In this document: in pieces, positions 1 through 64,000 of the stretch
How the letters are laid out: every line of letters starts with the position of its first letter
Position numbering within the stretch: the first letter of the stretch is position 1
IMG/VR virus record: IMGVR_UViG_3300025674_000023
Coordinates: 23,867-87,866 of that record
DNA: 64,000 bases
Direction: 5' to 3' (one strand)
Origin: a virus
The notes under the pieces: generated by a model
What the model was told of the DNA's origin: nothing
What the model saw: the letters and a program-made list of their open reading frames with translations, nothing else
The model's database searches: none
Made by a program: the position numbers and the translations under genes

Positions 1-2
1 TG

Positions 3-698
3 GGTCGGGAACTGATTCGTGTAAATATTACTATTGAAACTGATGAAGACGATCTTATTGGTGGTTTCCGTCTTATCGATGGGGCAACTGTTTGGCATAA
101 CGGACCTGTCGTGGAAGCACTCCAACGAGGAGCAATCTTGCTACTCGATGAAATTGACCTTGCTAGCAATAAAATCCTCTGCCTCCAATCCATCCTTGAA
201 GGTAAAGGTGTGTTTCTGAAAAAAATTGGTAAGTTTATCAATCCAACAAAGGGATTCAATGTTATTGCGACTGCAAATACTAAAGGTAAAGGCAGCGATG
301 ACGGTCGCTTTATTGGAACCAATGTGCTCAATGAAGCATTCTTGGAGCGATTCCCTGTCACCTTCGAACAAGAATATCCTTCCCCTGCTACCGAACAAAA
401 GATTCTTGAAGGTATTGCCTTAGATCTTGGTGTTGAAGATAGTGATTTCTGTAAGCGTCTTGTCGATTGGGCAGACATTATTCGCAAGACCTTCTATGAT
501 GGAGGTATTGAGGAAATCATTTCCACTCGCCGTCTTGTTCACATCATTCGTGCTTACAGCATCTTTGCCGATAAAGCAAAAGCAATTCAAGTTTGCGTGA
601 ATCGTTTTGATGATGAGACCAAGCAAGCATTCTTGGAACTTTATGACAAGGTAGATGCTGATTTCCAAATGCCCGTTGACAACCAGGAGCAAAATTGA
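3..698 (+). CDS. cobS: CobS-like AAA+ ATPase, 5' end outside window
   Basis: About 231 C-terminal residues of a MoxR/CobS-type AAA+ ATPase. The open frame runs to the left edge, so the true start and the Walker A loop are missing. A Walker B-like segment LLLDEIDLAS is visible, followed by IATANTKG (sensor 1) and LERFPVTFEQEYP. CobS is the ATPase subunit of aerobic cobaltochelatase in bacteria and is very common in T4-like cyanophages, where its role is not settled. An internal GTG at 111 is not the start, because homologous sequence continues upstream of it. Confidence 0.85.
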   Translation, partial: GRELIRVNITIETDEDDLIGGFRLIDGATVWHNGPVVEALQRGAILLLDEIDLASNKILCLQSILEGKGVFLKKIGKFINPTKGFNVIATANTKGKGSDDGRFIGTNVLNEAFLERFPVTFEQEYPSPATEQKILEGIALDLGVEDSDFCKRLVDWADIIRKTFYDGGIEEIISTRRLVHIIRAYSIFADKAKAIQVCVNRFDDETKQAFLELYDKVDADFQMPVDNQEQN

Positions 699-702
699 TA
701 GA

Positions 703-1170
703 ATGATTAACGCATGGAGTCTACTTTACGATGAGGTTTTGAAAATGAAAACAGATCATTATTTGGATAAAATTCCTGAAATACATATTGACTTTGCCGA
801 AGCTTTTAAAGATGTTGATATTGATGTGAATTTGGATACGATTACTGGAGCAACAATGGCAGACCTTAAAAACGACAATGGGTTTTGGAAATATGAAGAA
901 GATAAAACTCTAAAAGAAATTAAAGATTATCTATCTGGAACTTACAAGTCTCACTACACTTCCCAAGAGTCAAAGACACAAACTCTTGATTTGATTGAGA
1001 GTATTGGGGATGCCGAAGCATTTTGTCGATCTAATGCTATCAAATACCTCTCGCGTTTTGGTAAGAAGAATGGTAAGTCAAAACTTGACATTCTGAAAGC
1101 AATTCACTATTGTGTTCTTCTCTATCATTTTTCTGGTCTTCACAAGCAAACCAGCTCTTATCCACAATGA
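703..1170 (+). CDS. DUF3310-like small phage protein
   Basis: Predicted 155 aa. The C-terminal segment (AEAFCRSNAIKYLSRFGKK, then KAIHYCVLL) is typical of the DUF3310 family, found in phages and sometimes labelled nucleotide kinase-like without firm function. The ATG at 703 is chosen because AGGAG (685-689) lies upstream; the reading frame is open back to 655 inside cobS. The second ATG at 745 is an alternative. It sits between cobS and the sliding clamp, so an accessory role in DNA or nucleotide metabolism is only an inference. Confidence 0.65.
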   Translation: MINAWSLLYDEVLKMKTDHYLDKIPEIHIDFAEAFKDVDIDVNLDTITGATMADLKNDNGFWKYEEDKTLKEIKDYLSGTYKSHYTSQESKTQTLDLIESIGDAEAFCRSNAIKYLSRFGKKNGKSKLDILKAIHYCVLLYHFSGLHKQTSSYPQ

Positions 1171-1187
1171 AACTCCGCGAAAAAACT

Positions 1188-1853
1188 ATGAAACTTTCTG
1201 AAAAGACTCTGACGACTCTCAAAAACTTTGCTGGTATCAACAATTCGATTCTTGTAAAGCAAGGTAATAAACTTCGCACTATTTCTGTGGCAAAGAATAT
1301 TCTTGCCGAAGCGCAAATCAATGAAGAGTTTTCTCGCGATTTTGCCATCTATGATTTGAATCAGTTTCTTAATGGTTTGAGTCTTCATCAGGATCCCGAT
1401 CTTGATTTTGCCGAAGAATCTTATTTGACTATTCGAGAAGGCAAGCGTCGTGTGAAGTATTTCTTTGCCGATCCTAACGTGATTATTTCTCCGCCAGATA
1501 AAGAGATTCAACTTCCCTCACAGGATGTTTGCTTTCAACTTGATAGCGTAACTTTGGAAAAACTTATCAAGGCAGCAGCAGTATATCAACTCCCAGATTT
1601 TTGTGCTGTTGGTGAGAATGGAGTTATCAAACTAGTTGTTCATGACAAGAAGAATGATACTTCGAATGAATATGCTATTGTAGTCGGTGAAACTGATAAA
1701 GAGTTTGTATTCAACTTTAAAGTAGAAAACATCAAGATTATTCCTGGTGCCTATGATGTGGTAGTCTCATCCAAACTCTTATCTCAATTTACCAATGAAG
1801 CATATAATCTCAAATATTATATTGCTCTTGAACCTGATTCCACTTTTGGTTGA
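1188..1853 (+). CDS. 45: Sliding clamp, T4 gp45 homologue
   Basis: 221 aa DNA polymerase processivity clamp, which forms a ring around DNA and also activates late transcription in T4. The N-terminus MKLSEKT..LKNFAGIN, the IYDLNQFL segment and the C-terminal ALEPDST match T4 gp45 landmarks, which is why the ATG at 1188 is preferred to the ATG at 1167. Its last base is shared with the start of speD (TGATG). The clamp loader genes 44 and 62 lie downstream. Confidence 0.92.
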   Translation: MKLSEKTLTTLKNFAGINNSILVKQGNKLRTISVAKNILAEAQINEEFSRDFAIYDLNQFLNGLSLHQDPDLDFAEESYLTIREGKRRVKYFFADPNVIISPPDKEIQLPSQDVCFQLDSVTLEKLIKAAAVYQLPDFCAVGENGVIKLVVHDKKNDTSNEYAIVVGETDKEFVFNFKVENIKIIPGAYDVVVSSKLLSQFTNEAYNLKYYIALEPDSTFG

Positions 1854-2188
1854 TGAAACATATCCTTTTTACTCTTAAAGGTTGCATTGGTGATGAATTA
1901 GATGATGAGGGGTTTATCAGGGATATTCTATATCAGGCATCAAAGTGGGCAAATTCTACACTGATTGCTTTACATTCTCATAAATTTGCCCCTCAAGGAG
2001 TGACTGCTATTGCTCTTCTTGCTGAGAGTCATATTAGTATTCACACCTGGCCAGAGAAAGGTATGGCAGTATGTGACGTTTTTACTTGCGGTGATCACAC
2101 AAATCCAATGTCTGCCGTAGAATATATGAAAGCAGAATTAAATGCTTCAGATATAGTCGTCAATGAGTTTGTGAGACCTTTAGAATGA
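1853..2188 (+). CDS. speD: S-adenosylmethionine decarboxylase proenzyme (SpeD/SpeH)
   Basis: 111 aa. The segment LLAESHISIHTWPE carries the ES cleavage site that generates the pyruvoyl cofactor in the prokaryotic AdoMet decarboxylase family, followed by a DVFTCGDH-type motif. The enzyme supplies decarboxylated AdoMet for spermidine synthesis. speD is a known auxiliary metabolic gene of cyanophages. The start overlaps the gp45 stop (TGATG), and the stop overlaps the next ATG, so translation is probably coupled. Confidence 0.9.
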   Translation: MKHILFTLKGCIGDELDDEGFIRDILYQASKWANSTLIALHSHKFAPQGVTAIALLAESHISIHTWPEKGMAVCDVFTCGDHTNPMSAVEYMKAELNASDIVVNEFVRPLE

Positions 2189-2697
2189 ACATCTTTGTAA
2201 CTGATGAGTGCCCCTACAAGTCGGCCCAAGTGCTCCCAGACAAGCACATCGTCAAGATGCCCCTAGAGACCTGTCAGATGCTTTCCATCGTGGCATCCGA
2301 CAAATGGGGGCACGGATACGGCACTCTTCCCAAGGCAGACGGCACACCTTATGCTACGGAGAAAGGTGCCTTTCGCAATCATCCCTGCACCATCTGGGCA
2401 AATGAGACTGTGGCAAATGCCCGTTGGTTACTACAACATGGTTTTGCTCTGTGTGAAGAATATGCAGCACGATACGGTAAAGTGCATTCCTGCTTTCTAA
2501 CTCTTGTGGAAGCAGATAAAATCTTTCCAAAAGCAAAACTAAATGCTCACACATTATTCGCACGGGCTATGCCTGACGAATATAAACTTGATACAAGCAT
2601 CTCAACCTTTGATGCTTATAAGATGTATATTGCATCTAAACCTTGGGTATGCGATAATTACCTTCGTCTTCCTGAGCGTAAACCTGATTGGATTTGA
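2185..2697 (+). CDS. Conserved phage protein of unknown function (DKHIVKM family)
   Basis: 170 aa. The N-terminus MNIFVTDECP...PDKHIVKMPLETCQML resembles a family of small phage and bacterial proteins with a conserved Asp-Lys-His segment and no assigned function that I can name safely. Cys, His and Trp residues are spread through the chain (HPCTIWAN, KPWVCDNYL). Bases 2200-2400 look visibly richer in G and C than the second half of the gene and its neighbours, suggesting a recombinant or recently acquired 5' part. Confidence 0.7.
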   Translation: MNIFVTDECPYKSAQVLPDKHIVKMPLETCQMLSIVASDKWGHGYGTLPKADGTPYATEKGAFRNHPCTIWANETVANARWLLQHGFALCEEYAARYGKVHSCFLTLVEADKIFPKAKLNAHTLFARAMPDEYKLDTSISTFDAYKMYIASKPWVCDNYLRLPERKPDWI

Positions 2698-2699
2698 TT

Positions 2700-3644
2700 A
2701 TGAATAATGATTTTTTGTGGGTGGCAAAGTATGCCCCAAAGACAATTGAAGAATGTATTTTACCTGAGGCAACAAAGAAGACCTTTCAAAGTTTCCTAGA
2801 TAAAGGTGAGATCCCAAACATGCTACTTGCGGGACCTCCTGGTATTGGTAAGACCACAGTAGCAAAGGCACTTTGCAATGAACTTGGAGTAGATGTTTAT
2901 GTCATCAATGGATCCGACGAGGGTAGATTCCTCGATACTGTCCGAAACAATGCGAAGAACTTCGCTTCGACCGTCTCGCTTACGGCAACTGCTAAACACA
3001 AAGTCATCATCATTGATGAGGCAGATAACACCTCCAATGATGTACAACTCCTCCTACGGGCTTTTATTGAGGAGTTTGCTGGTAACTGTCGATTCATCTT
3101 TACCTGCAACTATAAAAACAAAATCCTCGAACCACTTCATTCCCGTTGTGCCGTCGTTGAGTTTGGAATCAAAGGAAAAGAGCGACAATCCATTGCAGCT
3201 CTTTTCTTCAAGCGACTCAAAGACATTCTTGACGCAGAACGAATTGAGTATGATAACAAAGTACTCATTGAACTCATCAACAAACACTTCCCCGATTGGC
3301 GACGAGTTCTCAACGAGTGTCAAAGATACTCTGTGGGTGGTAAAATTGATTCGGGGATTCTTGCAACCTTTTCGGATGTCGCGGTAAATGATCTCATTAA
3401 AAGTCTCAAAGAAAAGAACTTTCCGGAAGTACGTAAGTGGATCGTTTCTAATCTGGACAATGATACTAGCGTACTTCTCCGGCGTGTGTATGATTCTCTT
3501 TACGACTCGCTGGTTCCTGGTAGTATTCCTGCTGCTGTGCTTGTTCTCGCTAAGTATCAGTATCAAGGAGCATTTGTCGCAGACCAGGAGATAAATATGC
3601 TTGCTTGTATGACTGAACTAATGGTTGAATGTGAGTTCAAATGA
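2700..3644 (+). CDS. 44: Clamp loader ATPase subunit, T4 gp44 homologue
   Basis: 314 aa AAA+ ATPase that with gp62 loads the gp45 clamp onto primer-template DNA. Walker A is LLAGPPGIGKTT (near residue 45), Walker B is VIIIDEAD (near 105), and HSRC near 145 is the expected arginine-finger region. The ATG at 2700 follows the previous stop by two bases; an in-frame TTG at 2688 is less likely. The usual partner gene 62 is separated from it here by about 2.3 kb of inserted genes. Confidence 0.93.
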   Translation: MNNDFLWVAKYAPKTIEECILPEATKKTFQSFLDKGEIPNMLLAGPPGIGKTTVAKALCNELGVDVYVINGSDEGRFLDTVRNNAKNFASTVSLTATAKHKVIIIDEADNTSNDVQLLLRAFIEEFAGNCRFIFTCNYKNKILEPLHSRCAVVEFGIKGKERQSIAALFFKRLKDILDAERIEYDNKVLIELINKHFPDWRRVLNECQRYSVGGKIDSGILATFSDVAVNDLIKSLKEKNFPEVRKWIVSNLDNDTSVLLRRVYDSLYDSLVPGSIPAAVLVLAKYQYQGAFVADQEINMLACMTELMVECEFK

Positions 3645-3880
3645 GAGCACGGACTGCTGACCAATACATTACATCCTTAAGGGTGTTGGCATCTATTGGC
3701 ATTATTACTTCTTACATCTTTACTTACTACATTGACAGTTTTATTGGTGCTTGTCTTGCACTTGGTAGCAATTTCTGTTCGTTGCCGTTTACTATCAGAA
3801 ACAAATACTGGGATGTAGTAGTTGTTTTATCCTTTGTTATTGTGATCACACTTACTAAAATTATTACTGATTTGAGATGA
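3641..3880 (+). CDS. Small membrane protein, unknown
   Basis: 79 aa with two or three hydrophobic stretches (LASIGIITSYIFTYYI; VVVVLSFVIVITLTKII), so a small integral membrane protein. ATGA overlap with gene 44 and with the next gene indicates translational coupling. No family recognised. Confidence 0.65.
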   Translation: MRARTADQYITSLRVLASIGIITSYIFTYYIDSFIGACLALGSNFCSLPFTIRNKYWDVVVVLSFVIVITLTKIITDLR

Positions 3881-4767
3881 AACTCTGGATGCTTGGCAAT
3901 CGTCTCACAACTGAGATGTATGAACGTGAAAGATTTATTGAAGAAGCAGATAAATATGGTATCGATTTTAATTTAGTCTTCGCAGACGAAATCGATCTTA
4001 TCGTTTCTAGAGATGACCGCAAATCAATTCGATATCGCAATGATATTGTTTCTCTCCCTGAGTGCTTACTGGCTCGTACTGGCTCTGGTACTGGGTATTT
4101 TAATCTCAGTGTTCTCAGACAGTTTGAAAGACTGAATGTTCTGACTCTACCAAACAGTCAATCAATAGAAGCATCAAAGGATAAGATGTATGCTAGTCAA
4201 ATTTTGGCTCAAGCAGGACTTCCTATTCCTAAAACAATGCTTACGAGGTTTCCCTGTAAAGCAGAGACTGTTGAGAAACAAGTTGGATTCCCTTGCGTTC
4301 TGAAAGTAGTAACAGGGTCTCATGGTGCTGGTGTTTATCTTTGTGAGAATGCCAAACAGTTTGAGGATTTGTCAGAACTTATTTCTTCTTTGGATTCTAA
4401 AAACTCTATGATTATTCAGGAGTATATTAGAGAATCTGAGGGAAGAGATCTTCGTGTCATCGTAATTGGGGGTAGAGTTGTCGGTGCCATGCAACGCACT
4501 TCTACAGACGGTTCGTTTAAAGCCAATATTTCCCGTGGAGGTAAAGGGGAATCTTACGATGTGGACGACGAAATGGAAATGCTTGCCATTCAAGTTGCAA
4601 AAGTTCTTGACCTTGACATTGCTGGTGTTGATTTACTATTTCATAATGACGGATACAAAATATGTGAAGCAAACTCATCCCCAGGATTTAAAGGGTTTGA
4701 GGAAGCATTAAATATTAATGTTCCTCAAAAAGTTTTTGATTATATTAAAATTAGATGTGGAGTGTGA
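3877..4767 (+). CDS. RimK-like ATP-grasp ligase
   Basis: 296 aa protein of the RimK/ATP-grasp fold. Visible landmarks are KDKMYASQILAQAGLPIPKT (start of the ATP-grasp domain), FPCVLKVVTGSHGAGV (ATP-binding Lys and Gly-rich loop), IIQEYI, GRDLRVIVIGGRVVGAMQR, and the metal-binding end CEANSSPGFKGFE. RimK enzymes add amino acids, usually glutamate, to proteins or small molecules. Substrate here is unknown; a phage-directed modification of a host or phage protein is a guess. It belongs to the block inserted between genes 44 and 62. Confidence 0.85.
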   Translation: MKLWMLGNRLTTEMYERERFIEEADKYGIDFNLVFADEIDLIVSRDDRKSIRYRNDIVSLPECLLARTGSGTGYFNLSVLRQFERLNVLTLPNSQSIEASKDKMYASQILAQAGLPIPKTMLTRFPCKAETVEKQVGFPCVLKVVTGSHGAGVYLCENAKQFEDLSELISSLDSKNSMIIQEYIRESEGRDLRVIVIGGRVVGAMQRTSTDGSFKANISRGGKGESYDVDDEMEMLAIQVAKVLDLDIAGVDLLFHNDGYKICEANSSPGFKGFEEALNINVPQKVFDYIKIRCGV

Positions 4768-4773
4768 ATTCAA

Positions 4774-4944
4774 ATGAAAAATAAAAGTCATCAACTCAAA
4801 TCTAGATGGTATTATATTTTTTGGGGTATAATTGCTGTCGCTGTTGTAGGTGGACAAATATATGTTGGTAGTGGATACCGACAAATGTCTGGAAGTGTTA
4901 ATCGTCTTACTGGACTAGTGATTACTCTTATGGAGGCAATCTAA
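4774..4944 (+). CDS. Small single-pass membrane protein
   Basis: 56 aa protein beginning MKNKSHQLKSRWYY, with one transmembrane segment (IFWGIIAVAVVGGQIYVG) and a short C-terminal tail. Small proteins of this shape are conserved in T4-like cyanophages. The stop overlaps the next ATG (TAATG at 4942-4946). Function unknown. Confidence 0.7.
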   Translation: MKNKSHQLKSRWYYIFWGIIAVAVVGGQIYVGSGYRQMSGSVNRLTGLVITLMEAI

Positions 4945-5153
4945 TGAGTCTCTATAAGATTGATAAAAACTCTTTATTTGAAAATAAAATAAAAACAACT
5001 CCGCAGAATGTGCAGGAGGCAAATGAAGCACTATATCGTGCTAAAATGAATTTACCTGCTGCTGCAAAGCATTGTGGTATGACTGAAAAGGAAATGAAAA
5101 TGACTTTCCTTGAATATTTGAAGTATCATCCTATTGATTATGAAGTCTCTTAA
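4944..5153 (+). CDS. Small hypothetical protein
   Basis: 69 aa, soluble and charged, with a helix-turn-helix-like C-terminal half (AAKHCGMTEKEMKMTFLEYL). Overlaps the upstream stop by one base and the downstream methylase start by 14 bases. A DNA-binding role is possible but only suggested by the short helical pattern. Confidence 0.6.
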   Translation: MSLYKIDKNSLFENKIKTTPQNVQEANEALYRAKMNLPAAAKHCGMTEKEMKMTFLEYLKYHPIDYEVS

Positions 5154-6012
5154 AACCTGTCTCAGATATCCTGGCGGAAAATCCCGTGCATGTGTAAAAA
5201 TCGGGAAGTTTGTTCCCGATTTGCGTGATTATAAACAGTATCGTGAACCATTTCTTGGTGGCGGTAGTATGGCAATTCATATCACCAAGATGTATCCCCG
5301 AATTCGTATTTGGGTAAATGACTTATATGAACCACTTGTAAATTTTTGGATTCAACTTCAAGAGAATGGAGAAGAACTTCAGGGTCTTTTAGTTGATTAT
5401 AAATCAACTCATGCTAATCCAGAATCGGCAAAAGAGTTGTTTATAAATGCCAAAGAATGGGTAAATGATAGAACTAAGTGTAATATTGATCGTGCCGTAG
5501 CATTTTATATTGTAAACAAGTGCTCATTTAGTGGACTGACAGAAAGTTCTTCATTTTCTCCAAAGGCATCAGTAAGTAACTTTTCTCTTCGTGGTATTTC
5601 TAAACTTACTGGATATTCTGAACTAATTCAGAGATGGCATATTACTAATGAGTCATATGAAAATATGCTCACGAATGATAAAGATGTCTTTACTTATCTG
5701 GATCCCCCATATGATATTAAAGACAATCTTTATGGTAAGAAAGGTGATATGCACAAGAGATTTGATCATGATAAGTTTGCCAAAGATTGCTCATCACACG
5801 AGAGTAAAATGCTTGTAAGTTATAATTCAGATCAACTTGTGAAAGATCGTTTTAAAGATTGGAATGCTGCCGAGTTTGATCTCACATATACGATGAGATC
5901 GGTTGGTGAATATATGCGTGACCAAAAACAACGTAAAGAACTACTGCTTTTTAATTATGGAATTGAAGGATTGGTTGAACAGCATCAATCAGACAAAGAA
6001 ACATCTGATTGA
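5140..6012 (+). CDS. dam: DNA adenine N6-methyltransferase, Dam/D12 class
   Basis: 290 aa. Motif I region YPGGKSRA and EPFLGGGSMA bind AdoMet; the catalytic DPPYD motif (YLDPPYD) lies near residue 190. The class methylates adenine N6, commonly in GATC. The ATG at 5140 gives the conserved N-terminus MKSLKTCLRYPGGK; a TTG two codons earlier is less likely. The 3' end overlaps gene 62 by 56 bases. Probably protects phage DNA or alters regulation, by inference. Confidence 0.9.
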   Translation: MKSLKTCLRYPGGKSRACVKIGKFVPDLRDYKQYREPFLGGGSMAIHITKMYPRIRIWVNDLYEPLVNFWIQLQENGEELQGLLVDYKSTHANPESAKELFINAKEWVNDRTKCNIDRAVAFYIVNKCSFSGLTESSSFSPKASVSNFSLRGISKLTGYSELIQRWHITNESYENMLTNDKDVFTYLDPPYDIKDNLYGKKGDMHKRFDHDKFAKDCSSHESKMLVSYNSDQLVKDRFKDWNAAEFDLTYTMRSVGEYMRDQKQRKELLLFNYGIEGLVEQHQSDKETSD

Positions 6013-6337
6013 TGAAGATCGTTCACTTGAGAAGGAATATCCTCCTTATATCGTGAACCGTTGTTTCTCTGGGCACATCGATACTTTGATGTTTGCCAAT
6101 GAGATGAATAAGTATCACTTTCTTCCAAAGAAACTTCAATATGATTTCTTTATAAATATTGTGAGGAAAAAGAAGAGATTTTCTCCCTGGCTCCGACAAG
6201 ATAATGTCAAAGACCTTGATTATGTCAAACGTTATTATGGATATAGTAATGAAAAGGCAAAACAAGCTTTGAAAATTCTTACACAAGAACAAATTAATTT
6301 CATTAAATCAAAATTTGAAACTGGAGGATCGAAATGA
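5957..6337 (+). CDS. 62: Clamp loader small subunit, T4 gp62 homologue
   Basis: 126 aa. The sequence MELKDWLNSINQTKK..., the middle segment YPPYIVNRCFSGH and the tail INFIKSKFETGG are characteristic of cyanophage gp62, which forms the clamp loader with gp44. Position just before regA matches T4-like gene order. The start lies inside dam in another frame and the stop overlaps regA by ATGA. Confidence 0.88.
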   Translation: MELKDWLNSINQTKKHLIDEDRSLEKEYPPYIVNRCFSGHIDTLMFANEMNKYHFLPKKLQYDFFINIVRKKKRFSPWLRQDNVKDLDYVKRYYGYSNEKAKQALKILTQEQINFIKSKFETGGSK

Positions 6338-6774
6338 GTGTTGTCAGAGAACCTGAAGTAAAATGGTCACCTGAACAGATGGTTGAGGTAATTCTTAATG
6401 AACCTGATGACTTTTTGAAAGTGCGTGAAACTTTGACTCGCATCGGGGTTGCATCTAGGAAGGAGAAAAAAATCTACCAAAGTTGTCATATTTTACACAA
6501 GCAAGGTAGATATTTTCTAGTGCATTTTAAGGAACTATTTGCACTTGATGGAAAACATGCAAATCTTACTGTAAATGATGTTCAACGTCGCAATCGAATT
6601 GCTCAGTTACTTGCTGATTGGGGATTGATTGATATTGTAGATGTTGAAAAAATTCAAAATATTGCGCCACTAAACCAGATTAAGGTTCTTGCTTATAAGG
6701 ATAAGGGAGAATGGATTCTTGAGACCAAATATAATATTGGATCAAAGAAGAAACGAACAGAAGAAACTGAATAA
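6334..6774 (+). CDS. regA: RegA translational repressor
   Basis: 146 aa. The segments FLKVRETLTRIGVASRKEKK, YQSCHILHKQGRYFLVHFKE and LLADWGLIDIV align by eye with T4 RegA, an RNA-binding protein that blocks translation initiation of early mRNAs, including its own and those for the clamp genes. It carries an N-terminal extension of about 15 residues relative to T4. Last gene of the clamp operon, followed by a terminator. Confidence 0.92.
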   Translation: MSVVREPEVKWSPEQMVEVILNEPDDFLKVRETLTRIGVASRKEKKIYQSCHILHKQGRYFLVHFKELFALDGKHANLTVNDVQRRNRIAQLLADWGLIDIVDVEKIQNIAPLNQIKVLAYKDKGEWILETKYNIGSKKKRTEETE

Positions 6775-6780
6775 GTCTTA

Positions 6781-6806
6781 GGAGGTAATTGACACCTCCT
6801 TTTTTA
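6781..6806 (+). terminator. Rho-independent terminator after regA
   Basis: GGAGGT stem, AATTGAC loop, ACCTCC stem, then a run of T. Ends the clamp/regA operon. The loop contains TTGACA, the -35 box of the next promoter. Confidence 0.85.
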
Positions 6807-6817
6807 TTTGATATAAT
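6789..6817 (+). promoter_or_regulatory. Sigma70-type promoter P1, upstream of TIGR-like unit 1
   Basis: TTGACA (6789-6794), 17 bp, TATAAT (6812-6817): a perfect consensus early promoter whose -35 box lies in the terminator hairpin loop. The predicted start near 6824 would make an RNA that begins just upstream of the first hairpin unit (6837). Confidence 0.8.
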
Positions 6818-6836
6818 ATCTGAGTCTGAATTAGTC

Positions 6837-6882
6837 AGTATTCGCACAGTAAAACTCTTGTAAGTTTTCAGGAATTAATACT
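6837..6882 (+). repeat. TIGR-like unit 1 (edge, spacer A, loop repeat, spacer B, edge)
   Basis: Edge AGTATT (6837-6842), 8-nt segment CGCACAGT, loop repeat AAAACT-CTTGTA-AGTTTT (6851-6868), 8-nt segment CAGGAATT, edge AATACT (6877-6882). Edges are complementary to each other and the two arms of the loop repeat are complementary to each other. The architecture repeats five more times around the neighbouring gene. Confidence 0.75.
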
Positions 6883-6893
6883 CATCAGACAGG

Positions 6894-6932
6894 TTGACAG
6901 AAGACTGATTTAGATTTATAATATCAGTCTTC
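6894..6932 (+). promoter_or_regulatory. tasR promoter: Sigma70-type promoter P2 with embedded inverted repeat
   Basis: TTGACA (6894-6899), 17 bp, TATAAT (6917-6922). A perfect 10-bp inverted repeat GAAGACTGAT (6900-6909) / ATCAGTCTTC (6923-6932) brackets the -10 box, as an operator would. TIGR-like unit 2 begins exactly 20 nt after the -10 box, the same spacing as P1 to unit 1. Confidence 0.8.
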
Positions 6933-6941
6933 GGGTCAATT

Positions 6942-7026
6942 AGTATTCACGTTGCAATACTCTCGTTAGTATTCATCCCATAATACTTACCGAAGAAACT
7001 AAAACTCTAGTTGGTTTTCAGTACTA
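6942..7026 (+). repeat. TIGR-like unit 2 and degenerate unit 3
   Basis: Unit 2: AGTATT, CACGTTGC, AATACT-CTCGTT-AGTATT, CATCCCAT, AATACT (6942-6987). Its inner stem is AATACT/AGTATT instead of AAAACT/AGTTTT, a compensated change. Unit 3 (about 6993-7026) keeps the inner stem AAAACT-CTAGTT-GGTTTT with one G-U pair and a CAGTACTA segment, but lacks recognisable edges. Both lie in the leader of the 7057 gene. Confidence 0.7.
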
Positions 7027-7056
7027 CTTATTTGTATACCCTATTTTATTGAAAAA

Positions 7057-8169
7057 ATGAATCTTTTTACAGCAGACGTAGGACAAGGAAAAGTCCACAT
7101 TTATGATAGTAATAGAGACATTCCTTATTTAAAACTGCCTCAAGATCGTTTAATTAATCTTGATATTGACGGATTTGAATCTGGAGATGTTATTGTAATT
7201 GAAGATGCTCACCTCCGTGAGAGAGTGGAGGGTGGATTGAGTCTTGCTCATGCATTTTTTATCCACGAATTGGTTACACTGTATGAGAATGCAGAAGAAC
7301 GTCAAATTACAATACTTCTATTTCCACAAAAGAAAACGCCTATTGTAAGGAAACTTGCGGGATACGACCCAAAGCATCGTAAAACTAATAAAACTTTTAT
7401 GGATGAGTATGGAATATCTACTGATGAAGCAGATATTCGATCAATTGCCAAATTTTTAAAAAGGGATAAAGAAGCATTTAAGAGATTAAAAAAATTTAAA
7501 CCAATCACTCAAGAAGAATATCAAGAACAAAATCAGCATAAGTTTGATTTTGTACAAGAATGTAATCTAGATCTTAATATTGCCAGAACACAAGGTTATG
7601 GTTTTGATGATTATTATGATTATGGTGACGATGATGCAGTAACTCAATTTATTAAAAATCAAAAGTATGAACTTGCTAGTCGTTTGATGGGAGATGGTAT
7701 CTTTGATTTGGATTCAGTTTCTACTTTTACTGGAGAAGAGTTGATGCAGGCATCCGGACTTTATTATAGTAAGAGTAAGAGTAAGAGTGGAGAACTGAAT
7801 GCAATTCAATCAGTAAGTCGTCTTTACACTGTAGTAGCATCTATTCTTCGTCCTAATGGAGAACTCCGTAAGAGGGGATTTCCTCCTGGGCATAAGTATG
7901 AAGGCAAAAAAATGAATGTGCTTTGGAAGTGGTGTAAAGAAAACTATTTTGGATGCAAACCATTCCATGAAAAACAGGGAGTAGCATCATCTAATTATAA
8001 GCAGCATATGAGACCAGGAGTTTCTAATTTTGAAGGAAAATCTTTGTCTATTGGTGCTGATGATACTGAATACAATTTCTTTAAAACGGAAAGATCTGTA
8101 GTAGATAAAAAAACTCAAGAAATATGGTATGTGCTTCGTGAAATGATTGTTGAGGATGGACTTCGTTAG
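7057..8169 (+). CDS. tasR: RuvC-like TIGR-associated (TasR-type) protein, putative RNA-guided nuclease
   Basis: 370 aa. The N-terminal part looks like an RNase H/RuvC fold: an Asp on the first strand (FTADVGQGKVHIYD, D7), acidic residues on a later strand (DVIVIEDAHL, E49/D50), and TDEADIRSIAKFL (D123/D126) like the last catalytic Asp of RuvC. Residues 195-345 are helical, with SGELNAIQSVSRLYTVVASI, and could be the guide-binding (Nop-like) domain; this I cannot prove by eye. Hairpin units with paired 8-nt variable segments flank the gene on both sides, the arrangement expected for TIGR-Tas systems, in which a Tas protein uses a dual-spacer RNA to bind or cut DNA. The stop codon TAG overlaps the first edge repeat of the 3' array. 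An IS110-like protein is the alternative, but no transposon ends are seen. Confidence 0.72.
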   Translation: MNLFTADVGQGKVHIYDSNRDIPYLKLPQDRLINLDIDGFESGDVIVIEDAHLRERVEGGLSLAHAFFIHELVTLYENAEERQITILLFPQKKTPIVRKLAGYDPKHRKTNKTFMDEYGISTDEADIRSIAKFLKRDKEAFKRLKKFKPITQEEYQEQNQHKFDFVQECNLDLNIARTQGYGFDDYYDYGDDDAVTQFIKNQKYELASRLMGDGIFDLDSVSTFTGEELMQASGLYYSKSKSKSGELNAIQSVSRLYTVVASILRPNGELRKRGFPPGHKYEGKKMNVLWKWCKENYFGCKPFHEKQGVASSNYKQHMRPGVSNFEGKSLSIGADDTEYNFFKTERSVVDKKTQEIWYVLREMIVEDGLR

Positions 8170-8342
8170 TATTCAACGGATAAAACTCTATTAGTTTTCA
8201 GTCTCTAATACTCAACCATCTTCAAATCTTTTAGTTAGTATTCAGTAGTTAAAACTCTTGTTAGTTTTCATGAACTAATACTCATAAAAATCAGTTGGTA
8301 TTCAACTCGTAAAACTTTTGTTAGTTTTCATGACGTAATACC
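8168..8342 (+). repeat. TIGR-like array, units 4-6
   Basis: Three full units: 8168-8212 (segments CAACGGAT and CAGTCTCT), 8237-8282 (CAGTAGTT and CATGAACT), 8297-8342 (CAACTCGT and CATGACGT). Each has outer edges AGTATT/AATACT and an inner AAAACT..AGTTTT stem around a CTTGTT-like loop (5-6 nt). In unit 6 the edges are GGTATT/AATACC, a paired change that preserves base pairing. Spacing between units is irregular (24 and 14 nt). No separate promoter is evident, so these are probably co-transcribed with the 7057 gene. Confidence 0.78.
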
Positions 8343-8354
8343 CGTAATAAAAAG

Positions 8355-8379
8355 TGGGGGTTTCCGACCCTCCTTTTTT
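8355..8379 (+). terminator. Terminator after the TIGR-like array
   Basis: G-rich arm (GGGGG), TTTCCGA loop, CCCTCC arm, then six T. Closes the cassette before hsp20. Confidence 0.75.
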
Positions 8380-8457
8380 ATGCTTTGTGTTAATATATAC
8401 TATGGATGCCTTCGGGGTCCACAAAACACAAACTCGCTTTTTTAAGGAGCTACAATA

Positions 8458-8892
8458 ATGAACAACCTTACAAGGTATAATGCTGCGGATCTTCCTGAGT
8501 TGATGGAAAGAATCACGCGCAATTCTATTGGAATGGATGAATATTTCGATCGTCTGTTTAATCTACACGAAACTTCAAAGAATTATCCTCCATACAATCT
8601 TATTCAGGTAAATAATGTTGAGTCTAGATTAGAAATCGCACTCGCAGGATTTAAGAAAGGAGAAGTAAATGCGTTCACAGAGTATGGAAAACTTTTTGTC
8701 GAAGGACAAAAAGAAGATACTGAAACGGACAGGACATATGTCCACAAGGGAGTGGCTAGCAGAAGTTTTAAACGAGCATGGACTCTATCCGACGACACAG
8801 AAGTTAAGGAAGTCACCTTCGAAGACGGACTCCTCGTCATAACACTAGGTAAAATTGTTCCAGAACATCATGCACGTAAAGATTATCTCTAA
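8458..8892 (+). CDS. hsp20: Small heat shock protein, Hsp20/alpha-crystallin family
   Basis: 144 aa. The alpha-crystallin core is visible from NYPPYNLIQVNNVESRLEIALAGF to VTFEDGLLVITLGKIVPE, with the A-x-x-x-n-G-l type segment FEDGLLVITL. Such chaperones hold unfolded proteins and are widespread in T4-like cyanophages. Strong ribosome site AAGGAG (8442-8447). The leader holds a hairpin with a TTCG loop (8404-8420). Confidence 0.9.
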   Translation: MNNLTRYNAADLPELMERITRNSIGMDEYFDRLFNLHETSKNYPPYNLIQVNNVESRLEIALAGFKKGEVNAFTEYGKLFVEGQKEDTETDRTYVHKGVASRSFKRAWTLSDDTEVKEVTFEDGLLVITLGKIVPEHHARKDYL

Positions 8893-8918
8893 ATAGAAGG
8901 TCGTCGTCGCATGACAGA

Positions 8919-8957
8919 GGGGATACTGGCACAATCCAGCAACGTCCCCTTTTTTTT
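8919..8957 (+). terminator. Terminator after hsp20
   Basis: GGGG/CCCC outer arms and CTGG/CCAG inner arms, followed by eight T. Immediately downstream is an extended -10 motif TGCTATAAT (8959-8967), a probable promoter for the next genes although no clear -35 box is seen. Confidence 0.75.
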
Positions 8958-8988
8958 ATGCTATAATATATGGAGGAACTATAGTGTT

Positions 8989-9324
8989 ATGTCAATTAAA
9001 CTTGCTCTCCTAAAATCTGGAGAAACCATTGTTTCTGATGTTAAAGAACTTGTTTCTGATGACAAAGTATGTGGATATCTTTTTACAAAACCACAAGTAA
9101 TTGAAGTCAGAAGATCTTTTATGTTGCTAGAAGAACCTGAGCAACCAAAAAGTGGTGACCTTGAAGTTTCGTTGACTTCTTGGATTGTTCTTGCTAAAGA
9201 TGAAAAAATTCCAGTTTCTCCGGATTGGATCGTGACTATTTTAGATCCTATTGAAACTATCGAAAAAATGTATGAGGAAAAAGTAAATGGAAAAAGTAGT
9301 GAAGTGTCTTTTACTGAAAGTTGA
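8989..9324 (+). CDS. Small conserved cyanophage protein, paralogue 1
   Basis: 111 aa starting MSIKLALLKSGETIVSD. The C-terminal part DWIVTILDPIETIEKMY is shared with the next gene, so the two form a tandem duplicated pair. The beta-rich N-terminus could be an Sm/SH3-like barrel, but that is only a pattern impression. Position directly before DNA polymerase. Function unknown. Confidence 0.65.
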   Translation: MSIKLALLKSGETIVSDVKELVSDDKVCGYLFTKPQVIEVRRSFMLLEEPEQPKSGDLEVSLTSWIVLAKDEKIPVSPDWIVTILDPIETIEKMYEEKVNGKSSEVSFTES

Positions 9325-9541
9325 CAATGTAATTGTTACGGAAATTATTGAGGTTGGATCTGAATTGGGTGAACCAGATTGTAAACTTATTAATCCGTAT
9401 CAGATTGATGTTGAAGGAAATTTGACTCCTTGGCCAGAAGTTACTGATCAAAAAGAAATGATGATTCATTCTGATAGTATTCTTACTATTGTTGATCCAA
9501 CAGAAAAAATTGTAAAAAAGTATCTTGAACTAACTACCTAA
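9287..9541 (+). CDS. Small conserved cyanophage protein, paralogue 2
   Basis: 84 aa. The end (DSILTIVDPTEKIVKKYLEL) mirrors the end of the preceding protein. Overlaps it by 38 bases in another frame and shares its last base with the polymerase ATG (TAATG). Unknown function. Confidence 0.65.
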   Translation: MEKVVKCLLLKVDNVIVTEIIEVGSELGEPDCKLINPYQIDVEGNLTPWPEVTDQKEMMIHSDSILTIVDPTEKIVKKYLELTT

Positions 9542-12042
9542 TGAAATTTTATACTAATGTTCAGATGGTCGGGGATCACTTTTTGGTTCGTGGTTATGAA
9601 AATGGTAAACATTTTATGACACGAGAAAAGTTTGACCCGACTCTTTTTGTGCCTTCGAAAAGGAAAACAACATATAAAACTCTTAATGGTGAATATGTAG
9701 AAGCAGTAAATCCTGGATCTGTTCGTGATTGTAGAGAATTTATCAAAAAATATGAAGGTGTAGAGAACTTTAGTATTTACGGAAATGATCGATACATTTA
9801 TCAGTATATTTCTGATAAGTATCCTGAAGAAGAAATCAAGTTTGATACAAATAAAATTAATATTTCGACTCTTGATATTGAGGTTGCATCGGAGAATGGA
9901 TTCCCTGATGTAGAATCTGCTGCAGAAGAAGTGCTTTTGATTACAGTGCAAGATTATGCTACAAAACAGATTCGTACATGGGGTAGAGGTTCTTTTAATA
10001 ATAAGCAGCAGAATGTTATCTACAAAGGTTTTAGAACTGAGTATGAACTTCTGAGTGACTTTATTAACTGGTGGATGATTGAAGAAAATACTCCAGAAGT
10101 TGTTACTGGTTGGAACAGCGAACTGTATGATATTCCATATTTGGTTCGTCGTATTGATCGTGTACTTGGCGAAAAGTTGATGAAACGTATGTCACCATGG
10201 GGATTGGTGACTGAACGTGAGACAATTATTATGGGTCGTAAACAAATTTCTTATGATGTTGGTGGCATTACTCAGCTTGACTATCTCAACTTATATAAGA
10301 AGTTCACTTATAAAGCGCAGGAATCCTATCGTTTGGATTACATTGCAAGTGTAGAACTTGGGCAGAAGAAACTGGATCACTCCGAGTTTGATACTTTCAA
10401 AGACTTCTATACTAATGGGTGGCAAAAGTTTGTAGAATACAATATCATTGACGTGGAACTTGTTGACCGGATGGAAGACAAGATGAAACTCATCGAACTT
10501 GCTATTACTATGGCGTATGATGCTAAGGTAAACTATAATGATGTCTTCTATCAAGTAAGGATGTGGGATGCAATCATTTATAATTATTTGAAGAAAAGGA
10601 ATATTGTTATTCCACCAAAAGAAACTTCTTCTAAAAGTGAAAAATACGCGGGCGCATATGTTAAGGAACCGATTCCTGGAAAGTATGACTGGGTGGTGTC
10701 TTTTGACCTTAACTCTCTCTATCCTCATCTCATTATGCAATATAATATCTCACCAGAGACTCTTCTTGATGAAAGACATCCCCGTGCGAGTGTTGATCGA
10801 ATCCTCAATGAGGAGATAACATTTGAGATGTATAAAGATTATGCGGTATGTGCCAATGGTGCTATGTATCGTAAAGATGTTCGTGGTTTTCTTCCAGAAT
10901 TGATGGAGAGGATTTATAATGAAAGAAAGATCTTCAAAAAGAAGATGTTGAAAGCAAAACAAGATTATGAAAAAACTCCAACGAAGGCACTGGAAAAAGA
11001 AATCGCCCGCTGCAATAACATCCAAATGGCAAGAAAGATTCAACTTAACTCTGCTTACGGTGCGATTGGTAATCAGTATTTTAGGTATTATAAACTTGCA
11101 AATGCTGAAGCAATCACTCTCTCAGGTCAAGTTTCGATCCGTTGGATCGAAAACCGTATGAATGAATACCTAAATAAACTTTTGCAAACGGAGGAAGTCG
11201 ATTATGTTATCGCATCCGACACTGACAGCATCTATCTTAACCTTGGACCTCTTGTTAGTAAATTTTTTGCTAATAAGTCTGGCGACAAAACAGCAATTGT
11301 GGGGATACTTGACAAGATCTGCCAAGAAAAACTGGAACCTTTTATCGAACGTTCATACCAGAAACTTGCAGATTACGTATCGGCGTATGATCAAAAGATG
11401 CAAATGAAACGTGAGAACATTGCTGAACGTGGTATCTGGACTGCAAAGAAGCGTTATATTCTCAACGTATGGAATAGCGAGGGTGTTCAATACACCGAAC
11501 CAAAACTCAAGATGATGGGTATTGAGGCAGTCAAATCATCGACACCGGCTCCTTGTCGTAAGATGATTAAAGATGGTCTTAAATTAATGATGAGTGGAAA
11601 TGAAGATGATGTGATTGATTTTATTGATAAATGTCGATCTGAGTTTAAAAAATTGCCACCAGAACAAATTGCTTTTCCACGATCTGCTTCTGATGTGAAA
11701 AAGTATCATTCTCACGCTGACATTTATTCAAAAGGAACTCCTATTCATATTCGTGGAGCACTTCTTTTTAATCACTATATTAAGGAGAAAAAACTAACGA
11801 ATAAATATTCACTTATTACCAATGGTGAAAAAATTAAGTTCTTATATCTGAAAAAACCAAATATTATTCAGGAGAATATTATTTCTTTCATTCAAGACTT
11901 TCCTACAGAACTTGGTCTTGACAGATATATTGATTATGATTTACAATTTGAGAAAAGTTTTGTTGAACCACTTAAATCAATTCTTGATGCTATTGGATGG
12001 TCTGTGGAAAAAAGTATTAGTCTGGAGGATTTTTTCTCATAA
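9541..12042 (+). CDS. 43: DNA polymerase, T4 gp43 homologue (family B)
   Basis: 833 aa replicative polymerase with 3'-5' exonuclease. Exonuclease motifs: STLDIEVASENGFPD, VTGWNSELYDIPYLV and YNIIDVELVDRM. Polymerase motif A is FDLNSLYPHLIMQ, motif B KIQLNSAYGAIGNQ, motif C IASDTDSIYLNL. It appears complete, with no intein or intron. Ends inside the uvsX start (shared base at 12042). Confidence 0.97.
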   Translation: MKFYTNVQMVGDHFLVRGYENGKHFMTREKFDPTLFVPSKRKTTYKTLNGEYVEAVNPGSVRDCREFIKKYEGVENFSIYGNDRYIYQYISDKYPEEEIKFDTNKINISTLDIEVASENGFPDVESAAEEVLLITVQDYATKQIRTWGRGSFNNKQQNVIYKGFRTEYELLSDFINWWMIEENTPEVVTGWNSELYDIPYLVRRIDRVLGEKLMKRMSPWGLVTERETIIMGRKQISYDVGGITQLDYLNLYKKFTYKAQESYRLDYIASVELGQKKLDHSEFDTFKDFYTNGWQKFVEYNIIDVELVDRMEDKMKLIELAITMAYDAKVNYNDVFYQVRMWDAIIYNYLKKRNIVIPPKETSSKSEKYAGAYVKEPIPGKYDWVVSFDLNSLYPHLIMQYNISPETLLDERHPRASVDRILNEEITFEMYKDYAVCANGAMYRKDVRGFLPELMERIYNERKIFKKKMLKAKQDYEKTPTKALEKEIARCNNIQMARKIQLNSAYGAIGNQYFRYYKLANAEAITLSGQVSIRWIENRMNEYLNKLLQTEEVDYVIASDTDSIYLNLGPLVSKFFANKSGDKTAIVGILDKICQEKLEPFIERSYQKLADYVSAYDQKMQMKRENIAERGIWTAKKRYILNVWNSEGVQYTEPKLKMMGIEAVKSSTPAPCRKMIKDGLKLMMSGNEDDVIDFIDKCRSEFKKLPPEQIAFPRSASDVKKYHSHADIYSKGTPIHIRGALLFNHYIKEKKLTNKYSLITNGEKIKFLYLKKPNIIQENIISFIQDFPTELGLDRYIDYDLQFEKSFVEPLKSILDAIGWSVEKSISLEDFFS

Positions 12043-13049
12043 TGGATTTTTTAAAAGATATTGTAAAAGAGATTGGCGGTGAATACACACAACTTGCTTC
12101 TGAAATTAATGAAACTGAAACTTATGTTGATACGGGTTCGTATGTTTTTAATGCATTGGTTTCAGGTTCTATATTTGGGGGTGTCTCTAGCAATAAGATT
12201 ACTGCTATTGCTGGAGAGTCTTCTACTGGAAAGACTTTCTTCAGTCTCGCCGTTGTTAAGAATTTTCTTGATTCTAACCCCGATGGTTATTGTCTCTACT
12301 TTGATACTGAGGCTGCCATTACTAAGTCACTCTTGGACTCAAGAGGCATTGACACATCACGGTTTGTCGTGGTTAATGTTGTCACAGTAGAAGAGTTTCG
12401 CAGTAAGGCACTTAAGGCAGTAGACATATACCTAAAAAAACCTGTAGAGGAGCGCAAACCTTGTATGTTTGTGTTAGACTCATTGGGAATGCTCTCAACT
12501 GAAAAGGAAATCACTGATGCCCTGAACGATAAGCAGGTTCGTGACATGACGAAATCTCAACTTATCAAAGGTGCCTTCAGGATGTTGACATTGAAGTTGG
12601 GACAGGCTAATATTCCTATGATTGTGACAAACCACACATATGATGTCATCGGTTCTTATGTTCCTACTAAAGAGATGGGCGGTGGTTCTGGTCTTAAATA
12701 TGCTGCCAGCACCATCATATATCTCAGCAAGAAAAAAGAAAAAGATGGAACAGAAATTGTCGGAAACATTATCAAGGCAAAGACTGCTAAGTCGCGTTTG
12801 AGTAAGGAGAATAAAGATGTTGAGATACGCCTCTATTATGATGAGCGTGGGCTTGATCGATATTATGGTCTTCTGGAGTTGGGTGAACTCGGAGGGCTTT
12901 GGAAGAATGTTGCTGGGCGTTATGAAATGAATGGTAAGAAAGTTTATGCAAAACAGATTCTAAAAGAACCTAAGGAATATTTTACTGAGGAAGTAATGCA
13001 GAAACTTAATGAAATTGCACAGGAGGAATTTAGTTATGGCAAATCTTAA
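12042..13049 (+). CDS. uvsX: UvsX RecA-like recombinase
   Basis: 335 aa strand-exchange protein used in recombination-dependent replication. Walker A is IAGESSTGKTFF (residues about 52-63), and the region CMFVLDSLGMLST is Walker B-like. Typical lid and DNA-binding loop text MIVTNHTYDVIGSY follows. Shares its start with the polymerase stop and its 3' end with the next gene's start (14-base overlap). Confidence 0.93.
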   Translation: MDFLKDIVKEIGGEYTQLASEINETETYVDTGSYVFNALVSGSIFGGVSSNKITAIAGESSTGKTFFSLAVVKNFLDSNPDGYCLYFDTEAAITKSLLDSRGIDTSRFVVVNVVTVEEFRSKALKAVDIYLKKPVEERKPCMFVLDSLGMLSTEKEITDALNDKQVRDMTKSQLIKGAFRMLTLKLGQANIPMIVTNHTYDVIGSYVPTKEMGGGSGLKYAASTIIYLSKKKEKDGTEIVGNIIKAKTAKSRLSKENKDVEIRLYYDERGLDRYYGLLELGELGGLWKNVAGRYEMNGKKVYAKQILKEPKEYFTEEVMQKLNEIAQEEFSYGKS

Positions 13050-13629
13050 TAATTTTATACATGTATATGAATATGCATTGAATCAACAACAATGTGAATC
13101 TTTAATTGATATATTTGAAAATAATCAAAAATATCAAGAAAGAGTGCAAAAGAATTATAATAGACCAAATTTTACTCAAGTTAATTTAACAAGTAATTTG
13201 GAATCTTTGGGAGATGATGTAAAATCTTTGCATGATTCAATTGTTAAAACTGTAATAGAATATCGTGACATATATTATCGGACTATTTTATCAAATTCAT
13301 TAGATTCTAATAATCCAATGAATAACGTTTTTCCACGTGAGCATTCTCTTGAGCAATTTAGAATCAAGAAATATAATAATGATGGAAAAGACTTATTCGA
13401 TACCCATGTAGATATTATGGATCATGAATCTGCTAAGAGGTATGTTTCTTTTATGTTTTATCTTAATGATGTAGAATCTGGAGGTAAAACAGTTTTTGGA
13501 GATTTTGAATATCAACCAAAACAAGGAAATCTTTTAGTTTTTCCACCTCTTTGGATGTTCCCTCATCGTGGAGAACCTCCGATTAGCAATTCAAAGTATA
13601 TTATGAGCACCTATCTTCACTATAAGTAA
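13036..13629 (+). CDS. 2OG-Fe(II) oxygenase, prolyl 4-hydroxylase-like
   Basis: 197 aa. FDTHVDIMD supplies the HxD metal pair, YVSFMFYLNDVESGGKTVF is the conserved core strand, and PHRGEPPISNSKYIMSTY supplies the second His and the 2-oxoglutarate-binding basic residue. AGGAGGAATT (13021-13030) precedes the ATG at 13036. Such oxygenases are common in T4-like cyanophages; substrate unknown. The location between uvsX and gene 41 is an insertion relative to T4. Confidence 0.85.
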   Translation: MANLNNFIHVYEYALNQQQCESLIDIFENNQKYQERVQKNYNRPNFTQVNLTSNLESLGDDVKSLHDSIVKTVIEYRDIYYRTILSNSLDSNNPMNNVFPREHSLEQFRIKKYNNDGKDLFDTHVDIMDHESAKRYVSFMFYLNDVESGGKTVFGDFEYQPKQGNLLVFPPLWMFPHRGEPPISNSKYIMSTYLHYK

Positions 13630-15002
13630 TGGAACGTCTGGAGTTAACTATTTTAAGAAATCTTGTTTTTAATGAAAATTATGCGCGAAAAGTAATTCCA
13701 TTTATTCAACCAGATTATTTTGAGCAAAGATCTGAAAAGGTAATTTTTCAAGAAATTGTTCATTTTATTGTTAAATATAATTCTTCAATAACAAAAGAGG
13801 CATTAACAATTGAACTTGAAAATCGTATAGATTTTACGGAAACAGAAGTAAAAGAAGTTCGTGACATTGTAGATTCTCTTCATGATGCGCCAGTAGATTA
13901 TCAGTGGTTGCTGGATACAACAGAGAAATGGTGTCGTGACCGAGCCATTTATCTTGCTCTCATGGAAGCCATTGGTATTGCTGATGGTAATGATGAGAAC
14001 AAGAACCGTGATGCAATTCCAAGTATTTTGTCAGACGCTCTAGCAGTGTCTTTTGATAATAATATCGGTCATGACTACTTAGAAAACTATCAGGAAAGGT
14101 ATGATTACTATCATCGGAAGGAAGAAAAAATTGAGTTCGATCTCGAATATTTCAACAAAATTACCAAAGGCGGTTTACCTCCTAAGACTCTTAACATCGC
14201 GCTCGCTGGTACAGGCGTCGGCAAGTCTCTATTCATGTGCCATGTTGCTAGCTCCGTGTTGCTCCAAGGACGGAACGTTCTCTATATTACAATGGAGATG
14301 GCAGAAGAAAAAATTGCTGAACGAATTGACGCAAACTTATTAAATGTTCCTATTCAAAATCTGACTGATTTGCCAAAGTCAACATTTGAAAACAAGGTAA
14401 CTAGTCTTTCAAAGAAGACTCAAGGAACACTTATAATTAAAGAGTATCCGACAGCATCGGCACATAGTGGACATTTTAAAGCACTGCTTAATGAACTTGC
14501 ACTTAAGAAGTCATTTAAGCCTGATATTATTTTCATTGATTACCTTAATATATGTGCTTCCTCCCGCTATAAGTCAGGCGTTTCTATCAATTCATATAGC
14601 TATATCAAGGCTATTGCTGAAGAACTTAGAGGATTGGCTGTCGAGAAAGAAGTCCCTATCGTATCTGCCACCCAGACCACTCGTTCTGGTTATTCTAGCA
14701 GCGATGTTGATATCACTGACACTAGTGAATCCTTTGGGCTCCCTGCTACTGCTGATCTTATGTTTGCCCTTATTTCAACTGATGAGCTTGAACAACTTGG
14801 ACAAATTATGGTGAAGCAGTTGAAGAATCGATACAATGACCCGACAATGAACAAGCGATTTATTGTTGGTGTTGATCGTGCCAAGATGAGACTTTATGAT
14901 TGTGAGCAAAGAGCGCAGAACGACATACTTGACTCTGGTCAGGAAGAGGAGTATAATTACGAGGAGAAACCTAAGAAATCATTTGAAGGATTCAAGTTTT
15001 GA
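13629..15002 (+). CDS. 41: Replicative DNA helicase, T4 gp41 homologue
   Basis: 457 aa DnaB-family hexameric helicase. Walker A ALAGTGVGKSLFM near residue 195, Walker B DIIFIDYLNI near 300, and the ATQTTRSG segment (helicase H4-like) near 345. It works with primase gp61 (21.6 kb) at the fork. The acidic tail SGQEEEYNYEEKPKKSF is typical. Stop overlaps the following gene's TTG. Confidence 0.95.
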   Translation: MERLELTILRNLVFNENYARKVIPFIQPDYFEQRSEKVIFQEIVHFIVKYNSSITKEALTIELENRIDFTETEVKEVRDIVDSLHDAPVDYQWLLDTTEKWCRDRAIYLALMEAIGIADGNDENKNRDAIPSILSDALAVSFDNNIGHDYLENYQERYDYYHRKEEKIEFDLEYFNKITKGGLPPKTLNIALAGTGVGKSLFMCHVASSVLLQGRNVLYITMEMAEEKIAERIDANLLNVPIQNLTDLPKSTFENKVTSLSKKTQGTLIIKEYPTASAHSGHFKALLNELALKKSFKPDIIFIDYLNICASSRYKSGVSINSYSYIKAIAEELRGLAVEKEVPIVSATQTTRSGYSSSDVDITDTSESFGLPATADLMFALISTDELEQLGQIMVKQLKNRYNDPTMNKRFIVGVDRAKMRLYDCEQRAQNDILDSGQEEEYNYEEKPKKSFEGFKF

Positions 15003-15265
15003 TTTACTATACAGTTTATGACAAAAAAGGCAACAAATTTGCCGATTGTGGTGGAGAAAATGATGCCAAATGGTTGGCAGAGTTGCGTAAGGGCACTTAT
15101 AAGACCAACCGACTTGAATGGAATCGAACTATTGATGTAGAAACTTCTAAACTTGAATTGCCTACCAAAGATATTATTGTAAATATGGATGGTGGTGTCG
15201 GTGGTTCATGGAATGTCGAAAGTCCACAACTAAATGAAAACAAACAACAACCTTTTGAAGTATAA
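14999..15265 (+). CDS. Small hypothetical protein, TTG start
   Basis: 88 aa reading IYYTVYDKKGNKFADCG. The first usable codon is TTG (14999) overlapping the gp41 TGA, which suggests re-initiation by ribosomes finishing gene 41. Contains a glycine-rich stretch (MDGGVGGSWN). No family recognised. Confidence 0.6.
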   Translation: MIYYTVYDKKGNKFADCGGENDAKWLAELRKGTYKTNRLEWNRTIDVETSKLELPTKDIIVNMDGGVGGSWNVESPQLNENKQQPFEV

Positions 15266-15267
15266 AA

Positions 15268-15684
15268 ATGACTGAACAAAAACATATTCAATTTGAGCGA
15301 TACACCGAGTTTGTGGATGCCGTCACCTCCGATGCCTCCAAAGACTTTGTTGCTCTTGCCGACCGCATGGTCGAACTTGATGAAAAAGGTGCTAACATTG
15401 AGCGTCTCCTGACATCTGCCGTTGGTATCAATGCCGAAGGTGGTGAGTTTATGGAGATTGTCAAGAAGATGATTTTCCAAGGTAAACCTTGGAATGAAGA
15501 TAATCGTGAGCACCTGATTATTGAATTGGGAGATGTGATGTGGTATGTTGCTCAAGCATGTATGGCACTCGAAGTTTCTTTTGATGATGTAATCGCAGGT
15601 AATGTTAAGAAACTGGGTAAGCGTTATCCAGAAGGCACTTTTGATATTTACTTCTCCGAAAATCGTGCTGCCGATGATCGCTAA
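15268..15684 (+). CDS. mazG: MazG-like nucleotide pyrophosphohydrolase
   Basis: 138 aa. The MazG fold is supported by NAEGGEFMEIVKKMIFQGK (ExxE(x)n metal ligands) and LIIELGDVMWYVAQAC (ELxD). Cyanophage MazG enzymes hydrolyse NTPs or dNTPs and were proposed to tune (p)ppGpp, although dGTP/dCTP preference has been reported. Two bases after the previous stop. Confidence 0.9.
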   Translation: MTEQKHIQFERYTEFVDAVTSDASKDFVALADRMVELDEKGANIERLLTSAVGINAEGGEFMEIVKKMIFQGKPWNEDNREHLIIELGDVMWYVAQACMALEVSFDDVIAGNVKKLGKRYPEGTFDIYFSENRAADDR

Positions 15685-15687
15685 TTA

Positions 15688-15864
15688 ATGCCAAAAAAAT
15701 CAAACGAAGATCTCCATCCATTTCCTACATTTCCATATCGTTTAGAATATATGGATGGAAAAGATAAACGAGTTTGTCACTTCCAAACAGAAGATCATAG
15801 AACCAAACACATTAAACGATATGGATTGCGAAAAAACAAATACACTATTAATGATGCCATATGA
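15688..15864 (+). CDS. Small basic protein, unknown
   Basis: 58 aa starting MPKKSNEDLHPFPTFPYRLEY and ending RYGLRKNKYTINDAI. Rich in His, Lys and Arg. Its stop overlaps the next start (ATGA at 15861). Conserved-looking tiny ORF in the run downstream of mazG. Confidence 0.65.
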   Translation: MPKKSNEDLHPFPTFPYRLEYMDGKDKRVCHFQTEDHRTKHIKRYGLRKNKYTINDAI

Positions 15865-16049
15865 CTAAAAGAGAATTTACTGGTAAAGGTGGTGAAGTAT
15901 GGACTTGGGAAGAAACTCCTGAAACCATCGAAGCACTGAAACGATTGCACGAAACCGTTCAAACAAATGCCACCAGTCGTCTTCATGAAGATATGCGTCG
16001 ATTGAAGGCACAAGATGATAAAATGAACTATGATACTAGCGGAAAATGA
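15861..16049 (+). CDS. Small hypothetical protein
   Basis: 62 aa, mostly helical and charged (GGEVWTWEETPETIEALKRL). Coupled by ATGA overlaps on both sides. No function visible. Confidence 0.6.
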   Translation: MTKREFTGKGGEVWTWEETPETIEALKRLHETVQTNATSRLHEDMRRLKAQDDKMNYDTSGK

Positions 16050-16252
16050 AACCAATTACAGTTGAAGAATACAAAGAAGTAGGCGAAGAGTTCTGGCGTA
16101 AATATGATTACGTTTCGCAGAATATTGGTGAAGGTGCAAAACCAGAAGATATTCTTAAAGTTATGGAATCACTCGCAGCTCTTGTAATGAAAAAGCGAGT
16201 TGATGATAAACTTGCACCATTTGGATTTAATAAAAAAACTGAAAATGAATGA
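16046..16252 (+). CDS. Small hypothetical protein
   Basis: 68 aa, acidic and helical (VEEYKEVGEEFWRKYDYV). Overlaps its upstream neighbour by ATGA and its downstream neighbour by eight bases. Function unknown. Confidence 0.6.
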   Translation: MKPITVEEYKEVGEEFWRKYDYVSQNIGEGAKPEDILKVMESLAALVMKKRVDDKLAPFGFNKKTENE

Positions 16253-16466
16253 ACCTGAAATTGTAATGTATGATGATTGCTTCTTTATTGAAGAGCGATT
16301 TGGTCTTTGGATTAGCGTTTCGAAAGATAGCAGACCACTAATAACATCTCTCACAAAAGAAGAATGTATTCATATGACTCGATTTTATTTAAAAGGAGAG
16401 CAAGAAGGATGGAATGAAGAAAGTAATCGTGTTATGAATGATGGTGTTGTTGGCGGCAAACTTTGA
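16245..16466 (+). CDS. Small hypothetical protein
   Basis: 73 aa starting MNEPEIVMYDDCFFIEE. The ATG at 16245 is chosen because it couples to the upstream stop; the frame is open to 16200. Last gene of the mazG string, with the tRNA pair just downstream. Confidence 0.6.
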   Translation: MNEPEIVMYDDCFFIEERFGLWISVSKDSRPLITSLTKEECIHMTRFYLKGEQEGWNEESNRVMNDGVVGGKL

Positions 16467-16479
16467 TGCCGTCTTTTCT

Positions 16480-16550
16480 GGGGAATTAGTTAAACGGTAT
16501 AACGGGTGCTTTGCAAGCACTTATTAGGAGTTCGATTCTCCTATTCTCCA
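16480..16550 (+). tRNA. tRNA-Ala (TGC)
   Basis: Acceptor GGGGAAT pairs with ATTCTCC (one G-U). Anticodon loop TTTGCAA gives TGC. T-arm GGAG-TTCGATT-CTCC is intact. No encoded CCA. Lies 13 bases after the preceding stop codon. Confidence 0.92.
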
Positions 16551-16553
16551 TAT

Positions 16554-16634
16554 GCTCAAGTGGCGGAATGGTATACGCAGCAGACTTAGAATCTGCCGTC
16601 GCAAGACTTGAAGGTTCAAATCCTTTCTTGAGCA
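16554..16634 (+). tRNA. tRNA-Leu (TAG)
   Basis: Class II tRNA with a variable arm. Acceptor GCTCAAG / CTTGAGC, anticodon loop CTTAGAA gives TAG, T-arm AAGG-TTCAAAT-CCTT. Three bases from tRNA-Ala, so the two are surely co-transcribed. Confidence 0.92.
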
Positions 16635-16652
16635 CTAAATAAAAATAAAAAT

Positions 16653-17741
16653 ATGGCTACCATATCTGCAGATAGGGATTGGAATAAGTATGTGAAGAAT
16701 AATCCTTCATCTAGTAATATAAAATATCCTATTGAAAATAATATAATTAATGAACCTGTATACACTAATACAAGGTTTAATAATATTTTAACTTATGTAA
16801 GTAATGGAAATTTTGTTAATATTGTATCCAAACAATTTTTTTTGGAAGGTAGAAGTAAATATGCAAATGTTAGAATAAATGGTATAACTGGATATCTTAG
16901 GGCAACTGCAATTCGAAAACCTACAGGATTAAATCCATCCTATGCTGTAGAAAAAAGAGTTTTGGATATGACAAATAATGAAATTCAAAATTTATGTGAA
17001 CGTGCTGGTATTGGTAGAAATAATAGAGAAGGAATTGATATTTTATCTCCAGATGGAAGATTGATATCAGGAGTTACAAAATTGGAAAAAGTTGATGGTA
17101 GAATACATGGTAAAGAACCTAAATCTGATTTTGTTTTTAAAAATAGTGCAAATAATTCTTTATTTTTTATATCCCATAAAACTGGTAGTGGTGCGGGCGC
17201 CTTTAGACAGTATGGTGGAATTTCTGAGAAAGCAGGATCTTCTGAATTTCCAACTAAGATTTATGAGAATATTGAGGTTCAATCATTTTTGAATAGACTA
17301 TATCAACTATATTCTGATGCTACGAGTGGTCAATCTCAAATTGCAAACAATCCATTTGATAGCAAAGGATCTTTAAAAAGGTCTGTTCATTCCTTTGTAA
17401 ATAATCCAAATCTTGTTAATATGTCTGTTTATGGTGCTGACTATGGTGGTTCTCGAAGTTTAAATAATGTAGATATAATAGGTCAAGGTAGTTTTATTTT
17501 TAGACCATTTACTAGTGGTAGTGAAGATGTAATTTACAATTTATCATTTAGTGGTGGTTACCATATAAATGGAGATATTAGTAAATTTATTAATGATGGA
17601 AGTGGATATAGAGCAGTTTTATTAGCAGTATCAGATAATAGATCTACAAAAACTCCAAGTGGATCTATACCATTAGTTAGAACTGGAATATATCCAAAAG
17701 CATTCAGATCCGGATCTATCGATATATATACACTTATTTAA
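16653..17741 (+). CDS. Hypothetical protein with SH3-like and possible nuclease-like segments
   Basis: 362 aa, very AT-rich. Residues about 55-95 (FVNIVSKQFFLEG...RINGITGYLRATAIRK) look like a bacterial SH3-type repeat. Residues about 160-195 (KSDFVFKNSANNSLFFISHK, then GAGAFRQYGGISE) have an Asp...xxK arrangement reminiscent of the PD-(D/E)XK core. Neither assignment is certain. A TAAATAAA-rich stretch before the ATG may act as a late promoter. Structural or DNA-end role possible. Confidence 0.5.
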   Translation: MATISADRDWNKYVKNNPSSSNIKYPIENNIINEPVYTNTRFNNILTYVSNGNFVNIVSKQFFLEGRSKYANVRINGITGYLRATAIRKPTGLNPSYAVEKRVLDMTNNEIQNLCERAGIGRNNREGIDILSPDGRLISGVTKLEKVDGRIHGKEPKSDFVFKNSANNSLFFISHKTGSGAGAFRQYGGISEKAGSSEFPTKIYENIEVQSFLNRLYQLYSDATSGQSQIANNPFDSKGSLKRSVHSFVNNPNLVNMSVYGADYGGSRSLNNVDIIGQGSFIFRPFTSGSEDVIYNLSFSGGYHINGDISKFINDGSGYRAVLLAVSDNRSTKTPSGSIPLVRTGIYPKAFRSGSIDIYTLI

Positions 17742-17742
17742 A

Positions 17743-18021
17743 ATGAAAATAGAAGAATTAGTTGCAGATTTAATATCCGATTTTAATGGATCGTATAAAG
17801 ATTTTATTGCTTATGTTTATAAAGTCTTCACAAAAAAAATAGATTTTGTAAGCAACAAAACTATCAAGGATAAATATATAAAGATAAGAAAGAGTATTCT
17901 GCATTATATCATTGCAAATGAAGCAACAATAACTGCAGAATTGCGTAAAAAAAAAAAAATAAATAATGAAAAATTTTTCCCAATTTATAAAAGAAATTCA
18001 ATCTCCAGCAGAGAAAGCTAG
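17743..18021 (+). CDS. Small hypothetical protein, end affected by a poly-A run
   Basis: Up to 92 aa, helical and lysine-rich (MKIEELVADLISDFNGSYKD). The frame crosses 13 consecutive A (17947-17959) and then overlaps the next gene by 56 bases. With 12 A the frame would stop at TAA 17960-17962, so the natural product is probably about 72 aa. Confidence 0.5.
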   Translation: MKIEELVADLISDFNGSYKDFIAYVYKVFTKKIDFVSNKTIKDKYIKIRKSILHYIIANEATITAELRKKKKINNEKFFPIYKRNSISSRES

Positions 18022-18571
18022 AAGCTTGAATCTTGTGAGTGATAAGCATGGTGGATGGTATGACCGTAAAGGTGAATTTACTGCAAAAACAAAAGAAGGT
18101 AAATTAGTATTTTATAATAAAAGACAGATACCAGGAAGACAAGATCCTTATCAAAGTCAAAAAGAAAAAACAATTGCTTCTCCTGGATACAATGATCCTC
18201 GTTTAAAAGCACAAGCTGCAATTAGAAATAGAGAAAAGGCATATGAAGAAAAGGAATTGAGGGAAAAATATATCAAAGAAGAAATTTTTAATGTTGATGA
18301 TTGGGTAAAGAGTCTTGTCACGGAAAAAGTTGGTAAGATTATTCGTAGAGGAACAAATCATCTTATTTGTGTTACTGAAGATGGTGAAATGTTTAAATCT
18401 TGGATTAAAGATTTGGTTGAGTATACTGAAGTTAAAATGGATCGACTTTATAGACTTCCTGGAAAACCAAATACACTTATTGGAACAACCGGATATCGTA
18501 AAAATGCAGAACAATCACTTAATTTCATAAATAAGTATAGAAAAAAAGTAGAAACAAAAAGTCTCTCATGA
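17966..18571 (+). CDS. Putative head-associated protein with T4-like capsid-targeting N-terminus
   Basis: 201 aa. The N-terminus MKNFSQFIKEIQ resembles the capsid-targeting sequence of T4 internal proteins (consensus start MKTYQEFIAEA). A central segment VGKIIRRGTNHLICVTEDGEMF looks like a small beta barrel. Followed at once (ATGA) by another probable virion gene. Assignment rests on motif resemblance only. Confidence 0.5.
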   Translation: MKNFSQFIKEIQSPAEKARSLNLVSDKHGGWYDRKGEFTAKTKEGKLVFYNKRQIPGRQDPYQSQKEKTIASPGYNDPRLKAQAAIRNREKAYEEKELREKYIKEEIFNVDDWVKSLVTEKVGKIIRRGTNHLICVTEDGEMFKSWIKDLVEYTEVKMDRLYRLPGKPNTLIGTTGYRKNAEQSLNFINKYRKKVETKSLS

Positions 18572-19719
18572 AAAAGAATATTGTTGAAGAGCTTCCAGTA
18601 AGAAAACATCCTATGGGTGCTGGTGAATCTAAACCTGCACCGAAATCTAATCAAACAGAGAGATCATCTGATCCGGCTAAGAAAGTGAAACAAGCTGTAT
18701 ACGATATTCGTTATCGTGCAAGAAGAGAAGATATTCCCCTACGTCAGGCGTATTCTCAATATATGCAGAATACGAGTATGAGTCAGCAAGAAAGAGATGC
18801 AGTAAAGCAAATGCTTTTTGGAAAATCTGGAATGCAAGAGGACTATAAAATCGAAGAATCGGCACATACAAGTGTTGCTGAAGCTCTTTATAAAGTGTTT
18901 GTTGAAGGTATCGAAAAAGATATTACTTTGGTTTATGAAGAAAAAATGAAATCTTCTTCTGATAGAAAATATAAAGTAAGAGTAACAGATAAAAATGGTA
19001 AATCTTATGTAAGATATGCAACTCGTGAAAAAATTAGTCAACTTCGCCAAAATCCAAATATTGCAGAAGTTGAAATGACTGAGCATGGTGATCCATATGA
19101 AGGTAGAAAAAAGAAAAAAGGTGATGGAAATTTAGCAAATAATTATCCACCTTATGATAGAGTAACTCGTGGAGATGTTATTGCTGGCGCAAAAGGTGAG
19201 GATCAAATGGGTGGTAAGATTAAAGAGTCTTATGGTATTACTAATCAAGTTCCAATTGATGTAATGAAGAAAAATAAGACAAATAAAGTTACTATGATGC
19301 CATCTGAGCCTAATGGAAAGAGTAAAAAGTTGATGAATAGTTATCGACCAAATACTCCTTTTATTATTGAAAAGGCGGAAAGTCGAGCGCAGCAAAAATT
19401 TATGGGTATGGTTTATGCTGCTAAGACAGGAAAAAAGCCCGCCTCACCAGAAGTTGCAAAAGCAGCAAAAGGTATGAGTGAAAAAGAAGCAAAAAAGTAT
19501 GCTTCCACAAAACATAAAGGTCTTCCTGAGAAAAAAATGAATGAAGAAATGGGTGAACGTGATAAAAGAGCAGATTATGCGTATAGAGAGATGATTAAAA
19601 ATAAACTGAGAGCAGGAATGGGTATTAAAAATCCAATGGTAATGAGCAATCCTGAAAATCTTGAAAAAGATTTTAATAAAGTTGCAACTGCAAAATCTGT
19701 AAAGTCTGCATGTGACTAA
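18568..19719 (+). CDS. Putative virion protein with DUF3008-like segment
   Basis: 383 aa, Lys/Glu-rich. Residues about 290-335 (QQKFMGMVYAAKTGKKPASPE, AKGMSEKEAKKYASTKHKGL) match the DUF3008 signature found in phage proteins and often near head genes. The rest is low in recognisable structure. Part of a two-gene unit with the upstream capsid-targeting-like gene. Confidence 0.6.
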   Translation: MKKNIVEELPVRKHPMGAGESKPAPKSNQTERSSDPAKKVKQAVYDIRYRARREDIPLRQAYSQYMQNTSMSQQERDAVKQMLFGKSGMQEDYKIEESAHTSVAEALYKVFVEGIEKDITLVYEEKMKSSSDRKYKVRVTDKNGKSYVRYATREKISQLRQNPNIAEVEMTEHGDPYEGRKKKKGDGNLANNYPPYDRVTRGDVIAGAKGEDQMGGKIKESYGITNQVPIDVMKKNKTNKVTMMPSEPNGKSKKLMNSYRPNTPFIIEKAESRAQQKFMGMVYAAKTGKKPASPEVAKAAKGMSEKEAKKYASTKHKGLPEKKMNEEMGERDKRADYAYREMIKNKLRAGMGIKNPMVMSNPENLEKDFNKVATAKSVKSACD

Positions 19720-19755
19720 ATTGCTGATATATAGTATTGAGTTTTCATCACTATC

Positions 19756-19956
19756 ATGCTCGCATTTCTTCTTCCGTTAGCATCAAAAATTATTTCCGAT
19801 GCTGTTTCTAAAATTCCTGAAAATGAGGAACTTGGAGAAAAACTGATTGATATTTGTTTAGTTATTCTTGGTAAAGCAGTAAAACTGACTAAAACAGATA
19901 TGGATGACCAACTTTTAGAGGTTGTTACAAAAGCAATCAAAGCAAGAGAAGAGTGA
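19756..19956 (+). CDS. Small amphipathic protein, unknown
   Basis: 66 aa starting MLAFLLPLASKIISDAVSKIPE. It has a hydrophobic N-terminus and two predicted helices. Followed by a clear terminator. Possibly membrane-active, function unknown. Confidence 0.6.
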   Translation: MLAFLLPLASKIISDAVSKIPENEELGEKLIDICLVILGKAVKLTKTDMDDQLLEVVTKAIKAREE

Positions 19957-19961
19957 TAATT

Positions 19962-19986
19962 GGAGACCTTAGGGTCTCCTTTTTTT
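19962..19986 (+). terminator. Rho-independent terminator
   Basis: GGAGACC / GGTCTCC stem with a short TTAG-type loop and seven T. The final T starts the next late promoter box. Confidence 0.88.
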
Positions 19987-19993
19987 ATAAATA
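19986..19993 (+). promoter_or_regulatory. T4-type late promoter
   Basis: TATAAATA 31 bases before the ATG at 20024, directly after a terminator. This is the late promoter core of T4-like phages, recognised by the gp55/gp33 and clamp-dependent polymerase. Confidence 0.75.
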
Positions 19994-20023
19994 TCTGTAT
20001 AAAAGATTATAAGGTAAGGAAAC

Positions 20024-20566
20024 ATGGCTCTCTGGGGCAATACAGACTTAGTATATTCTGATGGAACTGTTCAAGTAAATTTAACGACTCCAGAAATAAC
20101 TGGCACTACAGGTGTAGTTAGTTTTACTGCAAATGGAGTTGCTGCTGGTAATGTAATTACTGTCGGAGCCGGAGCAACTTATGGATATGCTATTATCACT
20201 GGCGTAACTTCTACAACACTTTCTATTGCTAGCACTGCTGGATTTGTAAGTGGTCTTACAACAGTTCCAGCAACTACATATGAGATTTCTGAAGAACCAC
20301 TTTACACCGTTCTTGATTCCCATTATAGAGCACCTGAGGCAAAAACATCAGGATTCTCAACTAATCCAGTAACAACATCTGTATATGGTGTTGATTATCT
20401 TGAGGTTGGTGTAGCAGCAACTACTAGTTATGCTGTTGGTCACTCTGGATGGGTTGGTATTACTTCATATGTTGATATGCATGGAAACCTGAGAGTTAAG
20501 CATGAAGTTTTAGTTGCTGGCGGAATCCTAACAACATCTGACAGTGCTGACGAAGATTTAATTTGA
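20024..20566 (+). CDS. Putative virion structural protein
   Basis: 180 aa, beta-rich, low in Cys and rich in Gly/Thr/Val (MALWGNTDLVYSDGTVQVNL). This composition, the strong late promoter and the good ribosome site (AAGGTAAGGAA) fit an abundant capsid decoration or other structural protein. No catalytic motif is seen. Confidence 0.6.
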   Translation: MALWGNTDLVYSDGTVQVNLTTPEITGTTGVVSFTANGVAAGNVITVGAGATYGYAIITGVTSTTLSIASTAGFVSGLTTVPATTYEISEEPLYTVLDSHYRAPEAKTSGFSTNPVTTSVYGVDYLEVGVAATTSYAVGHSGWVGITSYVDMHGNLRVKHEVLVAGGILTTSDSADEDLI

Positions 20567-20577
20567 TAATATAAAGT

Positions 20578-20949
20578 ATGAGATTTGATGAGTTGAATGA
20601 GAATAATTATTTGTTATTCGCGATAAAATTTTATGACAATCCTCAAGCTCTGACTATGGAGGATTTTGAAAATGATTTGAAGAGAATACGATACATAAAA
20701 AGATTATTAAAGAGATATAAGAGCAATGGTGAACTTAAAGTTCACTTAATTCTCAATCACTTAATAATTATGTTTAATGTTTTCAGTGATGCAGCAGTTC
20801 CTTTGTTATTTTATAATTTGGAAAAGGAACTATGGCCATCTATGAAAAGTTTTTTGTTATTTTTGAATCGTATCCCTGAATATCCAAAAACTCAAATACA
20901 TGATATTCAACAAGATGAAGAATGCTTTAAAAAATTGCAAGAGATCTGA
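20578..20949 (+). CDS. Conserved T4-like cyanophage protein
   Basis: 123 aa, mostly helical. The pattern DFENDLKRIRYIKRLLKRY ... LILNHLIIMFNVF is characteristic of a small conserved family in T4-like phages of unknown role. Shares its last base region with the next ATG. Confidence 0.7.
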   Translation: MRFDELNENNYLLFAIKFYDNPQALTMEDFENDLKRIRYIKRLLKRYKSNGELKVHLILNHLIIMFNVFSDAAVPLLFYNLEKELWPSMKSFLLFLNRIPEYPKTQIHDIQQDEECFKKLQEI

Positions 20950-21140
20950 TGAATATTCAAAAGATTATAGGTATTGTTAAAAAACTTAGAGAAGAAGCAA
21001 TAGCAAATACAGTTGGTGGTGGACATATTGCAGGAACTGCTGAAGCTGGTGATGATCCGCCGGTTAGAAGAAGAAAGAAAACACCAAAAGGTCATGTTGG
21101 ATCAAGAGTTCCTTGGTTACAGTATTTAAGAAATAAGTAA
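20949..21140 (+). CDS. Small basic protein
   Basis: 63 aa with a central GGGHIAGTAEAGDDPPVRRRKK segment, shortened here to its theme: glycine-rich then strongly basic. Ends in HVGSRVPWLQYLRN. Start overlaps the upstream stop. Nucleic-acid binding is possible from charge alone. Confidence 0.6.
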   Translation: MNIQKIIGIVKKLREEAIANTVGGGHIAGTAEAGDDPPVRRRKKTPKGHVGSRVPWLQYLRNK

Positions 21141-21141
21141 A

Positions 21142-21549
21142 ATGTTTTCAGATTCAAAGGTTGCTGTATTAGAATCGAAACTTGGTATCTATGAAGACTT
21201 GTCACGAGAAATGCTTGCCAAGTTAGAAACTGCAGTAGAAAAGATATCAGAAGGAAATAACCGTATTGCTCAGATTCTCACTAAGCATGATGAGAGAATT
21301 GAGCAGAGTATGAAGACTGATTCTCTCATTATCAAAATGATTGATGAGTTAAAGGAAGATAGCGAGAACGATCATAAGATTTTGCATGAAAGAATAGATA
21401 AGATAGAAACAGAAATAAAGGCATTCTCAAAGTTTCGTTGGCAGGTCGGTGGAGTCTTGGTAGTTGTAGCACTTTTCATTAGTGCCGGTACTATTCTTCC
21501 ACTTTCCTTGACCCAACAGGCACCACAGGTTATAATGGAGAGACGATAG
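21142..21549 (+). CDS. Coiled-coil protein with C-terminal membrane anchor
   Basis: 135 aa. Residues 1-95 are a heptad-rich helix (LESKLGIYEDLSREMLAKLE...). Residues about 103-125 (VGGVLVVVALFISAGTIL) form one transmembrane segment. Similar to small phage proteins of the XhlA type that accompany lysis functions, but that link is weak. Its last 40 bases contain the promoter for gene 61. Confidence 0.65.
   Translation: MFSDSKVAVLESKLGIYEDLSREMLAKLETAVEKISEGNNRIAQILTKHDERIEQSMKTDSLIIKMIDELKEDSENDHKILHERIDKIETEIKAFSKFRWQVGGVLVVVALFISAGTILPLSLTQQAPQVIMERR
21508..21536 (+). promoter_or_regulatory. Sigma70-type promoter for gene 61
   Basis: TTGACC (21508-21513), 17 bp, TATAAT (21531-21536), located inside the 3' end of the upstream ORF. 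Predicted start near 21543, 20 bases before the gene 61 ATG. Confidence 0.75.
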
Positions 21550-21562
21550 TATTGTCTCTGCA

Positions 21563-22534
21563 ATGGATCTAGTTGACTCCAAGTATATTGGTCTGATTTC
21601 TTCACGCCTACAAAAGTTCAAAAAGGTCAAAACAGATCTCTATAACTTTCGGTGTCCTATTTGCGGAGATTCGCAAAAGAACAAAAATAAGACAAGGGGA
21701 TATCTCTACCAGGTCAAAAATAACACAAACTTTAAGTGCCATAATTGTGGCGCGAGTATGTCATTGAATAATTTTCTCAAGCAGATGGATACCACGCTGC
21801 ATAAGCAGTATACACTTGAGAAGTTCAAGGAAGGGCACACCGGCAAAAACTTTGTGGTTGAAGAACCAAAGTTTGATTTTAAGAAACCTGTATTCAAACA
21901 ATCTATTGATCTTCCAAAGGCATCAAGTAATTCTGTTGCGAAGAAATATCTTGAAAATAGGAAATTAGACCCAGATAAGTTTTACTATACTGAACAATTT
22001 AAGAGATGGGTAAATACTCAAAAAAAGACATTTGATGTTATTAATAGAGATGAACCACGTATCATCATTCCGATGTATGATGAAGATAAAAATTTGATTG
22101 GATTTCAAGGGAGAGCACTGGATAAGTCTCCTAATAAATATATCACCATTATGATTCAAGAGGAGGCACCAAAAATATATGGAATGGAAAAAATTAATAG
22201 AGACTTACCTATCTACTTGGTCGAAGGACCCTTTGACAGCACTTTCATCACTAATAGTGTGGCTTTGTGTGGCAGTGACGGTGACGTTCGTTGTCTTGAA
22301 GGAAGCAGTATTGTTTTTGTTTATGATAACGAGCCCCGCAATCGAGAGATTGTTGGAAGGATTGAGAGATGTATCGAACGAAATGAAAGCGTCGTCATCT
22401 GGCCAAGCACCGTAAAAGAAAAAGACATAAACGATATGGTTCTTGCTGGTCATAATGTCAAATCTATGCTAGAATCAAATACCTACTCTGGATTGGAAGC
22501 AAAGGTCAAATTTAACAATTGGAAAAAGATATGA
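21563..22534 (+). CDS. 61: DNA primase, T4 gp61 homologue
   Basis: 323 aa. N-terminal zinc finger CPICGDS ... CHNCGAS. TOPRIM catalytic region YLVEGPFDSTFI and IVFVYDNEPRN (acidic metal site). It makes RNA primers with helicase gp41. The last four bases ATGA are shared with nrdA. Confidence 0.93.
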   Translation: MDLVDSKYIGLISSRLQKFKKVKTDLYNFRCPICGDSQKNKNKTRGYLYQVKNNTNFKCHNCGASMSLNNFLKQMDTTLHKQYTLEKFKEGHTGKNFVVEEPKFDFKKPVFKQSIDLPKASSNSVAKKYLENRKLDPDKFYYTEQFKRWVNTQKKTFDVINRDEPRIIIPMYDEDKNLIGFQGRALDKSPNKYITIMIQEEAPKIYGMEKINRDLPIYLVEGPFDSTFITNSVALCGSDGDVRCLEGSSIVFVYDNEPRNREIVGRIERCIERNESVVIWPSTVKEKDINDMVLAGHNVKSMLESNTYSGLEAKVKFNNWKKI

Positions 22535-24828
22535 CAAACGGAACAAAAGTTGTCAAGAGAAATGGGTCTATTGAACCTCTTGATTTGAACAAACTTCACA
22601 AAATGGTTGATGAGGCATGTAAAGACCTTGCCGGGGTCTCTGCAAGTCAGGTCGAAATTCAATCAGGTATTCAATTTTACGATGGCATTACGACAGCAGA
22701 AATTCAAGAAATTCTAATTCGTTCTGCAAGTGATTTAATTGATCTTAATCATCCTAACTATCAGTTTGTGGCAGCAAGACTTCTTCTGTTTGCTCTTCGT
22801 AAACAGTTGTATGGTCGTATGCATGAAACACCTACGGTAAAACAGCATATAGACCAATGCATCAAAAAAGGTGTTTATGATGCAGAAATTGCGAACCTTT
22901 ATACTGATGAAGAGTTTGATAAACTCCAATCATTCATTGATCATGATCGTGACTTTTTGTTTACATATGCTGGATTGAGACAGGTTGTAGATAAATATCT
23001 CGTGCAAGATAGAAGTAGTGGTGCTCTTTATGAAACACCACAGTTCATGTATCTTCTGATTGCAGCAACTATCTTTTCGAAGTATCCTAAAGAGATCCGT
23101 CTCGATTATGTAAGGAAGTATTATGACGCAATCTCGAAACACCGAATCAACATTCCCACACCTATCATGGCAGGAGTGCGAACTCCACTTAGACAATACG
23201 CTAGCTGTGTTCTTGTTGATGTTGATGACTCCCTCGATTCTATCTTTAGCTCTGATATGGCTATTGGCAGATACGTTGCACAAAGGGCGGGCATCGGTAT
23301 CAACGCAGGCAGAATCCGTGGCATCAACAGTAAAATCAGAGGCGGAGAAGTGCAGCACACAGGTGTTGTTCCATTTCTCAAGAAGTTTGAAGCAACTGTC
23401 AGATGTTGCACGCAAAATGGCATCAGAGGTGGATCAGCAACTGTCCACTTCCCCATCTGGCACCAAGAAATAGAAGACATTATTGTTCTCAAAAACAATA
23501 AAGGAACAGAAGACAATCGAGTAAGAAAACTTGACTACTCCATTCAAATTTCAAAACTTTTCTATGAGCGTTTCATCCAGAATGGAGAGATTAGCCTGTT
23601 CTCACCGCATGATGTTCCAGGACTCTATGATGCTTTTGGTACTGATTCATTTGATGATCTCTATGTGGGCTATGAACAAAATGAGTCTGTTCCAAGAAAA
23701 ACTATCGGTGCTCAAGAACTTTTTCTTAACATCTTAAAAGAAAGAGCAGAAACTGGTCGTCTCTATATCATGAATATCGACCATTGTAACTCTCACTCTT
23801 CCTTTATGGATAAAGTTGAAATGAGCAATCTGTGCCAGGAGATTACACTTCCAACTAAACCAATCAAACACATTGATGATGAAGATGGGGAAATTGCTCT
23901 GTGTATCCTTTCTGCTATTAATATTGGTAAAATCAGGTCTTTGGAGGATCTTGAAGTTCTTTGCGATCTTGCTGTTAGGAGTCTTGATGAACTCATTGAT
24001 TTTCAACAATATCCAGTCAGATCAGCAGAGATTGCCACTAAAGCACGTCGTTCCCTTGGAATAGGGTATATTGGTCTCGCACATTATCTTGCCAAGCACG
24101 GGTGGTTCTATGACGATCCTAATGCTTGGAAACTGATTCATGATCTTTCAGAGGCATTCCAATATTATCTGATTCGTGCTACAGTAAATCTTGCCAAAGA
24201 AAAAGGAGCATGTGAATTCAGTCATCGCACCAAGTATGGGCACGGAATTCTGCCGATTGATACATACAAGAAGGATGTAGATGAGATCGTACCAAATGAG
24301 CTTCATTATGATTGGGACGGTCTTAGAGAGGATGTCAAGAAGTACGGAGTACGGAACTCAACATTGTCCGCACAAATGCCTTCAGAGAGCAGTTCCGTTG
24401 TGTCAAACGCAACAAATGGAATCGAACCACCTCGTGCTTTCTTGTCCGTTAAGAAGTCAAAGAAAGGAACACTCAAACAGATTGTTCCACAATATAGCAC
24501 TCTTAAAAGCAATTATACGCTTCTTTGGGATATGGAGTCCAATCGTGGTTATATTAATGTTGTTGCTGTAATGCAAAAGTTTTTTGATCAAGCTATTTCT
24601 GGTAATTGGAACTATAATCCTTTTAAGTTTCCTGACAATGAGATTCCTATTTCTTTATGGGCACAAGACCTTTTGACTACATATAAGTACGGTTGGAAAA
24701 CCAGTTATTATCAAAATACATACGACAACAAAAACGACGAACTTGAAGAGACAAATTCAACACTAGATAATTTAATTTCTGAAATCGAAAATACAGCGGA
24801 GGAAGAGTGTGAGTCTTGTAAGATTTAA
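22531..24828 (+). CDS. nrdA: Ribonucleotide reductase class Ia alpha subunit
   Basis: 765 aa. Catalytic core SNLCQEITLPTKP carries the active-site Asn, Cys and Glu; the redox pair Cys appear in YASCVLVDVDDS and ALCILSAINIG; the C-terminal CESCKI is the dithiol tail that re-reduces the active site. An ATP-cone-like region opens the protein. It converts NDPs to dNDPs for phage DNA synthesis. ATG 22531 chosen for its ATGA coupling to gene 61. Confidence 0.95.
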   Translation: MTNGTKVVKRNGSIEPLDLNKLHKMVDEACKDLAGVSASQVEIQSGIQFYDGITTAEIQEILIRSASDLIDLNHPNYQFVAARLLLFALRKQLYGRMHETPTVKQHIDQCIKKGVYDAEIANLYTDEEFDKLQSFIDHDRDFLFTYAGLRQVVDKYLVQDRSSGALYETPQFMYLLIAATIFSKYPKEIRLDYVRKYYDAISKHRINIPTPIMAGVRTPLRQYASCVLVDVDDSLDSIFSSDMAIGRYVAQRAGIGINAGRIRGINSKIRGGEVQHTGVVPFLKKFEATVRCCTQNGIRGGSATVHFPIWHQEIEDIIVLKNNKGTEDNRVRKLDYSIQISKLFYERFIQNGEISLFSPHDVPGLYDAFGTDSFDDLYVGYEQNESVPRKTIGAQELFLNILKERAETGRLYIMNIDHCNSHSSFMDKVEMSNLCQEITLPTKPIKHIDDEDGEIALCILSAINIGKIRSLEDLEVLCDLAVRSLDELIDFQQYPVRSAEIATKARRSLGIGYIGLAHYLAKHGWFYDDPNAWKLIHDLSEAFQYYLIRATVNLAKEKGACEFSHRTKYGHGILPIDTYKKDVDEIVPNELHYDWDGLREDVKKYGVRNSTLSAQMPSESSSVVSNATNGIEPPRAFLSVKKSKKGTLKQIVPQYSTLKSNYTLLWDMESNRGYINVVAVMQKFFDQAISGNWNYNPFKFPDNEIPISLWAQDLLTTYKYGWKTSYYQNTYDNKNDELEETNSTLDNLISEIENTAEEECESCKI

Positions 24829-24850
24829 GACAAATAAAGAAGAAAAACCC

Positions 24851-25993
24851 ATGGTAAATTCCATGACAGTATTTAATTCTGAAGAAATTGATACCAAAAA
24901 GCAACCCATGTTTTTTGGAAAACCTCTGGGAATCCAAAGATATGATTCATACAAATATCCAGTATTTGAAAAAATTACTACACAACAACTAGGATACTTT
25001 TGGAGACCCGAGGAGGTCTCCCTCCAAAAAGATCGTGGCGATTACCATACACTGCGCCCTGAACAGAAGCATATTTTTACCAGCAATTTGAAGTATCAAG
25101 TTATGCTGGATTCTGTTCAGGGTCGTGGTCCTGGTATGGCATTTGCTCCATACTGCTCTTTACCTGAACTAGAGGCATGTATGAAGGTCTGGGAGTTCAT
25201 GGAAATGATTCACAGTCGTTCTTACACATATATCATTAAGAATGTATATTCAGACCCATCTGAGATTTTTGACACGATTCTTCGCGATGATCGTATCGTC
25301 GAACGTGCAATGAGTGTAACTTCTGCATATAATGACTTTATTAATTCTGCTCAACAATATGGAAATTCTGATGAATGGTTACATGCATTAGAACAAGTTC
25401 CTTATGCACAAGAGGCAAGATATGAACTCAAGCGCAAGCTCTATCGAGCAGTTGCAAACGTTAATATTCTTGAAGGTATTCGCTTTTACGTATCCTTTGC
25501 TTGCAGTTTTGCTTTTGGCGAACTCAAACTTATGGAGGGAAGTGCAAAAATCATCTCACTAATTGCTAGAGATGAAAATCAACATTTAGTAATTACTCAA
25601 AATATTCTAAATAAGTGGAAAGAGGGTGATGATCCTGAGATGAAAAAAATTTCTCAGGAAGAAGAACCTTGGTTAATCCGAACTTTTGATAGTGCCGTAA
25701 ATCAAGAAAAACTTTGGGCAGAGTATTTGTTCAAGGATGGATCTATGATTGGATTAAATGACAAACTGTTACATCAGTATGTCGAATGGATTGCTAATCG
25801 TAGAATGAAAGCAATTGGAATCAAACCAATTTATGGAATTTCTGCAAAAAATAATCCATTACCTTGGACAGAGCATTGGATCTCTTCTAAAGGTCTTCAA
25901 GTGGCACCTCAAGAAACCGAAGTCGAGTCTTACATCGTTGGAGGAATTAAACAAGATGTCACAAAAGATTCATTCTCAGGATTCCAACTTTGA
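24851..25993 (+). CDS. nrdB: Ribonucleotide reductase class Ia beta subunit
   Basis: 380 aa radical-generating subunit. Landmarks: QPMFFGKPLGIQRYD, FWRPEEVSLQKDR, FTSNLKYQVMLDS, EMIHSRSYTYI and ARDENQHL (iron-ligand helices with Glu and His). The start is uncertain: GTG 24809 has a purine-rich site in front, ATG 24851 and ATG 24863 fit the T4 N-terminus better. It overlaps or follows nrdA directly. Confidence 0.93.
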   Translation: MVNSMTVFNSEEIDTKKQPMFFGKPLGIQRYDSYKYPVFEKITTQQLGYFWRPEEVSLQKDRGDYHTLRPEQKHIFTSNLKYQVMLDSVQGRGPGMAFAPYCSLPELEACMKVWEFMEMIHSRSYTYIIKNVYSDPSEIFDTILRDDRIVERAMSVTSAYNDFINSAQQYGNSDEWLHALEQVPYAQEARYELKRKLYRAVANVNILEGIRFYVSFACSFAFGELKLMEGSAKIISLIARDENQHLVITQNILNKWKEGDDPEMKKISQEEEPWLIRTFDSAVNQEKLWAEYLFKDGSMIGLNDKLLHQYVEWIANRRMKAIGIKPIYGISAKNNPLPWTEHWISSKGLQVAPQETEVESYIVGGIKQDVTKDSFSGFQL

Positions 25994-26192
25994 GGAAACT
26001 TGGAGAAAAATGGATGAGATTGATCCACTAACTCCCAAAGTTTCTGAATGCAAAGGAAACTGTAAGTGTAACTGTCTAAAAACTGAAGATGCCATAAAAA
26101 TATATCAAGAAGCAGCTGCTGCCGATGATTTTATTTTTGGAGATTATGATTATACTAAAGAATGGATAAATGATTTCAACAAGGAGGGGTAA
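25956..26192 (+). CDS. Small Cys-rich protein after nrdB
   Basis: 78 aa. GGAGG (25940-25944) precedes the ATG at 25956. A CKGNCKCNC cluster in the middle could bind a metal, followed by an acidic C-terminus (FIFGDYDYTKEW). Coupled to nrdB by a 38-base overlap. A redox partner role for RNR is tempting, but there is no CxxC glutaredoxin motif. Confidence 0.6.
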   Translation: MSQKIHSQDSNFEETWRKMDEIDPLTPKVSECKGNCKCNCLKTEDAIKIYQEAAAADDFIFGDYDYTKEWINDFNKEG

Positions 26193-26207
26193 TACCCTCC
26201 TTTTTTT
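26183..26207 (+). terminator. Terminator of the gene 61-nrdAB operon
   Basis: GGAGGG / CCCTCC stem, seven T. The hairpin overlaps the stop codon of the preceding gene. Confidence 0.88.
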
Positions 26208-26208
26208 A

Positions 26209-26216
26209 TATAAATA
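26209..26216 (+). promoter_or_regulatory. T4-type late promoter
   Basis: TATAAATA right after the terminator and 22 bases before the ATG at 26238. Confidence 0.75.
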
Positions 26217-26237
26217 CCTAAAAAGTGTATATCGATA

Positions 26238-27770
26238 ATGAAGAGTTTTAAGGAGTTTCTTAATGAAGATGCAGTAAAGGCTGCTGAAGCTTGGAGAAAG
26301 TGGATGGCAGAGAATCCTCAAGATTTTAAGAAGGGAGGAAGATTTTACGAGAAAGGTGGCACCGAAAAAACATCTGCTGCTGCTAAAAATTTTATGAAAA
26401 CTTATATGAAAACTGGCAGACCACCAGAAGGATTTGAATTTAAAACTACAAAAGTTTCTGGATCAGATGTTGGGTTTGGTGGTAAAACAAAAAAAGAACC
26501 ACCTAAAGCACAACCAGAACCACCTAAAGCACAACCAGAACAACCTAAAGCGCAAACTAGAGCACAACAACCAGAACAACCTAAAGCACAACCTAAAGCA
26601 CAACCTAAAGCACAACCTAAAGCACAACCTAAAGCACAACCAGAACAACCTAAAGCGCAAACTAGAGCACAACAACCATCACCTAAAGTACGACCAAAAC
26701 TTAGATCTAGACTTGGAAGAGTCGGTAATTTAGCACTTTCCGGTTTAAGTGCTGTAGATGCAATTGATTCTGCATCGAGAGGTGAATATGGTGATGCCCT
26801 TACCAGTGGATTACTTGCTGCACAAGGATCTAGAAGGTTGTCACGAGCAGCTCCAAGAGCAGGTAGAACTGCCGTTCAAAAAATTGCTACTAGATTAGGA
26901 AGACCTGTCTTAGGAAAAGCTGCTGCTCGATTTGTTCCTGGACTTAGCACTGCTTATGGTATTGCTAGAGGAACACAAGCTGCAATGAGAGGTGATCAAC
27001 TTGGTGCTGCATTGGGTTATGGATCTGCAATTCCTGTTGTTGGTGGAGCATTTGCTGCTGCCGATATAGCCAGAGATGTAATGCCACAGAAATGGAAAAA
27101 TAAAATTGCAAGTTCAATTGGATATAGAAAAACTTCAGATGCTGCTGCTCAAACAAAAAAAGATATTGAAAAATTAAAAAATAGGCCGCGAACTTCACCA
27201 AAACAAATGTTGAGTACAATGGACACTAGATCATCAAGGAATGTGGCATCAAAACTTGGCACTTATGGTGCCACACAAGGATCTGCTATTGTAGGAACTG
27301 GTGGTAAAACTACTTTTGATACTAAGAATAACAAAATTACAACAGGTGGAAAAACTGCTAGTCTTCCTAGTACACAAATTCTTCCTGGTGGTAGAGTTGG
27401 CGATCTTGCTTATAGAAATGGAAAACCAGTATATCTTGCAAGAGCTTCTGTTGCCTCCAGAAATAACAATTTGTTTGCTAGATTATCAAGAGCAACTGGT
27501 ATAGGTGGTCAGAGACAAAGAGATGCTGCTGCTGCTCAAAGAGAAAGAAATCAAGCAATTTCAAATACTCAAAAATATAGAAGAGATCTCGGAATAAGTG
27601 GAAGTGGTGCGTCATATAATCCACCTAAAACAGGTCAGTCTGCTAGATCTGCGCAAGCATATGCGGCATCAAAAGGTAAATATTATTCTAGCACTACTGG
27701 AAAAACATATGCGAATTATGCTGCGGCGTTAAAAGACCCTGCAGTTAGAAAAGCTACTTCAAAAACATAA
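26238..27770 (+). CDS. Putative internal head protein with PKAQ minisatellite
   Basis: 510 aa, basic. The N-terminus MKSFKEFLNEDAVKAAEAW resembles the T4 capsid-targeting sequence. Residues about 90-148 are a proline-rich linker of PKAQ/PEQ repeats. Then come Ala/Gly-rich helical hydrophobic stretches (SGLSAVDAIDSASRGEYGDA; LGAALGYGSAIPVVGGAFAA) reminiscent of membrane-perturbing or channel-forming injected proteins. The C-terminus is Ser/Tyr-rich. A late promoter precedes it. Virion role inferred. Confidence 0.55.
   Translation: MKSFKEFLNEDAVKAAEAWRKWMAENPQDFKKGGRFYEKGGTEKTSAAAKNFMKTYMKTGRPPEGFEFKTTKVSGSDVGFGGKTKKEPPKAQPEPPKAQPEQPKAQTRAQQPEQPKAQPKAQPKAQPKAQPKAQPEQPKAQTRAQQPSPKVRPKLRSRLGRVGNLALSGLSAVDAIDSASRGEYGDALTSGLLAAQGSRRLSRAAPRAGRTAVQKIATRLGRPVLGKAAARFVPGLSTAYGIARGTQAAMRGDQLGAALGYGSAIPVVGGAFAAADIARDVMPQKWKNKIASSIGYRKTSDAAAQTKKDIEKLKNRPRTSPKQMLSTMDTRSSRNVASKLGTYGATQGSAIVGTGGKTTFDTKNNKITTGGKTASLPSTQILPGGRVGDLAYRNGKPVYLARASVASRNNNLFARLSRATGIGGQRQRDAAAAQRERNQAISNTQKYRRDLGISGSGASYNPPKTGQSARSAQAYAASKGKYYSSTTGKTYANYAAALKDPAVRKATSKT
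26512..26676 (+). repeat. 12-bp minisatellite (CCTAAAGCACAA-type)
   Basis: Tandem in-frame copies of CCTAAAGCACAA and variants (CCAGAACAA inserts) encoding Pro-Lys-Ala-Gln. A longer block including AACTAGAGCACAACAA occurs twice, suggesting nested duplication. Confidence 0.85.
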
Positions 27771-27775
27771 TTTTT

Positions 27776-27783
27776 GATAAATA
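27776..27783 (+). promoter_or_regulatory. Late promoter (GATAAATA)
   Basis: GATAAATA with a second ATAAATA overlapping downstream, 27 bases before the ATG at 27810. This supports that ATG over the upstream in-frame codon at 27774. Confidence 0.65.
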
Positions 27784-27809
27784 AATATACGACAACAGTG
27801 TATAAGAAA

Positions 27810-28628
27810 ATGAGTATTAGAGGTCTTAAAGAAGCATATCAAGAAGTTTATCTTAACGAATCTATAGAAAATCTTGCTATTGCTTTAATTGAAGAAGGAT
27901 ATGATTTAGATCAAATCACTGAGCAAGATTTTTATAATATTTGTGAGGAAAATGGTTTCATTTGTGAAGGTGGTAAAGCTAAAGCATTGTTGGATTTATT
28001 GAGAAGTCCTGCAGCTCGAAGAGTATACGGAAAAGCTTATAGAGGTCTTGTAAAACCTGTGGTGGGTGGTGCTAAACGACCTTTAAAAGCAGCACTTGGA
28101 GTGCTTGGTGCAACCGCCGCAACTAAGTATGGATTAATTCCAGCAGTCAAATACGCTGGCGGCGAATTAAAAAAAGGTTTGAAATCGGCAGATGATGCTT
28201 TAGGTGGTAATATTCAGAAAATGATGAAGGGAGGAGATAGTAACCAATCCAAACCCGTTAAGAAGAAGGAAGAAGAAGACAAAGATGCCTGGATGAATAA
28301 GTATCTCACTCAAGGAGATTCTGAAGATATGTTCGATCTAGTAAAAAATCATTTGCTAGACGAAGGTTATGCAGACACCGAAAATGCAGCAATTGTTATT
28401 ATGTCTAATATGAGTGAAGAGTGGAGAAAGAGTATTCTTGAAGGTTCTATTGCAGATAGAGCAAGAAAAGTTGTTGATGCCCAGAGACAAGGTTTTCATG
28501 GTGATGCTGATGAAATGAAGCGAGATATGGATGCAATCAATTTAAATCTTCTTAGATTGAGACCTTATGGTGTTAAAGGATTTCCTTCGGTTAAAAAGAA
28601 TGAACCCAAGAAGACTACTAATGCTTAA
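27810..28628 (+). CDS. Putative head protein, YADTENAAIVIM family
   Basis: 272 aa starting MSIRGLKEAYQEVYLNES. The C-terminal region LVKNHLLDEGYADTENAAIVIMSNMSEEW is a motif recurring in putative prohead or virion proteins of cyanophages; a version is also found in the next gene (LDYLFSMGHVDTLEEAHYIM). The middle is basic and Gly/Ala-rich. Expression from the late promoter at 27776. Confidence 0.6.
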   Translation: MSIRGLKEAYQEVYLNESIENLAIALIEEGYDLDQITEQDFYNICEENGFICEGGKAKALLDLLRSPAARRVYGKAYRGLVKPVVGGAKRPLKAALGVLGATAATKYGLIPAVKYAGGELKKGLKSADDALGGNIQKMMKGGDSNQSKPVKKKEEEDKDAWMNKYLTQGDSEDMFDLVKNHLLDEGYADTENAAIVIMSNMSEEWRKSILEGSIADRARKVVDAQRQGFHGDADEMKRDMDAINLNLLRLRPYGVKGFPSVKKNEPKKTTNA

Positions 28629-28658
28629 AACCTTCTATAAACTAAAGGGAGTCTGATA

Positions 28659-29453
28659 ATGCTAAACGAGCAAAGGAAGTTTGATTATGCTAGGGAAAAT
28701 AATGTTCCTGGTATAAATTTTAGAAATAAAGAAGGCAACCTTGTATGGCGAAAACTTGATGCTGAATTGAAAGCAGATTTAAAAAGACAAGGTTATAACT
28801 GGAGAGAATTGGAAAAATCTTATCTTAGAAGACGCGGACAAAAGCAAGTTGAAAAAGATGTGGATGATGTGGCAGCAGCAAAGGCAGCAGCAGAAGAACA
28901 AAAACCAGAACAACCTAAAGAACAACCTAAAGAACAACCTAAAGAACAACCTAAAGAACAACCTAAAGAACAACCTAAAGAACAACCTAAAGAACAACCT
29001 AAAGAACAACCTAAAGAACAAAAACCAAAACAATTAACTAATCGTGAAAAATGGGAAAAAGCAAATCCACGTTTAGCTGCAGCAGAAAAGATTAGAGCAG
29101 AATTTAAGTCTGCTGGGAAATCTCCTTATAGTAAAGAAGCAAGAAAAGCGGTTTCAAAAGTGATTTATACAGATCCAAAGTCAAAAGCTTACGTTAAAGA
29201 TTCTTATGATGTAGTATTGGATTATCTCTTCTCTATGGGGCATGTAGATACTTTAGAAGAAGCACATTATATCATGATGCAACTTGATTCTGAAAATATT
29301 CAGGGTATCATGGAGCAAATGCTTCCTCCTATAGACTTTGAAAAACATAAAGCAGCACAAAAGACGCAAAAAATTTATAATAAAGCAACACAAGGAGCAG
29401 GATCAGAAAAAGATTTTCTGAAAAGAACTGGGGCACAACTTCCTAGAGTCTAA
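28659..29453 (+). CDS. Putative head protein with nine PKEQ repeats
   Basis: 264 aa. A basic N-terminal region (WRKLDAELKADLKRQGYNW), a rigid linker of nine PKEQ units, then a helical C-terminus with the VVLDYLFSMGHVDTLEEAHYIM motif shared with the upstream protein. Probably a paralogue of the head-associated proteins around it. Followed by a terminator. Confidence 0.6.
   Translation: MLNEQRKFDYARENNVPGINFRNKEGNLVWRKLDAELKADLKRQGYNWRELEKSYLRRRGQKQVEKDVDDVAAAKAAAEEQKPEQPKEQPKEQPKEQPKEQPKEQPKEQPKEQPKEQPKEQKPKQLTNREKWEKANPRLAAAEKIRAEFKSAGKSPYSKEARKAVSKVIYTDPKSKAYVKDSYDVVLDYLFSMGHVDTLEEAHYIMMQLDSENIQGIMEQMLPPIDFEKHKAAQKTQKIYNKATQGAGSEKDFLKRTGAQLPRV
28914..29021 (+). repeat. Perfect 12-bp minisatellite, nine copies
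   Basis: Nine head-to-tail copies of CCTAAAGAACAA (108 bp) with no interruptions, encoding PKEQ. Differs at one base from the 12-bp repeat in the 26238 gene. Confidence 0.95.
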
Positions 29454-29464
29454 CATATGTGTAA

Positions 29465-29499
29465 AGAGGGTTGACAACCCTCTTTTTTTTGTGTAAAAT
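29465..29499 (+). terminator. Terminator fused to an early promoter
   Basis: AGAGGG / CCCTCT stem with TTGACAA at the loop and eight T. TTGACA (29471-29476) plus 17 bp plus TAAAAT (29494-29499) forms a sigma70-type promoter for the downstream genes. Confidence 0.8.
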
Positions 29500-29518
29500 A
29501 CCTTTGTTAGGGTTAAAA

Positions 29519-29526
29519 GATAAATA
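29519..29526 (+). promoter_or_regulatory. Possible late promoter (GATAAATA)
   Basis: GATAAATA 23 bases before the ATG at 29549. The same gene thus has an early promoter at 29471-29499 and a possible late one. Confidence 0.5.
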
Positions 29527-29548
29527 ATAGCTCATTGAAATCTATAAG

Positions 29549-29998
29549 ATGAGCTATGATAATCCGTGGAGATATGATGAGAGAGTTTTTGATAGTAATG
29601 ATATTGGGGACTACTACGGCTTTGTTTATCTCATTACCAATCAGTCAAACAAACGACAATACATTGGTAGAAAGTATTTTTGGTCATATAGAACTCCACC
29701 AGGAAAGAAAAGGAAAGTAAAACAAGAATCTGATTGGAAGAAGTATTATGGTTCTTGTCCTGAATTAAAAGAAGATATTAAAAAGTATGGTAAAGAGACC
29801 TTCAGTAGAGTTATATTGAGTCTACATAAGACAAAAGGACTTTGTAATTATGAGGAGACCAAGCAACTCTTTCTCAATAATGTCTTATCTGAATCGCTTG
29901 ACAACGGGGTGCCTGCGTTCTATAATAGCAACATTCTCGGGCGCTACATGCGCAAAGACTATGGTAACTTTGGAAGACACTCTGAAAACGACACATGA
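29549..29998 (+). CDS. GIY-YIG-like putative endonuclease
   Basis: 149 aa. YGFVYLITNQSNKRQYIGRKYF matches the GIY-YIG start (here GFVY ... YIGRK, with catalytic Tyr and Arg positions plausible), and later YGKETFSRVIL resembles the family's conserved helix. T4-like phages carry such Seg-type or repair-type nucleases. No zinc finger or DNA-binding tail is obvious. Confidence 0.75.
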   Translation: MSYDNPWRYDERVFDSNDIGDYYGFVYLITNQSNKRQYIGRKYFWSYRTPPGKKRKVKQESDWKKYYGSCPELKEDIKKYGKETFSRVILSLHKTKGLCNYEETKQLFLNNVLSESLDNGVPAFYNSNILGRYMRKDYGNFGRHSENDT

Positions 29999-30161
29999 CT
30001 GGGCAGTTGATAGACTGCACACTCTCTGTCAAGACCCTTCAAACGACCCATTAGAATGTGTTGAGAATGCACATGCACTTCATTGTGAGTTTTATGAGTG
30101 GCTTGATCCTGATGTTGAAGACCATGAAATTTACTCTCTTGAATATCTTGGTGAAGATTGA
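29961..30161 (+). CDS. Small acidic protein
   Basis: 66 aa starting MVTLEDTLKTTHDWAVDRL, with HALHCEFYEWLDPDVEDHE. The start lies 38 bases inside the endonuclease gene. Unknown function. Confidence 0.55.
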   Translation: MVTLEDTLKTTHDWAVDRLHTLCQDPSNDPLECVENAHALHCEFYEWLDPDVEDHEIYSLEYLGED

Positions 30162-30184
30162 TTCACTAAATACCCCGTGCCGTG

Positions 30185-30201
30185 AAGAACATTATGTTCT
30201 T
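30185..30201. other. Palindrome in the leader of the lysozyme-like gene
   Basis: AAGAACAT / ATGTTCTT around a single T, 30 bases upstream of the ATG at 30231. A CTAAATACC late-like box lies just before it (about 30165). Possible operator or RNA hairpin. Confidence 0.4.
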
Positions 30202-30230
30202 GTAACGGATGTCGAATTCTGTTTATTTTA

Positions 30231-30875
30231 ATGCTTAAAAAATTACTTCCTATTGTTCTTGCAACTTCAATACCAGCTGCTTTTGCATATCCATCAATCG
30301 ATGAAATCGAAAATCCATGGATTGATCCATCAGATATTGAGTCTGTCAAAAAAATTGATGCCGATTTAGATCCGAAAAAAGCAATTCCGATTGCTAAAAT
30401 TATTGAAGAAGAAAAGACATGGAAATGTCCTTCTTGTAATGAAAATGAGAAATATGTTCTCAAAGAACTTCAAGAAAAGACAAGTATTACTGATCGTAAT
30501 GCTCTTGCCACTATCATGGGCAACATAAAGTCAGAGTCAAACTTTATTCCCAATATTTGTGAAGGTGGTGCAAGAGTTTCATACCATCATTGCTATAGTG
30601 GTGGTTATGGATTGATTCAATGGACTTCCAGCAATCGGTATTATGGATTGGGTCAGTTTGCAAAGAAGTACGGATGTAATCCTAGTGAACTTAAATGTCA
30701 AACTCGTTATATGATTAACGAACCAACTTTCCAAAAGCATATTCATGAATTTGAAGGTAGTGGTCAAACAGTTAAATGGTATATGACTACTGCATATTAT
30801 TGGTTGGGATGGGGTATTAAGGGGTATCGAGAGCAATATGCTTATAACTATATAAAGAAATTTGTTTTATCTTGA
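30231..30875 (+). CDS. Secreted phage tail lysozyme-like protein
   Basis: 214 aa. A signal peptide (LLPIVLATSIPAAFA) is followed by a CPSC pair and a domain NALATIMGNIKSESNFIPN ... GGYGLIQWTSSNR, the hallmark of phage tail lysozyme-type muramidases (catalytic Glu in KSESNF). Likely cleaves peptidoglycan at lysis or entry. Starts a run of secreted or membrane proteins to 34.5 kb. Confidence 0.8.
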   Translation: MLKKLLPIVLATSIPAAFAYPSIDEIENPWIDPSDIESVKKIDADLDPKKAIPIAKIIEEEKTWKCPSCNENEKYVLKELQEKTSITDRNALATIMGNIKSESNFIPNICEGGARVSYHHCYSGGYGLIQWTSSNRYYGLGQFAKKYGCNPSELKCQTRYMINEPTFQKHIHEFEGSGQTVKWYMTTAYYWLGWGIKGYREQYAYNYIKKFVLS

Positions 30876-30876
30876 A

Positions 30877-31320
30877 ATGGAACTATTTAAAAAACTCATC
30901 GAAAAAATTAATCCTTTAGAATCTTCTGTCAAAGAGGTTACCTCTAGTCATTTTAGTCATGGATATAGTCCATATAATGGAGTCAAATCTGTTTCGAGTG
31001 AAACGATTTTAAAAAATAACCATTACATTGCCGTTCCTGCTCCAGATATTCTTCCATATGATCCTTGGTTTGATCCACCTATTAAAACGGAAAAACAAAT
31101 TATTATTGAGAAAAAAAAGTTAGAAGCAAAGAAACAGCAAGAACAAGTTGAATCTACTATGAAGCAATCAAAAGAACCAAAGAATATTCATGATGTTCTA
31201 TATAAAAAAGCAGCAGCACACATGAAAAACTCCTGGCAAGAAAATCTTGGTGGTTCTGAAAACTTTCATCAAGGTCCTGGTGGTTGGACATCTGGCACTG
31301 GTATTAATCAATTTCGTTGA
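30877..31320 (+). CDS. Hypothetical protein
   Basis: 147 aa starting MELFKKLIEKINPLESS. Contains YDPWFDPPIKTEKQIIIEKKK, a Lys/Gln-rich helix, and a glycine-rich end (GGSENFHQGPGGWTSG). Begins one base after the lysozyme stop. Function unknown. Confidence 0.6.
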   Translation: MELFKKLIEKINPLESSVKEVTSSHFSHGYSPYNGVKSVSSETILKNNHYIAVPAPDILPYDPWFDPPIKTEKQIIIEKKKLEAKKQQEQVESTMKQSKEPKNIHDVLYKKAAAHMKNSWQENLGGSENFHQGPGGWTSGTGINQFR

Positions 31321-31326
31321 GTTTTT

Positions 31327-31992
31327 ATGAAAAAATTTATTGTCACTTTTTTGACTGCATTTGCTTTTGCTACTCCCGCACTTGCTGACCCAGAAGTAAA
31401 AGGTTGGAATAGTTATGACGCAATGGGTTGTATGCTTTTACGAGAATGCACCGATGAAGTCAAACAAGTCAAAGATATTGAAGATCTTTCCACGAGGTAT
31501 CCAGATAGCGATTTTAGTTCTATTGCTTATGAGTTTAATGAGATGCTATCTGCTCTTAGAGAAATCGGAGTTAAAGTTTTTCTAGCAAGTGAAAAATATT
31601 TTCCTCCACAGCATCGTGGGGTATATCACACAGTTGGAAATAACTTCTTTCTGAATGAAGACTATATGCACAAACCTCATCAGTTGATGAGCGTCATGAG
31701 GCACGAAGGATGGCACGCTGCTCAAGATTGTATGGCAGGAACAATTCATAATAACTTTATTGCTATCATTCATAATGAAGATGAGATTCCTCAATATTGG
31801 CGCGATATTGCTAAAGATACTTATCCAAAACATTCTCTTCCTTGGGAACAAGAAGCAATGTGGGCTGGTCATACTGAAAACATGACCATGAATGCTCTTA
31901 TGGTATGTGCCAAACAACCAATGTGGAAAGTTTATCCTCCAACTCCTCTTACCAAGAAATATTTAATTGATGAGGGGTTTATTGATAAATAA
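31327..31992 (+). CDS. Secreted protein with HEXXH metalloprotease-like motif
   Basis: 221 aa. Signal peptide MKKFIVTFLTAFAFATPALA. Residues near 122 read MRHEGWHAAQDC, an HEXXH zinc site, and EQEAMWAGH follows about 60 residues later, which could supply the third ligand. Cysteines in GCMLLRECTDE could form a disulfide. Probable periplasmic zinc peptidase, perhaps for host wall or surface protein processing; unproven. Confidence 0.65.
   Translation: MKKFIVTFLTAFAFATPALADPEVKGWNSYDAMGCMLLRECTDEVKQVKDIEDLSTRYPDSDFSSIAYEFNEMLSALREIGVKVFLASEKYFPPQHRGVYHTVGNNFFLNEDYMHKPHQLMSVMRHEGWHAAQDCMAGTIHNNFIAIIHNEDEIPQYWRDIAKDTYPKHSLPWEQEAMWAGHTENMTMNALMVCAKQPMWKVYPPTPLTKKYLIDEGFIDK
31984..31991 (+). promoter_or_regulatory. 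Possible late promoter (GATAAATA)
   Basis: GATAAATA overlapping the end of the upstream gene, 22 bases before the ATG at 32013. Confidence 0.55.
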
Positions 31993-32012
31993 AAGAGCCT
32001 CACTCTTTTCAA

Positions 32013-32303
32013 ATGACAGATTCAAACCTGAAGCAAAAAGAGGATGCCAATAAGAAAGATAAGTTTGATTGGGCAGATGAAGGTTTATCTGCCCTTGTGC
32101 GTGTTGTTATTCTATCGTGGTCTGCAGCAATTCTTACACTTAATTATGTAACTATTCCTGGTGTTCCTCAAAAAAACATAGACCCAACTTTTATTGCTAG
32201 CGTCTTTACTGGAACTTTAGCTACATTTGGAGTTCAACCGGCAAAGAAAAAAGATGAAGAAGTTGTTAAAAAAGAGGAAGATAAAAAAGAAAAAGTTCAA
32301 TAG
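32013..32303 (+). CDS. Holin-like small membrane protein
   Basis: 96 aa. Charged N-terminus, two transmembrane segments (VVILSWSAAILTLNYV; FIASVFTGTLATFGV) and a Lys/Glu-rich tail, the layout of phage holins. Near a lysozyme-like gene, which supports but does not prove a lysis role. Confidence 0.6.
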   Translation: MTDSNLKQKEDANKKDKFDWADEGLSALVRVVILSWSAAILTLNYVTIPGVPQKNIDPTFIASVFTGTLATFGVQPAKKKDEEVVKKEEDKKEKVQ

Positions 32304-32312
32304 TGATTGATC

Positions 32313-32954
32313 ATGATATGGGAATCAAAAGTGTCTGAGAAAATTGAACTAGAAATACCAACAACAACGCCAACAAAGCAATCACCAATTAAGATTGCTT
32401 TGTTGGCATTAGGTATGATTGTTGGTATTTCTCATATTGGTCTTCTCGGATATGTTCTTAAAGATAATAATTCAAAAGTAAATCAAGTTCCTGTTATTAA
32501 TATTCCTCGCGGACCATATTCATCTTATAAAATCAAAGCAAATAAAGATGGATATGAAATTGAATATCGTGCAGATGATCCTAAGATTTTAGAATCTGAA
32601 AGATCTCTTGATGTCGATAGAAATAAAAAAGGATGGTTTGGCGGATCATCTGAAAAAAGGAATGAATATCGTCGTGATCAATATACAAGAGAAGGCACCA
32701 GAAATACAGGAGGTGCCGCAACAGACGGTGAGGGAAAGACTCTTGCCAAAAGCGAAGAGTGCATCAGGGCGGACGCTGGAGCACGGTCACAAGGTGCGAT
32801 GGCAGGTAGTGCAATTGCTGCTGGCGCAATTGTTCCTGCTGTTGTTAACATTCCCTACGTTGGTTGGTTAGTAGGTGGTTGGGCATTATTACTTGGTCAA
32901 AAAGTAGGTTCTGATGTTGGATCTGAAGTTGGATCTGTCTTTAATGATTGTTAG
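32313..32954 (+). CDS. Membrane protein with glycine zipper
   Basis: 213 aa. One N-terminal transmembrane segment (IALLALGMIVGISHIGLLGYV), a charged central region, and a C-terminal hydrophobic glycine-zipper part (GAMAGSAIAAGAIVP; GWLVGGWALLLGQKVGSDVG). Possibly a membrane-spanning spanin or pore component. No family named with confidence. Confidence 0.6.
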   Translation: MIWESKVSEKIELEIPTTTPTKQSPIKIALLALGMIVGISHIGLLGYVLKDNNSKVNQVPVINIPRGPYSSYKIKANKDGYEIEYRADDPKILESERSLDVDRNKKGWFGGSSEKRNEYRRDQYTREGTRNTGGAATDGEGKTLAKSEECIRADAGARSQGAMAGSAIAAGAIVPAVVNIPYVGWLVGGWALLLGQKVGSDVGSEVGSVFNDC

Positions 32955-32956
32955 TG

Positions 32957-33154
32957 ATGCTTACCTTTATAAACTATGTCACTGCATTCTGGTCAGTGGT
33001 TGTAATAAATTGCATTAACACCGTGAATTTTAAATATTGTTTACCAGTTAATGAATGGTTATTTCCTGAGATTCAGTATTTGATTAAACTTAAAACAGGT
33101 GAAATAGTTCCATATCAAGAAGAAAAAGATTACCTTAAAAAGATAAATGAATGA
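32957..33154 (+). CDS. Small hypothetical protein with hydrophobic N-terminus
   Basis: 65 aa: MLTFINYVTAFWSVVVINCI, then a short soluble tail ending KDYLKKINE. Two bases after the preceding stop and overlapping the next start by eight bases. Confidence 0.55.
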   Translation: MLTFINYVTAFWSVVVINCINTVNFKYCLPVNEWLFPEIQYLIKLKTGEIVPYQEEKDYLKKINE

Positions 33155-33341
33155 TCCAGTTTGGAGTATTTTTATTGCGATGATCCTACTCCTTTCTGGA
33201 ACGGGATATTACATATATACTATTATGTTTTTAGCATATCAGGAACTAAAAGAAGATGGCCAAGTCCGCGAACAAGGGCAAGAAGGGATCTGCGAACAAC
33301 AAGGCGCAGAACCAGGGCAATGCAACGGCAAAGAAAGCTAA
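33147..33341 (+). CDS. Small membrane protein
   Basis: 64 aa with one transmembrane segment (IFIAMILLLSGTGYYIYTIMF). The Gln/Gly-rich tail from residue 38 is coded in the same bases as the 33256 ORF in another frame, so the tail may be neutral filler. Confidence 0.55.
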   Translation: MNDPVWSIFIAMILLLSGTGYYIYTIMFLAYQELKEDGQVREQGQEGICEQQGAEPGQCNGKES

Positions 33342-33363
33342 GAATGGAGGAAAGAAAAAGTAA
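33256..33363 (+). CDS. Tiny highly basic protein overlapping in another frame
   Basis: 35 aa beginning MAKSANKGKKGSANNKAQ and ending KNGGKKK. Almost half Lys/Asn/Gly/Ala, no hydrophobic residues. An AAAAGAAG purine run precedes the ATG. It may be a histone-like or RNA-binding peptide, or an unexpressed frame; codon third positions look more selected in this frame than in the overlapping one. Confidence 0.5.
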   Translation: MAKSANKGKKGSANNKAQNQGNATAKKAKNGGKKK

Positions 33364-33382
33364 TATATACTTTGTATGGCAT

Positions 33383-33625
33383 ATGATAAAAATGAAATAC
33401 CTGTTGATTCCAATTCTTATTTTGAGTACGACGGCAGTTTATGCTCAAAATAAGAAGTTGGAGATATTCAATCAGGCACTAGAAAATTTAAAATTATATC
33501 GGTTGGAGCAAACAATGACTCCTCCCGAAGATGCCTTAGATCAAGCATTAGCGGAGTTCAATTATGGGCATTATGGTTCCACCGAGTCGGAAGAGTTGTT
33601 ACAACTTCCGAGTAGTAGAGATTAA
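33383..33625 (+). CDS. Small secreted protein
   Basis: 80 aa with a signal peptide (MKYLLIPILILSTTAVYAQ) and an acidic helical mature part (NQALENLKLYRLEQTMTPPE). The second Met at 33392 is an alternative start. Its 3' 62 bases overlap the nuclease start. Confidence 0.6.
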   Translation: MIKMKYLLIPILILSTTAVYAQNKKLEIFNQALENLKLYRLEQTMTPPEDALDQALAEFNYGHYGSTESEELLQLPSSRD

Positions 33626-34025
33626 TCGTGTCGTCGATGGTGATACTATTGATGTTACTATTGATCTCGGTTTTGATTTATACAAGAAAGAAAGAGTTAG
33701 AGTTGCAGGAGTTGATACGCCTGAGAAGAGAACAAAGGATGAGGAAGAGAAGGCATTAGGATATGATGCCACTCATTGGCTTGAAGAAAAACTTGAAAGC
33801 GCAATTGCCGGTGAAGATGATCTTGTCATCCGCACTGAACTTGTTGGTGGTGTGGGCAAGTATGGTCGTCTTCTTGGATGGTTATATATTGGTGACGCAA
33901 CTGTTTCACTTAATGAGCAAATGATTGCTGAAGGACTAGCGTGGGAATACGATGGGGGGACAAAGAAAAAGAACTTTGAAGAACTGAAAGAAATTCGTCG
34001 TGCTCATGGCACTTTAGTGGTATGA
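33564..34025 (+). CDS. Staphylococcal nuclease-like (SNase) protein
   Basis: 153 aa. RVVDGDTIDVTIDL, RVRVAGVDTPEKR, GKYGRLLGWLYIGD and EQMIAEGLAWEYDGG are the classic SNase-family blocks with Asp, Arg and Glu active-site positions. It cleaves DNA or RNA with Ca2+ in known members. No signal peptide in frame, so cytoplasmic. ATG 33573 is an alternative start. Stop overlaps the next ATG. Confidence 0.85.
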   Translation: MGIMVPPSRKSCYNFRVVEINRVVDGDTIDVTIDLGFDLYKKERVRVAGVDTPEKRTKDEEEKALGYDATHWLEEKLESAIAGEDDLVIRTELVGGVGKYGRLLGWLYIGDATVSLNEQMIAEGLAWEYDGGTKKKNFEELKEIRRAHGTLVV

Positions 34026-34114
34026 TTTCTACTCTTTATGTTCTTTTTTTAATCGTTTTAATTACTCTTGGTATGAATGCTATTGGAAATAAAAATAGCA
34101 TTAATAGGGATTAA
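34022..34114 (+). CDS. Tiny membrane peptide
   Basis: 30 aa with a single hydrophobic helix (LYVLFLIVLITLGMNAI) and a polar end. ATGA overlap with the nuclease gene supports translation. Function unknown. Confidence 0.5.
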   Translation: MISTLYVLFLIVLITLGMNAIGNKNSINRD

Positions 34115-34119
34115 TAAAA

Positions 34120-34386
34120 ATGCAAAAAATTTTTAATTTTATGGCTTTTACATCCTTTTTGGTTAGTGCTGCTATTGCTGCAGGAGGATTTTGGTTGTAT
34201 AAAAATAAAGATGTAATGATTGAAGAGACGAGGCAAAAGGTTGTTAAGGAAATTTCAGATTCTCTTCCTGGAATTGTTCAAGAATTAATGCCAAAAGTTC
34301 CTGAAATGCCATCGGCAACCGGTGGAGTTATTCCCGAAACAAAAACTAACATTCCACCTGTAACTGGCGGAGTTGTGCCTTTTTAA
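34120..34386 (+). CDS. Small membrane-anchored Pro-rich protein
   Basis: 88 aa: one transmembrane helix (FTSFLVSAAIAAGGFWLY), a helical region, and a C-terminal VPEMPSATGGVIPE / IPPVTGGVVPF imperfect repeat. This looks like a periplasmic or cytoplasmic tail that might contact the Pro-rich neighbour at 34526. Confidence 0.6.
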   Translation: MQKIFNFMAFTSFLVSAAIAAGGFWLYKNKDVMIEETRQKVVKEISDSLPGIVQELMPKVPEMPSATGGVIPETKTNIPPVTGGVVPF

Positions 34387-34415
34387 TGTTAAATAGTTAA
34401 AGAATTATTGGTATT

Positions 34416-34526
34416 ATGGTTAAAAGAAAAAAAGATATGGCAAAGGAAGAGGCAACAAAAACCTTTGCCCTATATGTATTTTTCCATTCCATATGGACAT
34501 CAGTTTTTAATTTCTTTGAAAGTTAA
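34416..34526 (+). CDS. Tiny membrane peptide
   Basis: 36 aa: basic N-terminus (MVKRKKDMAKEEATK) and aromatic hydrophobic helix (FALYVFFHSIWTSVFNFF). The stop overlaps the next ATG (TAATG). Confidence 0.5.
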   Translation: MVKRKKDMAKEEATKTFALYVFFHSIWTSVFNFFES

Positions 34527-35215
34527 TGATTGAAATTCGTGAAATTCGGATAAGGGAAATTAATGTTCCTCCAGTTCCTGAATGGTTGATGTCTCCACCT
34601 ACGGCAATACCTGCTGCTGCACCAGTGACATTTCAGGTTGGTGTTCCTATTATAGATATGCCAGGATGTGTTCAGTCACATAATTCTGGAAACGGTAATA
34701 AGGAGCTTCAAAAAGATGACCCGAATGGACTTGTTACGCATTGTGACGCTAGTATCCCCTTTTATACTCCTATGGATTTTGAACCAGAAAGGGTGATACC
34801 AACAAAACCTGCTGCAGTTCCAAAGTATGAAAAACCAAAAGCAGAAACTCCAGAAATTCCCCTAGAAGTTCTTCCTGCCCAACCACAAACAGTTCAGATA
34901 AAAGAACCTGTTATAGAAGTTCCTGAACCTAAACCAGAAATACCTTGGCAAGAAAAATATTTACCGGCACCAGAAGCGGCAACAACGACTGCTACGATTG
35001 CTGTGATTGCGACTACATCTGCGCTTCTGGCAAAACCACTTGCCGATATTTTATTAAAAGTTATTAAACCAACAGTTAAGAAGGTTATTACAAAGATCGC
35101 AAAGATAAGAGGAAAGAAACCTAAGATTTTGTCTTTGGCAGAGCGTCGAGAGGAGCAGCGGGACCGGACACAGGCAATTCGCGCTTTGAGGAAGGCACTG
35201 AAGCCGAAGGGATAG
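34526..35215 (+). CDS. Proline-rich conserved cyanophage protein
   Basis: 229 aa. A long Pro/Glu-rich region (PEIPLEVLPAQPQTVQ; VPEPKPEIPWQEKYL), a hydrophobic helix (TATIAVIATTSALLAKPLAD) and a very basic C-terminus (LAERREEQRDRTQAIRALRK). Its 3' end overlaps tail-to-tail with the minus-strand gene by 95 bases. Virion-related function suspected from context only. Confidence 0.6.
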   Translation: MIEIREIRIREINVPPVPEWLMSPPTAIPAAAPVTFQVGVPIIDMPGCVQSHNSGNGNKELQKDDPNGLVTHCDASIPFYTPMDFEPERVIPTKPAAVPKYEKPKAETPEIPLEVLPAQPQTVQIKEPVIEVPEPKPEIPWQEKYLPAPEAATTTATIAVIATTSALLAKPLADILLKVIKPTVKKVITKIAKIRGKKPKILSLAERREEQRDRTQAIRALRKALKPKG

Positions 35216-36020
35216 AATGTCTGTGTGGTGGAATCACTCCTCCAGGATTAGTTACGATAACATCGGAACATATCTTTGCGTATTCACTTTTCGGATGAAA
35301 GTAAATACCTGCCTTCATTAATTCGCCACAATTTTTAAGTCTGGCAATCTCAAAATCCAATCTCTTATTGGCAAGCATTTGTTGTTGTAATGCAGTATGA
35401 GTATCTGCTGCTTTTTTGCAACGTGACTGTAATCCACCATCAAGAGGAATAGAGAGCGTTGCCGAAATGCCCAGAGAAGTATTGTGATTATTCTTCTGCC
35501 CAGTTCTGATTGGAACTCTATACAAGACGCTTCCTGGGTTATCTGGTGCCCCATCTTCGTCCATGTCTCTCATATCATAGACATTATCCCAATAGTAATC
35601 TTCGTATGGGGTTTGTCTTGAGAGTGCTCCTGTTATGAATGGCGTAAAATTGAGGGTAGGTCCCTGACACTGGATTCCACCACCATACGTGTTCGTGATG
35701 TATGGGCCTTGTAGCACCTGAATCGCCTGGTTGGTAACGCTACCCGAGCTGTTAGCAATAGGAGAAGCGGTGGCGCTAACGCCACCAACAGTCTCAGCCA
35801 ATACCTTTTGTGAGAGAATGGAGGATACAATAAGTGCTCCTGTTACTATACGACTTACTGTTGAAATATACTTGTTGTGTCTGTAATGCTTGTCACTTCT
35901 GTGACTCTTTGAATAATCGTTTGATTCGACATTCCTGGACCAGAATACGTTTCTGTAAACTGGAATGCTGCTCCTGGGTTTGTCTGTACGAATTGTGGTT
36001 TGCTTGTTACTCCAGTCCAT
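35121..36020 (-). CDS. Secreted protein of the minus-strand island, start uncertain
   Basis: Up to 299 aa. The credible protein begins at a signal peptide (VTGALIVSSILSQKVLA), continuing ETVGGVSATASPIANSSG, and has a Cys-containing domain (GGGIQCQGPTLNFTPF). Upstream of the signal peptide the frame has no ATG, GTG or TTG until 36020, deep inside the neighbouring gene, so the start may be a rare codon such as ATT. The C-terminus reads antisense to the 34526 gene. Function unknown; secreted or structural. Confidence 0.6.
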   Translation of the reverse strand: MDWSNKQTTIRTDKPRSSIPVYRNVFWSRNVESNDYSKSHRSDKHYRHNKYISTVSRIVTGALIVSSILSQKVLAETVGGVSATASPIANSSGSVTNQAIQVLQGPYITNTYGGGIQCQGPTLNFTPFITGALSRQTPYEDYYWDNVYDMRDMDEDGAPDNPGSVLYRVPIRTGQKNNHNTSLGISATLSIPLDGGLQSRCKKAADTHTALQQQMLANKRLDFEIARLKNCGELMKAGIYFHPKSEYAKICSDVIVTNPGGVIPPHRHSIPSASVPSSKRELPVSGPAAPLDALPKTKS

Positions 36021-36301
36021 GATGATGTCACTCCATCAATAGTTACGCTTATTGCCCCAGTTCCTGGGGATAAATTTCCATTTGCCGTGATTCCACTTCC
36101 AGTTACAGAATATTGATATCCAGTGCTGTAATCAATTGAGTTGATTGTTTCTGTAACTTTAGACGTGGTTTCTGTGTGGCTGGTCATCGCTCCTTGTGTA
36201 AAGTTAGGAACTACTGGAACTGCCTTTGCAACAGGTACAAGTAGTCCGTGTAGAACACCAAGAACCAACCCAAGACCGATTGCTTCTTGTAATCTATCCA
36301 T
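35855..36301 (-). CDS. Beta-rich secreted or structural protein
   Basis: 148 aa. The hydrophobic N-terminus (AIGLGLVLGVLHGLLVPVAKA) could be a signal peptide, followed by a Ser/Thr/Gly beta-rich mature part (TGSGITANGNLSPGTGAISV). Resembles the next gene in composition and in the motif PGAAFQFTETYSG versus PGAAFSFSQSYTQ, so the two are paralogues. Confidence 0.65.
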   Translation of the reverse strand: MDRLQEAIGLGLVLGVLHGLLVPVAKAVPVVPNFTQGAMTSHTETTSKVTETINSIDYSTGYQYSVTGSGITANGNLSPGTGAISVTIDGVTSSWTGVTSKPQFVQTNPGAAFQFTETYSGPGMSNQTIIQRVTEVTSITDTTSIFQQ

Positions 36302-36309
36302 ATTTATTG

Positions 36310-36804
36310 TCAGTCGATTACAGTGATTTCTGAAACAAATTGTCCTACCGCACTTGAACCTGGACCACCTGCTGTTACGGTAAGAACTCCTGCCGAAGTT
36401 ACTGTACCGGCAAGAGCACCAGCAGTTCCTGCAGTATAAGAAGTTACGCTTCCAAAGTTGGGAACATCACCGACAGTGGGAGCAGCAGCAGGAATTGCAT
36501 CGCCCTGAGTATAAGATTGACTAAATGAGAATGCGGCACCAGGAGTATCTTGAGTTGCAGCAATCGTTCCTGGAGCATAGATGCCAGATGTAATTGTTCC
36601 GGCAGAAACTGTATTGACAGTTGTTCCGTCAGTAGTATCTACATTACTACCAGAAATACTGAATGATGAACCAACTCTTGTTGCTGTCGATCTAGCAGCA
36701 TCAACGGTTAATTGAACGCTAGAAGCATGTTTGGTGACAAGACCACCCGCATATGCTGGAGAAGTAAATAACAATAATCCAAGTAATATTAGGGTTTTCT
36801 TCAT
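36310..36804 (-). CDS. Beta-rich secreted protein, paralogue
   Basis: 164 aa. Signal peptide KKTLILLGLLLFTSPAYA, then a Gly/Ser/Thr/Ala-rich chain of beta-like repeats. Met at 36804 is preferred to the Met at 36816. First gene of the leftward operon; it diverges from the rightward gene at 36889. Confidence 0.65.
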   Translation of the reverse strand: MKKTLILLGLLLFTSPAYAGGLVTKHASSVQLTVDAARSTATRVGSSFSISGSNVDTTDGTTVNTVSAGTITSGIYAPGTIAATQDTPGAAFSFSQSYTQGDAIPAAAPTVGDVPNFGSVTSYTAGTAGALAGTVTSAGVLTVTAGGPGSSAVGQFVSEITVID

Positions 36805-36850
36805 AGAACTAAGCACGGATCTTACCTTTATTTAGTTGATAGATGTATGA

Positions 36851-36858
36851 TATAAATA
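36851..36858 (+). promoter_or_regulatory. T4-type late promoter
   Basis: TATAAATA, 31 bases before the ATG at 36889, in the divergent gap between minus- and plus-strand genes. Confidence 0.7.
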
Positions 36859-36888
36859 AAATCAAATTACAAAAATTTGAAAATAGTA

Positions 36889-37104
36889 ATGACTGAACAA
36901 CAACAACATCTATCTAGTTTGCTACAACAAGCACGATCTTTACAGAATGAGTTGGATAATCTTCAAAGTGCTACTGCATCTAAAAGAGAAGTATTTTGGA
37001 AAATTCAAGGTGCAATTGAATATCTCACACAAACAGGTGTAACACTTCCAGAACCTACAGCGCCAGAAGAGGCAGTAGAAGAAGCACCTGCAGAAGAGGC
37101 TTGA
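36889..37104 (+). CDS. Small helical protein
   Basis: 71 aa: coiled-coil-like start (MTEQQQHLSSLLQQARSLQN) and an acidic Pro/Ala/Glu-rich end. The start at 36889 follows the late promoter. The stop TGA lies inside the -35 box of the next promoter. Confidence 0.65.
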   Translation: MTEQQQHLSSLLQQARSLQNELDNLQSATASKREVFWKIQGAIEYLTQTGVTLPEPTAPEEAVEEAPAEEA

Positions 37105-37129
37105 CTCCCTGACTAAGACGGTTTATAAT
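37101..37129 (+). promoter_or_regulatory. Sigma70-type promoter for tRNA region
   Basis: TTGACT (37101-37106), 17 bp, TATAAT (37124-37129). Predicted start near 37136, directly before a structured RNA and tRNA-Arg. Confidence 0.8.
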
Positions 37130-37137
37130 ATCTGAGT

Positions 37138-37202
37138 CGAGAGGGGAACCGAACGGAACTTCGTTCTGAGCAACTCCTTTGGAGTTGTCTGGACCCCTCT
37201 TT
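37138..37202 (+). ncRNA. Three-way-junction structured RNA ahead of tRNA-Arg
   Basis: Closing stem AGAGGGG (37140-37146) / CCCCTCT (37194-37200) encloses two perfect hairpins: GAACG (37151-37155) / CGTTC (37162-37166), and CAACTCC (37171-37177) / GGAGTTG (37181-37187) with a TTT loop. It starts a few bases after the predicted transcription start. It could be a terminator with a complex loop, a leader regulator or a processed small RNA. No known riboswitch consensus recognised. Confidence 0.6.
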
Positions 37203-37208
37203 ACCCTT

Positions 37209-37282
37209 GACTCAATAGCTCAGTGGATTAGAGCAACTCTCTTCTAAAGAGTCGGTCGTAGGTTCGAATCCTACTTGAGTCG
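37209..37282 (+). tRNA. tRNA-Arg (TCT)
   Basis: Acceptor GACTCAA / TTGAGTC, anticodon loop CTTCTAA gives TCT, T-arm TAGG-TTCGAAT-CCTA. Followed by a small hairpin (GGTAA/TTACC) that may help processing or termination. Confidence 0.93.
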
Positions 37283-37320
37283 TTGGGTAAACTTACCCAT
37301 ACTTTTCGTTTCTTTTGATT

Positions 37321-37575
37321 ATGCCAGATCCAAGGGATTCAAATTTGCCTGAACCTCTACAGCATGTGGAACGTGATTGGTATAAGTATCGTCATGGTGG
37401 TCTTGAAGTCAAGTCTGTAAATATTCTCCGACTCATTAGTGAGTTAGAGGGTTCTTACCAATTGTGTAAGTATATGGCATTTGATGACGACATGGAGATT
37501 CTTGAAGAAATGAAATCGAGATACTATAAAATGTATTTCAGACTTTCCAAGCAAGAAAAATCCTTGCTTGACTGA
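37321..37575 (+). CDS. Small hypothetical protein
   Basis: 84 aa starting MPDPRDSNLPEPLQHVERDW; helical, acidic. It sits between tRNA-Arg and tRNA-Asn with four bases to the latter. Function unknown. Confidence 0.65.
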   Translation: MPDPRDSNLPEPLQHVERDWYKYRHGGLEVKSVNILRLISELEGSYQLCKYMAFDDDMEILEEMKSRYYKMYFRLSKQEKSLLD

Positions 37576-37579
37576 GTAT

Positions 37580-37653
37580 TCCCGTTTAGCTCAGTTGGTA
37601 GTAGCGTTTGACTGTTAATCAAAATGTCGCTGGTTCGAGCCCAGCAACGGGAG
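37580..37653 (+). tRNA. tRNA-Asn (GTT)
   Basis: Acceptor TCCCGTT / AACGGGA, anticodon loop CTGTTAA gives GTT, T-arm CTGG-TTCGAGC-CCAG. Four bases after the upstream stop. Confidence 0.93.
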
Positions 37654-37687
37654 TTATCGGTATAAATAAAAAAAGTTATACCGATAA
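37654..37687 (+). promoter_or_regulatory. Hairpin with embedded late promoter before HNH gene 1
   Basis: A perfect 12-bp inverted repeat (arms 37654-37665 and 37676-37687, TTATCGGTATAA / TTATACCGATAA) directly before the ATG at 37690. TATAAATA (37661-37668) begins inside the left arm, so a late transcript would start inside the hairpin and lose it. Confidence 0.7.
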
Positions 37688-37689
37688 TA

Positions 37690-38007
37690 ATGGCAAAGAT
37701 AGAAACCAGAACTTACGCCGAAAGAAAAGCAAAAGATCCTGAATGGGCGAAAAAAATGTCTGAAAGGACATCTGCGACCAGAAGGAAGAATGTAGCGATT
37801 CTAAAAGAGGAAGCAGGAAACTGTTGCTCTCGGTGTGGTTATGATAAATGTCTTGCCGCATTAGAATTTCATCATACTGACCCAACTGCAAAGGAAGGTG
37901 GTATAATAGGTTCTACTGCTTCTCTTGCTAAACAACGAGCAGAAGCAGAAAAGTGTATTCTCGTTTGTGCTAACTGCCATAGAGAAATACACAACCCGCC
38001 CCTGTAG
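37690..38007 (+). CDS. HNH endonuclease 1 (probable homing endonuclease)
   Basis: 105 aa. CSRCGYDKC, ALEFHHTDP and CANCHREIH form an HNH site with a zinc knuckle. Inserted between tRNA-Asn and tRNA-Thr; its last ten bases, including the stop TAG, lie inside tRNA-Thr. Expression is probably held back early by the hairpin at the start codon and released from the late promoter. Confidence 0.85.
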   Translation: MAKIETRTYAERKAKDPEWAKKMSERTSATRRKNVAILKEEAGNCCSRCGYDKCLAALEFHHTDPTAKEGGIIGSTASLAKQRAEAEKCILVCANCHREIHNPPL

Positions 38008-38069
38008 CACAACGGTAGTGCATCTCACTTGTAATGAGAAGGTTGCTGGTTCGAATCCAGTCAGTGGCT
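37998..38069 (+). tRNA. tRNA-Thr (TGT)
   Basis: Anticodon stem TCTCA/TGAGA with loop CTTGTAA gives TGT. T-arm CTGG-TTCGAAT-CCAG. The acceptor GCCCCTG / CAGTGGC has one C-T mismatch at the fourth pair. The 5' ten bases also encode the end of the HNH protein. Confidence 0.88.
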
Positions 38070-38097
38070 TGACAAGATTACAATCTTGTCTTATAAT
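38069..38097 (+). promoter_or_regulatory. Sigma70-type promoter with palindromic spacer
   Basis: TTGACA (38069-38074), 17 bp, TATAAT (38092-38097). The segment 38071-38090 is a near-perfect palindrome (GACAAGATT / AATCTTGTC around AC) that covers most of the spacer and part of the -35 box. Confidence 0.75.
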
Positions 38098-38120
38098 CCC
38101 TTCCGTGTGAAAGATGCGTT

Positions 38121-38138
38121 GAGGAGAGAAATCTCCTC
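38121..38138 (+). other. GAAA-tetraloop hairpin before tRNA-Gly
   Basis: GAGGAGA-GAAA-TCTCCTC: seven perfect pairs and a GNRA loop, nine bases before tRNA-Gly. It lacks a T-run, so a 5' stabilising or processing hairpin is more likely than a terminator. Confidence 0.6.
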
Positions 38139-38146
38139 GCCCCTTT

Positions 38147-38217
38147 GCGAAATTGGTGTAGTGGTAACATCCCATCCTTCCAAGTTGGTGTCACGGGTTC
38201 GAATCCCGTATTTCGCT
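38147..38217 (+). tRNA. tRNA-Gly (TCC)
   Basis: Acceptor GCGAAAT / ATTTCGC perfect, anticodon loop CTTCCAA gives TCC (one T-T mismatch in the stem), T-arm CGGG-TTCGAAT-CCCG. Followed directly by a hairpin TTTCGGGA / TCCCGAAA (38217-38241). Confidence 0.9.
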
Positions 38218-38244
38218 TTCGGGAAACCGAATCTCCCGAAACTG

Positions 38245-38252
38245 TATAAATA
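38245..38252 (+). promoter_or_regulatory. T4-type late promoter for barrel gene 1
   Basis: TATAAATA after the post-tRNA hairpin. The 105-base leader to the ATG at 38358 folds into two hairpins by eye (CCTTTTGTT / AACAAAAGG, and CACAG...CTGTG), suggesting post-transcriptional control or mRNA stability. Confidence 0.7.
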
Positions 38253-38357
38253 ATAGACCTTTTGTTTATTTTTGTAACAAAAGGCAACACAGAACCAAGT
38301 CGAGGTTCTTAACATCTGTGGGTAACCATTCCACAAGTAAAAAACGAGGTATCTAAA

Positions 38358-38723
38358 ATGATTAAATCTGTAATCGCAGCTGCTGCTGCAACTCCTTTCC
38401 TGGCTTCTGCTGCCCTTGCAGGTCCTTATGTTAATGTCGAAACCAACGCTGGTTGGTCCGGTGCTGACTATGGCGGTGCTGCAACTGATCTGCATCTTGG
38501 TTTTGAAGGTAGCGAAGGCGTTCTGGGTTATTACATCCAGGGCGGTCCTGCTTTCCTGACTCCTGATGGTGGCGATAGCGAAACCGTCTTCACAGGTAAG
38601 GTAGGCGCTTCTGTTGCCGCTACCCAGAACCTGGGTGTATATGGCGAGTTCTCCATGGCAACTGCTGCTGATGGCGGTGACAATGGTTATGGTGGCAAAC
38701 TGGGCGTTAAGTATAAGTTCTGA
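38358..38723 (+). CDS. Small outer-membrane beta-barrel-like protein 1
   Basis: 121 aa. A signal peptide (IAAAAATPFLASAALA) is cut before GPYVNVETNAG. The mature chain alternates polar and hydrophobic residues and ends GVKYKF, with the C-terminal Phe used for outer-membrane barrel assembly. About 100 mature residues would give roughly eight strands. Similar to the protein at 38911. Possibly a porin-like aid to nutrient uptake during infection. Confidence 0.7.
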   Translation: MIKSVIAAAAATPFLASAALAGPYVNVETNAGWSGADYGGAATDLHLGFEGSEGVLGYYIQGGPAFLTPDGGDSETVFTGKVGASVAATQNLGVYGEFSMATAADGGDNGYGGKLGVKYKF

Positions 38724-38743
38724 TATTAATATCAGGTAATTCT

Positions 38744-38771
38744 AACCTCCTCTTAAAGGGGAGGTTTTTTT
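38744..38771 (+). terminator. Terminator after barrel gene 1
   Basis: AACCTCC / GGAGGTT arms and seven T. Just upstream, a 16-bp palindrome CTGATATTAATATCAG (38720-38735) spans the stop codon. Confidence 0.85.
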
Positions 38772-38774
38772 ATG

Positions 38775-38859
38775 GTTAAAATTAAGTTAACCTTGCTTAA
38801 ATACAGAGATTTGTTCTTTAATTGACCTTAACTACAATATCAAAATTTTTTGATATAAT
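38775..38859 (+). promoter_or_regulatory. Candidate Pho-box region and extended -10 promoter for barrel 2 and pstS
   Basis: TTAA cores at 38776, 38787 and 38797 (10-11 bp apart) and at 38818 and 38828 (10 bp apart), including CTTAACTA, resemble the cyanobacterial Pho box PyTTAAPyPy(T/A). Downstream is TGATATAAT (-10 at 38854-38859) without a good -35 box, as in activator-dependent promoters. Confidence 0.5.
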
Positions 38860-38910
38860 ATGTGGGTCTTCAACGGACAAACTCGAAAACACTAGAAAAG
38901 GAAATTTCAA

Positions 38911-39267
38911 ATGAAAGCAATCGCTCTTGCCGCACTGGCAATTCCTATGGTGACGGCACCTGCCCTTGCTGGCCCCTATGTGTCCACCAAGTCTGAATTT
39001 AAGTTCTCTGATGAGAATTATAAAGAAGCAGTCAATCAGGCACGTCTGGGTTATGACTGGAAAGTTGGTGCTCTGAAGCCCTACGTTGAAGTTGGTGGTG
39101 GTGCTAAGACTCCTGACGGTGGTGACTCCAAAGGATTCACTGCTGCTGAACTTGGAACCGCTATTGCACTGACTAATAAACTTTCTGCAAAAGCAAAGGC
39201 AGAGTTCATCAATCTTTCTGACAAGACTGATTGGAAGGTTGAGATTGGCACTAAGTACAAGTTCTGA
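38911..39267 (+). CDS. Small outer-membrane beta-barrel-like protein 2
   Basis: 118 aa. Signal peptide ALAALAIPMVTAPALA then GPYVSTKSEFKFSD; C-terminus IGTKYKF. Shares the GPYV start, the TPDGGDS segment and the KYKF end with the 38358 protein, so they are paralogues. Thirteen bases before pstS, probably in one operon under the Pho-like promoter. Confidence 0.7.
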   Translation: MKAIALAALAIPMVTAPALAGPYVSTKSEFKFSDENYKEAVNQARLGYDWKVGALKPYVEVGGGAKTPDGGDSKGFTAAELGTAIALTNKLSAKAKAEFINLSDKTDWKVEIGTKYKF

Positions 39268-39279
39268 TAGAGGATATAA

Positions 39280-40278
39280 ATGAAACTCAAACCCATGCAA
39301 AAGACTCTGGCAATTGTTGTTGGAGCAACCGTAGTTGGTGGTGGTATTCTTGCTGCTTGCTCACCTAATGAGCAAGCATCTAAGAAATTTACTTTGAATG
39401 GTGCTGGTGCTACGTTCCCCGCAATGTTGTATCAAAACTGGACACAATCCTTTGCTCAGGATACTGGTAATCAAGTAAACTATCAAGCAGTTGGTAGTGG
39501 TGCTGGTGTTCGTCAGTTCAAGGCAAAGACCGTTGATTTCGGTGCCTCTGATGGTGCCGTAAGTGATGCTAAGCAACCTGCTGAAGGTATGGTTCACATC
39601 CCCATGACCGGTGGTGCTATTGTTCCTGCCTACAATCTGCCTGGTTGTGATGCCAAGATGACACAGACGCAACTTGCTGATGTGTTCCTTGGCAAGATCA
39701 CTAACTGGTCCACTTTTGGGTGTGCAGATAAGCAAATTGCTACTGTTCATCGTTCTGATGGTTCTGGTACTACCAAAGGTTTCACCAACTCTCTGTCCGC
39801 ATTCTCTCCTGAGTGGAAAGAAAAGGTCGGCACTGGTAAATCTGTAATGTGGCCAGTTGGTGTTGGTGCCAAGGGTAACTCTGGTGTTGCTGCACAGATT
39901 AAGAATACTCCTGGTGCTATTGGTTATGTGAACTATGGTTATGTGAAGACAGGTCTGCAACAAGTTGCTATCCAAAATAAGGCAGGTAATTATGTCACAG
40001 CATCTGCTGAAACTGCTTCTGCAGGACTTGGCAAAATTGTTCTTGACTCTCAGTTGCGTGGCGCTGACGCTAACCCCGCAGGTGAAAATGCTTATCCTAT
40101 CGTCTCCCTGACTTGGATTCTTGCATATCCTGAGTATGAGAAGAATGAAGATGTAAAGACTATGCTTCGTTACATGCTGACTCCTACTCAGCAACAGAAG
40201 GCAGACTCTCTTGGTTATGTTCCTCTTCCCGAAGAACTTCGTCAAAAAGCACTTGCTGCTGTTGAAACTCTGAAGTAA
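39280..40278 (+). CDS. pstS: Phosphate-binding protein PstS
   Basis: 332 aa periplasmic phosphate-binding lipoprotein of the Pst ABC transporter. Lipoprotein signal ends LAAC. Binding-site blocks: LNGAGATFPAMLYQNW, VGSGAGVRQF, DFGASDGAV, HRSDGSGTTKGF and GAIGYVNYGY. A known auxiliary metabolic gene of marine cyanophages, induced under phosphate starvation through the host PhoBR system. GC content is higher than its neighbours, as for other host-derived genes here. Confidence 0.96.
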   Translation: MKLKPMQKTLAIVVGATVVGGGILAACSPNEQASKKFTLNGAGATFPAMLYQNWTQSFAQDTGNQVNYQAVGSGAGVRQFKAKTVDFGASDGAVSDAKQPAEGMVHIPMTGGAIVPAYNLPGCDAKMTQTQLADVFLGKITNWSTFGCADKQIATVHRSDGSGTTKGFTNSLSAFSPEWKEKVGTGKSVMWPVGVGAKGNSGVAAQIKNTPGAIGYVNYGYVKTGLQQVAIQNKAGNYVTASAETASAGLGKIVLDSQLRGADANPAGENAYPIVSLTWILAYPEYEKNEDVKTMLRYMLTPTQQQKADSLGYVPLPEELRQKALAAVETLK

Positions 40279-40292
40279 TTCTGCTATAATAC

Positions 40293-40318
40293 GGGGGATT
40301 TTTATCCCCCCCTTTTTT
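40293..40318 (+). terminator. Terminator after pstS
   Basis: GGGGGAT / ATCCCCC stem with a TTTT loop and a T-run. A TGCTATAAT extended -10 (40281-40289) lies just in front with TTGAAA 16 bp upstream, so a transcript could also start at this hairpin. Confidence 0.85.
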
Positions 40319-40534
40319 ATGGTTCCATTTTATATTGATATCAATTACCAAAAGGTAGAAGTTCCACAAGAGATTCTTCTCTATTGTGACTACTTTACTG
40401 TTGATGCAAAACGTGAAGATCTTCGTTATCTTGATTGCGTTTATATGAATATGGGAATTTATGGAAATATTCCAGAACAAATGAGAGAAATGCGTCGTAG
40501 ATATGGGTATCAAGTTCGACCCATATTTGAGTGA
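40319..40534 (+). CDS. Small hypothetical protein
   Basis: 71 aa starting MVPFYIDINYQKVEVPQEI. The ATG abuts the terminator T-run, so there is no room for a normal ribosome site unless the read-through transcript supplies it. Acidic then basic C-terminus. Function unknown. Confidence 0.55.
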   Translation: MVPFYIDINYQKVEVPQEILLYCDYFTVDAKREDLRYLDCVYMNMGIYGNIPEQMREMRRRYGYQVRPIFE

Positions 40535-40559
40535 TATATAATACAGAATTTCAGATATT

Positions 40560-40745
40560 GTGAATATAAAACTTTGGTATTCAAAAGGAATGGGACAGTG
40601 GCGTTGGACACTCACAGAACAGTGGGGAAATGGCAACGTGCATAAAGAACAACATTCTGGTCAACAACCATTTCTAAGAGATGCCATGGAAGATGTTGCC
40701 AATACTGTAGAGTATATGCTACAATGTAGAGATAAGGGCGATTAG
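40560..40745 (+). CDS. Small conserved cyanophage protein, GTG start
   Basis: 61 aa reading NIKLWYSKGMGQWRWTL and ending AMEDVANTVEYMLQCRD. The GTG at 40560 gives the natural N-terminus; ATG 40590 would lose it. The stop TAG lies ten bases inside tRNA-Val. Confidence 0.65.
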   Translation: MNIKLWYSKGMGQWRWTLTEQWGNGNVHKEQHSGQQPFLRDAMEDVANTVEYMLQCRDKGD

Positions 40746-40807
40746 CGCAGCGGTAGCGCATCTGCTTTACACGCAGTTGGTCATTGGTTCGAATCCGATA
40801 TTGCCCA
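40736..40807 (+). tRNA. tRNA-Val (TAC)
   Basis: Acceptor GGGCGAT / ATTGCCC (one G-U), anticodon loop TTTACAC gives TAC, T-arm ends TTCGAAT. The 5' ten bases overlap the stop of the preceding ORF. Confidence 0.9.
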
Positions 40808-40808
40808 T

Positions 40809-40816
40809 TATAAATA
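40809..40816 (+). promoter_or_regulatory. T4-type late promoter
   Basis: TATAAATA two bases after tRNA-Val and 28 bases before the ATG at 40844. Confidence 0.7.
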
Positions 40817-40843
40817 ACATGACAATGAGTAGTTTATCTTGTC

Positions 40844-41101
40844 ATGGAAAGAGTTAAAATAAGATGTAAAGTCTGTAATAGAGAGTTAGAAGGTCTTCCA
40901 AGTAAGTCAGTATCATGTGGTTGTTCAAATATGACAACCATTCGTGGAGATAAAATCTCTGCTGTTGACTTATCGCAGGTTGTTATGCTAAACTCTTATA
41001 GGTCAGAAACTAAAAAAGGATTTTTGACTAGCGAAGATATTGCCTGGCAAGAGGCAAGAAGACAACGCAAAGTTCGTAAACTCGATTTTGAGGTTCGTTA
41101 G
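40844..41101 (+). CDS. Small zinc-ribbon-like protein
   Basis: 85 aa. CKVCNREL and SVSCGCSN provide two CxC/CxxC pairs, so a zinc knuckle is likely. Basic C-terminus (ARRQRKVRKLDFEVR). Its stop TAG shares the first base of tRNA-Ser. Function unknown. Confidence 0.65.
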   Translation: MERVKIRCKVCNRELEGLPSKSVSCGCSNMTTIRGDKISAVDLSQVVMLNSYRSETKKGFLTSEDIAWQEARRQRKVRKLDFEVR

Positions 41102-41187
41102 GAAGGTCAAGCCGATAGGTGACGGCAGCTGTCTTGAAAACAGTCGAGGTGTTAAATCCCTTAGGCGTTCGATTCGCCTACCTTCCG
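41101..41187 (+). tRNA. tRNA-Ser (TGA)
   Basis: Class II tRNA with long variable arm. Acceptor GGAAGGT / ACCTTCC, anticodon loop CTTGAAA gives TGA, T-arm AGGCG-TTCGATT-CGCCT. Confidence 0.92.
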
Positions 41188-41212
41188 TTTAAATCTTAAT
41201 ATTTTCTTCAAC

Positions 41213-41263
41213 ACTTTGTGTATTTCAACACAAAGTTGACGTTTTCAAACTTCAAACTATTAT
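41213..41263 (+). promoter_or_regulatory. Hairpin followed by sigma70-type promoter
   Basis: ACTTTGTGT / ACACAAAGT hairpin (41213-41236) whose last base begins TTGACG (41236-41241); after 16 bp comes TATTAT (41258-41263). Drives the run of tiny ORFs 41292-42340. Confidence 0.65.
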
Positions 41264-41291
41264 ATCTAGTGTATAGTTTGGGGGGAAATGT

Positions 41292-41441
41292 ATGGATGAT
41301 CACACCTATAATAATTGGGTGAAAGTTAAAGCAACATTTGAAGCATCAGGTAATATTGATAACATATTTTACAAAAGAGCATGTGAAATTGTTAAAACTA
41401 AAAAAGATCCTCTTGCAAAATATCTTGGAGATGAAAAATGA
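41292..41441 (+). CDS. Small conserved cyanophage protein
   Basis: 49 aa beginning MDDHTYNNWVKVKATFE and ending DPLAKYLGDEK. The G-rich run GGGGGGAAA ahead of the ATG can act as ribosome site. Similar tiny proteins recur in T4-like cyanophages. Role unknown. Confidence 0.7.
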   Translation: MDDHTYNNWVKVKATFEASGNIDNIFYKRACEIVKTKKDPLAKYLGDEK

Positions 41442-41448
41442 GGTCACC

Positions 41449-41577
41449 ATGTTAGGTAATGTCTTATTGTGGGTAGCAATTCCTTTTGTCTTATCTACAA
41501 TATTTTTTGGTTTCTTTAAAGGAGAAACTCAGTACTACAATTCAGATAAGTACAAAGGAAATGGAACCGCACATTAA
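41449..41577 (+). CDS. Tiny membrane protein
   Basis: 42 aa: one transmembrane helix (VLLWVAIPFVLSTIFFGFF) and a polar tail (GETQYYNSDKYKGNG). GAGG at 41439-41442 supports the ATG at 41449. Confidence 0.6.
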   Translation: MLGNVLLWVAIPFVLSTIFFGFFKGETQYYNSDKYKGNGTAH

Positions 41578-41752
41578 AAGTCGGTATCATTTTGCATTAG
41601 CATCTTTTGCAAGAATGTTTACTCCTCCCAAAGTTGACCAAAGAATGTTTAATTTTTGTCGTGAGTGGTCTTATGGAGAAGGAGAAGCACCATTAGGAAG
41701 TTTAGTAGAGGTAGATAACTACTTCAGACACTTATGGTATCGTACCTATTAA
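41561..41752 (+). CDS. Small soluble protein
   Basis: 63 aa starting MEPHIKSRYHFALASFARMF, with VDQRMFNFCREWSYGEGEAP. AAGG precedes the ATG. Overlaps the upstream tiny ORF by 17 bases. Unknown. Confidence 0.55.
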   Translation: MEPHIKSRYHFALASFARMFTPPKVDQRMFNFCREWSYGEGEAPLGSLVEVDNYFRHLWYRTY

Positions 41753-41813
41753 TTTCAGGTTTTTTCATATCATTTGGTTTATTTCTGTTCATACTTTCGG
41801 TTTTTTCAGAATA

Positions 41814-42023
41814 ATGGAATCAGTAATCTTATTTGCCTGTTTTTTACCTTTGGCAATCATCTACATAGTAATGAAGTTAGCGGTATGGTTGTCCGCAGTA
41901 AATGCCGAAAAAGAATATGTCAGAAAAGAACCATCTAGAGAACGAGGACCCTATTTGGAAAACGTATATGCTGACGTTGATGAAGAGGAAGAGGAATATG
42001 GAAATCGCACAGATTATCGATAA
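41814..42023 (+). CDS. Small membrane protein with acidic tail
   Basis: 69 aa: ILFACFLPLAIIYIVMKLAVWL helix region, then a basic stretch and an Asp/Glu run (YADVDEEEEEYG). Function unknown. Confidence 0.6.
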   Translation: MESVILFACFLPLAIIYIVMKLAVWLSAVNAEKEYVRKEPSRERGPYLENVYADVDEEEEEYGNRTDYR

Positions 42024-42141
42024 GGCACTTGAAGAACATTATTCATCATTGGGATTACCAGTTCCAAATTGGAAAAGATCAGATCCTGATTGGTGGATTA
42101 ATTATTTAAAAAATTTAAAAATAGATCCTAAAAATCCATGA
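41998..42141 (+). CDS. Small soluble protein
   Basis: 47 aa starting MEIAQIIDKALEEHYSSLG, ending WWINYLKNLKIDPKNP. GAGGAA sits just before the ATG at 41998. Couples to the next ATG by ATGA. Confidence 0.6.
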   Translation: MEIAQIIDKALEEHYSSLGLPVPNWKRSDPDWWINYLKNLKIDPKNP

Positions 42142-42224
42142 AACTTTTATTAAGTAGTGTAGTAATTTGGAGTTTAATTATTACACTAATAATCTGGGGT
42201 TTAAATAACGCTTATCCACAATGA
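42138..42224 (+). CDS. Tiny membrane peptide
   Basis: 28 aa, essentially one transmembrane helix (LLLSSVVIWSLIITLIIWGL). ATGA overlaps at both ends argue it is translated. Confidence 0.5.
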   Translation: MKLLLSSVVIWSLIITLIIWGLNNAYPQ

Positions 42225-42340
42225 TACAATTAGTAAGAACCATCATAAATAATGATTATTCCTTCGGGTTCCTTTGCTTCCTCTTGACAATGGGACCATT
42301 TATAGGTATAATGCTCATACATCCAAAAGAGGATAGATGA
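42221..42340 (+). CDS. Tiny membrane peptide
   Basis: 39 aa (MIQLVRTIINNDYSFGFL, then FLLTMGPFIGIMLIHP). The promoter at 42284-42312 lies within its coding sequence. Confidence 0.45.
   Translation: MIQLVRTIINNDYSFGFLCFLLTMGPFIGIMLIHPKEDR
42284..42312 (+). promoter_or_regulatory. Sigma70-type promoter before HNH gene 2
   Basis: TTGACA (42284-42289), 17 bp, TATAAT (42307-42312). The sequence TTGACAATGG-ACCAT is nearly repeated at the petF promoter (61541). Confidence 0.75.
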
Positions 42341-42349
42341 AATTCCTTT

Positions 42350-42384
42350 TATAAATATTTGGGAATATTCCTAATACTCCCAAA
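42350..42384 (+). promoter_or_regulatory. Late promoter and start-codon hairpin of HNH gene 2
   Basis: TATAAATA (42350-42357) abuts a hairpin TTTGGGAATATT (42358-42369) / AATACTCCCAAA (42373-42384), 11 of 12 pairs, ending at the base before the ATG. Long early transcripts carry the whole hairpin; late transcripts start within its left arm. Confidence 0.7.
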
Positions 42385-42765
42385 ATGGAAACCAGAACTT
42401 GTAAAAAATGTGGTGTTGAACATCATTTAGACTTGTCTAATTTTCCAAGTGCTGGTAAAATAAAAGGAGTTCAATACTACCGTCACAAGTGCATTCCTTG
42501 CTATTCTAAACAGAAAGGTAAGGAAGCAGGAAAGAGGGTAGATAAATTCAGGGAATATAAAAAGACCCTGAAATGTAATCGTTGTGGATATGATGATTAC
42601 AGGGCATTAGAGTTCCACCATACAGACGATAACAAAGAGGGAAACCCAAGTGTTGTTGCAAGACAAAAGTCTTGGGGAAATGTTATAGAGGAACTCAATA
42701 AATGCGAAGTCTTGTGTTCCAATTGTCATAGGATAGAACACTTTCACTACCGGAGTATCGCCTAA
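42385..42765 (+). CDS. HNH endonuclease 2 (probable homing endonuclease)
   Basis: 126 aa. An N-terminal zinc finger (CKKCGVEHHL; CIPCYSKQ) precedes the HNH domain CNRCGYDDY, LEFHHTDD and CSNCHRIEHF. Similar in build to HNH 1. The stop TAA is 15 bases inside tRNA-Pro. Confidence 0.87.
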   Translation: METRTCKKCGVEHHLDLSNFPSAGKIKGVQYYRHKCIPCYSKQKGKEAGKRVDKFREYKKTLKCNRCGYDDYRALEFHHTDDNKEGNPSVVARQKSWGNVIEELNKCEVLCSNCHRIEHFHYRSIA

Positions 42766-42826
42766 CTTGGTCATGGCACCGCTTTTGGGAAGCGGAATAA
42801 TCTCAGTTCAAATCTGAGTACTCCGA
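42751..42826 (+). tRNA. tRNA-Pro (TGG)
   Basis: Acceptor CGGAGTA / TACTCCG, anticodon CCGCT-TTTGGGA-AGCGG gives TGG, T-arm CTCAG-TTCAAAT-CTGAG. The first 15 bases double as the end of the HNH 2 gene. Confidence 0.92.
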
Positions 42827-42827
42827 T

Positions 42828-42879
42828 TGCCAGTTTCACGACTGGCACACTTGACTAAATACCTATCAAACCTTATAAT
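42828..42879 (+). promoter_or_regulatory. Hairpin then sigma70-type promoter
   Basis: TGCCAGT / ACTGGCA hairpin (42828-42847), then TTGACT (42851-42856), 17 bp, TATAAT (42874-42879). A CTAAATACC late-like box overlaps the spacer. Confidence 0.75.
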
Positions 42880-42901
42880 AATTGGGTAAACAACACAGAC
42901 A

Positions 42902-43117
42902 ATGGCACTGACTGAAAAGTTCAAGAAAGATGTCAGCACTCTTCGAGCTGCTTCTAAAGGAGATTTTTTTCTGGATGTAAAGAATCCGAAACTTTACAAA
43001 AAACTTTTTCGATATTATAAAAATGAAGGAGTGATTTTTTCTGGTGATCCACTTGATGATTACGAAATGATCATGGAATATGTTTCTCAAGATCTTGAAT
43101 ATGTAGAAGTTATGTAA
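42902..43117 (+). CDS. Small hypothetical protein
   Basis: 71 aa starting MALTEKFKKDVSTLRAASKG and ending YVSQDLEYVEVM. Stop overlaps the next ATG by one base. Conserved look among cyanophages, function unknown. Confidence 0.65.
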   Translation: MALTEKFKKDVSTLRAASKGDFFLDVKNPKLYKKLFRYYKNEGVIFSGDPLDDYEMIMEYVSQDLEYVEVM

Positions 43118-43701
43118 TGCAAGAGTTTTCAATTGATGTTAATTACCCATCTTTTATATCTGGATGGGTAATTGATGAAAATATTTGTGATCAAGTAATT
43201 GACTTTTTTAAAGAAGATAATTACTTTCCACGTAATCCTGGAATGACAACAGCTGGTCTGAATAAAGAAGTTAAAGATTCTATTGATAAAGTTATTTCAA
43301 ATAATACTCATGATATGAGAATGAGTAATTATTTTACTTGCCTTTCTCAAGTTCTTAGTCTTTATCTTGATAAGTATCAATTCTCTAATAGCACCGTTTC
43401 GTCATTTTGTATTACTGAAACAGTTAACATACAAATGTATAATCCTGGTGGAGGATTTAAGTCTTTTCATACTGAAAGAGATGGAAGTATTCAAGCTATG
43501 AATAGACATCTAGCTTTTATGACTTATTTGAATGATGTAAATGACGGTGGAGAAACTGAATGGTATTATCAACAAATCAAAATTAAACCTAAAAAAGGAT
43601 TAACATTATTTTGGCCAGTTGACTGGACTCATACACACAGAGGAATACCATCACCTACGGAAGAAAAATATATAATAACAGGATGGTATAGTTTTAAATA
43701 A
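43117..43701 (+). CDS. 2OG-Fe(II) oxygenase, second copy
   Basis: 194 aa. SFHTERDGS provides HxE or HxD-type ligands, LAFMTYLNDVNDGGETEW the core, and THTHRGIPSPTEEKYIITGW the second His and basic residue. Related to the 13036 protein in fold and motifs but divergent. Substrate unknown. Confidence 0.85.
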   Translation: MQEFSIDVNYPSFISGWVIDENICDQVIDFFKEDNYFPRNPGMTTAGLNKEVKDSIDKVISNNTHDMRMSNYFTCLSQVLSLYLDKYQFSNSTVSSFCITETVNIQMYNPGGGFKSFHTERDGSIQAMNRHLAFMTYLNDVNDGGETEWYYQQIKIKPKKGLTLFWPVDWTHTHRGIPSPTEEKYIITGWYSFK

Positions 43702-43900
43702 AATCGTCACGGATGGACGTTAACAGCACTGGTCGGGAACCCCCCCCTTCAAGTCATGGAGAGACTTTAAAAATACTGGTGGAGTCATATGACCCTCTAT
43801 GGTTTCTTGTTTCCTAAAAACAAGTGGTGCGGATGGAGGTAACTCCCGCCTGGTTTCTTGTTTCCAGTTAAAGAACAAGTGGCGAGCCTGAATAATACTT
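43702..43900 (+). ncRNA. Gene-free region with repeated hairpins, candidate structured RNA
   Basis: No ORF. TGGTTTCTTGTTTCC occurs at 43800 and 43851, and ACAAGTGG at 43820 and 43875. Each copy folds as a hairpin (CTTGTTT / AAACAAG; CTTGTT / AACAAG). Between them GCG-GAT-GGAG-GTAA-CTCC-CGC makes a GNRA-capped stem, and GTCATATGAC is a palindrome at about 43784. An eight-C run is at 43740-43747. The stretch looks much richer in G and C than its flanks. Confidence 0.5.
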
Positions 43901-43935
43901 AGACGGTTGACAACAACCGTCTTTTTTAGTATGAT
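43901..43935 (+). terminator. Terminator fused to the glycan-cluster promoter
   Basis: AGACGGTTG / CAACCGTCT stem, ACAA loop, T-run. TTGACA (43907-43912) in the stem-loop plus 17 bp plus TATGAT (43930-43935) forms the promoter 25 bases before the ATG at 43960. Confidence 0.82.
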
Positions 43936-43959
43936 ATATACAAAAGAATTAATATCTTT

Positions 43960-45006
43960 ATGCCTCAATATGTCAAAAAAGCACTTATATTGGGTGCTGG
44001 TGGATTTATTGGAAGTCACATGGTCAAAAGACTCAAGTCTGAAGGATATTGGGTTCGTGGTGTAGATCTTAAAAGACCGGAATTTTCTGAAACTAAAGCA
44101 GACGAATTTATTCAAGGAGATTTACGTGATGTAGATTTTGTTCGTCGAGTTTTAGAATATAAGGGAGATCGAGGTAACTTCTACCATTCGGTTCCTTATC
44201 GTTATATTCAATGTTTTGATGAGATCTATCAGTTTGCTGCTGATATGGGTGGAGCAGGTTTCGTTTTTACTGGCGAAAACGATGCTGATATTATGCACAA
44301 TTCAGTTACTATTAATCTGAATGTGCTTGAATGTCAGCGCAAGATGAATGAAGAAAAGGGTAAAAATACTACCAAGATCTTCTACTCTGGATCTGCTTGT
44401 ATGTATCCTGAGCATAATCAACTCGATCCTGATAACCCAGATTGCCGTGAAGAATCCGCATATCCCGCAAATCCAGATTCGGAATATGGATGGGAAAAAC
44501 TTTTCTCAGAGCGTCTATACTTTGCCTACAATCGTAACTACGGTATTCCTGTACGTGTTGCTCGCTATCATAATATCTTTGGTCCGGAAGGCACCTGGGA
44601 CGGTGGAAGAGAGAAAGCACCAGCTGCAATCTGCCGCAAAGTTGCTCTCCTCCCGGAGTCAGGTGGATCTATCGAAGTGTGGGGAGACGGTCTACAAACT
44701 CGTTCCTTCCTGTACATTGATGAATGCATCGAAGCAACTAGAAGATTGATGGATAGCGACTTCATGGGACCTGTGAATATCGGTTCTGAAGAAATGGTCA
44801 CTATCAATCAATTGGTAGATACTGCTGCTAAAGTTGCTGGTAAGACTGTAGAGAAAAACCATATTGATGGTCCTCTTGGTGTTCGTGGTCGTAACTCTAA
44901 TAATGATTTGATTAGAGAAAAACTTGGTTGGGATTATTCACAGACACTAGAAGAAGGCATTCGTAAAACATACGAGTGGATTAACATACAGATTGAAAAA
45001 CGATGA
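43960..45006 (+). CDS. GDP-mannose 3,5-epimerase-like NAD-dependent epimerase
   Basis: 348 aa short-chain dehydrogenase fold. GAGGFIGSH binds NAD; YGWEK is the YxxxK catalytic pair; SGSACMYPEHNQL, GGREKAPAAICRK, GDGLQTRSFLYIDE and GVRGRNSNNDLI are signature blocks of plant-type GDP-mannose 3,5-epimerase, which makes GDP-L-galactose or GDP-gulose. First gene of the glycan cluster. Probably supplies a nucleotide sugar for host or phage surface glycans. Confidence 0.85.
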   Translation: MPQYVKKALILGAGGFIGSHMVKRLKSEGYWVRGVDLKRPEFSETKADEFIQGDLRDVDFVRRVLEYKGDRGNFYHSVPYRYIQCFDEIYQFAADMGGAGFVFTGENDADIMHNSVTINLNVLECQRKMNEEKGKNTTKIFYSGSACMYPEHNQLDPDNPDCREESAYPANPDSEYGWEKLFSERLYFAYNRNYGIPVRVARYHNIFGPEGTWDGGREKAPAAICRKVALLPESGGSIEVWGDGLQTRSFLYIDECIEATRRLMDSDFMGPVNIGSEEMVTINQLVDTAAKVAGKTVEKNHIDGPLGVRGRNSNNDLIREKLGWDYSQTLEEGIRKTYEWINIQIEKR

Positions 45007-45773
45007 TTTTTTATGTTCGCCTTCAGGGAGGTATGGGAAATCAAATGTTCCAATATGCTGCTGCTCTTTCTACTCTAAAAGAACATTCAGAGTTTAAAAA
45101 TTTTAAGATCGATACTTCTTTCTATCGTGGTCAAGAAAGAAAGGTGATTAAAAAAGGATTGACTGGTCGTGGTTATGATCTAAATCTTTTTAATGTTGAT
45201 CGTGAACTTGAGGATGCTCCTGAAGGTGCGGTATTACTGGAAGGTTGGTTTCAGAACTATAATGAGTTTAAAGTTGTAGAAAATGAGATCAGGAAACAAT
45301 TTGAATTTAAGATCAAATTTAATTTACATATTGAAGAGAAAAGACAGGAGATTCTTTCACAAGAAAACTCTGTAAGTATACATGTTCGTAGGGGAGACTT
45401 TATCAATAATCCTACTGCATTTAAACATAACTATCATATGGGCACTGATTACTATCAGAAATCTATGGAAATTTTGGAGGATAAATATGACACACTTACT
45501 TATTATGTTTTCTCTGAAGACATTGAATGGTGTAAAAAAAATATAAAAAATGACAAACAAGAAGTTGTTTATATTGGTAGTGCATATGATGGTCAACAAG
45601 ATTCTGGTCATATGTATTTGATGAGATCATGTAAAAATCATATCATTGCCAATAGCACATATAGTTGGTGGTCGGCTTTTCTTTCAAATACTAATACTGT
45701 TATTGGACCATCCAAATGGTTTACTAATGGAACTGGATCTGATATTATGTTAGACAATTGGATTATAATATGA
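45003..45773 (+). CDS. GT11 alpha-1,2-fucosyltransferase-like protein 1
   Basis: 256 aa. LQGGMGNQMFQYA, VSIHVRRGDF and IANSTYSWWSAFL are the GT11 motifs (the HxRRGDF box binds GDP-sugar). Starts by ATGA overlap with the epimerase, consistent with using its GDP-sugar. A second GT11 is at 59039. Confidence 0.88.
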   Translation: MIFYVRLQGGMGNQMFQYAAALSTLKEHSEFKNFKIDTSFYRGQERKVIKKGLTGRGYDLNLFNVDRELEDAPEGAVLLEGWFQNYNEFKVVENEIRKQFEFKIKFNLHIEEKRQEILSQENSVSIHVRRGDFINNPTAFKHNYHMGTDYYQKSMEILEDKYDTLTYYVFSEDIEWCKKNIKNDKQEVVYIGSAYDGQQDSGHMYLMRSCKNHIIANSTYSWWSAFLSNTNTVIGPSKWFTNGTGSDIMLDNWIII

Positions 45774-45842
45774 ACATTACTATAAACTAGTATTGGTGAT
45801 ATTATCTCTAAAGTTTTTAATAAAATAAAAAGGAGTATGTAA

Positions 45843-46625
45843 GTGACAAAAGTTAGTACTATCACACCATGTTATAACATGAAGAAGTACATGGGTGGTT
45901 TCCTGAAAAATCTTAGGATTCAAACTCATAAAGATTTGGAGATTGTTATTGATCATAATGATCCTGATCCAAAGGAGATTGAACTTATTAATAGACACAA
46001 TGAAAAGTATAACAATGTAATACACATCAAAGTAGAAGATGGTGTTGATCCAATTGGTATTTCAATGAATCGTTGTATTGAATATGCATCTGGCGATTAC
46101 CTTTGTATCTGGAACGTAGATGATCTTAGAACTCCTGAGTCTATTGAGATCATGGCTAGTACACTAGATGAGAATCCTGATGTGGGATTTGTTTATGGTA
46201 ACTTTGAGATTGTCGATCAGTTTGAAACATTCGATGGTAGATTGGTAGACGAGACAGGTAAAGAAGAATACCTTACAAAGGGTATGATCCTTGGTCCTTT
46301 CTTTATGTTTAGAAAGTCTTGTATTGAAACCTCTGGTGTCTTTGATGAACAACTTGTTTCTGGTGCAGACTTTGATTTTGCTTTGAGATTAGCTTACAAT
46401 CACAAAGGTCTACACATTCCTGAGGTATTGGGATACTATCTTGATGAAGGACTTGGAGCAAGTACTCGTCCAAATAGTAAACAACCTCTTGAGAGAACTG
46501 TTATTGAACTTCGCTATGGATTAAATGTTCTAGAACCTCATTTGATTCCTGAAGCAGAAAAGTATGATGTGGAAAATATCATCGTTGACAATGTTAAAAC
46601 CCCTGCTCTGAGTTATAAAAAATGA
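45843..46625 (+). CDS. GT2 family glycosyltransferase, GTG start
   Basis: 260 aa. GT-A fold: VSTITPCYNMKKYM at the start, WNVDDLRTPE as the DxD-like metal site, SGADFDFALRLAYNH near the acceptor site. AAGGAG about ten bases ahead of the GTG supports the start. Acts in a cytoplasmic sugar-transfer step. Confidence 0.82.
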   Translation: MTKVSTITPCYNMKKYMGGFLKNLRIQTHKDLEIVIDHNDPDPKEIELINRHNEKYNNVIHIKVEDGVDPIGISMNRCIEYASGDYLCIWNVDDLRTPESIEIMASTLDENPDVGFVYGNFEIVDQFETFDGRLVDETGKEEYLTKGMILGPFFMFRKSCIETSGVFDEQLVSGADFDFALRLAYNHKGLHIPEVLGYYLDEGLGASTRPNSKQPLERTVIELRYGLNVLEPHLIPEAEKYDVENIIVDNVKTPALSYKK

Positions 46626-47248
46626 AATTAGATCAATTAAAATCCATAGTTTCGAGTTCTGAATCTAATCCATATATTTCATGGAATGATCCTAGTCTAC
46701 TTGAAAAAGTAAAAAATAATTCAGTTTTTAACAGCATCATCAACAACAATGAAAATATCTCTGGATATTTTAAATTGCTTCATAGTCTTACTAAAGAAAT
46801 TGACGGTATTATTGTTGAATGTGGAAATAGAGAGGGATTGGGTATTATTTCTGTCTATGATGCCTTAAAAGAAAATAGTAAATTTTATACCCTTGATATT
46901 GTTGATGATGTTAGATTTGTTACTGACAAAATCAAGAATGATAATAGAGTTTATATTATGAATAATTTCGATAGTCTTGATGCTGAGAAAGTAAAAGATA
47001 ATTTTGATAAGAAAAGTATATCAATGATATTTTTTGATACAATTCATACTTATGAACAATTGTCTAAAGAGTATGAAGTTTGGCATCCATACATGAAAGA
47101 TGATTGTATAATGTTGGTTGATGATATTCGTGATTATGCTCCTGGCAGATCAAAATGGAAATTCCATCAAGAATTGGATTGGTCTTACAAAAAAGATGTA
47201 GGAGATTGGGCACACAAAGATACTGGATTTGGAGTTTACTTTAAATGA
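46622..47248 (+). CDS. Class I methyltransferase-like protein
   Basis: 208 aa. Weak SAM-binding pattern IIVECGNREGLGIISVYDAL, FYTLDI, and FFDTIHTYEQLSKEYEVWHP, MLVDDIRDY, as in the CmcI/Methyltransf_24 group often found in glycan clusters. ATGA coupling on both sides. Confidence 0.65.
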   Translation: MKLDQLKSIVSSSESNPYISWNDPSLLEKVKNNSVFNSIINNNENISGYFKLLHSLTKEIDGIIVECGNREGLGIISVYDALKENSKFYTLDIVDDVRFVTDKIKNDNRVYIMNNFDSLDAEKVKDNFDKKSISMIFFDTIHTYEQLSKEYEVWHPYMKDDCIMLVDDIRDYAPGRSKWKFHQELDWSYKKDVGDWAHKDTGFGVYFK

Positions 47249-48147
47249 AAGTTATAGGAATTCTACCTTTTAAAAACGAAGAACAATATCTTCCAACATA
47301 TCTTTCTAATGTTCAACCAATCTGTGATGAGATTATTGCGGTTGATGATCACTCAACAGATAATTCTCGCCAGATCATGGAAGATGCTGGTGTGATTGTG
47401 AAGGGGTATGAGGATACCGAAAACCTTAAGGGTGGTTGGACTTGTGGACTAATTCGTCAACACTTGTTTAACTATGCTAGAGAGGCAGGTGGAACACACT
47501 TTGTTTGCCTGGATGCTGACGAAACGTTTACTTCAAACTTTGTTCCGATTGCTAGAGATATTATGTCTCAACTCAATCCAGGAGAAAAAGTTTATATGCA
47601 GTGGTTAGCATTGTGGAAGAGTTGCACTCACTATCGTGATGATCATACCGTATGGAGTCGTAACTTCAAAGATTTCATTGTTGCCGATCATCCAGATCTA
47701 AATTACTCATACAACTATATGTGTGAAGGCAGAACCATCGGAATAAACAATAATGATACTCTTCGTCGATTAAAAGTTGAGCACGGTGCCGTTCTACACT
47801 ACCAGTTCTCATATTTTAATAACTTCTTATTGAAGCAGGCATGGTGTCAAGTTGGTGAATTAGTCCAGCAGGGACCTGGTGCTCTGGGTGCTATTAATGC
47901 CAAATATCAAATCTGCTATCAGGATCAAAATGTTGGTATGAGAGAAATGCCAAAAGAATGGATTGAAGGTATTCCAACTCCAAATATTCCTAACTTTGAT
48001 CCAGAATGGAATGATGACAATTTTTTAAGAAAAAATCTTTTACCAGATATTATTAAACACTTTGAGACATATGGTGCTGATTATTTTTCTGGTCTGAACA
48101 TTTGGCAGATTCCACAACTTGTAGAATGGAGAGAAAAAAATGCATAA
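47245..48147 (+). CDS. GT2-like glycosyltransferase
   Basis: 300 aa. IGILPFKNEEQYLPTYL and DEIIAVDDHSTDNS define the nucleotide-sugar binding half; CLDADETF is the metal site. Longer C-terminal helical part with aromatic residues. Overlaps neighbours by a few bases. Confidence 0.82.
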   Translation: MKVIGILPFKNEEQYLPTYLSNVQPICDEIIAVDDHSTDNSRQIMEDAGVIVKGYEDTENLKGGWTCGLIRQHLFNYAREAGGTHFVCLDADETFTSNFVPIARDIMSQLNPGEKVYMQWLALWKSCTHYRDDHTVWSRNFKDFIVADHPDLNYSYNYMCEGRTIGINNNDTLRRLKVEHGAVLHYQFSYFNNFLLKQAWCQVGELVQQGPGALGAINAKYQICYQDQNVGMREMPKEWIEGIPTPNIPNFDPEWNDDNFLRKNLLPDIIKHFETYGADYFSGLNIWQIPQLVEWREKNA

Positions 48148-48850
48148 TTTTTCTTACGGATATGAAGAACCTAATAGAGATGAATTAAATCAATTCCTCA
48201 CTAAAAAAAGAAAGGATGGTAACTTTAAAGTTCTTGATGTTGGTGGTGCAGTTGGACCCTGGTTCTGGAAAAATACTGATGTTATAATGGACTTTGTTTG
48301 TCCAAAAGGATTTGATGGACAATATATTGAAGGTAATATAACGCAACCAGAAGGTTGGGAACAAATTTTTACTTGGGTTAAGGATAACAAAAAGTTTGAT
48401 TTTGTTATCTGTCGTCAAACTCTTGAAGATATCAGTCATCCAGAGTTTGTTGTAAATCAACTTCAGAAGGTTGCTAAAGCAGGATGGATTGGAGTTCCAA
48501 GTAAACAAATGGAACTCATGCGTGGATGGTATCCAGAAATCCCACAAACTAGAGGTCTACATCATCATCGATGGATTTATGTAACTAAAAATGGTCGTTG
48601 GTATGGATTGCCTAAAATGGGGTGGACTGACTCCATTCCCGATTCTAATTTGACGCAAGTAATTTGTCCTGGTAATCCTAAAGGTTATGAGTTGAGTTTT
48701 TATTGGGAAAAGGAGATTGATGTGTTTTGGGTTCTTCCCTTTACTGATAATCTTCCAGATGATTATGGTGATGATTTTGTCCGCCACTGTTTGCAAGATG
48801 TCAAGCATCCATGGGATCTTTGGGTTAAAATGTTGAATGAGTCTGACTGA
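48140..48850 (+). CDS. Methyltransferase-like protein
   Basis: 236 aa. FKVLDVGGAVGPWFWKN is motif I of class I methyltransferases, DFVICRQTLEDISHPEFV matches motif IV. The remaining part is unusual and Trp-rich. Probably modifies a sugar in the glycan. Confidence 0.7.
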   Translation: MHNFSYGYEEPNRDELNQFLTKKRKDGNFKVLDVGGAVGPWFWKNTDVIMDFVCPKGFDGQYIEGNITQPEGWEQIFTWVKDNKKFDFVICRQTLEDISHPEFVVNQLQKVAKAGWIGVPSKQMELMRGWYPEIPQTRGLHHHRWIYVTKNGRWYGLPKMGWTDSIPDSNLTQVICPGNPKGYELSFYWEKEIDVFWVLPFTDNLPDDYGDDFVRHCLQDVKHPWDLWVKMLNESD

Positions 48851-49929
48851 TGATTAAAATTGCTTTCGTTAAGTTTGGTGGAATGGCAATTGGTGGAACA
48901 GAAAAAGTTCTTCAAACAATTGCCTCAGAGTTGCCAAAAGATAGGTTTCAAGTAGATTATTACTATTGTGATGCTGCTCCTTATATTGGATCTGATTTTA
49001 AACATATCGATACGGATCCAAGTAGAGTGGAGTATTGTAAGAATAATGGAGTCAAACTAATCAAGTTTAATGTTCAGTTTAAGAATGTAACTACTCCAAC
49101 ACATGATTGGGTTAATACAAACTTTTGGGATGTATTTGATGAAGATGCTTATGATGTAATTGTAAGTGGAAGAGCAGGACATCCAGAGTATCCTTTTTAC
49201 TTAATTAAAAATACACCAATTGTTGATACCATTCACCTTGCAGGAATGGCAGAAAACAAACCAAACGTATATAAAACGATTCTTATCTCGAACGAGCAAA
49301 GAGAACGTTGGATAGGTGCTGGTGGACCTAGAAATAAGTCAATGATTATTCCAAACCCAGTTTATGTTCCAGAGACAAAAGAAAAATATTCTTATCCTCA
49401 GAAGTTTACTTTTGGACTTCACCAAAGAAACGATGATGGTATTTTTTCTCCAATCCCTTTAGAAGCATATAAAGAGGTTGAAAGTTCTGAGACGATGTTC
49501 TTACTTCTTGGTGGAAGTGAACGATATAAGCAACAGGCACAGTCTTTAGGTATTAAGAACATTGAATTTCTACCAACAACTGCAGATCTTTTGGATGTCC
49601 ATAAGTTTTTGAATACATTATCTGTTTATGCACATGGCAGAGCAGATGGTGAACAGTGTTCTTGTGCTATTATAGAAGCAATGTCTCATGGAATTCCAAT
49701 GATTAGTCATGTTGCTCCAAGTATGGGACAGGCAGAACAAATTGCTGATGGTGGTGCCATTGTTAGTAATTCTAGTGAGTATGCTGATGTGATGAGGCGT
49801 TTAATCAGCGACTCTAAATATTATAAAATTTGTTGTAATAATTCAATGAGCAGATATAATTCAGTCTATTCTTTGAATTCTGTTATGGCAAAATATATTA
49901 AATTGTTTGAGGAAATTGTAAATGTCTAG
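48850..49929 (+). CDS. GT4-like glycosyltransferase
   Basis: 359 aa GT-B fold. N-terminal GGMAIGGTEKVLQTIASEL, and C-terminal CSCAIIEAMSHGIPMISHV with the EX7E-type acidic pair typical of GT4. Starts on the previous stop codon (TGATG). Confidence 0.85.
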   Translation: MIKIAFVKFGGMAIGGTEKVLQTIASELPKDRFQVDYYYCDAAPYIGSDFKHIDTDPSRVEYCKNNGVKLIKFNVQFKNVTTPTHDWVNTNFWDVFDEDAYDVIVSGRAGHPEYPFYLIKNTPIVDTIHLAGMAENKPNVYKTILISNEQRERWIGAGGPRNKSMIIPNPVYVPETKEKYSYPQKFTFGLHQRNDDGIFSPIPLEAYKEVESSETMFLLLGGSERYKQQAQSLGIKNIEFLPTTADLLDVHKFLNTLSVYAHGRADGEQCSCAIIEAMSHGIPMISHVAPSMGQAEQIADGGAIVSNSSEYADVMRRLISDSKYYKICCNNSMSRYNSVYSLNSVMAKYIKLFEEIVNV

Positions 49930-50557
49930 GTTGCTATCATATGAAAATCACAATAGTGAATACATTCAAGACAATGCTTTCGAAAGAGAAAAGAGAGCAC
50001 ATGATTTAAAAAATGAAGATAATTTCAAGTTTCTTTATCAAGACGATGTTCCACATGGTGATGTTTTAGATCAAACAGACTTTAAGTATTGTGTTGATAT
50101 TGGTGCTGGAACTGGATGGTTTGCAAACTATCTTGTAGAAAAACGAGGATATAAAAAAGTATATGCAATAGAACCATCGGAAGCAGCACTTAAGATTGCT
50201 GAAGAGTTATACCCAGAGCAAACTGGTATTGATCTGATTGTTGGATTTGCAGAAGAAGAAATTCCAAAATTAAAGTTGAGATCAAAGGCATTGTTCTCAA
50301 CTATGTGTGTCTTTGCTCATCTTACAGATGATGTTGTTGAAGAAATCTTAAAAGCAATTGATGGTGTATCTAAAAAAGGGTCAATATTAGTTTGTTCAGA
50401 GCCTTGGGGTGATGAGTATCACAGGGATTGTTGGCATGTTCGTTCTCCTTATTGGTGGTCTGAAATTATGCCAGATTGGGAATTTGAATTTTACTCTGAT
50501 TATCGATTAAACGATCCATCTGGACGCTATAAGGGATTCATTGCCACTAAATCATGA
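49922..50557 (+). CDS. SAM-dependent methyltransferase
   Basis: 211 aa. VDIGAGTGWFANYLVEK is motif I, YAIEPSEAAL motif II, and STMCVFAHLTDDVVEEIL motif IV. Type 11 or 25 class. Eight-base overlap with the GT4 gene, four-base overlap with the next. Confidence 0.85.
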   Translation: MSRLLSYENHNSEYIQDNAFEREKRAHDLKNEDNFKFLYQDDVPHGDVLDQTDFKYCVDIGAGTGWFANYLVEKRGYKKVYAIEPSEAALKIAEELYPEQTGIDLIVGFAEEEIPKLKLRSKALFSTMCVFAHLTDDVVEEILKAIDGVSKKGSILVCSEPWGDEYHRDCWHVRSPYWWSEIMPDWEFEFYSDYRLNDPSGRYKGFIATKS

Positions 50558-51675
50558 AAGTCTTAATTACTGGTGGTGCTGGGTTTATTGGTTCTCACAC
50601 CGCAGACCGCCTTCTTGGAATGGGATATGAAGTTCGTGTCCTTGATTATCTAACACAACCAGTTCATCCCGAAGGAAAGAAACCATCATACCTTGATCCT
50701 AGAATCGAATTTATTCAAGGTAATGTTACATCCAAAAGTGTTCTTTATGCAGCACTGGATGGAGTTGATGTAGTTTACCATCTTGCAGCATTTCAAGATT
50801 ATCTTCCGCAGTTTTCTAAATTTGTTGACGTTAATATTAGATCGACAACGCTGATTTATGAACTGATTTATGAATTTAATCTACCAATCAAAAAAGTAAT
50901 TGTTGCAAGTAGTCAGGCAGCACTTGGTGAAGGAGTTTATATTGATGCTATCGAGCAACAAATTCAACCTGACATGAGGTTGGAGGAAGATCTTCGTCGT
51001 GGTAGATGGGAACCTAGATGTCCAGAAGGTTATGAAGGACCTCTTGTGTGGGCACCAACTGATGAAACAAAAACCAACCCACAAAATCCATATGGGATGA
51101 GTAAAATATCCCAAGAGATGTTCGCACTGTTTCTTGGTAAGAGATATAATATTCCCACAGTTGCTTTGAGATATTCTATTGTTCAGGGATCACGTCAGAG
51201 TTTCTATAATGCTTATAGTGGTGCCTGTCGCATATTCTCACTGGCATTCCATCAAGGTAAAGAACCACCCATTTATGAGGATGGAAATCAAATTAGGGAT
51301 TTTGTAAATATCCATGATGTAGTTGATGCAAACGTTCTTGTGCTTGAGGATGAGAGAGCAGATTATGAAATGTTCAATGTTGGGGGTGGCATTCCCATAA
51401 CCGTTAAAAACTTTGCTAAGGTTGTTGCCGATGCTTATGGGTATACTGATTATGAACCAAAAGGTTGTGGAAAGTATCGCTTTGGTGATACCAGACACAT
51501 TTTCTCTAATATTAATAAGTTGCGTAATCTTGGATGGGAACCAAAAAGAACAGTTCAAGATAGTGTGTTAGAATATAAGGAGTGGTTAGATACATCTGAT
51601 TGTGTTGACGATATCGTCGAATATTGTTCAAAGAAAATGCAAGAACTGAATGTTGTGAGGAGTATCAATGCTTAA
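50554..51675 (+). CDS. NAD-dependent sugar epimerase/dehydratase
   Basis: 373 aa. TGGAGFIGSHTADRL Rossmann motif, YHLAAFQDYLPQF, NPYGMSKISQEMFAL with the YxxxK pair, RDFVNIHDVVDANV. Extended SDR of the UDP-glucose 4-epimerase type, longer than usual by about 50 residues after residue 130. Confidence 0.87.
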   Translation: MKVLITGGAGFIGSHTADRLLGMGYEVRVLDYLTQPVHPEGKKPSYLDPRIEFIQGNVTSKSVLYAALDGVDVVYHLAAFQDYLPQFSKFVDVNIRSTTLIYELIYEFNLPIKKVIVASSQAALGEGVYIDAIEQQIQPDMRLEEDLRRGRWEPRCPEGYEGPLVWAPTDETKTNPQNPYGMSKISQEMFALFLGKRYNIPTVALRYSIVQGSRQSFYNAYSGACRIFSLAFHQGKEPPIYEDGNQIRDFVNIHDVVDANVLVLEDERADYEMFNVGGGIPITVKNFAKVVADAYGYTDYEPKGCGKYRFGDTRHIFSNINKLRNLGWEPKRTVQDSVLEYKEWLDTSDCVDDIVEYCSKKMQELNVVRSINA

Positions 51676-52528
51676 TTTATTCTATGAGCAATCATATTGG
51701 GGTGGTGCATCGAGAATGAATGGGCCACAAAAAGTTGTGGTTAATTTACTCAAAAGTTTGGAACAAGAAAAAATTCCTTATACTATTAATGAAGAAAAGT
51801 ATAAGTATAATTTTTTAATTCATTATGATTACACTGGTCATCTAAAGCATTCCAAACTAAAGTTGGATTATTGTTTTATTGGGCCACAAATTTGGTTTTT
51901 TGATCAGCACGTAAAAACTCTTCAACAAAATCCACATTATTACAAATCACTCATTGTTCCTTCTCAGTGGACTAAAGACCTTGCCATTGAGAAATTTAAT
52001 TTTCCTGAAGAAAAAATTTCTACTTGGCCAGTTGGAATTGAAACAAAACCTTTTGAAAGAAACATCAAATATGATTGTTTAGTTTACTTTAAACGTAGAA
52101 GTGAAGATGAACTCAAGAAAGTAATTGAGTTTTTGGAAAGTAAAGGTCTTTCCTATAACGTAATCTCTTATGGATCTTATACTGAGGATCAACTTGAAAA
52201 TCTTTGTGACCAATCAAGATTTTGTTTTCTTTTGAACGGAACAGAAAGTCAAGGTATTGCAGTTCAAGAAATCATGGCAAGAGATGTTCCAATGCTTGTT
52301 TGGGATGTAACACATTGGAATGATCAGGGACCAGAGTGGTCTTGTCATGCTACTTCAGTTCCTTATTGGTCAGATGAATGTGGTGAACGTTTCTTTAATG
52401 AGGCGGGAATAGAAGATGCGTATGAAAAATTATGTGGTAGAATGTATGAACCCGCAACTTTCGTAGAAAGAGAACTTTCTCTTAAAGCATCCGTAAACAA
52501 ACTTCTTGATATTTTCAATGCTAATTAA
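51668..52528 (+). CDS. Glycosyltransferase, GT-B like
   Basis: 286 aa. The N-terminus YWGGASRMNGPQKVVVNLL is a donor-side glycine loop; SRFCFLLNGTESQGIAVQEI with MARDVPMLVWD resembles the GT4 or GT1 acceptor/donor region. Family not certain. Confidence 0.7.
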   Translation: MLNLFYEQSYWGGASRMNGPQKVVVNLLKSLEQEKIPYTINEEKYKYNFLIHYDYTGHLKHSKLKLDYCFIGPQIWFFDQHVKTLQQNPHYYKSLIVPSQWTKDLAIEKFNFPEEKISTWPVGIETKPFERNIKYDCLVYFKRRSEDELKKVIEFLESKGLSYNVISYGSYTEDQLENLCDQSRFCFLLNGTESQGIAVQEIMARDVPMLVWDVTHWNDQGPEWSCHATSVPYWSDECGERFFNEAGIEDAYEKLCGRMYEPATFVERELSLKASVNKLLDIFNAN

Positions 52529-53141
52529 TTTTTCAAATCTATTTTCAAAATACAATATGGAGGTAAGTGGTGTTCTTCATATTGGAGCACATCATGGTGA
52601 AGAGATTGGTGATTATGTTAGAGAAGGTTTGAAGAATCTTGTGTTCTTTGAACCTCTTTCTGAGTCTCTGGAAATCTTAGAAAACAATTTATCCAAATAT
52701 GCCAACGATGCAAACATTATTATCTTTCCTTTTGCCTTAGGAAATGAAGATAAAGAAGTTGAAATGTTTGTGAGTGATCATGCTGGTATGTGTAGTTCCG
52801 TTCTAAAACCAAAGATTGTTTTGGAACAATATCCTGGTATCAAGTTTCCGAAGAAAGAAACTGTTAAGATGATTCGTCTTGATGATGCCGAGATTGACTT
52901 TGAATGTAACATGATGAATATCGATGTTCAGGGTTATGAACTTGAAGTTCTGAAGGGAGCATCCGAAACACTCAATAAAATTGATTATGTCTACACAGAA
53001 ATAAATAGGGCAGAAGTATATGAGAATGCTCCTCATGTTGATGAGTTGGATGCATTCTTATCTCCATACGGGTTTGTCAGAGTAGAAACTGACTGGTCTG
53101 GTGATACTTGGGGAGATGCTTTCTATATCAAGGAGAAATAA
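52518..53141 (+). CDS. FkbM-family methyltransferase 1
   Basis: 207 aa. VLHIGAHHGEEIGDY (SAM motif I), FFEPLSESLEILENN, MMNIDVQGYELEVLKGA and IDYVYTEINRAEVY are FkbM signatures. FkbM enzymes O-methylate sugars in antibiotics and LPS. The ATG at 52518 overlaps the previous gene by 11 bases. Confidence 0.88.
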   Translation: MLINFSNLFSKYNMEVSGVLHIGAHHGEEIGDYVREGLKNLVFFEPLSESLEILENNLSKYANDANIIIFPFALGNEDKEVEMFVSDHAGMCSSVLKPKIVLEQYPGIKFPKKETVKMIRLDDAEIDFECNMMNIDVQGYELEVLKGASETLNKIDYVYTEINRAEVYENAPHVDELDAFLSPYGFVRVETDWSGDTWGDAFYIKEK

Positions 53142-53142
53142 A

Positions 53143-53811
53143 ATGTATACCATACCAGAGACTTGTCAGATTGATTGTCTGAATGACATCTATAACAAAT
53201 ATTTTGGGTATCCTTCTACTGGATATTTTGTAGAAGTTGGTGCCTATGATGGTGAGTTTGTTTCTAATACATCCTGCCTTGCTGATCACGGGTGGGAAGG
53301 ATTGTATATTGAACCAATTTATAATCACTATCAAAAGTGTTTGAGGCGTCATGATGCCAATAATGTAACAGTTGCTAATGTTGCTATTGGATTGGAAGAA
53401 GGTGAAACTACCATTTATTATGGTGATACATTGACCACGTTGGATCCTGAACAGGTTAATAGGTACAGTGAGATTGATTGGGCACAGCACATTAGTTTTT
53501 CTGAAACTACTTGTGATCAAATGCGCTTGGATACTTTGATGGAAAAGATCGAGGTTCCCAAGAACTTTGATGTTCTGGTTGTTGATGTTGAAGGTAAAGA
53601 AGCAGAAGTATTTGAAACCTTTGATCTTGATGAATGGAAACCAAAGATGATCATTGTTGAACTTGAGGATGAGCATCCATCATTCCAAAAGTATCCAGAA
53701 CTTCTTGAAAAGATTAAAACACTAAGAGGTTTCCTTCAAGAAAAGGGATATGTTGAAATCTTCAAGGATCATATCAATACAGTTCTAGTGAGAGAGGAAT
53801 TTAAAAAGTGA
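53143..53811 (+). CDS. FkbM-family methyltransferase 2
   Basis: 222 aa. FVEVGAYDGEFVSNTS, GLYIEPIYNHYQKC, VLVVDVEGKEAEVFETFD and KMIIVELEDEH follow the FkbM order. AAGGAG nine bases before the ATG. Two tandem FkbM genes suggest two methylation positions in the glycan. Confidence 0.87.
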   Translation: MYTIPETCQIDCLNDIYNKYFGYPSTGYFVEVGAYDGEFVSNTSCLADHGWEGLYIEPIYNHYQKCLRRHDANNVTVANVAIGLEEGETTIYYGDTLTTLDPEQVNRYSEIDWAQHISFSETTCDQMRLDTLMEKIEVPKNFDVLVVDVEGKEAEVFETFDLDEWKPKMIIVELEDEHPSFQKYPELLEKIKTLRGFLQEKGYVEIFKDHINTVLVREEFKK

Positions 53812-54503
53812 AAATTTGTATCTTGACCATTGCCACAAACAAGTACCTTCAGTTTGTGGAAAAACTGTATACTGATATCTCTGAAAAGTTTCTTCCTGGT
53901 GCAGAGATTAATTGCCTTCTTTTTACTGACCATGAGATTGAAGAAGCAGGTGATAATGTTAGGGTTCATTACATTGATCATGAACCCTGGCCAATGCCCA
54001 CTTTAAAGCGTTATAACTACTTTGTGAAGGAAAAGGATTTTATCCTGGAGCATGATTATTGCTTCTACTTCGATGCCGATATGCGGATTGATAATCCAGT
54101 TGGCGAAGAAGTTCTTGCTGATGGGGTTGTTGCCACAAAGCACCCATATCAATCATTCCATAGTGTGACTGATATGTCTTATGATCGCAACCCCGATTCA
54201 CTGGCATACGTTCCTATGGGTGAAGGGAACACATACTTTGCTGGTGGTTTTAACGGTGGTAAAACGGAAAGTTTTATGGAGATGGCAGAAGTTATTGCCA
54301 ATAATGTAAACAAAGATCTTGAGAAAGGTATTGTTGCACTCTGGCATGATGAAAGTCATATGAATCGTTATCTAATTGATAATCCTCCAGCATTAGAATT
54401 AACTCCTACTTATTGTTATGCTGAAGAATTCTATGGAACTAATTATCCATACGAACCCAAAATCATTGCTTTGAAGAAAAATCACAATGAACTTAGATCT
54501 TAG
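53808..54503 (+). CDS. GT6-like glycosyltransferase (ABO/alpha-1,3-Gal transferase family)
   Basis: 231 aa, GTG start in a GTGA overlap. LKRYNYFVKEKDFILEHDYCFYFDADM (shortened landmarks LKRY, YCFYFDADM) carries the D-x-D metal site; AGGFNGGKTESF and IVALWHDESHMNRYLID are GT6 hallmarks seen in mammalian ABO and alpha-1,3-galactosyltransferases. GT6 proteins occur in few bacteria and at least one cyanophage. No membrane anchor, as in bacterial members. Confidence 0.82.
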   Translation: MKICILTIATNKYLQFVEKLYTDISEKFLPGAEINCLLFTDHEIEEAGDNVRVHYIDHEPWPMPTLKRYNYFVKEKDFILEHDYCFYFDADMRIDNPVGEEVLADGVVATKHPYQSFHSVTDMSYDRNPDSLAYVPMGEGNTYFAGGFNGGKTESFMEMAEVIANNVNKDLEKGIVALWHDESHMNRYLIDNPPALELTPTYCYAEEFYGTNYPYEPKIIALKKNHNELRS

Positions 54504-55143
54504 AGAAATTCCCTTTTACTACATTAATCTTGATGATGCAGTAGGAAGAAGAGAAAGAACCGAATCCCAGTTAACAGAACTGGGTATCAAAAGTATTACT
54601 AGAATTCCTGCCATTCGCCATACTTATGGTGCTGCTGGAACCCCTAGATCAATGCTCAAGGCATTAGAACAGGCACACAATGGTCAACCATTTGTATTGA
54701 TGGAAGATGATGTTGCTGTTAAACGCTGGGAACCTATCATCGAAATTCCAGATGATTCCGATGCTTTTTATCTTGGTATTTCTGGGTGGGGAAGAATGAA
54801 TTCCCATTCAGGACCCTTTGTTCAATGGGAAAATGTTACTGATGATATTCTTCGTGTTTATAACATGTTGAGTGGTCATGCGATCATGTATATTTCTGAC
54901 CGCTATATTGACATAGCAAAGCGTATCGCCTATCATGCTGGATATAACATTGAGGATCATGTAGACATTGGATTTGCAGAGGTTCAGCGTTGGCATAATG
55001 TATATGCTTTTGATGATCCATATTTCTACCAAACAAGTTCTGGTGGAAATCAAACCGTAACTTATAGTCCACTCTCCGAACAAACATCGATGGAGTGTAT
55101 TACCTATATGAAACCTTATTATCTACCACAAAGAGTTATTTAA
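54487..55143 (+). CDS. GT25-like LPS glycosyltransferase 1
   Basis: 218 aa. FYYINLDDAVGRRERTESQL, ITRIPAIRH and FVLMEDDVAV match the start of GT25 (Lob1/LpsA type). Overlaps its neighbours by 17 bases and one base. Confidence 0.78.
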   Translation: MNLDLREIPFYYINLDDAVGRRERTESQLTELGIKSITRIPAIRHTYGAAGTPRSMLKALEQAHNGQPFVLMEDDVAVKRWEPIIEIPDDSDAFYLGISGWGRMNSHSGPFVQWENVTDDILRVYNMLSGHAIMYISDRYIDIAKRIAYHAGYNIEDHVDIGFAEVQRWHNVYAFDDPYFYQTSSGGNQTVTYSPLSEQTSMECITYMKPYYLPQRVI

Positions 55144-56090
55144 TGTATATTGCACATTGTCCTCTAAGAATCTCTCTGTTTGGGGGATCTACTGATAGTC
55201 CATATTTTGTTGAAAAATATGGGTATGGTTCTGTAATTAGTTTTGCATCTAATCTCAAAACCTATGTAACTGTTGGTAGAGATTTATTTGGTATTAATAA
55301 TCTGGATCATAAGTATCGTTTGAATTATTCAAAGCGAGAAGATGTTCATACCATTCCAGAAATTAAGAATGAGGTGATACGTGTTGTTCTAGAACACTTT
55401 AATATTGATCCAGTACAAATTAATCTTTTTGGTGATGCTTATTCACAGGGTAGTGGATTAGCATCATCTTCTTCATATATTATTAGTCTTATTAAAGCAG
55501 CATCGATGCTTTGTGATAAGAAGATGTCTGAGGTTGAGATGTGTGCTCTGGCATATAACTTAGAAAGAAAGTTTAATCCATACTGTGGGTATCAAGATCC
55601 TTATGGGTGTGGAGTTGGTGGATTTAAAAGAATTGAATTCTATCCCAAAGATAGAGTTACCTATGATTATCTACCATCATCTTTCTTTGATCCATATGAT
55701 ATTCACCTTATCTTTACTGGAGTGACAAGAAACTCCAAAGGTGTTCTCAAAGATGTAAGTTGCAATCTTGATAAGGTTAAGAATCTTCTTCCTATCGTTG
55801 ATGAAGCATATGATTCTATTGTTAATGAGAATCATATGCAAGTATTTGCTCTGATGAACGAATCGTGGGAACAGAAGAAAAAGACCAGTTCTATCATTAC
55901 AGAGAATGAAACCATTCAAGAAATGGATTTTGAATTAAGTTTCAACAAAACTGTTTTATCGCATAAACTATGTGGTGCAGGTAATGGTGGGTTCTTCTTG
56001 ACATTCTCTGAAAAAGGGCAGTTGAATATTCCATATCATTCTGTTAAAATAGAAGTATCGTCTCAAGGTGTATCGGGTCAAGAAGTATGA
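55143..56090 (+). CDS. hddA: Heptose 7-phosphate kinase-like GHMP kinase
   Basis: 315 aa. CPLRISLFGGSTDSPYFVEKYG and the ATP loop GSGLASSSSYIIS are the GHMP motifs seen in D-glycero-D-manno-heptose 7-phosphate kinase (HddA) and dehydratase-coupled sugar kinases; CGAGNGGFFLTF is the third motif. Phosphorylates heptose-7-P at C1. Next to gmhA and the HAD-transferase fusion, which secures the pathway assignment. Confidence 0.85.
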   Translation: MYIAHCPLRISLFGGSTDSPYFVEKYGYGSVISFASNLKTYVTVGRDLFGINNLDHKYRLNYSKREDVHTIPEIKNEVIRVVLEHFNIDPVQINLFGDAYSQGSGLASSSSYIISLIKAASMLCDKKMSEVEMCALAYNLERKFNPYCGYQDPYGCGVGGFKRIEFYPKDRVTYDYLPSSFFDPYDIHLIFTGVTRNSKGVLKDVSCNLDKVKNLLPIVDEAYDSIVNENHMQVFALMNESWEQKKKTSSIITENETIQEMDFELSFNKTVLSHKLCGAGNGGFFLTFSEKGQLNIPYHSVKIEVSSQGVSGQEV

Positions 56091-56590
56091 ATCCGTTTTG
56101 CGAATATGTAGATGCACTTAAATGTGCTCACATGGAAAGTGAGTTTCAAAAATTTAAGGAAGCATTTGAGGAGCATAAAAGAATTATCATCCTAGGTAAT
56201 GGTGGTAGCAATTCTGTTGCATCACATATCTCTCAGGATTATATGAAGTTTGGGAAGAAGAGAGTATCTATCTTTTCTGACCCATCTATGCTTACCATGC
56301 TTGCTAATGACTTTGGGTATGAAAATGCATATCTGAAGTTTTTGGAGTATCATGTTGAGAATGAAACGCTTGTTATTCTTATAAGTTCTGGTGGCGAATC
56401 TGAAAATATTATTAAGTGTCAAAAATATTGTGAAGAAAATGACATTGGATATGGTGTTCTCACTGGATTTTATCCGAATAATAGATTGAGAATAATGTCA
56501 AAGAAAGCACTATTTAACTATCATATATACAGCGAGTCTTATGGTGTTGTAGAATGTGTTCATCAAATTTTCCTCCATGGAGTAGTATGA
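56087..56590 (+). CDS. gmhA: Phosphoheptose isomerase
   Basis: 167 aa SIS-domain protein. ILGNGGSNSVASHISQDYMK and LVILISSGGESENII are the sugar-phosphate-binding loops of GmhA, which turns sedoheptulose 7-phosphate into glycero-manno-heptose 7-phosphate. ATGA overlaps with the kinase and the fusion enzyme. Confidence 0.88.
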   Translation: MNPFCEYVDALKCAHMESEFQKFKEAFEEHKRIIILGNGGSNSVASHISQDYMKFGKKRVSIFSDPSMLTMLANDFGYENAYLKFLEYHVENETLVILISSGGESENIIKCQKYCEENDIGYGVLTGFYPNNRLRIMSKKALFNYHIYSESYGVVECVHQIFLHGVV

Positions 56591-57315
56591 AATATTGCTT
56601 TGATTTGGACGGAACTATTTGCAACACTCCTTGTGATCCAGATGGTCATGGTCAAAGATACTGGGATTCGACACCAATTCCTTTTATGGTAGAAACAGTT
56701 AATCGTCTTTATGATGAAGGAAATTATATTATTATCATGACTGCCAGAGGTAGAGGATCTGGTAAAGATTGGACAGAACTTACCACTAATAGTCTTAAAG
56801 AATGGGGAGTTAACTATCATGAACTTGAACCTATGTTTCATAAACCAACAGCAGATCTCTTTATTGATGATAAGGGGATTAATGTAGAAGATTGGAAAAA
56901 AAGTTTGCCAACTAAAAAAGGAATTATTGCGGGTGCATTTGATATTATTCACCCAGGATATGTTAGATTGTTTAAGGAAGCAAAAGAACATTGTAATCAT
57001 CTTACAATAGCTCTTCATGAAGATCCTTCCATGGCAAGACCACACAAACTAAAACCTGTTCATAGTGTGGAGGAGAGAAAAGAAATACTTAAGTCTATTG
57101 AGTATATTGATGATATTGTAGTTTATCAAGCAGAAGAAACATTTTTAAGTTATCTTAAAAATTATGATATTCGATTTTTGGGAGATGACTATAGGGATGG
57201 TTCTTATACTGGTAAAGATAATCCTATAGATATTGTTTGGTTGGATAGATCTCATAATTATTCAACTACAAAATTAAAATTAAAAATTTATAATTCTATT
57301 CATGAGGTTTTATGA
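56587..57315 (+). CDS. HAD phosphatase fused to a nucleotidyltransferase (heptose branch)
   Basis: 242 aa two-domain protein. Residues 1-110: HAD phosphatase (FDLDGTICNT, IIMTARGRGSGKDW, ADLFIDDKG), equal in role to GmhB. Residues 115-242: cytidylyltransferase-type fold (IAGAFDIIHPGYVRLFKEAK, SVEERKEIL, STTKLK) like the HldE or TagD nucleotidyltransferase. The second His of the usual HxGH is Tyr here (HPGY). It would convert heptose-1,7-bisphosphate to an NDP-heptose in one polypeptide. Confidence 0.82.
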   Translation: MKYCFDLDGTICNTPCDPDGHGQRYWDSTPIPFMVETVNRLYDEGNYIIIMTARGRGSGKDWTELTTNSLKEWGVNYHELEPMFHKPTADLFIDDKGINVEDWKKSLPTKKGIIAGAFDIIHPGYVRLFKEAKEHCNHLTIALHEDPSMARPHKLKPVHSVEERKEILKSIEYIDDIVVYQAEETFLSYLKNYDIRFLGDDYRDGSYTGKDNPIDIVWLDRSHNYSTTKLKLKIYNSIHEVL

Positions 57316-57316
57316 T

Positions 57317-58204
57317 ATGATTAAAAGTATTGTAACGGGTGGATGCGGATTTATTGGATCGCATCTTGTCAATCGACTTGTCGATTTGGGTCATGAAGTT
57401 GTAGTATTGGATAGGGTTCATCATTATAATCCCAATCCAAAAGCAACTTATTATCTTTATAATCTTTCTGAGAATTATACAAAGTATATTCATCTTTTTG
57501 AAAGTGTCAATAATGTTTTTCATTTAGCATCAGAAGTTTCTATACCTTATTGTGTAGAAAAACCAAATGAAAGTATGGCAAACAATATTTTGTCTACTAT
57601 GAATGTTTTGGAATGTGCTAGAGTTCACAACATTGATAGGTTTGTATTTTCATCGACTTCTGCGGTTTATGGAAATACAATGTTTAATCCTAATTATGAG
57701 ACTAATAGTGTTCAATGTTTGAATACTTATTCTATCTCTAAGTATTCTGGTGAACAACTTTGTAAGATGTATTATGAACTTTATGGTCTTAAGACAGTAA
57801 TGTTTAGATACTTTAATGTGTTTGGTGAAGGGCAACATAAAACAGGGCAGTATGCTCCTGTAATGTCAATATTCAAAAGGCAGAAAGATAATAAAGAACC
57901 TCTAACAGTAGTAGAACCTGGATATCAAACCAGAGATTTTGTTCATGTCTCTGATGTTGTATATGCAAACATTCTTGCCTCACAGAGAGAACTTGAAAAT
58001 TATGGTGAAATATTTAATATTGGAACAGGAATCGGAACAGAGATACAAGATGTCGCAGATTTAATTTCGGATTACCAAATTAAAATACCTCAAAGATCTG
58101 GAGAAGTTTTGCATTCTACTGCAAATATTGATAAGGCAAAAAGTATTTTGGGGTGGAAATGGAGTATAAATGTTATGGATTGGGTTAAAAGGAATTTAAA
58201 ATGA
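57317..58204 (+). CDS. NAD-dependent sugar epimerase/dehydratase
   Basis: 295 aa. TGGCGFIGSHLVNRL, FSSTSAVYGNT, TYSISKYSGEQLC (YxxxK), RYFNVFGEGQ and RDFVHVSDVVYA. UDP-glucose 4-epimerase-like group. Just after the NDP-heptose enzymes, so heptose conversion is possible; sugar specificity cannot be read. Confidence 0.87.
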   Translation: MIKSIVTGGCGFIGSHLVNRLVDLGHEVVVLDRVHHYNPNPKATYYLYNLSENYTKYIHLFESVNNVFHLASEVSIPYCVEKPNESMANNILSTMNVLECARVHNIDRFVFSSTSAVYGNTMFNPNYETNSVQCLNTYSISKYSGEQLCKMYYELYGLKTVMFRYFNVFGEGQHKTGQYAPVMSIFKRQKDNKEPLTVVEPGYQTRDFVHVSDVVYANILASQRELENYGEIFNIGTGIGTEIQDVADLISDYQIKIPQRSGEVLHSTANIDKAKSILGWKWSINVMDWVKRNLK

Positions 58205-59052
58205 AAGTAACTATTCTTGGATCAAGTGGTCAAATTGGGGCATATTTAACTGAGTATCTTCGTGGTAAAAATCATGAGGTAACTGAGTTTGATGTTGCTC
58301 GTCATCACGGTGAAGACCTTACGCAGATTCCAAATTATAATTTAGACCGTGTTATTAAGAATTCAGACTTTGTATTCTTTCTTGCTTTTGATGTTGGTGG
58401 TTCTCGATATCTAAAAAAATATCAACATACTTTTAAGTTTATTGATAATAATACTCGTATGATGGCGAATGTTTTTGGATTACTTCAAGAATATAATAAA
58501 AGATTTGTATTTGCATCATCTCAAATGAGTAACATGAGTTATTCTCCTTATGGAGTAATGAAACGTGTTGGTGAACTTTATACAAAATCACTCAATGGAT
58601 TAATTGTAAAGTTTTGGAATGTATATGGAGTTGAAAAGGATTATGAAAAATCTCATGTAATTACAGATTTTATTCGTAGAGGATTTGAAGAAGGTCAATT
58701 TGAAATGCTAACTGACGGAACAGAAGAACGTCAGTTTTTATATGCTGAAGATTGTTGTGAAGCTCTTGAAGTGATTATGAATAATTACACAGATTTTACA
58801 TCAGAGGATCAACTTCACATTACTTCTTTCAATTCAACTACAATTAAAAACATTGCTCATATTATTCAGGGTCAATTTAATTTGATTGGCAGACATGATG
58901 TTAAAATTATTCCAGGTGCTGCAAAAGATAGTGTTCAGATGGATAAGAGGAATGAAGCAGACTTATACATAACAAAATGGTGGATGCCAAAAACTACCAT
59001 AGATAATGGAATTGCAAAAGTATTTGAGGAAATGAAACATGATTGGATTTAA
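58201..59052 (+). CDS. NAD-dependent epimerase, divergent
   Basis: 283 aa. ILGSSGQIGAYLTEYL cofactor loop, SSQMSNMSYSPYGVMKRVGE supplies the Ser and YxxxK, FWNVYGVEKDY. Shorter and more divergent than its neighbour. Its last 14 bases overlap the next gene. Confidence 0.8.
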   Translation: MKVTILGSSGQIGAYLTEYLRGKNHEVTEFDVARHHGEDLTQIPNYNLDRVIKNSDFVFFLAFDVGGSRYLKKYQHTFKFIDNNTRMMANVFGLLQEYNKRFVFASSQMSNMSYSPYGVMKRVGELYTKSLNGLIVKFWNVYGVEKDYEKSHVITDFIRRGFEEGQFEMLTDGTEERQFLYAEDCCEALEVIMNNYTDFTSEDQLHITSFNSTTIKNIAHIIQGQFNLIGRHDVKIIPGAAKDSVQMDKRNEADLYITKWWMPKTTIDNGIAKVFEEMKHDWI

Positions 59053-59890
59053 TCATATTGGAACAATGGGAAGATTTGGAAATCAAATGTTTCAATATGC
59101 AGCATTAAAGGGAATTGCTGCAAATCGAGGATTTGATTATACGATTCCTCCAGAAAAACCTGATGTTCAAATTGACAATTATGGGTTATTGGAAGCGTTT
59201 GAACTGAATACTAATAAAAATGTAGGATGGATTAATACTAAAAATTTAGTTCAAGAAAGACATTTTCATTTTGATGAATTCATATTTAATCAATGCCCAG
59301 ATGAAGTAACTATTCATGGATTCTTTCAATCTGAAAAATATTTTAAACATATTGAGGGTGACATTAGAAAAGATTTTACTTTTAAAAATAACTGGCTAGA
59401 ACCCTGTAAAGAGTTTCGAAAGCAACTAGGAGATGAAGTTATCTTCCTTCATGTTCGAAGAGGTGATCCGAATCTTGCTGATAAGAGAGGATTTAAGTGG
59501 GCTTATGTAAATCTTCAAAGCACTCATCCAGTGCAACCTTTGGAATATTATCAAAAAGCACTTGCAGAATTTGATGATAGTCTTCCTGTAGTTGTTTTTT
59601 CTGATGCTATTGATTGGTGTAAAGAACAAGAATTTTTTAAAAGTGATCGATTTATGTTCTCTGAGCCAGAAGATAAACATTCTGATGGCGCATTAGTTCC
59701 ATATCTTGACTTATGCTTGATGTCTCTATGTGATCATGCTATTATTGCTAATAGTTCTATGTCATGGTGGGGTGCCTGGTTGATTCAAAATCCAAATAAA
59801 AAAGTCATAGCACCAAGTATGTGGTTTGGATCTGATTATGCTGACAAAGATACTAAAGACTTATATTGTGAGAATTGGAAGGTTATCTAA
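59039..59890 (+). CDS. GT11 fucosyltransferase-like protein 2
   Basis: 283 aa. GTMGRFGNQMFQYAALKGI, VIFLHVRRGDPNLA and IANSSMSWWGAWLI are GT11 motifs. Divergent from the 45003 copy (HVRRGDP instead of HVRRGDF). Likely adds fucose or a related deoxy or galacto sugar. Confidence 0.87.
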   Translation: MIGFNHIGTMGRFGNQMFQYAALKGIAANRGFDYTIPPEKPDVQIDNYGLLEAFELNTNKNVGWINTKNLVQERHFHFDEFIFNQCPDEVTIHGFFQSEKYFKHIEGDIRKDFTFKNNWLEPCKEFRKQLGDEVIFLHVRRGDPNLADKRGFKWAYVNLQSTHPVQPLEYYQKALAEFDDSLPVVVFSDAIDWCKEQEFFKSDRFMFSEPEDKHSDGALVPYLDLCLMSLCDHAIIANSSMSWWGAWLIQNPNKKVIAPSMWFGSDYADKDTKDLYCENWKVI

Positions 59891-60684
59891 TGGATAAGAA
59901 CAAAGCAGTATTCAAACTTAAAGGTCTTCCTCCCGTATATTATTTGAATCTGGATGAACAACCAGAAAGAAAAGAATATATGGAAGGTCAATTTAAGTAT
60001 TGGGAGATTGAAGACTATACTCGTATCTCTGCATATGATGGTAGAGATGGTAGAGATCTTGGAGATATATTGAAAGGTCGTTATCCAGATAATATGTCTT
60101 CCGGTGAAGTGGGATGTGTAACTTCACATCTTAAGGCACTTAAGTATTTTCTTGAAACCTCTGATGCTCCTTGTGCTCTTATCATGGAGGATGATTGTGA
60201 TATTTCTACCGTTACATATTGGTCTTTTTCATGGAAAGATTTTTTCTGTAAAGTTCCTTATGATTATGATGTGGTTCAATTAGCAGTTATCAATCCAGCT
60301 CAAGTGCATCTAAAAATGCATCGCAGGTTTGTAAATGATTTTTCTACTGCATGTTATATGATTACACGTCGCCATGCACAAAAACTTATTGATCTTCATG
60401 TGCGTGGTGATAAGTATAAACTTGATAATGGAGTCAAACCCAGAGCAGTTGCCGATGATTTGATTTATAATTCAGGTAATACATTTGCTATTCCATTGTT
60501 TTTGTATAAAATTGAATTGGGTTCTTCAATTCATAATGAACATATTAATGTCTTTCATAAGTCAAGTTATGAAGGTTTATGGAATTTTTGGAAAAATGAT
60601 GCTAATTTAATAAATGATTGGAATCCTATATTTGATTATGATCCATACTTTGGAACTTTGCCCCCAGGGTTTGAGGGTAAGTAA
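59890..60684 (+). CDS. GT25-like LPS glycosyltransferase 2
   Basis: 264 aa. PPVYYLNLDEQPERKEYM, YTRISAYDGRDG, SGEVGCVTSHLKALKYFLE and LIMEDDCDIS follow the GT25 order closely. Last gene of the glycan cluster, before a terminator/promoter composite. Confidence 0.87.
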   Translation: MDKNKAVFKLKGLPPVYYLNLDEQPERKEYMEGQFKYWEIEDYTRISAYDGRDGRDLGDILKGRYPDNMSSGEVGCVTSHLKALKYFLETSDAPCALIMEDDCDISTVTYWSFSWKDFFCKVPYDYDVVQLAVINPAQVHLKMHRRFVNDFSTACYMITRRHAQKLIDLHVRGDKYKLDNGVKPRAVADDLIYNSGNTFAIPLFLYKIELGSSIHNEHINVFHKSSYEGLWNFWKNDANLINDWNPIFDYDPYFGTLPPGFEGK

Positions 60685-60715
60685 TAATACTCATTATGTT
60701 ATGGTATCCGAACAA

Positions 60716-60752
60716 AGAGGGGCTTGACCCCTCTTTCTTTTTGCTATATAAT
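60716..60752 (+). terminator. Terminator of the glycan cluster fused to the hli promoter
   Basis: AGAGGGG / CCCCTCT stem with CTTGA loop and a T-rich tail. TTGACC (60724-60729) in the hairpin plus 17 bp plus TATAAT (60747-60752) forms the promoter for hli at 60780. Confidence 0.85.
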
Positions 60753-60779
60753 ATTGTAACGTTTCTTCACAAAACTACA

Positions 60780-60989
60780 ATGACTGTAACAACTAACGAG
60801 CGTGGGCAACAAAACATGTGGGCAATGGAACCCCGTATGTATATCTCGAAGGAAGATGCAGAGAAGTATGGTCTGGAAACTCATGCCGAGAAAGCGGAGC
60901 GTTTAAACGGACGCACTGCAATGATGGGATTTTTGGCCGCAATTATTTCATATGCATTGACAGGAAAACTTTTCTTTGGCATTATTTGA
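60780..60989 (+). CDS. hli: High-light-inducible protein
   Basis: 69 aa. One chlorophyll a/b-binding type helix AERLNGRTAMMGFLAAIISY with the Glu, Asn and Arg ligand pattern ExxNGRxAMxG. Protects photosystems and pigments from excess light during infection. ATG at 60780; the frame is open to 60696 but begins after the promoter. Confidence 0.93.
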   Translation: MTVTTNERGQQNMWAMEPRMYISKEDAEKYGLETHAEKAERLNGRTAMMGFLAAIISYALTGKLFFGII

Positions 60990-61000
60990 GTTTTAATTTT

Positions 61001-61045
61001 ATATGCCATACATTATAAATAATATAAAATATATGTGTGGTATAT
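61001..61045 (+). promoter_or_regulatory. Start-codon hairpin with late promoter in its loop, HNH gene 3
   Basis: Arms ATATGCCATACAT (61001-61013) and ATGTGTGGTATAT (61033-61045), 13 pairs including two G-U. The ATG (61044) lies at the end of the right arm. TATAAATA (61014-61021) follows the left arm, so late transcripts lack it. Confidence 0.7.
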
Positions 61046-61544
61046 GAAATCTCTTTACAACATCGGTGATAAAATACACCGACTTACTATCAAAGGAAAA
61101 ACAGTTTGCACCACTCCAAGTGGAAGAAATCGTTCTCATTATATTTGTGAATGTGAATGTGGAAATGAAGTGAAGGTTGAGGGATATAACCTCAATAATG
61201 GTCGTTATAAATCCTGTGGATGTAAAAGAGCATCTGCTGGTGGAATATCAAACACAAAAAGATATAGAATGTGGAAATCTGCACAAGAGCGTGCTATTAA
61301 AAAAGGATTAGAATTTTCTATACGAGTGGAAGATATTGAAATACCAAAAACTTGCCCTTTATTGAACATAGCACTCATCGAAGGTGATAGAGAATGTACT
61401 CCTTCACTTGATAGAATTGATAGTAAAAAGGGATATACTCCAGACAATGTGTGGGTTATATCTCATAGAGCAAATCAAATAAAAAATGATGCTACACTTG
61501 AAGAATTAAAACTCATAACAGAAAACCTATCAAAAATAACTTGA
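61044..61544 (+). CDS. HNH endonuclease 3 (phage homing type)
   Basis: 166 aa. N-terminal Cys-rich DNA-binding segment (YICECECGNEVKV; YKSCGCKRAS). C-terminal HNH part CPLLNIALIEG, PSLDRIDSKKGYTPDNVWVI (the Asp-Arg-Ile-Asp and Asn positions) and SHRANQIKNDATLEEL. Inserted between hli and petF. The stop overlaps the next promoter -35 box. Confidence 0.88.
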   Translation: MKSLYNIGDKIHRLTIKGKTVCTTPSGRNRSHYICECECGNEVKVEGYNLNNGRYKSCGCKRASAGGISNTKRYRMWKSAQERAIKKGLEFSIRVEDIEIPKTCPLLNIALIEGDRECTPSLDRIDSKKGYTPDNVWVISHRANQIKNDATLEELKLITENLSKIT

Positions 61545-61569
61545 CAATGGCACCATATATCTTTACAAT
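61541..61569 (+). promoter_or_regulatory. Sigma70-type promoter for petF
   Basis: TTGACA (61541-61546), 17 bp, TACAAT (61564-61569). The core TTGACAATGG-ACCAT resembles the promoter at 42284. Confidence 0.65.
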
Positions 61570-61633
61570 AACGAGTGTTGCCTTCTTCGTATTGCTGGCA
61601 CACTCTGTAAATCAATTAGCAAAGACCTACTAA
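61547..61633 (+). CDS. Possible tiny membrane peptide
   Basis: 28 aa hydrophobic peptide (MAPYIFTITSVAFFVLLAHS ...). The promoter at 61541-61569 overlaps its 5' end, so it may not be translated from that promoter. Listed with low confidence. Confidence 0.35.
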   Translation: MAPYIFTITSVAFFVLLAHSVNQLAKTY

Positions 61634-61639
61634 AAAGAA

Positions 61640-61936
61640 ATGACTTTCAATGTTACTTTCCGCTCTCCCGACAATACCGAAACCACTATCCAAGTTCCTG
61701 ACGATCAATACATTCTTGATGCAGCAGAAGAACAAGGTGTTGACCTTCCTTACTCGTGCCGCGCAGGCGCTTGTTCATCGTGTGCGGGTAAACTGGTAAG
61801 TGGCAGTGTTGATCAAGGAGATCAATCTTTCCTTGATGATGAGCAACTCGCAGCAGGATTCGCACTTCTGTGTGTTTCCTATCCTACTTCCGATGTGGTT
61901 GTAGAAACCGAAAAAGAAGAAGCACTCTTCGACTAA
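61640..61936 (+). CDS. petF: [2Fe-2S] ferredoxin
   Basis: 98 aa plant-type ferredoxin. [12 protein letters not shown] plus a later LLCVSYP give the four cysteines of the cluster. Acidic surface as in photosynthetic ferredoxins. Provides reductant for RNR or for phycobilin/biliverdin reductases during infection. Seven bases after the preceding tiny ORF. Confidence 0.95.
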
Positions 61937-62112
61937 TGTTTGACAAATCTTTTCTTAAGGACGCAAAGAGTTCTGTTGTTGCCATAGTATATTCTTTCGG
62001 AATTATTATTGGCGTATCAGTTTCTTTTAGTTATTTCGGAATACTTTATCAAGCAGCACAAGAACAAATTATTAAGGAGCAAGTCAATGAACGAAAAAGC
62101 AGAACGTATTAA
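61936..62112 (+). CDS. Small membrane protein after petF
   Basis: 58 aa starting [20 protein letters not shown] with one transmembrane helix (VVAIVYSFGIIIGVSVSFSYFG). Shares one base with the petF stop and overlaps the second hli by 26 bases. Unknown function. Confidence 0.6.
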   Translation: MFDKSFLKDAKSSVVAIVYSFGIIIGVSVSFSYFGILYQAAQEQIIKEQVNERKSRTY

Positions 62113-62194
62113 TGGTTGGGCAGCAATGATCGGTGTGATCGCCGCCATTGGATCCTATGCCCTTACCGGCCAACTGATCCCTGGAATTTGGTGA
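62087..62194 (+). CDS. hli: High-light-inducible protein, very short
   Basis: 35 aa, only the pigment-binding helix: KAERINGWAAMIGVIAAIGS followed by YALTGQLIPGIW. AAGGAG (62074-62079) precedes the ATG. Cyanophage Hli proteins are often reduced to this core. Confidence 0.9.
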   Translation: MNEKAERINGWAAMIGVIAAIGSYALTGQLIPGIW

Positions 62195-62337
62195 TGTTGT
62201 TGGTCTCATCAATGTTAATAGGTGGGTTCATATTCTGGGCAGCATTTATGACAGATGACATCAACGATGATGATGACGATGATGATTTTCGTGGTGGAAA
62301 ACTAATACCAATTTACAATAGAACAACAAAAAATTAA
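62194..62337 (+). CDS. Small membrane protein with Asp run
   Basis: 47 aa: one transmembrane helix (MLIGGFIFWAAFM) and a D-rich run (DDINDDDDDDDF). ATG overlaps the hli stop. Conserved-looking in cyanophages, function unknown. Confidence 0.65.
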   Translation: MLLVSSMLIGGFIFWAAFMTDDINDDDDDDDFRGGKLIPIYNRTTKN

Positions 62338-62393
62338 AATCAAATGTTAAAGAACCAGCACTTATCTGATTCTTTATAGGAATAAGTTACTAT

Positions 62394-62425
62394 ACTCCGT
62401 CATATATACATGACGGAGTTTTTTT
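62394..62425 (+). terminator. Terminator after the hli-petF string
   Basis: ACTCCGTCAT / ATGACGGAGT stem (ten pairs), ATATAC loop, seven T. Confidence 0.9.
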
Positions 62426-62427
62426 AT

Positions 62428-62583
62428 ATGCCAAGAAATCAACTTACAAAAGATGAGATAAAGTGTTATGTTCTTAAGTTAAAGAGTCAGTTGTATCATG
62501 AGACATACACTGATGGAATTACTTTTTTGGCACACAAATATTTGGATAGGGTCTTGGATAAATTGGAAGAGTATAGGTCTTGA
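62428..62583 (+). CDS. Small conserved cyanophage protein before psbA
   Basis: 51 aa starting MPRNQLTKDEIKCYVLKLKS and ending LDRVLDKLEEYRS. Helical, charged. Begins three bases after the terminator T-run. Proteins of this type are often located by psbA or late genes in cyanophages. Confidence 0.65.
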   Translation: MPRNQLTKDEIKCYVLKLKSQLYHETYTDGITFLAHKYLDRVLDKLEEYRS

Positions 62584-62886
62584 CAAGCAGGGGATATTAC
62601 GGTATATTAAGCAGGTCTTCGGAAAAACCGTCAAAACCTACCCAAATGGGAATCCCCAAACGAGGAGGTTGACAGATACGGAAATTCGGAGTATACTAAA
62701 TAAATCAACAACGTTAAGGAATGTAACGTTCCTTAAGAAAAGTTGATCACTTGCTGAAATGGGTCTAACCACCTTACCGAGGCTAAGCAAGTAAAAGACG
62801 CCTCTTATATCCACACTGGAGGGTGGTGTGGAAATATCATATACTCGGTTCGTCCCCCCGAACTCTTACTAACCCTTTTTTCAAAA
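62584..62886 (+). promoter_or_regulatory. psbA promoter and structured leader
   Basis: No ORF. TTGACA (62669-62674), 17 bp, TATACT (62692-62697) is the promoter, with ACTAAATAAA overlapping it as a possible late element. The leader of about 180 bases contains nested hairpins: ATCAAC..GTTGAT enclosing TTAAGGAA / TTCCTTAA, a stem ACTTGCT / AGCAAGT, and CCACAC / GTGTGG. Such leaders may stabilise psbA mRNA. Confidence 0.6.
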
Positions 62887-63891
62887 ATGTCTGCTACTAC
62901 ACTTTCAAAACAACAACAATCAAATACTTGGGATCAATTCTGCCAGTGGGTCACTTCAACCGACAATCGTCTTTATGTTGGTTGGTTCGGCGTTCTGATG
63001 ATTCCTTGCCTTCTTGCCGCAACTACTTGCTTCATCATTGCCTTTATCGGTGCTCCTCCTGTTGACATCGATGGCATCCGCGAACCAGTTGCCGGTTCAC
63101 TCATGTATGGAAACAATATCATTTCTGGTGCTGTTGTTCCTTCATCCAATGCTATTGGATTGCACTTTTACCCCATTTGGGAAGCTGCCTCTCTTGATGA
63201 GTGGCTCTACAACGGTGGTCCTTTCCAACTCGTTGTCTTCCATTTCCTGATCGGTATTTACTGCTACATGGGTCGCGAGTGGGAACTCTCCTATCGTCTG
63301 GGTATGCGCCCCTGGATCATGGTTGCTTATAGCGCACCTGTTGCTGCTGCTTCTGCTGTCTTCCTCGTCTATCCTTTCGGTCAAGGTTCTTTCTCCGATG
63401 CTATGCCTCTTGGTATTTCTGGTACTTTTAACTACATGCTTGTATTCCAAGCAGAACACAATATCCTTATGCACCCGTTCCACATGCTCGGCGTTGCTGG
63501 GGTATTCGGTGGATCTCTTTTCTCTGCTATGCACGGAAGTCTGGTTACTTCTTCGTTGGTTCGTGAAACCACTGAGTCTGAGTCCCAGAACTATGGTTAC
63601 AAGTTCGGTCAAGAAGAAGAGACCTACAACATCGTTGCCGCACACGGTTACTTCGGTCGCCTGATCTTCCAATACGCTTCCTTCAACAACTCCCGTTCGC
63701 TGCACTTCTTCCTCGCAGCATGGCCTGTTGTCGGTATCTGGTTCACTGCTCTTGGTGTTAGCACTATGGCTTTTAACCTCAACGGTCTGAATTTTAACCA
63801 GAGCATTCTGGATAGTCAGGGTCGTGTGGTTAATACTTGGGCTGATGTGCTGAACCGTGCTGGTCTTGGGATGGAGGTAATGCACGAGCGT
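62887..63891 (+). CDS. psbA: Photosystem II D1 protein, exon 1
   Basis: Codons 1-335 of D1. [59 protein letters not shown] and [16 protein letters not shown] are D1 landmarks, with the expected His ligands for chlorophyll and iron. The coding sequence reaches MEVMHER and then leaves the family; about 25 residues (starting NAH in normal D1) are missing and must follow the intron outside the window. Confidence 0.97.
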
Positions 63892-64000
63892 TTTGTGAAC
63901 GCATGGCGCTCGTTAAATCGGATGAATTGCTGGAACTCTCTTGTAGACAATCAGCAGCCAAGCCTTGCAAGCGTGTAAGGAAGGTTCAGAGACTAGGCGG
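63892..64000 (+). other. Group I intron in psbA, 5' part
   Basis: Exon 1 ends CACGAGCGT; CGAGCG pairs with CGCTCG (63907-63912) as internal guide sequence and the exon-end T forms the U-G pair. Core elements follow: P (AATTGCTGGAA, 63925-63935), Q (AATCAGCAGCCAAGC, 63949-63963), R (GTTCAGAGACTA, 63984-63995). The 3' half and splice site lie beyond the window. Confidence 0.9.

What the first reader, a model, noticed from the sequence alone, without database searches (positions are those of the whole stretch)
43901..43935. Terminator-promoter composites as a genome-wide rule
At four places (6781-6817, 29465-29499, 43901-43935, 60716-60752) the hairpin of an intrinsic terminator contains TTGAC(A/C), and a -10 box follows exactly 17 bp later. 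Upstream transcription stops and new transcription starts within 40 bases. Similar hairpin plus -35 contacts occur at 41213-41263 and 42828-42879. The hairpin sequence GGTTGACAACC-type is thus doing two jobs.
Basis: partly seen in the sequence, partly recalled or inferred. Interest (0 to 1): 0.65.

Follow-up and report, generated by a model that had tools for sequence, protein, structure and literature searches.

The report
Terminators with built-in promoters in cyanophages
In these viruses of marine cyanobacteria, one stretch of about 40 bases seems to end the RNA of one gene and start the RNA of the next, because the start signal is written inside the stop-signal hairpin; both signals are conserved in dozens of relatives, but only about a fifth of the terminators are built this way.

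Summary
The two extra places (41213, 42828) are promoters beside hairpins without T-tracts, so not terminators. It is well above chance: 4 of 9 window terminators against 9 of 499 T-tract controls; 0 of 5000 hairpin shuffles reach 4. It is not a "genome-wide rule": about 20% of terminators in eight cyanomyovirus sequences, none in Syn9, T4 or sampled cyanobacteria. Another 14% or so carry a T4-type late box (TATAAATA) just after the T-tract.

At the epimerase (wcaG) and hli genes, relatives show two independent constraints. Stems change with compensating substitutions while -35, T-tract and -10 stay. Where the upstream unit differs, hairpin and T-tract vanish but a promoter usually remains.

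At 43901 the terminator half tracks the wcaG RNA (RF01761), which ends 8 nt upstream: 36 of 37 distinct relatives with the RNA have the hairpin, 2 of 35 without it do. The gene's promoter thus lies downstream of this "5'-UTR riboswitch candidate", which looks like a 3'-end or read-through element. Function is inferred; no RNA ends were measured.

The parts
6780..6817 (+). Composite 1: terminator hairpin 6780-6800, T-tract, -35 TTGACA 6789-6794 (in the loop), -10 TATAAT 6812-6817; follows the regA-like gene, precedes a 370-aa unknown gene
   Evidence: regA PF01818; relatives with other stems L177, L187, L193
29463..29499 (+). Composite 2: hairpin 29463-29485, T-tract, -35 TTGACA 29471-29476, -10 TAAAAT 29494-29499; precedes a SegE-type GIY-YIG endonuclease gene
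   Evidence: PF19835; relatives L162, L167
43901..43935 (+). Composite 3 (the finding): hairpin 43901-43922, T-tract, -35 TTGACA 43907-43912, -10 TATGAT 43930-43935; precedes the nucleotide-sugar epimerase (wcaG) gene at 43960
   Evidence: covariation in relatives
60715..60752 (+). Composite 4: hairpin 60715-60735, T-tract, -35 TTGACC 60724-60729, -10 TATAAT 60747-60752; precedes a high-light-inducible (hli) gene
   Evidence: hli phrog_178; relatives; S-SKS1 and S-PM2
43798..43893 (+). wcaG RNA (RF01761), 96.4 bits, ends 8 nt before composite 3; no clear promoter of its own in relatives
43960..45006 (+). nucleotide-sugar epimerase (wcaG-type) gene, downstream of composite 3
   Evidence: phrog_540, PF01370
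43117..43701 (+). 2OG-Fe(II) oxygenase gene upstream of the wcaG RNA; predicted source of the transcript that ends near 43922
60780..60989 (+). hli gene, downstream of composite 4
19962..19993 (+). Late-type composite: hairpin 19962-19979, T-tract running into TATAAATA at 19986
26181..26216 (+). Late-type composite: hairpin 26181-26202, T-tract, TATAAATA at 26209
41213..41263 (+). Not a composite: hairpin without T-tract after tRNA-Ser; TTGACG with 16-bp spacer to TATTAT begins at the hairpin's edge
42828..42879 (+). Not a composite: hairpin without T-tract after tRNA-Pro; a TTGACT-17-TATAAT promoter lies beside it, not inside

Best explanation
The four sites are compact composites of an intrinsic terminator for the upstream gene and a sigma70-type (host RNA polymerase, early-class) promoter for the downstream gene. 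Shown from sequence: the -35 hexamer sits in the loop and inner 5' arm of the hairpin; the rest of the hairpin and the T-tract form the 17-bp spacer; the -10 box begins 2-6 bp after the T-tract. In relatives the stem is kept by pairing, while -35, T-tract and -10 are kept as sequence. Inferred: polymerase arriving from upstream releases its RNA in the T-tract, between -35 and -10, and a new RNA starts about 7 bp after the -10 box. The arrangement insulates the downstream gene (hli, sugar epimerase, endonuclease) from upstream transcription at a cost of about 40 bp. At 43901 the terminator half belongs with the wcaG RNA, which so becomes the 3' end of the upstream transcript (or a gate on read-through), not the 5' leader of transcripts from the epimerase's own promoter. 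Speculative: a polymerase that keeps sigma after termination could re-start at the promoter it already overlaps.
For: Presence and geometry. Enrichment: 19/96 terminators in seven cyanomyovirus isolates plus the window, against shuffled hairpins mean 3.7 (max 10 in 400 runs), swapped tails mean 6.8 (max 15), T-tract controls 126/7163, T4+KVP40 1/60. Position: among 195 cyanophage terminators without the wcaG RNA, 33 strong promoters start 11-20 nt before the stem's 3' end, against 0-8 in every other 10-nt bin. Covariation at the epimerase site: 31 distinct stems, 94.8% of cells paired, 40 cells with both sides changed against 13 in shuffles, 0/500; slid registers at most 72%; 37+15 sequences give the same picture. 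Dissociation: with wcaG RNA 36 hairpin / 1 none; without 2 / 33, p 7.5e-17; a promoter is found in 27 of 34 loci lacking both RNA and hairpin. Second site: hli relatives keep TTGAC-17-TATA(A/C)T with several different stems, and two (L133, L147) keep the promoter without a hairpin. Isolates: S-SKS1 and S-PM2 have it before annotated hli genes.
Against: No transcript ends were measured; termination efficiency and promoter use are inferred. Many epimerase-site -35 boxes are TTGCAT, only 3/6 to the consensus, so promoter strength is uncertain there. Promoter matches in the RNA-less loci must be read against a 22% rate in random windows. It is far from universal (Syn9 0/9, S-SSM7 1/11). The epimerase set is one gene family, and its core filter required TT, T5 and a -10 with A2 and T6, so conservation at those positions is partly by construction. 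Alignment A1 left out two degenerate stems (L002, L076), both from loci without the RNA; one search includes them.
Confidence: 0.82

Rival explanations
1. Chance overlap: AT-rich DNA after T-tracts often looks like a -10 box, and hairpins sometimes hold TTGAC.
For: Tails of cyanophage terminators are rich in -10-like sequence; swapping tails among terminators still gives 6.8 hits on average.
Against: 19 observed against a mean of 3.7 for shuffled hairpins and 1.8% of T-tract controls; no hit in the reverse direction; conservation across relatives with different stems.
Confidence: 0.03
2. The palindrome is an operator for a repressor that covers the -35 box, and the RNA hairpin is irrelevant.
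For: A palindrome over the -35 box is a typical operator position (general knowledge).
Against: The palindrome's letters are not conserved, only its pairing; a T-tract follows where the hairpin is present and is mostly lost with it (27 of 33 distinct loci lacking both RNA and hairpin have no T6); it tracks the upstream RNA rather than the downstream gene.
Confidence: 0.05
3. At 43901 the unit is a riboswitch: the wcaG RNA controls whether polymerase from upstream reads through the terminator into the sugar operon, and the composite promoter gives constant early expression.
For: The RNA is followed within about 10 nt by the terminator in nearly all relatives; Weinberg 2010 rates it a riboswitch candidate (PMC2864571).
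Against: The terminator does not overlap the conserved RNA domain and its stem varies freely, so no conserved anti-terminator is visible; the promoter would make the switch leaky.
Confidence: 0.35
4. Handover: the composite is selected so that a sigma-retaining polymerase, after releasing RNA, re-starts at the overlapping promoter, coupling output of the second gene to the first.
For: E. coli polymerase stays on DNA after intrinsic termination and re-initiates at nearby promoters (PMC6978380; PMC6978322, listed).
Against: No test in cyanobacteria; simple compactness explains the layout; the cyanobacterial DNA sampled does not use it (0/92).
Confidence: 0.2

Closest known systems
Intrinsic (Rho-independent) terminators
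   Same: G+C-rich hairpin of 7-10 bp, small loop, T-tract, directly after a gene
   Different: Loop and inner arm hold a fixed hexamer, the -35 box, and a -10 box follows the T-tract
sigma70-type promoters of host polymerase (T4 early class)
   Same: TTGACA-like and TATAAT-like boxes, 17-bp (some 16-bp) spacer
   Different: The spacer is built from a terminator arm plus T-tract
E. coli ampC/frd overlap (from memory, not tested here)
   Same: One operon's terminator overlaps the next gene's control region
   Different: There the terminator lies downstream of the ampC promoter and acts as an attenuator; here the -35 is inside the hairpin and the design recurs at many genes
T4-type late promoters (TATAAATA)
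   Same: Two window terminators run straight into TATAAATA; 28 of 195 cyanophage terminators have it within 20 nt
   Different: No -35 is needed, so the late box follows the T-tract instead of spanning the hairpin
wcaG RNA motif RF01761 (Weinberg 2010, PMC2864571)
   Same: Same RNA, same neighbouring gene types (sugar genes, hli)
   Different: Described there as sitting upstream of genes it may regulate; here a terminator and the gene's promoter lie between RNA and gene

Membership tests
Intrinsic terminator | Stable G+C-rich hairpin followed by T-tract, downstream of a gene | tested here: met
   5-30 nt after the upstream stop codons for composites 1, 2 and 4; composite 3 follows the wcaG RNA instead
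Intrinsic terminator | Pairing, not letters, conserved in relatives | tested here: met
   epimerase site; hli site (by inspection)
Intrinsic terminator | RNA 3' ends in the T-tract | not testable with these tools
   needs 3'-end sequencing or in vitro transcription
sigma70-type promoter | -35 and -10 at 16-18 bp | tested here: met
   17 bp at all four window sites
sigma70-type promoter | Kept where the terminator is absent | tested here: met
   27 of 34 epimerase loci lacking RNA and hairpin against 22% of random windows; hli L133, L147
sigma70-type promoter | RNA 5' end about 7 bp after the -10 | not testable with these tools
   no start-site data available here
wcaG RNA as cis-regulatory 5' leader | Matches RF01761 | tested here: met
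   96.4 bits
wcaG RNA as cis-regulatory 5' leader | Lies between the gene's promoter and its start codon | tested here: not met
   the predicted promoter lies downstream of the RNA; within 250 nt upstream of the RNA no late box and only background-level promoter matches, one score-10 exception (L328)
Operator palindrome over -35 | Conserved palindrome letters | tested here: not met
General rule for cyanophage terminators | Most terminators are composites | tested here: not met
   19/96; Syn9 0/9; S-SSM7 1/11

The most novel reading that the evidence does not exclude
Cyanophages have evolved a recurrent one-piece stop-start element in which polymerase that ends one RNA is handed directly to the promoter it already overlaps; at the epimerase site this element closes the wcaG RNA, so a known riboswitch candidate is really the 3' end (or read-through gate) of the upstream gene's RNA rather than a 5' leader.
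Probability: 0.2. Interest if true: 0.8.

Novelty: new variant of a known kind. Interest (0 to 1): 0.55.

Why it matters
Two signals are read from the same letters in different ways, one as RNA pairing and one as DNA sequence, with comparative evidence for both. It offers a compact stop-start part for tandem genes and a natural test bed for re-use of polymerase after termination. It also changes the likely role of the wcaG RNA: in most cyanophages examined it cannot be on the RNA that starts at the gene's own promoter.

Tried and rejected
Operator palindrome, chance overlap and 'rule for all terminators' were tested and rejected. The wcaG RNA as an independent small RNA with its own promoter: within 250 nt upstream no late box and only background-level promoter matches were found; L328 had a score-10 match that was not followed up. 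Folding of the whole 43702-43932 stretch was no more stable than shuffles (z -0.7), so no anti-terminator was claimed. Paper searches for overlapping terminator-promoter elements in phages found nothing comparable; only open-licence PMC papers are held, so an earlier description in subscription journals (for example start-site mapping of Syn9) cannot be excluded. A search for the filamentous-phage gene III case gave no usable paper.

Full report
What the window is. It lies in an 87.9-kb IMG/VR virus record, related at 77-79% DNA identity to T4-like cyanophages, best S-SKS1, with nine tRNA genes, psbA, hli and sugar genes.

Observation. All four named sites are as described. Each has a 7-10 bp hairpin and a T-tract; a -35 hexamer starts in the hairpin; a -10 hexamer follows after exactly 17 bp. 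Folding energies are -9.7 to -13.8 kcal/mol, below shuffles. The two further places are different: both hairpins lie next to tRNA genes and lack a T-tract, one promoter has a 16-bp spacer, and the promoter stands beside the hairpin.

Chance. With one fixed terminator definition the window has 9 terminators, 4 of them composites, against 9 of 499 T-tracts without a hairpin; 0 of 5000 shuffles that keep the stems paired reach 4. In seven isolate genomes plus the window, 19 of 96 terminators are composites, against a mean of 3.7 for shuffled hairpins, 6.8 for exchanged tails and 126/7163 for T-tracts; T4 and KVP40 together have 1 of 60. In IMG/VR loci without the wcaG RNA 22 of 105 are composites, all 22 at 17 bp although 16-18 was allowed. 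Strong promoters start 11-20 nt before the stem's end in 33 cases among 195 terminators, and 0-8 in any other 10-nt bin. None was seen in 92 terminators of 1.47 Mb of cyanobacterial DNA, mostly not from picocyanobacteria.

Not a rule. Syn9 0/9, S-SSM7 1/11, S-PM2 2/13, P-SSM4 2/13, P-HM1 1/7, P-SSM2 3/15, S-SKS1 6/19, window 4/9. Prochlorococcus phages often use a 16-bp spacer. A second kind exists: TATAAATA, the T4 late box, directly after the T-tract, 28 of 195 within 20 nt and at most 2 in any other bin; the window has it at 19986 and 26209.

Dual constraint. Eighty relatives of the epimerase gene were fetched and their upstream DNA read. Stems differ widely but stay paired. On 31 distinct sequences 94.8% of cells pair, 40 cells have both sides changed (13 in shuffles), 0 of 500 shuffles are as high, and slid registers reach at most 72%. 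Inner positions that overlap the -35 stay fixed, as expected for a shared signal, though TT, T5 and the -10 frame were part of the selection of sequences. The -35 is TTGACA, TTTACA or TTGCA(T/A/C). Among 72 distinct upstream regions hairpin and wcaG RNA go together: 36 both, 1 RNA only, 2 hairpin only, 33 neither. In loci with neither, the T-tract is mostly gone but a promoter is found in 27 of 34, against 22% of random windows. In L068 and L079 the same -10 region is kept and the -35 is supplied by the end of the upstream reading frame. The hli site repeats the pattern: TTGAC-17-TATA(A/C)T with stems such as GGGGC..GCCCC, GGACC..GGTCC and GCACCC..GGGTGC, and L133 and L147 with the promoter but no hairpin. 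S-SKS1 and S-PM2 have it before annotated hli genes, and S-SKS1 before an epimerase.

The wcaG RNA. RF01761 matches 43798-43893 at 96.4 bits and ends 8 nt before the terminator. In 30 further places the RNA mostly begins a few tens of bases after an upstream stop codon, has at least six unrelated upstream and nine downstream gene families (the epimerase is over-represented because it was the query), and is followed by a terminator and a -10 box in nearly all. Within 250 nt upstream no late box was seen, and only background-level promoter matches apart from one in L328. Weinberg et al. treated it as regulating the gene downstream and as a possible riboswitch (PMC2864571); later phage papers repeat that (PMC9964418, PMC9602691). 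With terminator and promoter between RNA and gene, the RNA cannot be on transcripts that start at the composite. It can act only on read-through from upstream, on the upstream RNA's 3' end, or as a processed RNA.

Mechanism. Shown: co-location, enrichment, pairing kept by compensation, promoter kept without hairpin. Inferred: stop and start at these bases. Speculative: re-use of the same polymerase, known for E. coli in vitro (PMC6978380).

Limits. No transcript data. Terminators were defined strictly (G+C stem, loop 3-8, at most one G-T pair), so counts are lower bounds. The literature searched is open-licence only. Locus sets reached through a gene query are not random samples of phages.

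Noticed in passing
43798-43893; L309-L338: The wcaG RNA sits after the stop codon of varied upstream genes and is closed by a terminator, so its Rfam label as a cis-regulatory leader is doubtful in cyanophages.
   Followed up: yes
43702-43797; also L312, L333, L338: Upstream of the wcaG RNA lie further wcaG-like modules (hairpin ending in ACTGGTGGAG or ACTGGTCGG); in some phages the RNA looks like part of a tandem array.
   Followed up: no
19962-19993, 26181-26216: Terminators whose T-tract runs straight into a T4-type late box TATAAATA; enriched across cyanophages.
   Followed up: partly
6894-6922: A second perfect promoter (TTGACA-17-TATAAT) about 100 bp after composite 1, before a gene starting at 7057; the stretch between carries repeated pieces and may encode a short RNA.
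   Followed up: no
L313, L316, L320, L330 and others: A conserved small hydrophobic protein of about 77 aa lies directly upstream of the wcaG RNA in 16 of the loci.
   Followed up: no
62747-62845: PhotoRC-II RNA just upstream of psbA (41 bits, just over the cut-off).
   Followed up: no
41213-41263, 42828-42879: Hairpins without T-tract shortly after tRNA-Ser and tRNA-Pro, each followed at once by a promoter; possibly tRNA 3' processing signals.
   Followed up: partly
38744-38778, 40293-40320; S-SKS1: Several hairpin-T-tract units run straight into TTTTTTATG; in some cases this is the TG of a TGnTATAAT box.
   Followed up: no

What the first reader, a model, noticed from the sequence alone, without database searches (positions are those of the whole stretch)
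55143..57315. Complete heptose activation pathway in three overlapping phage genes
GHMP heptose kinase, GmhA isomerase, and a HAD phosphatase-nucleotidyltransferase fusion together convert sedoheptulose 7-phosphate to an NDP-heptose. All junctions are ATGA or TAATG overlaps. Sedoheptulose 7-phosphate is a Calvin and pentose-phosphate intermediate, so the phage taps carbon flow it is known to alter. The phosphatase-transferase fusion with HPGY in place of HxGH is unusual.
Basis: partly seen in the sequence, partly recalled or inferred. Interest (0 to 1): 0.75.

Follow-up and report, generated by a model that had tools for sequence, protein, structure and literature searches.

The report
Cyanophage cassette for activating heptose sugar
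A virus of ocean cyanobacteria carries a compact set of overlapping genes that most likely turns a sugar phosphate of its host's carbon cycle into an activated seven-carbon sugar, which the host group does not normally put on its surface; related viruses carry the same set, and part of it was reported before.

Summary
In a psbA-bearing T4-like cyanophage contig, three genes with 4-base overlaps encode an HddA-like GHMP kinase (55143-56090), a GmhA-like isomerase (56087-56590) and a HAD phosphatase-nucleotidyltransferase fusion (56587-57315). An SDR epimerase follows. Together they cover the four steps from sedoheptulose 7-phosphate to an NDP-heptose. All three genes are under purifying selection. 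Of 51 related phage fusion genes with enough flanking DNA, 48 keep kinase, isomerase and SDR nearby; five of these loci add a transaldolase, which makes or uses sedoheptulose 7-phosphate. The heptose reading is well supported but not proven. The cassette is not new to phages: cultured cyanophage SynMITS9220M01 carries it, and its 2020 announcement named three of the genes as heptose genes, but not the fusion that supplies the last two steps. Newly seen here: HPGY is a subfamily trait (54 of 60 fusions). The isomerase has a remodelled active site (E68 to D, Q175 to E, D61 to V); Q175E alone inactivates a bacterial GmhA. An HddA-type kinase is paired with a TagD/HldC-type nucleotidyltransferase, so CTP or ATP stays open. 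Cyanobacterial LPS lacks heptose, so the phage would import a foreign sugar.

The parts
55143..56090 (+). GHMP-family sugar-1-kinase, HddA/WcbL-like (predicted D-glycero-D-manno-heptose 7-phosphate 1-kinase). R9, D18, E141, Q151, D152 invariant in the 17-member alignment; Ser16 where fucokinase FKP has Trp599
   Evidence: NF049969 E 2e-25, below cut-off; C. jejuni 4n3o E 6e-34; WcbL 4usm E 3e-31; FKP 7e-20
56087..56590 (+). SIS-domain isomerase, GmhA-like, with remodelled active site (H47 and H164 kept; V44, D51, E156 in place of D61, E68, Q175)
   Evidence: TIGR00441 E 2e-13, below cut-off; best fold match GmhA 5i01, TM 0.89
56587..56895 (+). N-terminal HAD phosphatase domain of the fusion (D6xD8xT10, T52, K86, D94D95 invariant); predicted heptose 1,7-bisphosphate 7-phosphatase, not of the GmhB family by any hit seen
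   Evidence: phrog_1238 E 3e-27; 9iqw E 2e-22
56917..57312 (+). C-terminal nucleotidyltransferase domain (TagD/HldC type); motif R221-x-H223-x-Y-S-T-T
   Evidence: phrog_7878 E 4e-30; TagD 1coz/2b7l TM 0.84, HldC 5xf2 TM 0.70
56950..56961 (+). HPGY in place of the HxGH motif
   Evidence: 54 of 60 distinct HAD-fused homologues
57317..58204 (+). SDR nucleotide-sugar epimerase, GalE-like, immediately downstream; homologues follow the cassette in most related loci; HldD-type Lys178 not a family feature
   Evidence: best PDB 4zrm E 1e-44
58201..59052 (+). second SDR (GDP-fucose-synthase-like C-terminal half), probable accessory nucleotide-sugar enzyme
54487..55143 (+). upstream gene, probable glycosyltransferase (no Pfam hit), linked to the kinase in L024, L029, L043, L046, L071

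Best explanation
The cassette is a self-contained phage route to an NDP-heptose. Step 1 (inferred): the SIS isomerase converts D-sedoheptulose 7-phosphate to D-glycero-D-manno-heptose 7-phosphate. Step 2 (inferred): the GHMP kinase phosphorylates carbon 1. Step 3 (inferred): the HAD half of the fusion removes the 7-phosphate. Step 4 (inferred): the nucleotidyltransferase half joins the 1-phosphate to CTP or ATP; putting steps 3 and 4 on one chain would pass heptose 1-phosphate directly on. The SDR then probably epimerises the NDP-heptose, and the glycosyltransferases and methyltransferases of the surrounding cluster (43.9-60.7 kb) attach and decorate it on a surface glycan of the infected cell or on the virion. 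Shown here: gene identity, conserved HAD and kinase catalytic residues, conserved gene set, purifying selection. Not shown: substrate, nucleotide, end product, biological use.
For: All four chemistries are present in adjacent, overlapping genes. Kinase: the four best PDB matches are two HddA-type heptose kinases and two entries of the heptokinase WcbL, well ahead of fucokinase, mevalonate kinase and galactokinase; Ser16 replaces the fucose-stacking Trp of FKP, whose loss costs FKP more than 3000-fold. Isomerase: 13 of 15 sequence matches and nearly all of the top 36 fold matches are GmhA, the rest DiaA. HAD: complete motif set, invariant. NT: TagD and HldC folds. Context: 48 of 51 evaluable loci keep kinase, isomerase, fusion and SDR. 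Five sister loci insert a transaldolase (PF00923, E 1e-34 in L033), whose reaction makes or consumes sedoheptulose 7-phosphate. A 595-kb phage fuses GHMP kinase to the same NT. The same HAD family sits beside a PfkB-type kinase and NT in P-SSM2. dN/dS 0.03-0.20.
Against: No protein reaches the equivalog cut-off for its heptose model. The isomerase carries Glu at the Gln175 position, a change that alone made B. pseudomallei GmhA inactive, and Val at Asp61, where D61A leaves 6% (PMC5705639). The NT lacks the second His of HxGH; in NadD the equivalent H19A leaves 0.62% (PMC1249556). No GT9 heptosyltransferase and no transaldolase in this record. P-SSM2, S-CAM3 and LR756511, which have kinase plus NT, have no GmhA-like gene, so the HAD/NT pair need not always serve a GmhA product.
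Confidence: 0.7

Rival explanations
1. Same chemistry, different sugar: the cassette isomerises, 1-phosphorylates, dephosphorylates and nucleotidylates a hexose, pentose or other ketose phosphate rather than sedoheptulose 7-phosphate.
For: All three proteins fall below heptose equivalog cut-offs. The isomerase active site differs at three functional positions, two of them invariant in all 18 relatives. The TRNSK segment of the kinase recalls fucokinase FKP (own comparison from memory, weak).
Against: Nearest solved relatives of kinase and isomerase are heptose enzymes; transaldolase inside sister cassettes; the same D/E isomerase pair occurs in phage Cr30 beside an HddA-like kinase; FKP's fucose-binding Trp is absent.
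Confidence: 0.2
2. The route stops short of an NDP-sugar or the NT half is inactive (HPGY); the phage uses heptose phosphates, or only the phosphatase and kinase.
For: Loss of the second HxGH histidine, which is catalytically important in studied enzymes.
Against: HPGY is conserved in 54 of 60 fusions and in about 50 standalone phage NTs, while F118, D119, H122, G124, R164, D201, R221, H223, S226 are invariant in the fusion alignment; purifying selection; an NDP-sugar SDR follows.
Confidence: 0.07
3. The genes replace or boost a host heptose pathway and make the host's normal LPS core heptose.
For: In most Gram-negative bacteria this pathway feeds the LPS core (established knowledge; PMC4390846).
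Against: Heptoses and KDO are reported absent from cyanobacterial LPS (PMC4390846); the GmhA model does not ring in the S. elongatus control genome; no GT9 gene in this record; no HldD-type epimerase signature in the SDR family.
Confidence: 0.03

Closest known systems
Synechococcus phage SynMITS9220M01 genes 204-207 (MT408532; PMC7378029)
   Same: Same four genes in the same order; 61% (kinase), 80% (isomerase), 79% (fusion), 50% (SDR) identity. Authors list kinase, isomerase and epimerase as heptose-related LPS genes.
   Different: There the fusion is annotated hypothetical protein, so the phosphatase and nucleotidyltransferase steps were not recognised. Gene 207 is labelled a heptose 6-epimerase, but this SDR family lacks the HldD Lys178 position.
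[quoted passage not shown] Kneidinger 2001, cited in PMC7378029)
   Same: GmhA-like isomerase and HddA-like GHMP kinase.
   Different: No HddC-type (NTP_transferase) enzyme among the three genes; nucleotidyltransferase is TagD/HldC type; phosphatase belongs to another HAD family and is fused to it.
ADP-L-glycero-beta-D-manno-heptose pathway (GmhA-HldE-GmhB-HldD)
   Same: HldE-C/HldC-like nucleotidyltransferase fold; isomerase.
   Different: Kinase is GHMP, not PfkB; fusion partner of the NT is a phosphatase, not the kinase; SDR is GalE-like.
P-SSM2 / S-CAM3 sugar cassette
   Same: Homologous HAD and a TagD-like nucleotidyltransferase beside a sugar kinase.
   Different: PfkB-type kinase (tested in P-SSM2), separate HAD and NT genes, HPGH motif, and no GmhA-like gene in those records.
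Caulobacter phage Cr30
   Same: HddA-like kinase next to a GmhA-like isomerase with the same D/E active-site pair.
   Different: NT encoded elsewhere in the genome; no HAD fusion seen in the fetched stretch.

Membership tests
HddA heptose 7-phosphate kinase | GHMP fold and catalytic residues (R, D, E, QD) | tested here: met
HddA heptose 7-phosphate kinase | NCBIfam equivalog cut-off (600 bits) | tested here: not met
   90 bits; no control genome passes it either
HddA heptose 7-phosphate kinase | Phosphorylates heptose 7-phosphate at C1 | not testable with these tools
   needs assay
GmhA sedoheptulose 7-phosphate isomerase | GmhA-type SIS fold | tested here: met
   TM 0.89 to 5i01
GmhA sedoheptulose 7-phosphate isomerase | Catalytic/zinc residues H64, E68, Q175, H183 and D61 (B. 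pseudomallei numbering) | tested here: not met
   H64 and H183 kept; E68 to D, Q175 to E, D61 to V
GmhA sedoheptulose 7-phosphate isomerase | TIGR00441 cut-off (209 bits) | tested here: not met
   50.5 bits
GmhB-type heptose bisphosphate phosphatase | Match to a GmhB family model | tested here: not met
   no GmhB model at E 0.01; phrog_1238/9iqw family instead
GmhB-type heptose bisphosphate phosphatase | HAD catalytic motifs I-IV | tested here: met
   D6, D8, T10, T52, K86, D94, D95 invariant
HldE-C/HldC or TagD nucleotidyltransferase | Fold | tested here: met
   TagD TM 0.84, HldC TM 0.70
HldE-C/HldC or TagD nucleotidyltransferase | HxGH signature | tested here: not met
   HPGY; sister fusions have HAGH/HSGH
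HldE-C/HldC or TagD nucleotidyltransferase | Nucleotide specificity (CTP RTEGIST signature or HldC-like) | tested here: inconclusive
   RSHNYSTT: Arg as in TagD (RTEGISTT), His as in HldC (FEHDRSTT)
HldD ADP-heptose 6-epimerase (downstream SDR) | Lys178 in the GHK segment (recalled from memory) | tested here: inconclusive
   homologues have GERSP..G; the window alone has GEGQHK, with a Lys nearby; 109 bits against cut-off 275

The most novel reading that the evidence does not exclude
Phages evolved their own non-orthologous route to an NDP-heptose (swapped-residue isomerase, HddA-type kinase, a HAD phosphatase outside GmhB fused to an HPGY nucleotidyltransferase), giving a nucleotide-heptose combination not made by either known bacterial route, and use it to place a sugar absent from cyanobacterial LPS on infected cells or virions, for example to block superinfection.
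Probability: 0.3. Interest if true: 0.7.

Novelty: new variant of a known kind. Interest (0 to 1): 0.48.

Why it matters
If right, a photosynthesis-altering phage diverts sedoheptulose 7-phosphate, a Calvin and pentose phosphate intermediate, into a surface sugar its host group is reported to lack. That is a concrete chemical output to look for in infected cells. The isomerase and nucleotidyltransferase also pose clean enzymology questions: both families keep, under selection, residues whose counterparts inactivate or cripple well-studied bacterial relatives.

Tried and rejected
Near-identity DNA search of the region against phages: no match. Cellular homologues of the fusion: one weak NT-only hit in 84,980 genomes (L073; the query was a single sequence, so only close relatives are found). 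HldD identity of the downstream SDR: not supported. P-SSM2 'phosphoheptose isomerase' as support: rejected, that gene is the HAD and the record has no GmhA-like gene. Using monomer models to test the isomerase active site: not possible, since the site lies between protomers in GmhA. Standalone HPGY NTs as a guide to substrate: neighbours are mainly SDRs and what look like replication genes, not informative. Three first family searches and two first structure jobs failed on coordinates or input rules and were repeated. A first count of the gene set missed overlapping genes and was redone.

Full report
What was checked. The window is bases 23867-87866 of an 87,866-base IMG/VR virus record. It carries photosystem II D1 (psbA), a phosphate transporter subunit, UvsX, DNA polymerase, DnaB-like helicase and ribonucleotide reductase, so it is a T4-like cyanophage. 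The fusion's true start is 56587 (conserved MKYCFD in homologues).

Identity of the proteins. The kinase profile finds the C. jejuni heptose 7-phosphate kinase structure 4n3o (E 6e-34), WcbL (4usm, 3e-31; that 4usm is WcbL is from own knowledge) and 3k85 (4e-31), before fucokinase FKP (7e-20), mevalonate kinase and galactokinase. WcbL is a characterised heptokinase (PMC4691232). By the FKP structure paper (PMC11982464) the base Asp762, Gln761, Arg592 and Asp601 correspond, by motif, to D152, Q151, R9 and D18, which are invariant; Trp599, needed for fucose, corresponds to Ser16. The isomerase profile finds phosphoheptose isomerases and then DiaA, and its AlphaFold model (pLDDT 91.5) matches GmhA 5i01 at TM 0.89. 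The fusion model (pLDDT 90.3, pTM 0.83) matches TagD (TM 0.84) and HldC (TM 0.70) over its second half; its first half is a HAD domain of the 9iqw and phrog_1238 family with motifs I-IV intact.

Conservation and context. Scans of viral contigs gave 37, 30 and 80 loci. Among 60 distinct HAD-NT fusions, 51 have enough DNA on both sides; 48 of these have a GHMP kinase, a GmhA-like SIS gene and an SDR within 5 kb. Some loci were fetched with the kinase as query, which biases the count upward for the kinase. Five loci (L033, L035, L036, L039, L042) belong to a sister group with a different SIS and GHMP kinase and contain a transaldolase (Pfam PF00923, E 1e-34 in L033). In established biochemistry transaldolase interconverts sedoheptulose 7-phosphate and glyceraldehyde 3-phosphate with erythrose 4-phosphate and fructose 6-phosphate. 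This is the strongest independent hint that the starting sugar is sedoheptulose 7-phosphate. The 595-kb phage LR756511 has a 458-aa protein that joins the GHMP kinase to the HPGY nucleotidyltransferase, the layout of HldE rebuilt with another kinase family. Purifying selection acts on all three genes: dN/dS 0.03-0.10 (kinase), 0.06-0.17 (isomerase), 0.10-0.20 (fusion).

Two active-site departures. First, the isomerase. In B. pseudomallei GmhA the important residues include H64, E68, Q175 and H183, and D61 couples active sites; Q175E is described as inactive and D61A has 6% activity (PMC5705639; roles also in PMC7705670). The phage isomerases keep both histidines but have D51 for E68, E156 for Q175 and V44 for D61. 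D51 and E156 are invariant across 18 relatives. The same D/E pair appears in the Cr30 isomerase and in the sister SIS family wherever the region is covered. Co-variation in separate subfamilies suggests a coherent alternative metal site rather than decay. It could equally mark a changed substrate. Second, HPGY. It is present in 54 of 60 fusions and in about 50 standalone phage nucleotidyltransferases; most sister fusions have HAGH or HSGH, and P-SSM2 and S-CAM3 have HPGH. So it is a clade trait. In NadD, replacing the second His leaves 0.62% activity (PMC1249556). The other signature residues are invariant, so an active enzyme with an altered site is more likely than a dead one.

Nucleotide. 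The cytidylyltransferase signature RTEG(I/V)ST(S/T) (PMC6060094) aligns with RSHNYSTT here. HldC has FEHDRSTT. The phage sequence shares Arg with the first and His with the second, so CTP and ATP both remain possible; GTP is not excluded.

What it does. The four chemistries, in overlapping genes inside a cluster that also holds GT2, GT4-like, GT6, GT11 and GT25 glycosyltransferases and FkbM and other methyltransferases, make an NDP-heptose for a surface glycan the best reading. Cyanobacterial LPS is reported to lack heptose (PMC4390846), and the GmhA model does not ring in the S. elongatus control genome. The phage would thus bring the whole pathway because the host has none. No GT9 heptosyltransferase is in this record, so classical LPS core synthesis is unlikely. 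The purpose (receptor masking, virion decoration, other) is not addressed by the data.

Prior knowledge and novelty. The announcement of SynMITS9220M01 (PMC7378029) lists heptose kinase, phosphoheptose isomerase and heptose epimerase among host-acquired genes; the same four-gene order is in that record, with the fusion annotated hypothetical. A long-read metagenomics paper calls gmhA a well-characterized phage auxiliary gene (PMC9238414). So the theme is known. New here are the assignment of the fusion to the two missing steps, the mixed HddA plus TagD/HldC composition, the remodelled isomerase, the clade-wide HPGY, the transaldolase-bearing sister cassette, and the correction of misleading labels.

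Limits. Substrate and nucleotide are inferred. Host genomes of marine picocyanobacteria could not be searched. The record may be incomplete, so absent genes may lie outside it.

Noticed in passing
window 53808-54503: Family 6 glycosyltransferase (Pfam E 1e-33; NF041524 199 bits, below its cut-off of 250), the family of the ABO blood-group enzymes, in the same cluster as two GT11 fucosyltransferase-like genes (45003-45773, 59039-59890): possibly a fucosylated, blood-group-like glycan.
   Followed up: no
L002 5941-7944 (SynMITS9220M01 genes 196-198): A second, different sugar-activation set: GHMP kinase, cupin (weakly lyxose-isomerase-like) and NTP_transferase nucleotidyltransferase.
   Followed up: partly
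L005 5983-7359 (LR756511, 595-kb phage): GHMP kinase and HPGY nucleotidyltransferase fused in one 458-aa frame, followed by an SDR; no GmhA-like gene in the record.
   Followed up: partly
L033 7420-10413; also L035, L036, L039, L042: Sister cassette with transaldolase, a second SIS subfamily and a second GHMP kinase beside a HAD-NT fusion; the nucleotidyltransferase motif is HAGH or HSGH in four of the five, HPGY in L042.
   Followed up: partly
L003 7086-7430; L004 6086-6406; phrog_1238: 'Phosphoheptose isomerase' label in cyanophage records sits on a HAD-family protein, not on an isomerase.
   Followed up: yes
L080: One viral contig carries a PfkB kinase plus nucleotidyltransferase as well as the GHMP/SIS/HAD-NT cassette.
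   Followed up: no
L086-L154 (about 50 contigs): Standalone HPGY nucleotidyltransferases in phages, often beside SDR epimerases and what look like T4-type replication genes (neighbours not annotated).
   Followed up: partly
window 3877-4767: Homologue of ribosomal protein S6 glutaminyl transferase (phrog_2599, E 3e-64).
   Followed up: no
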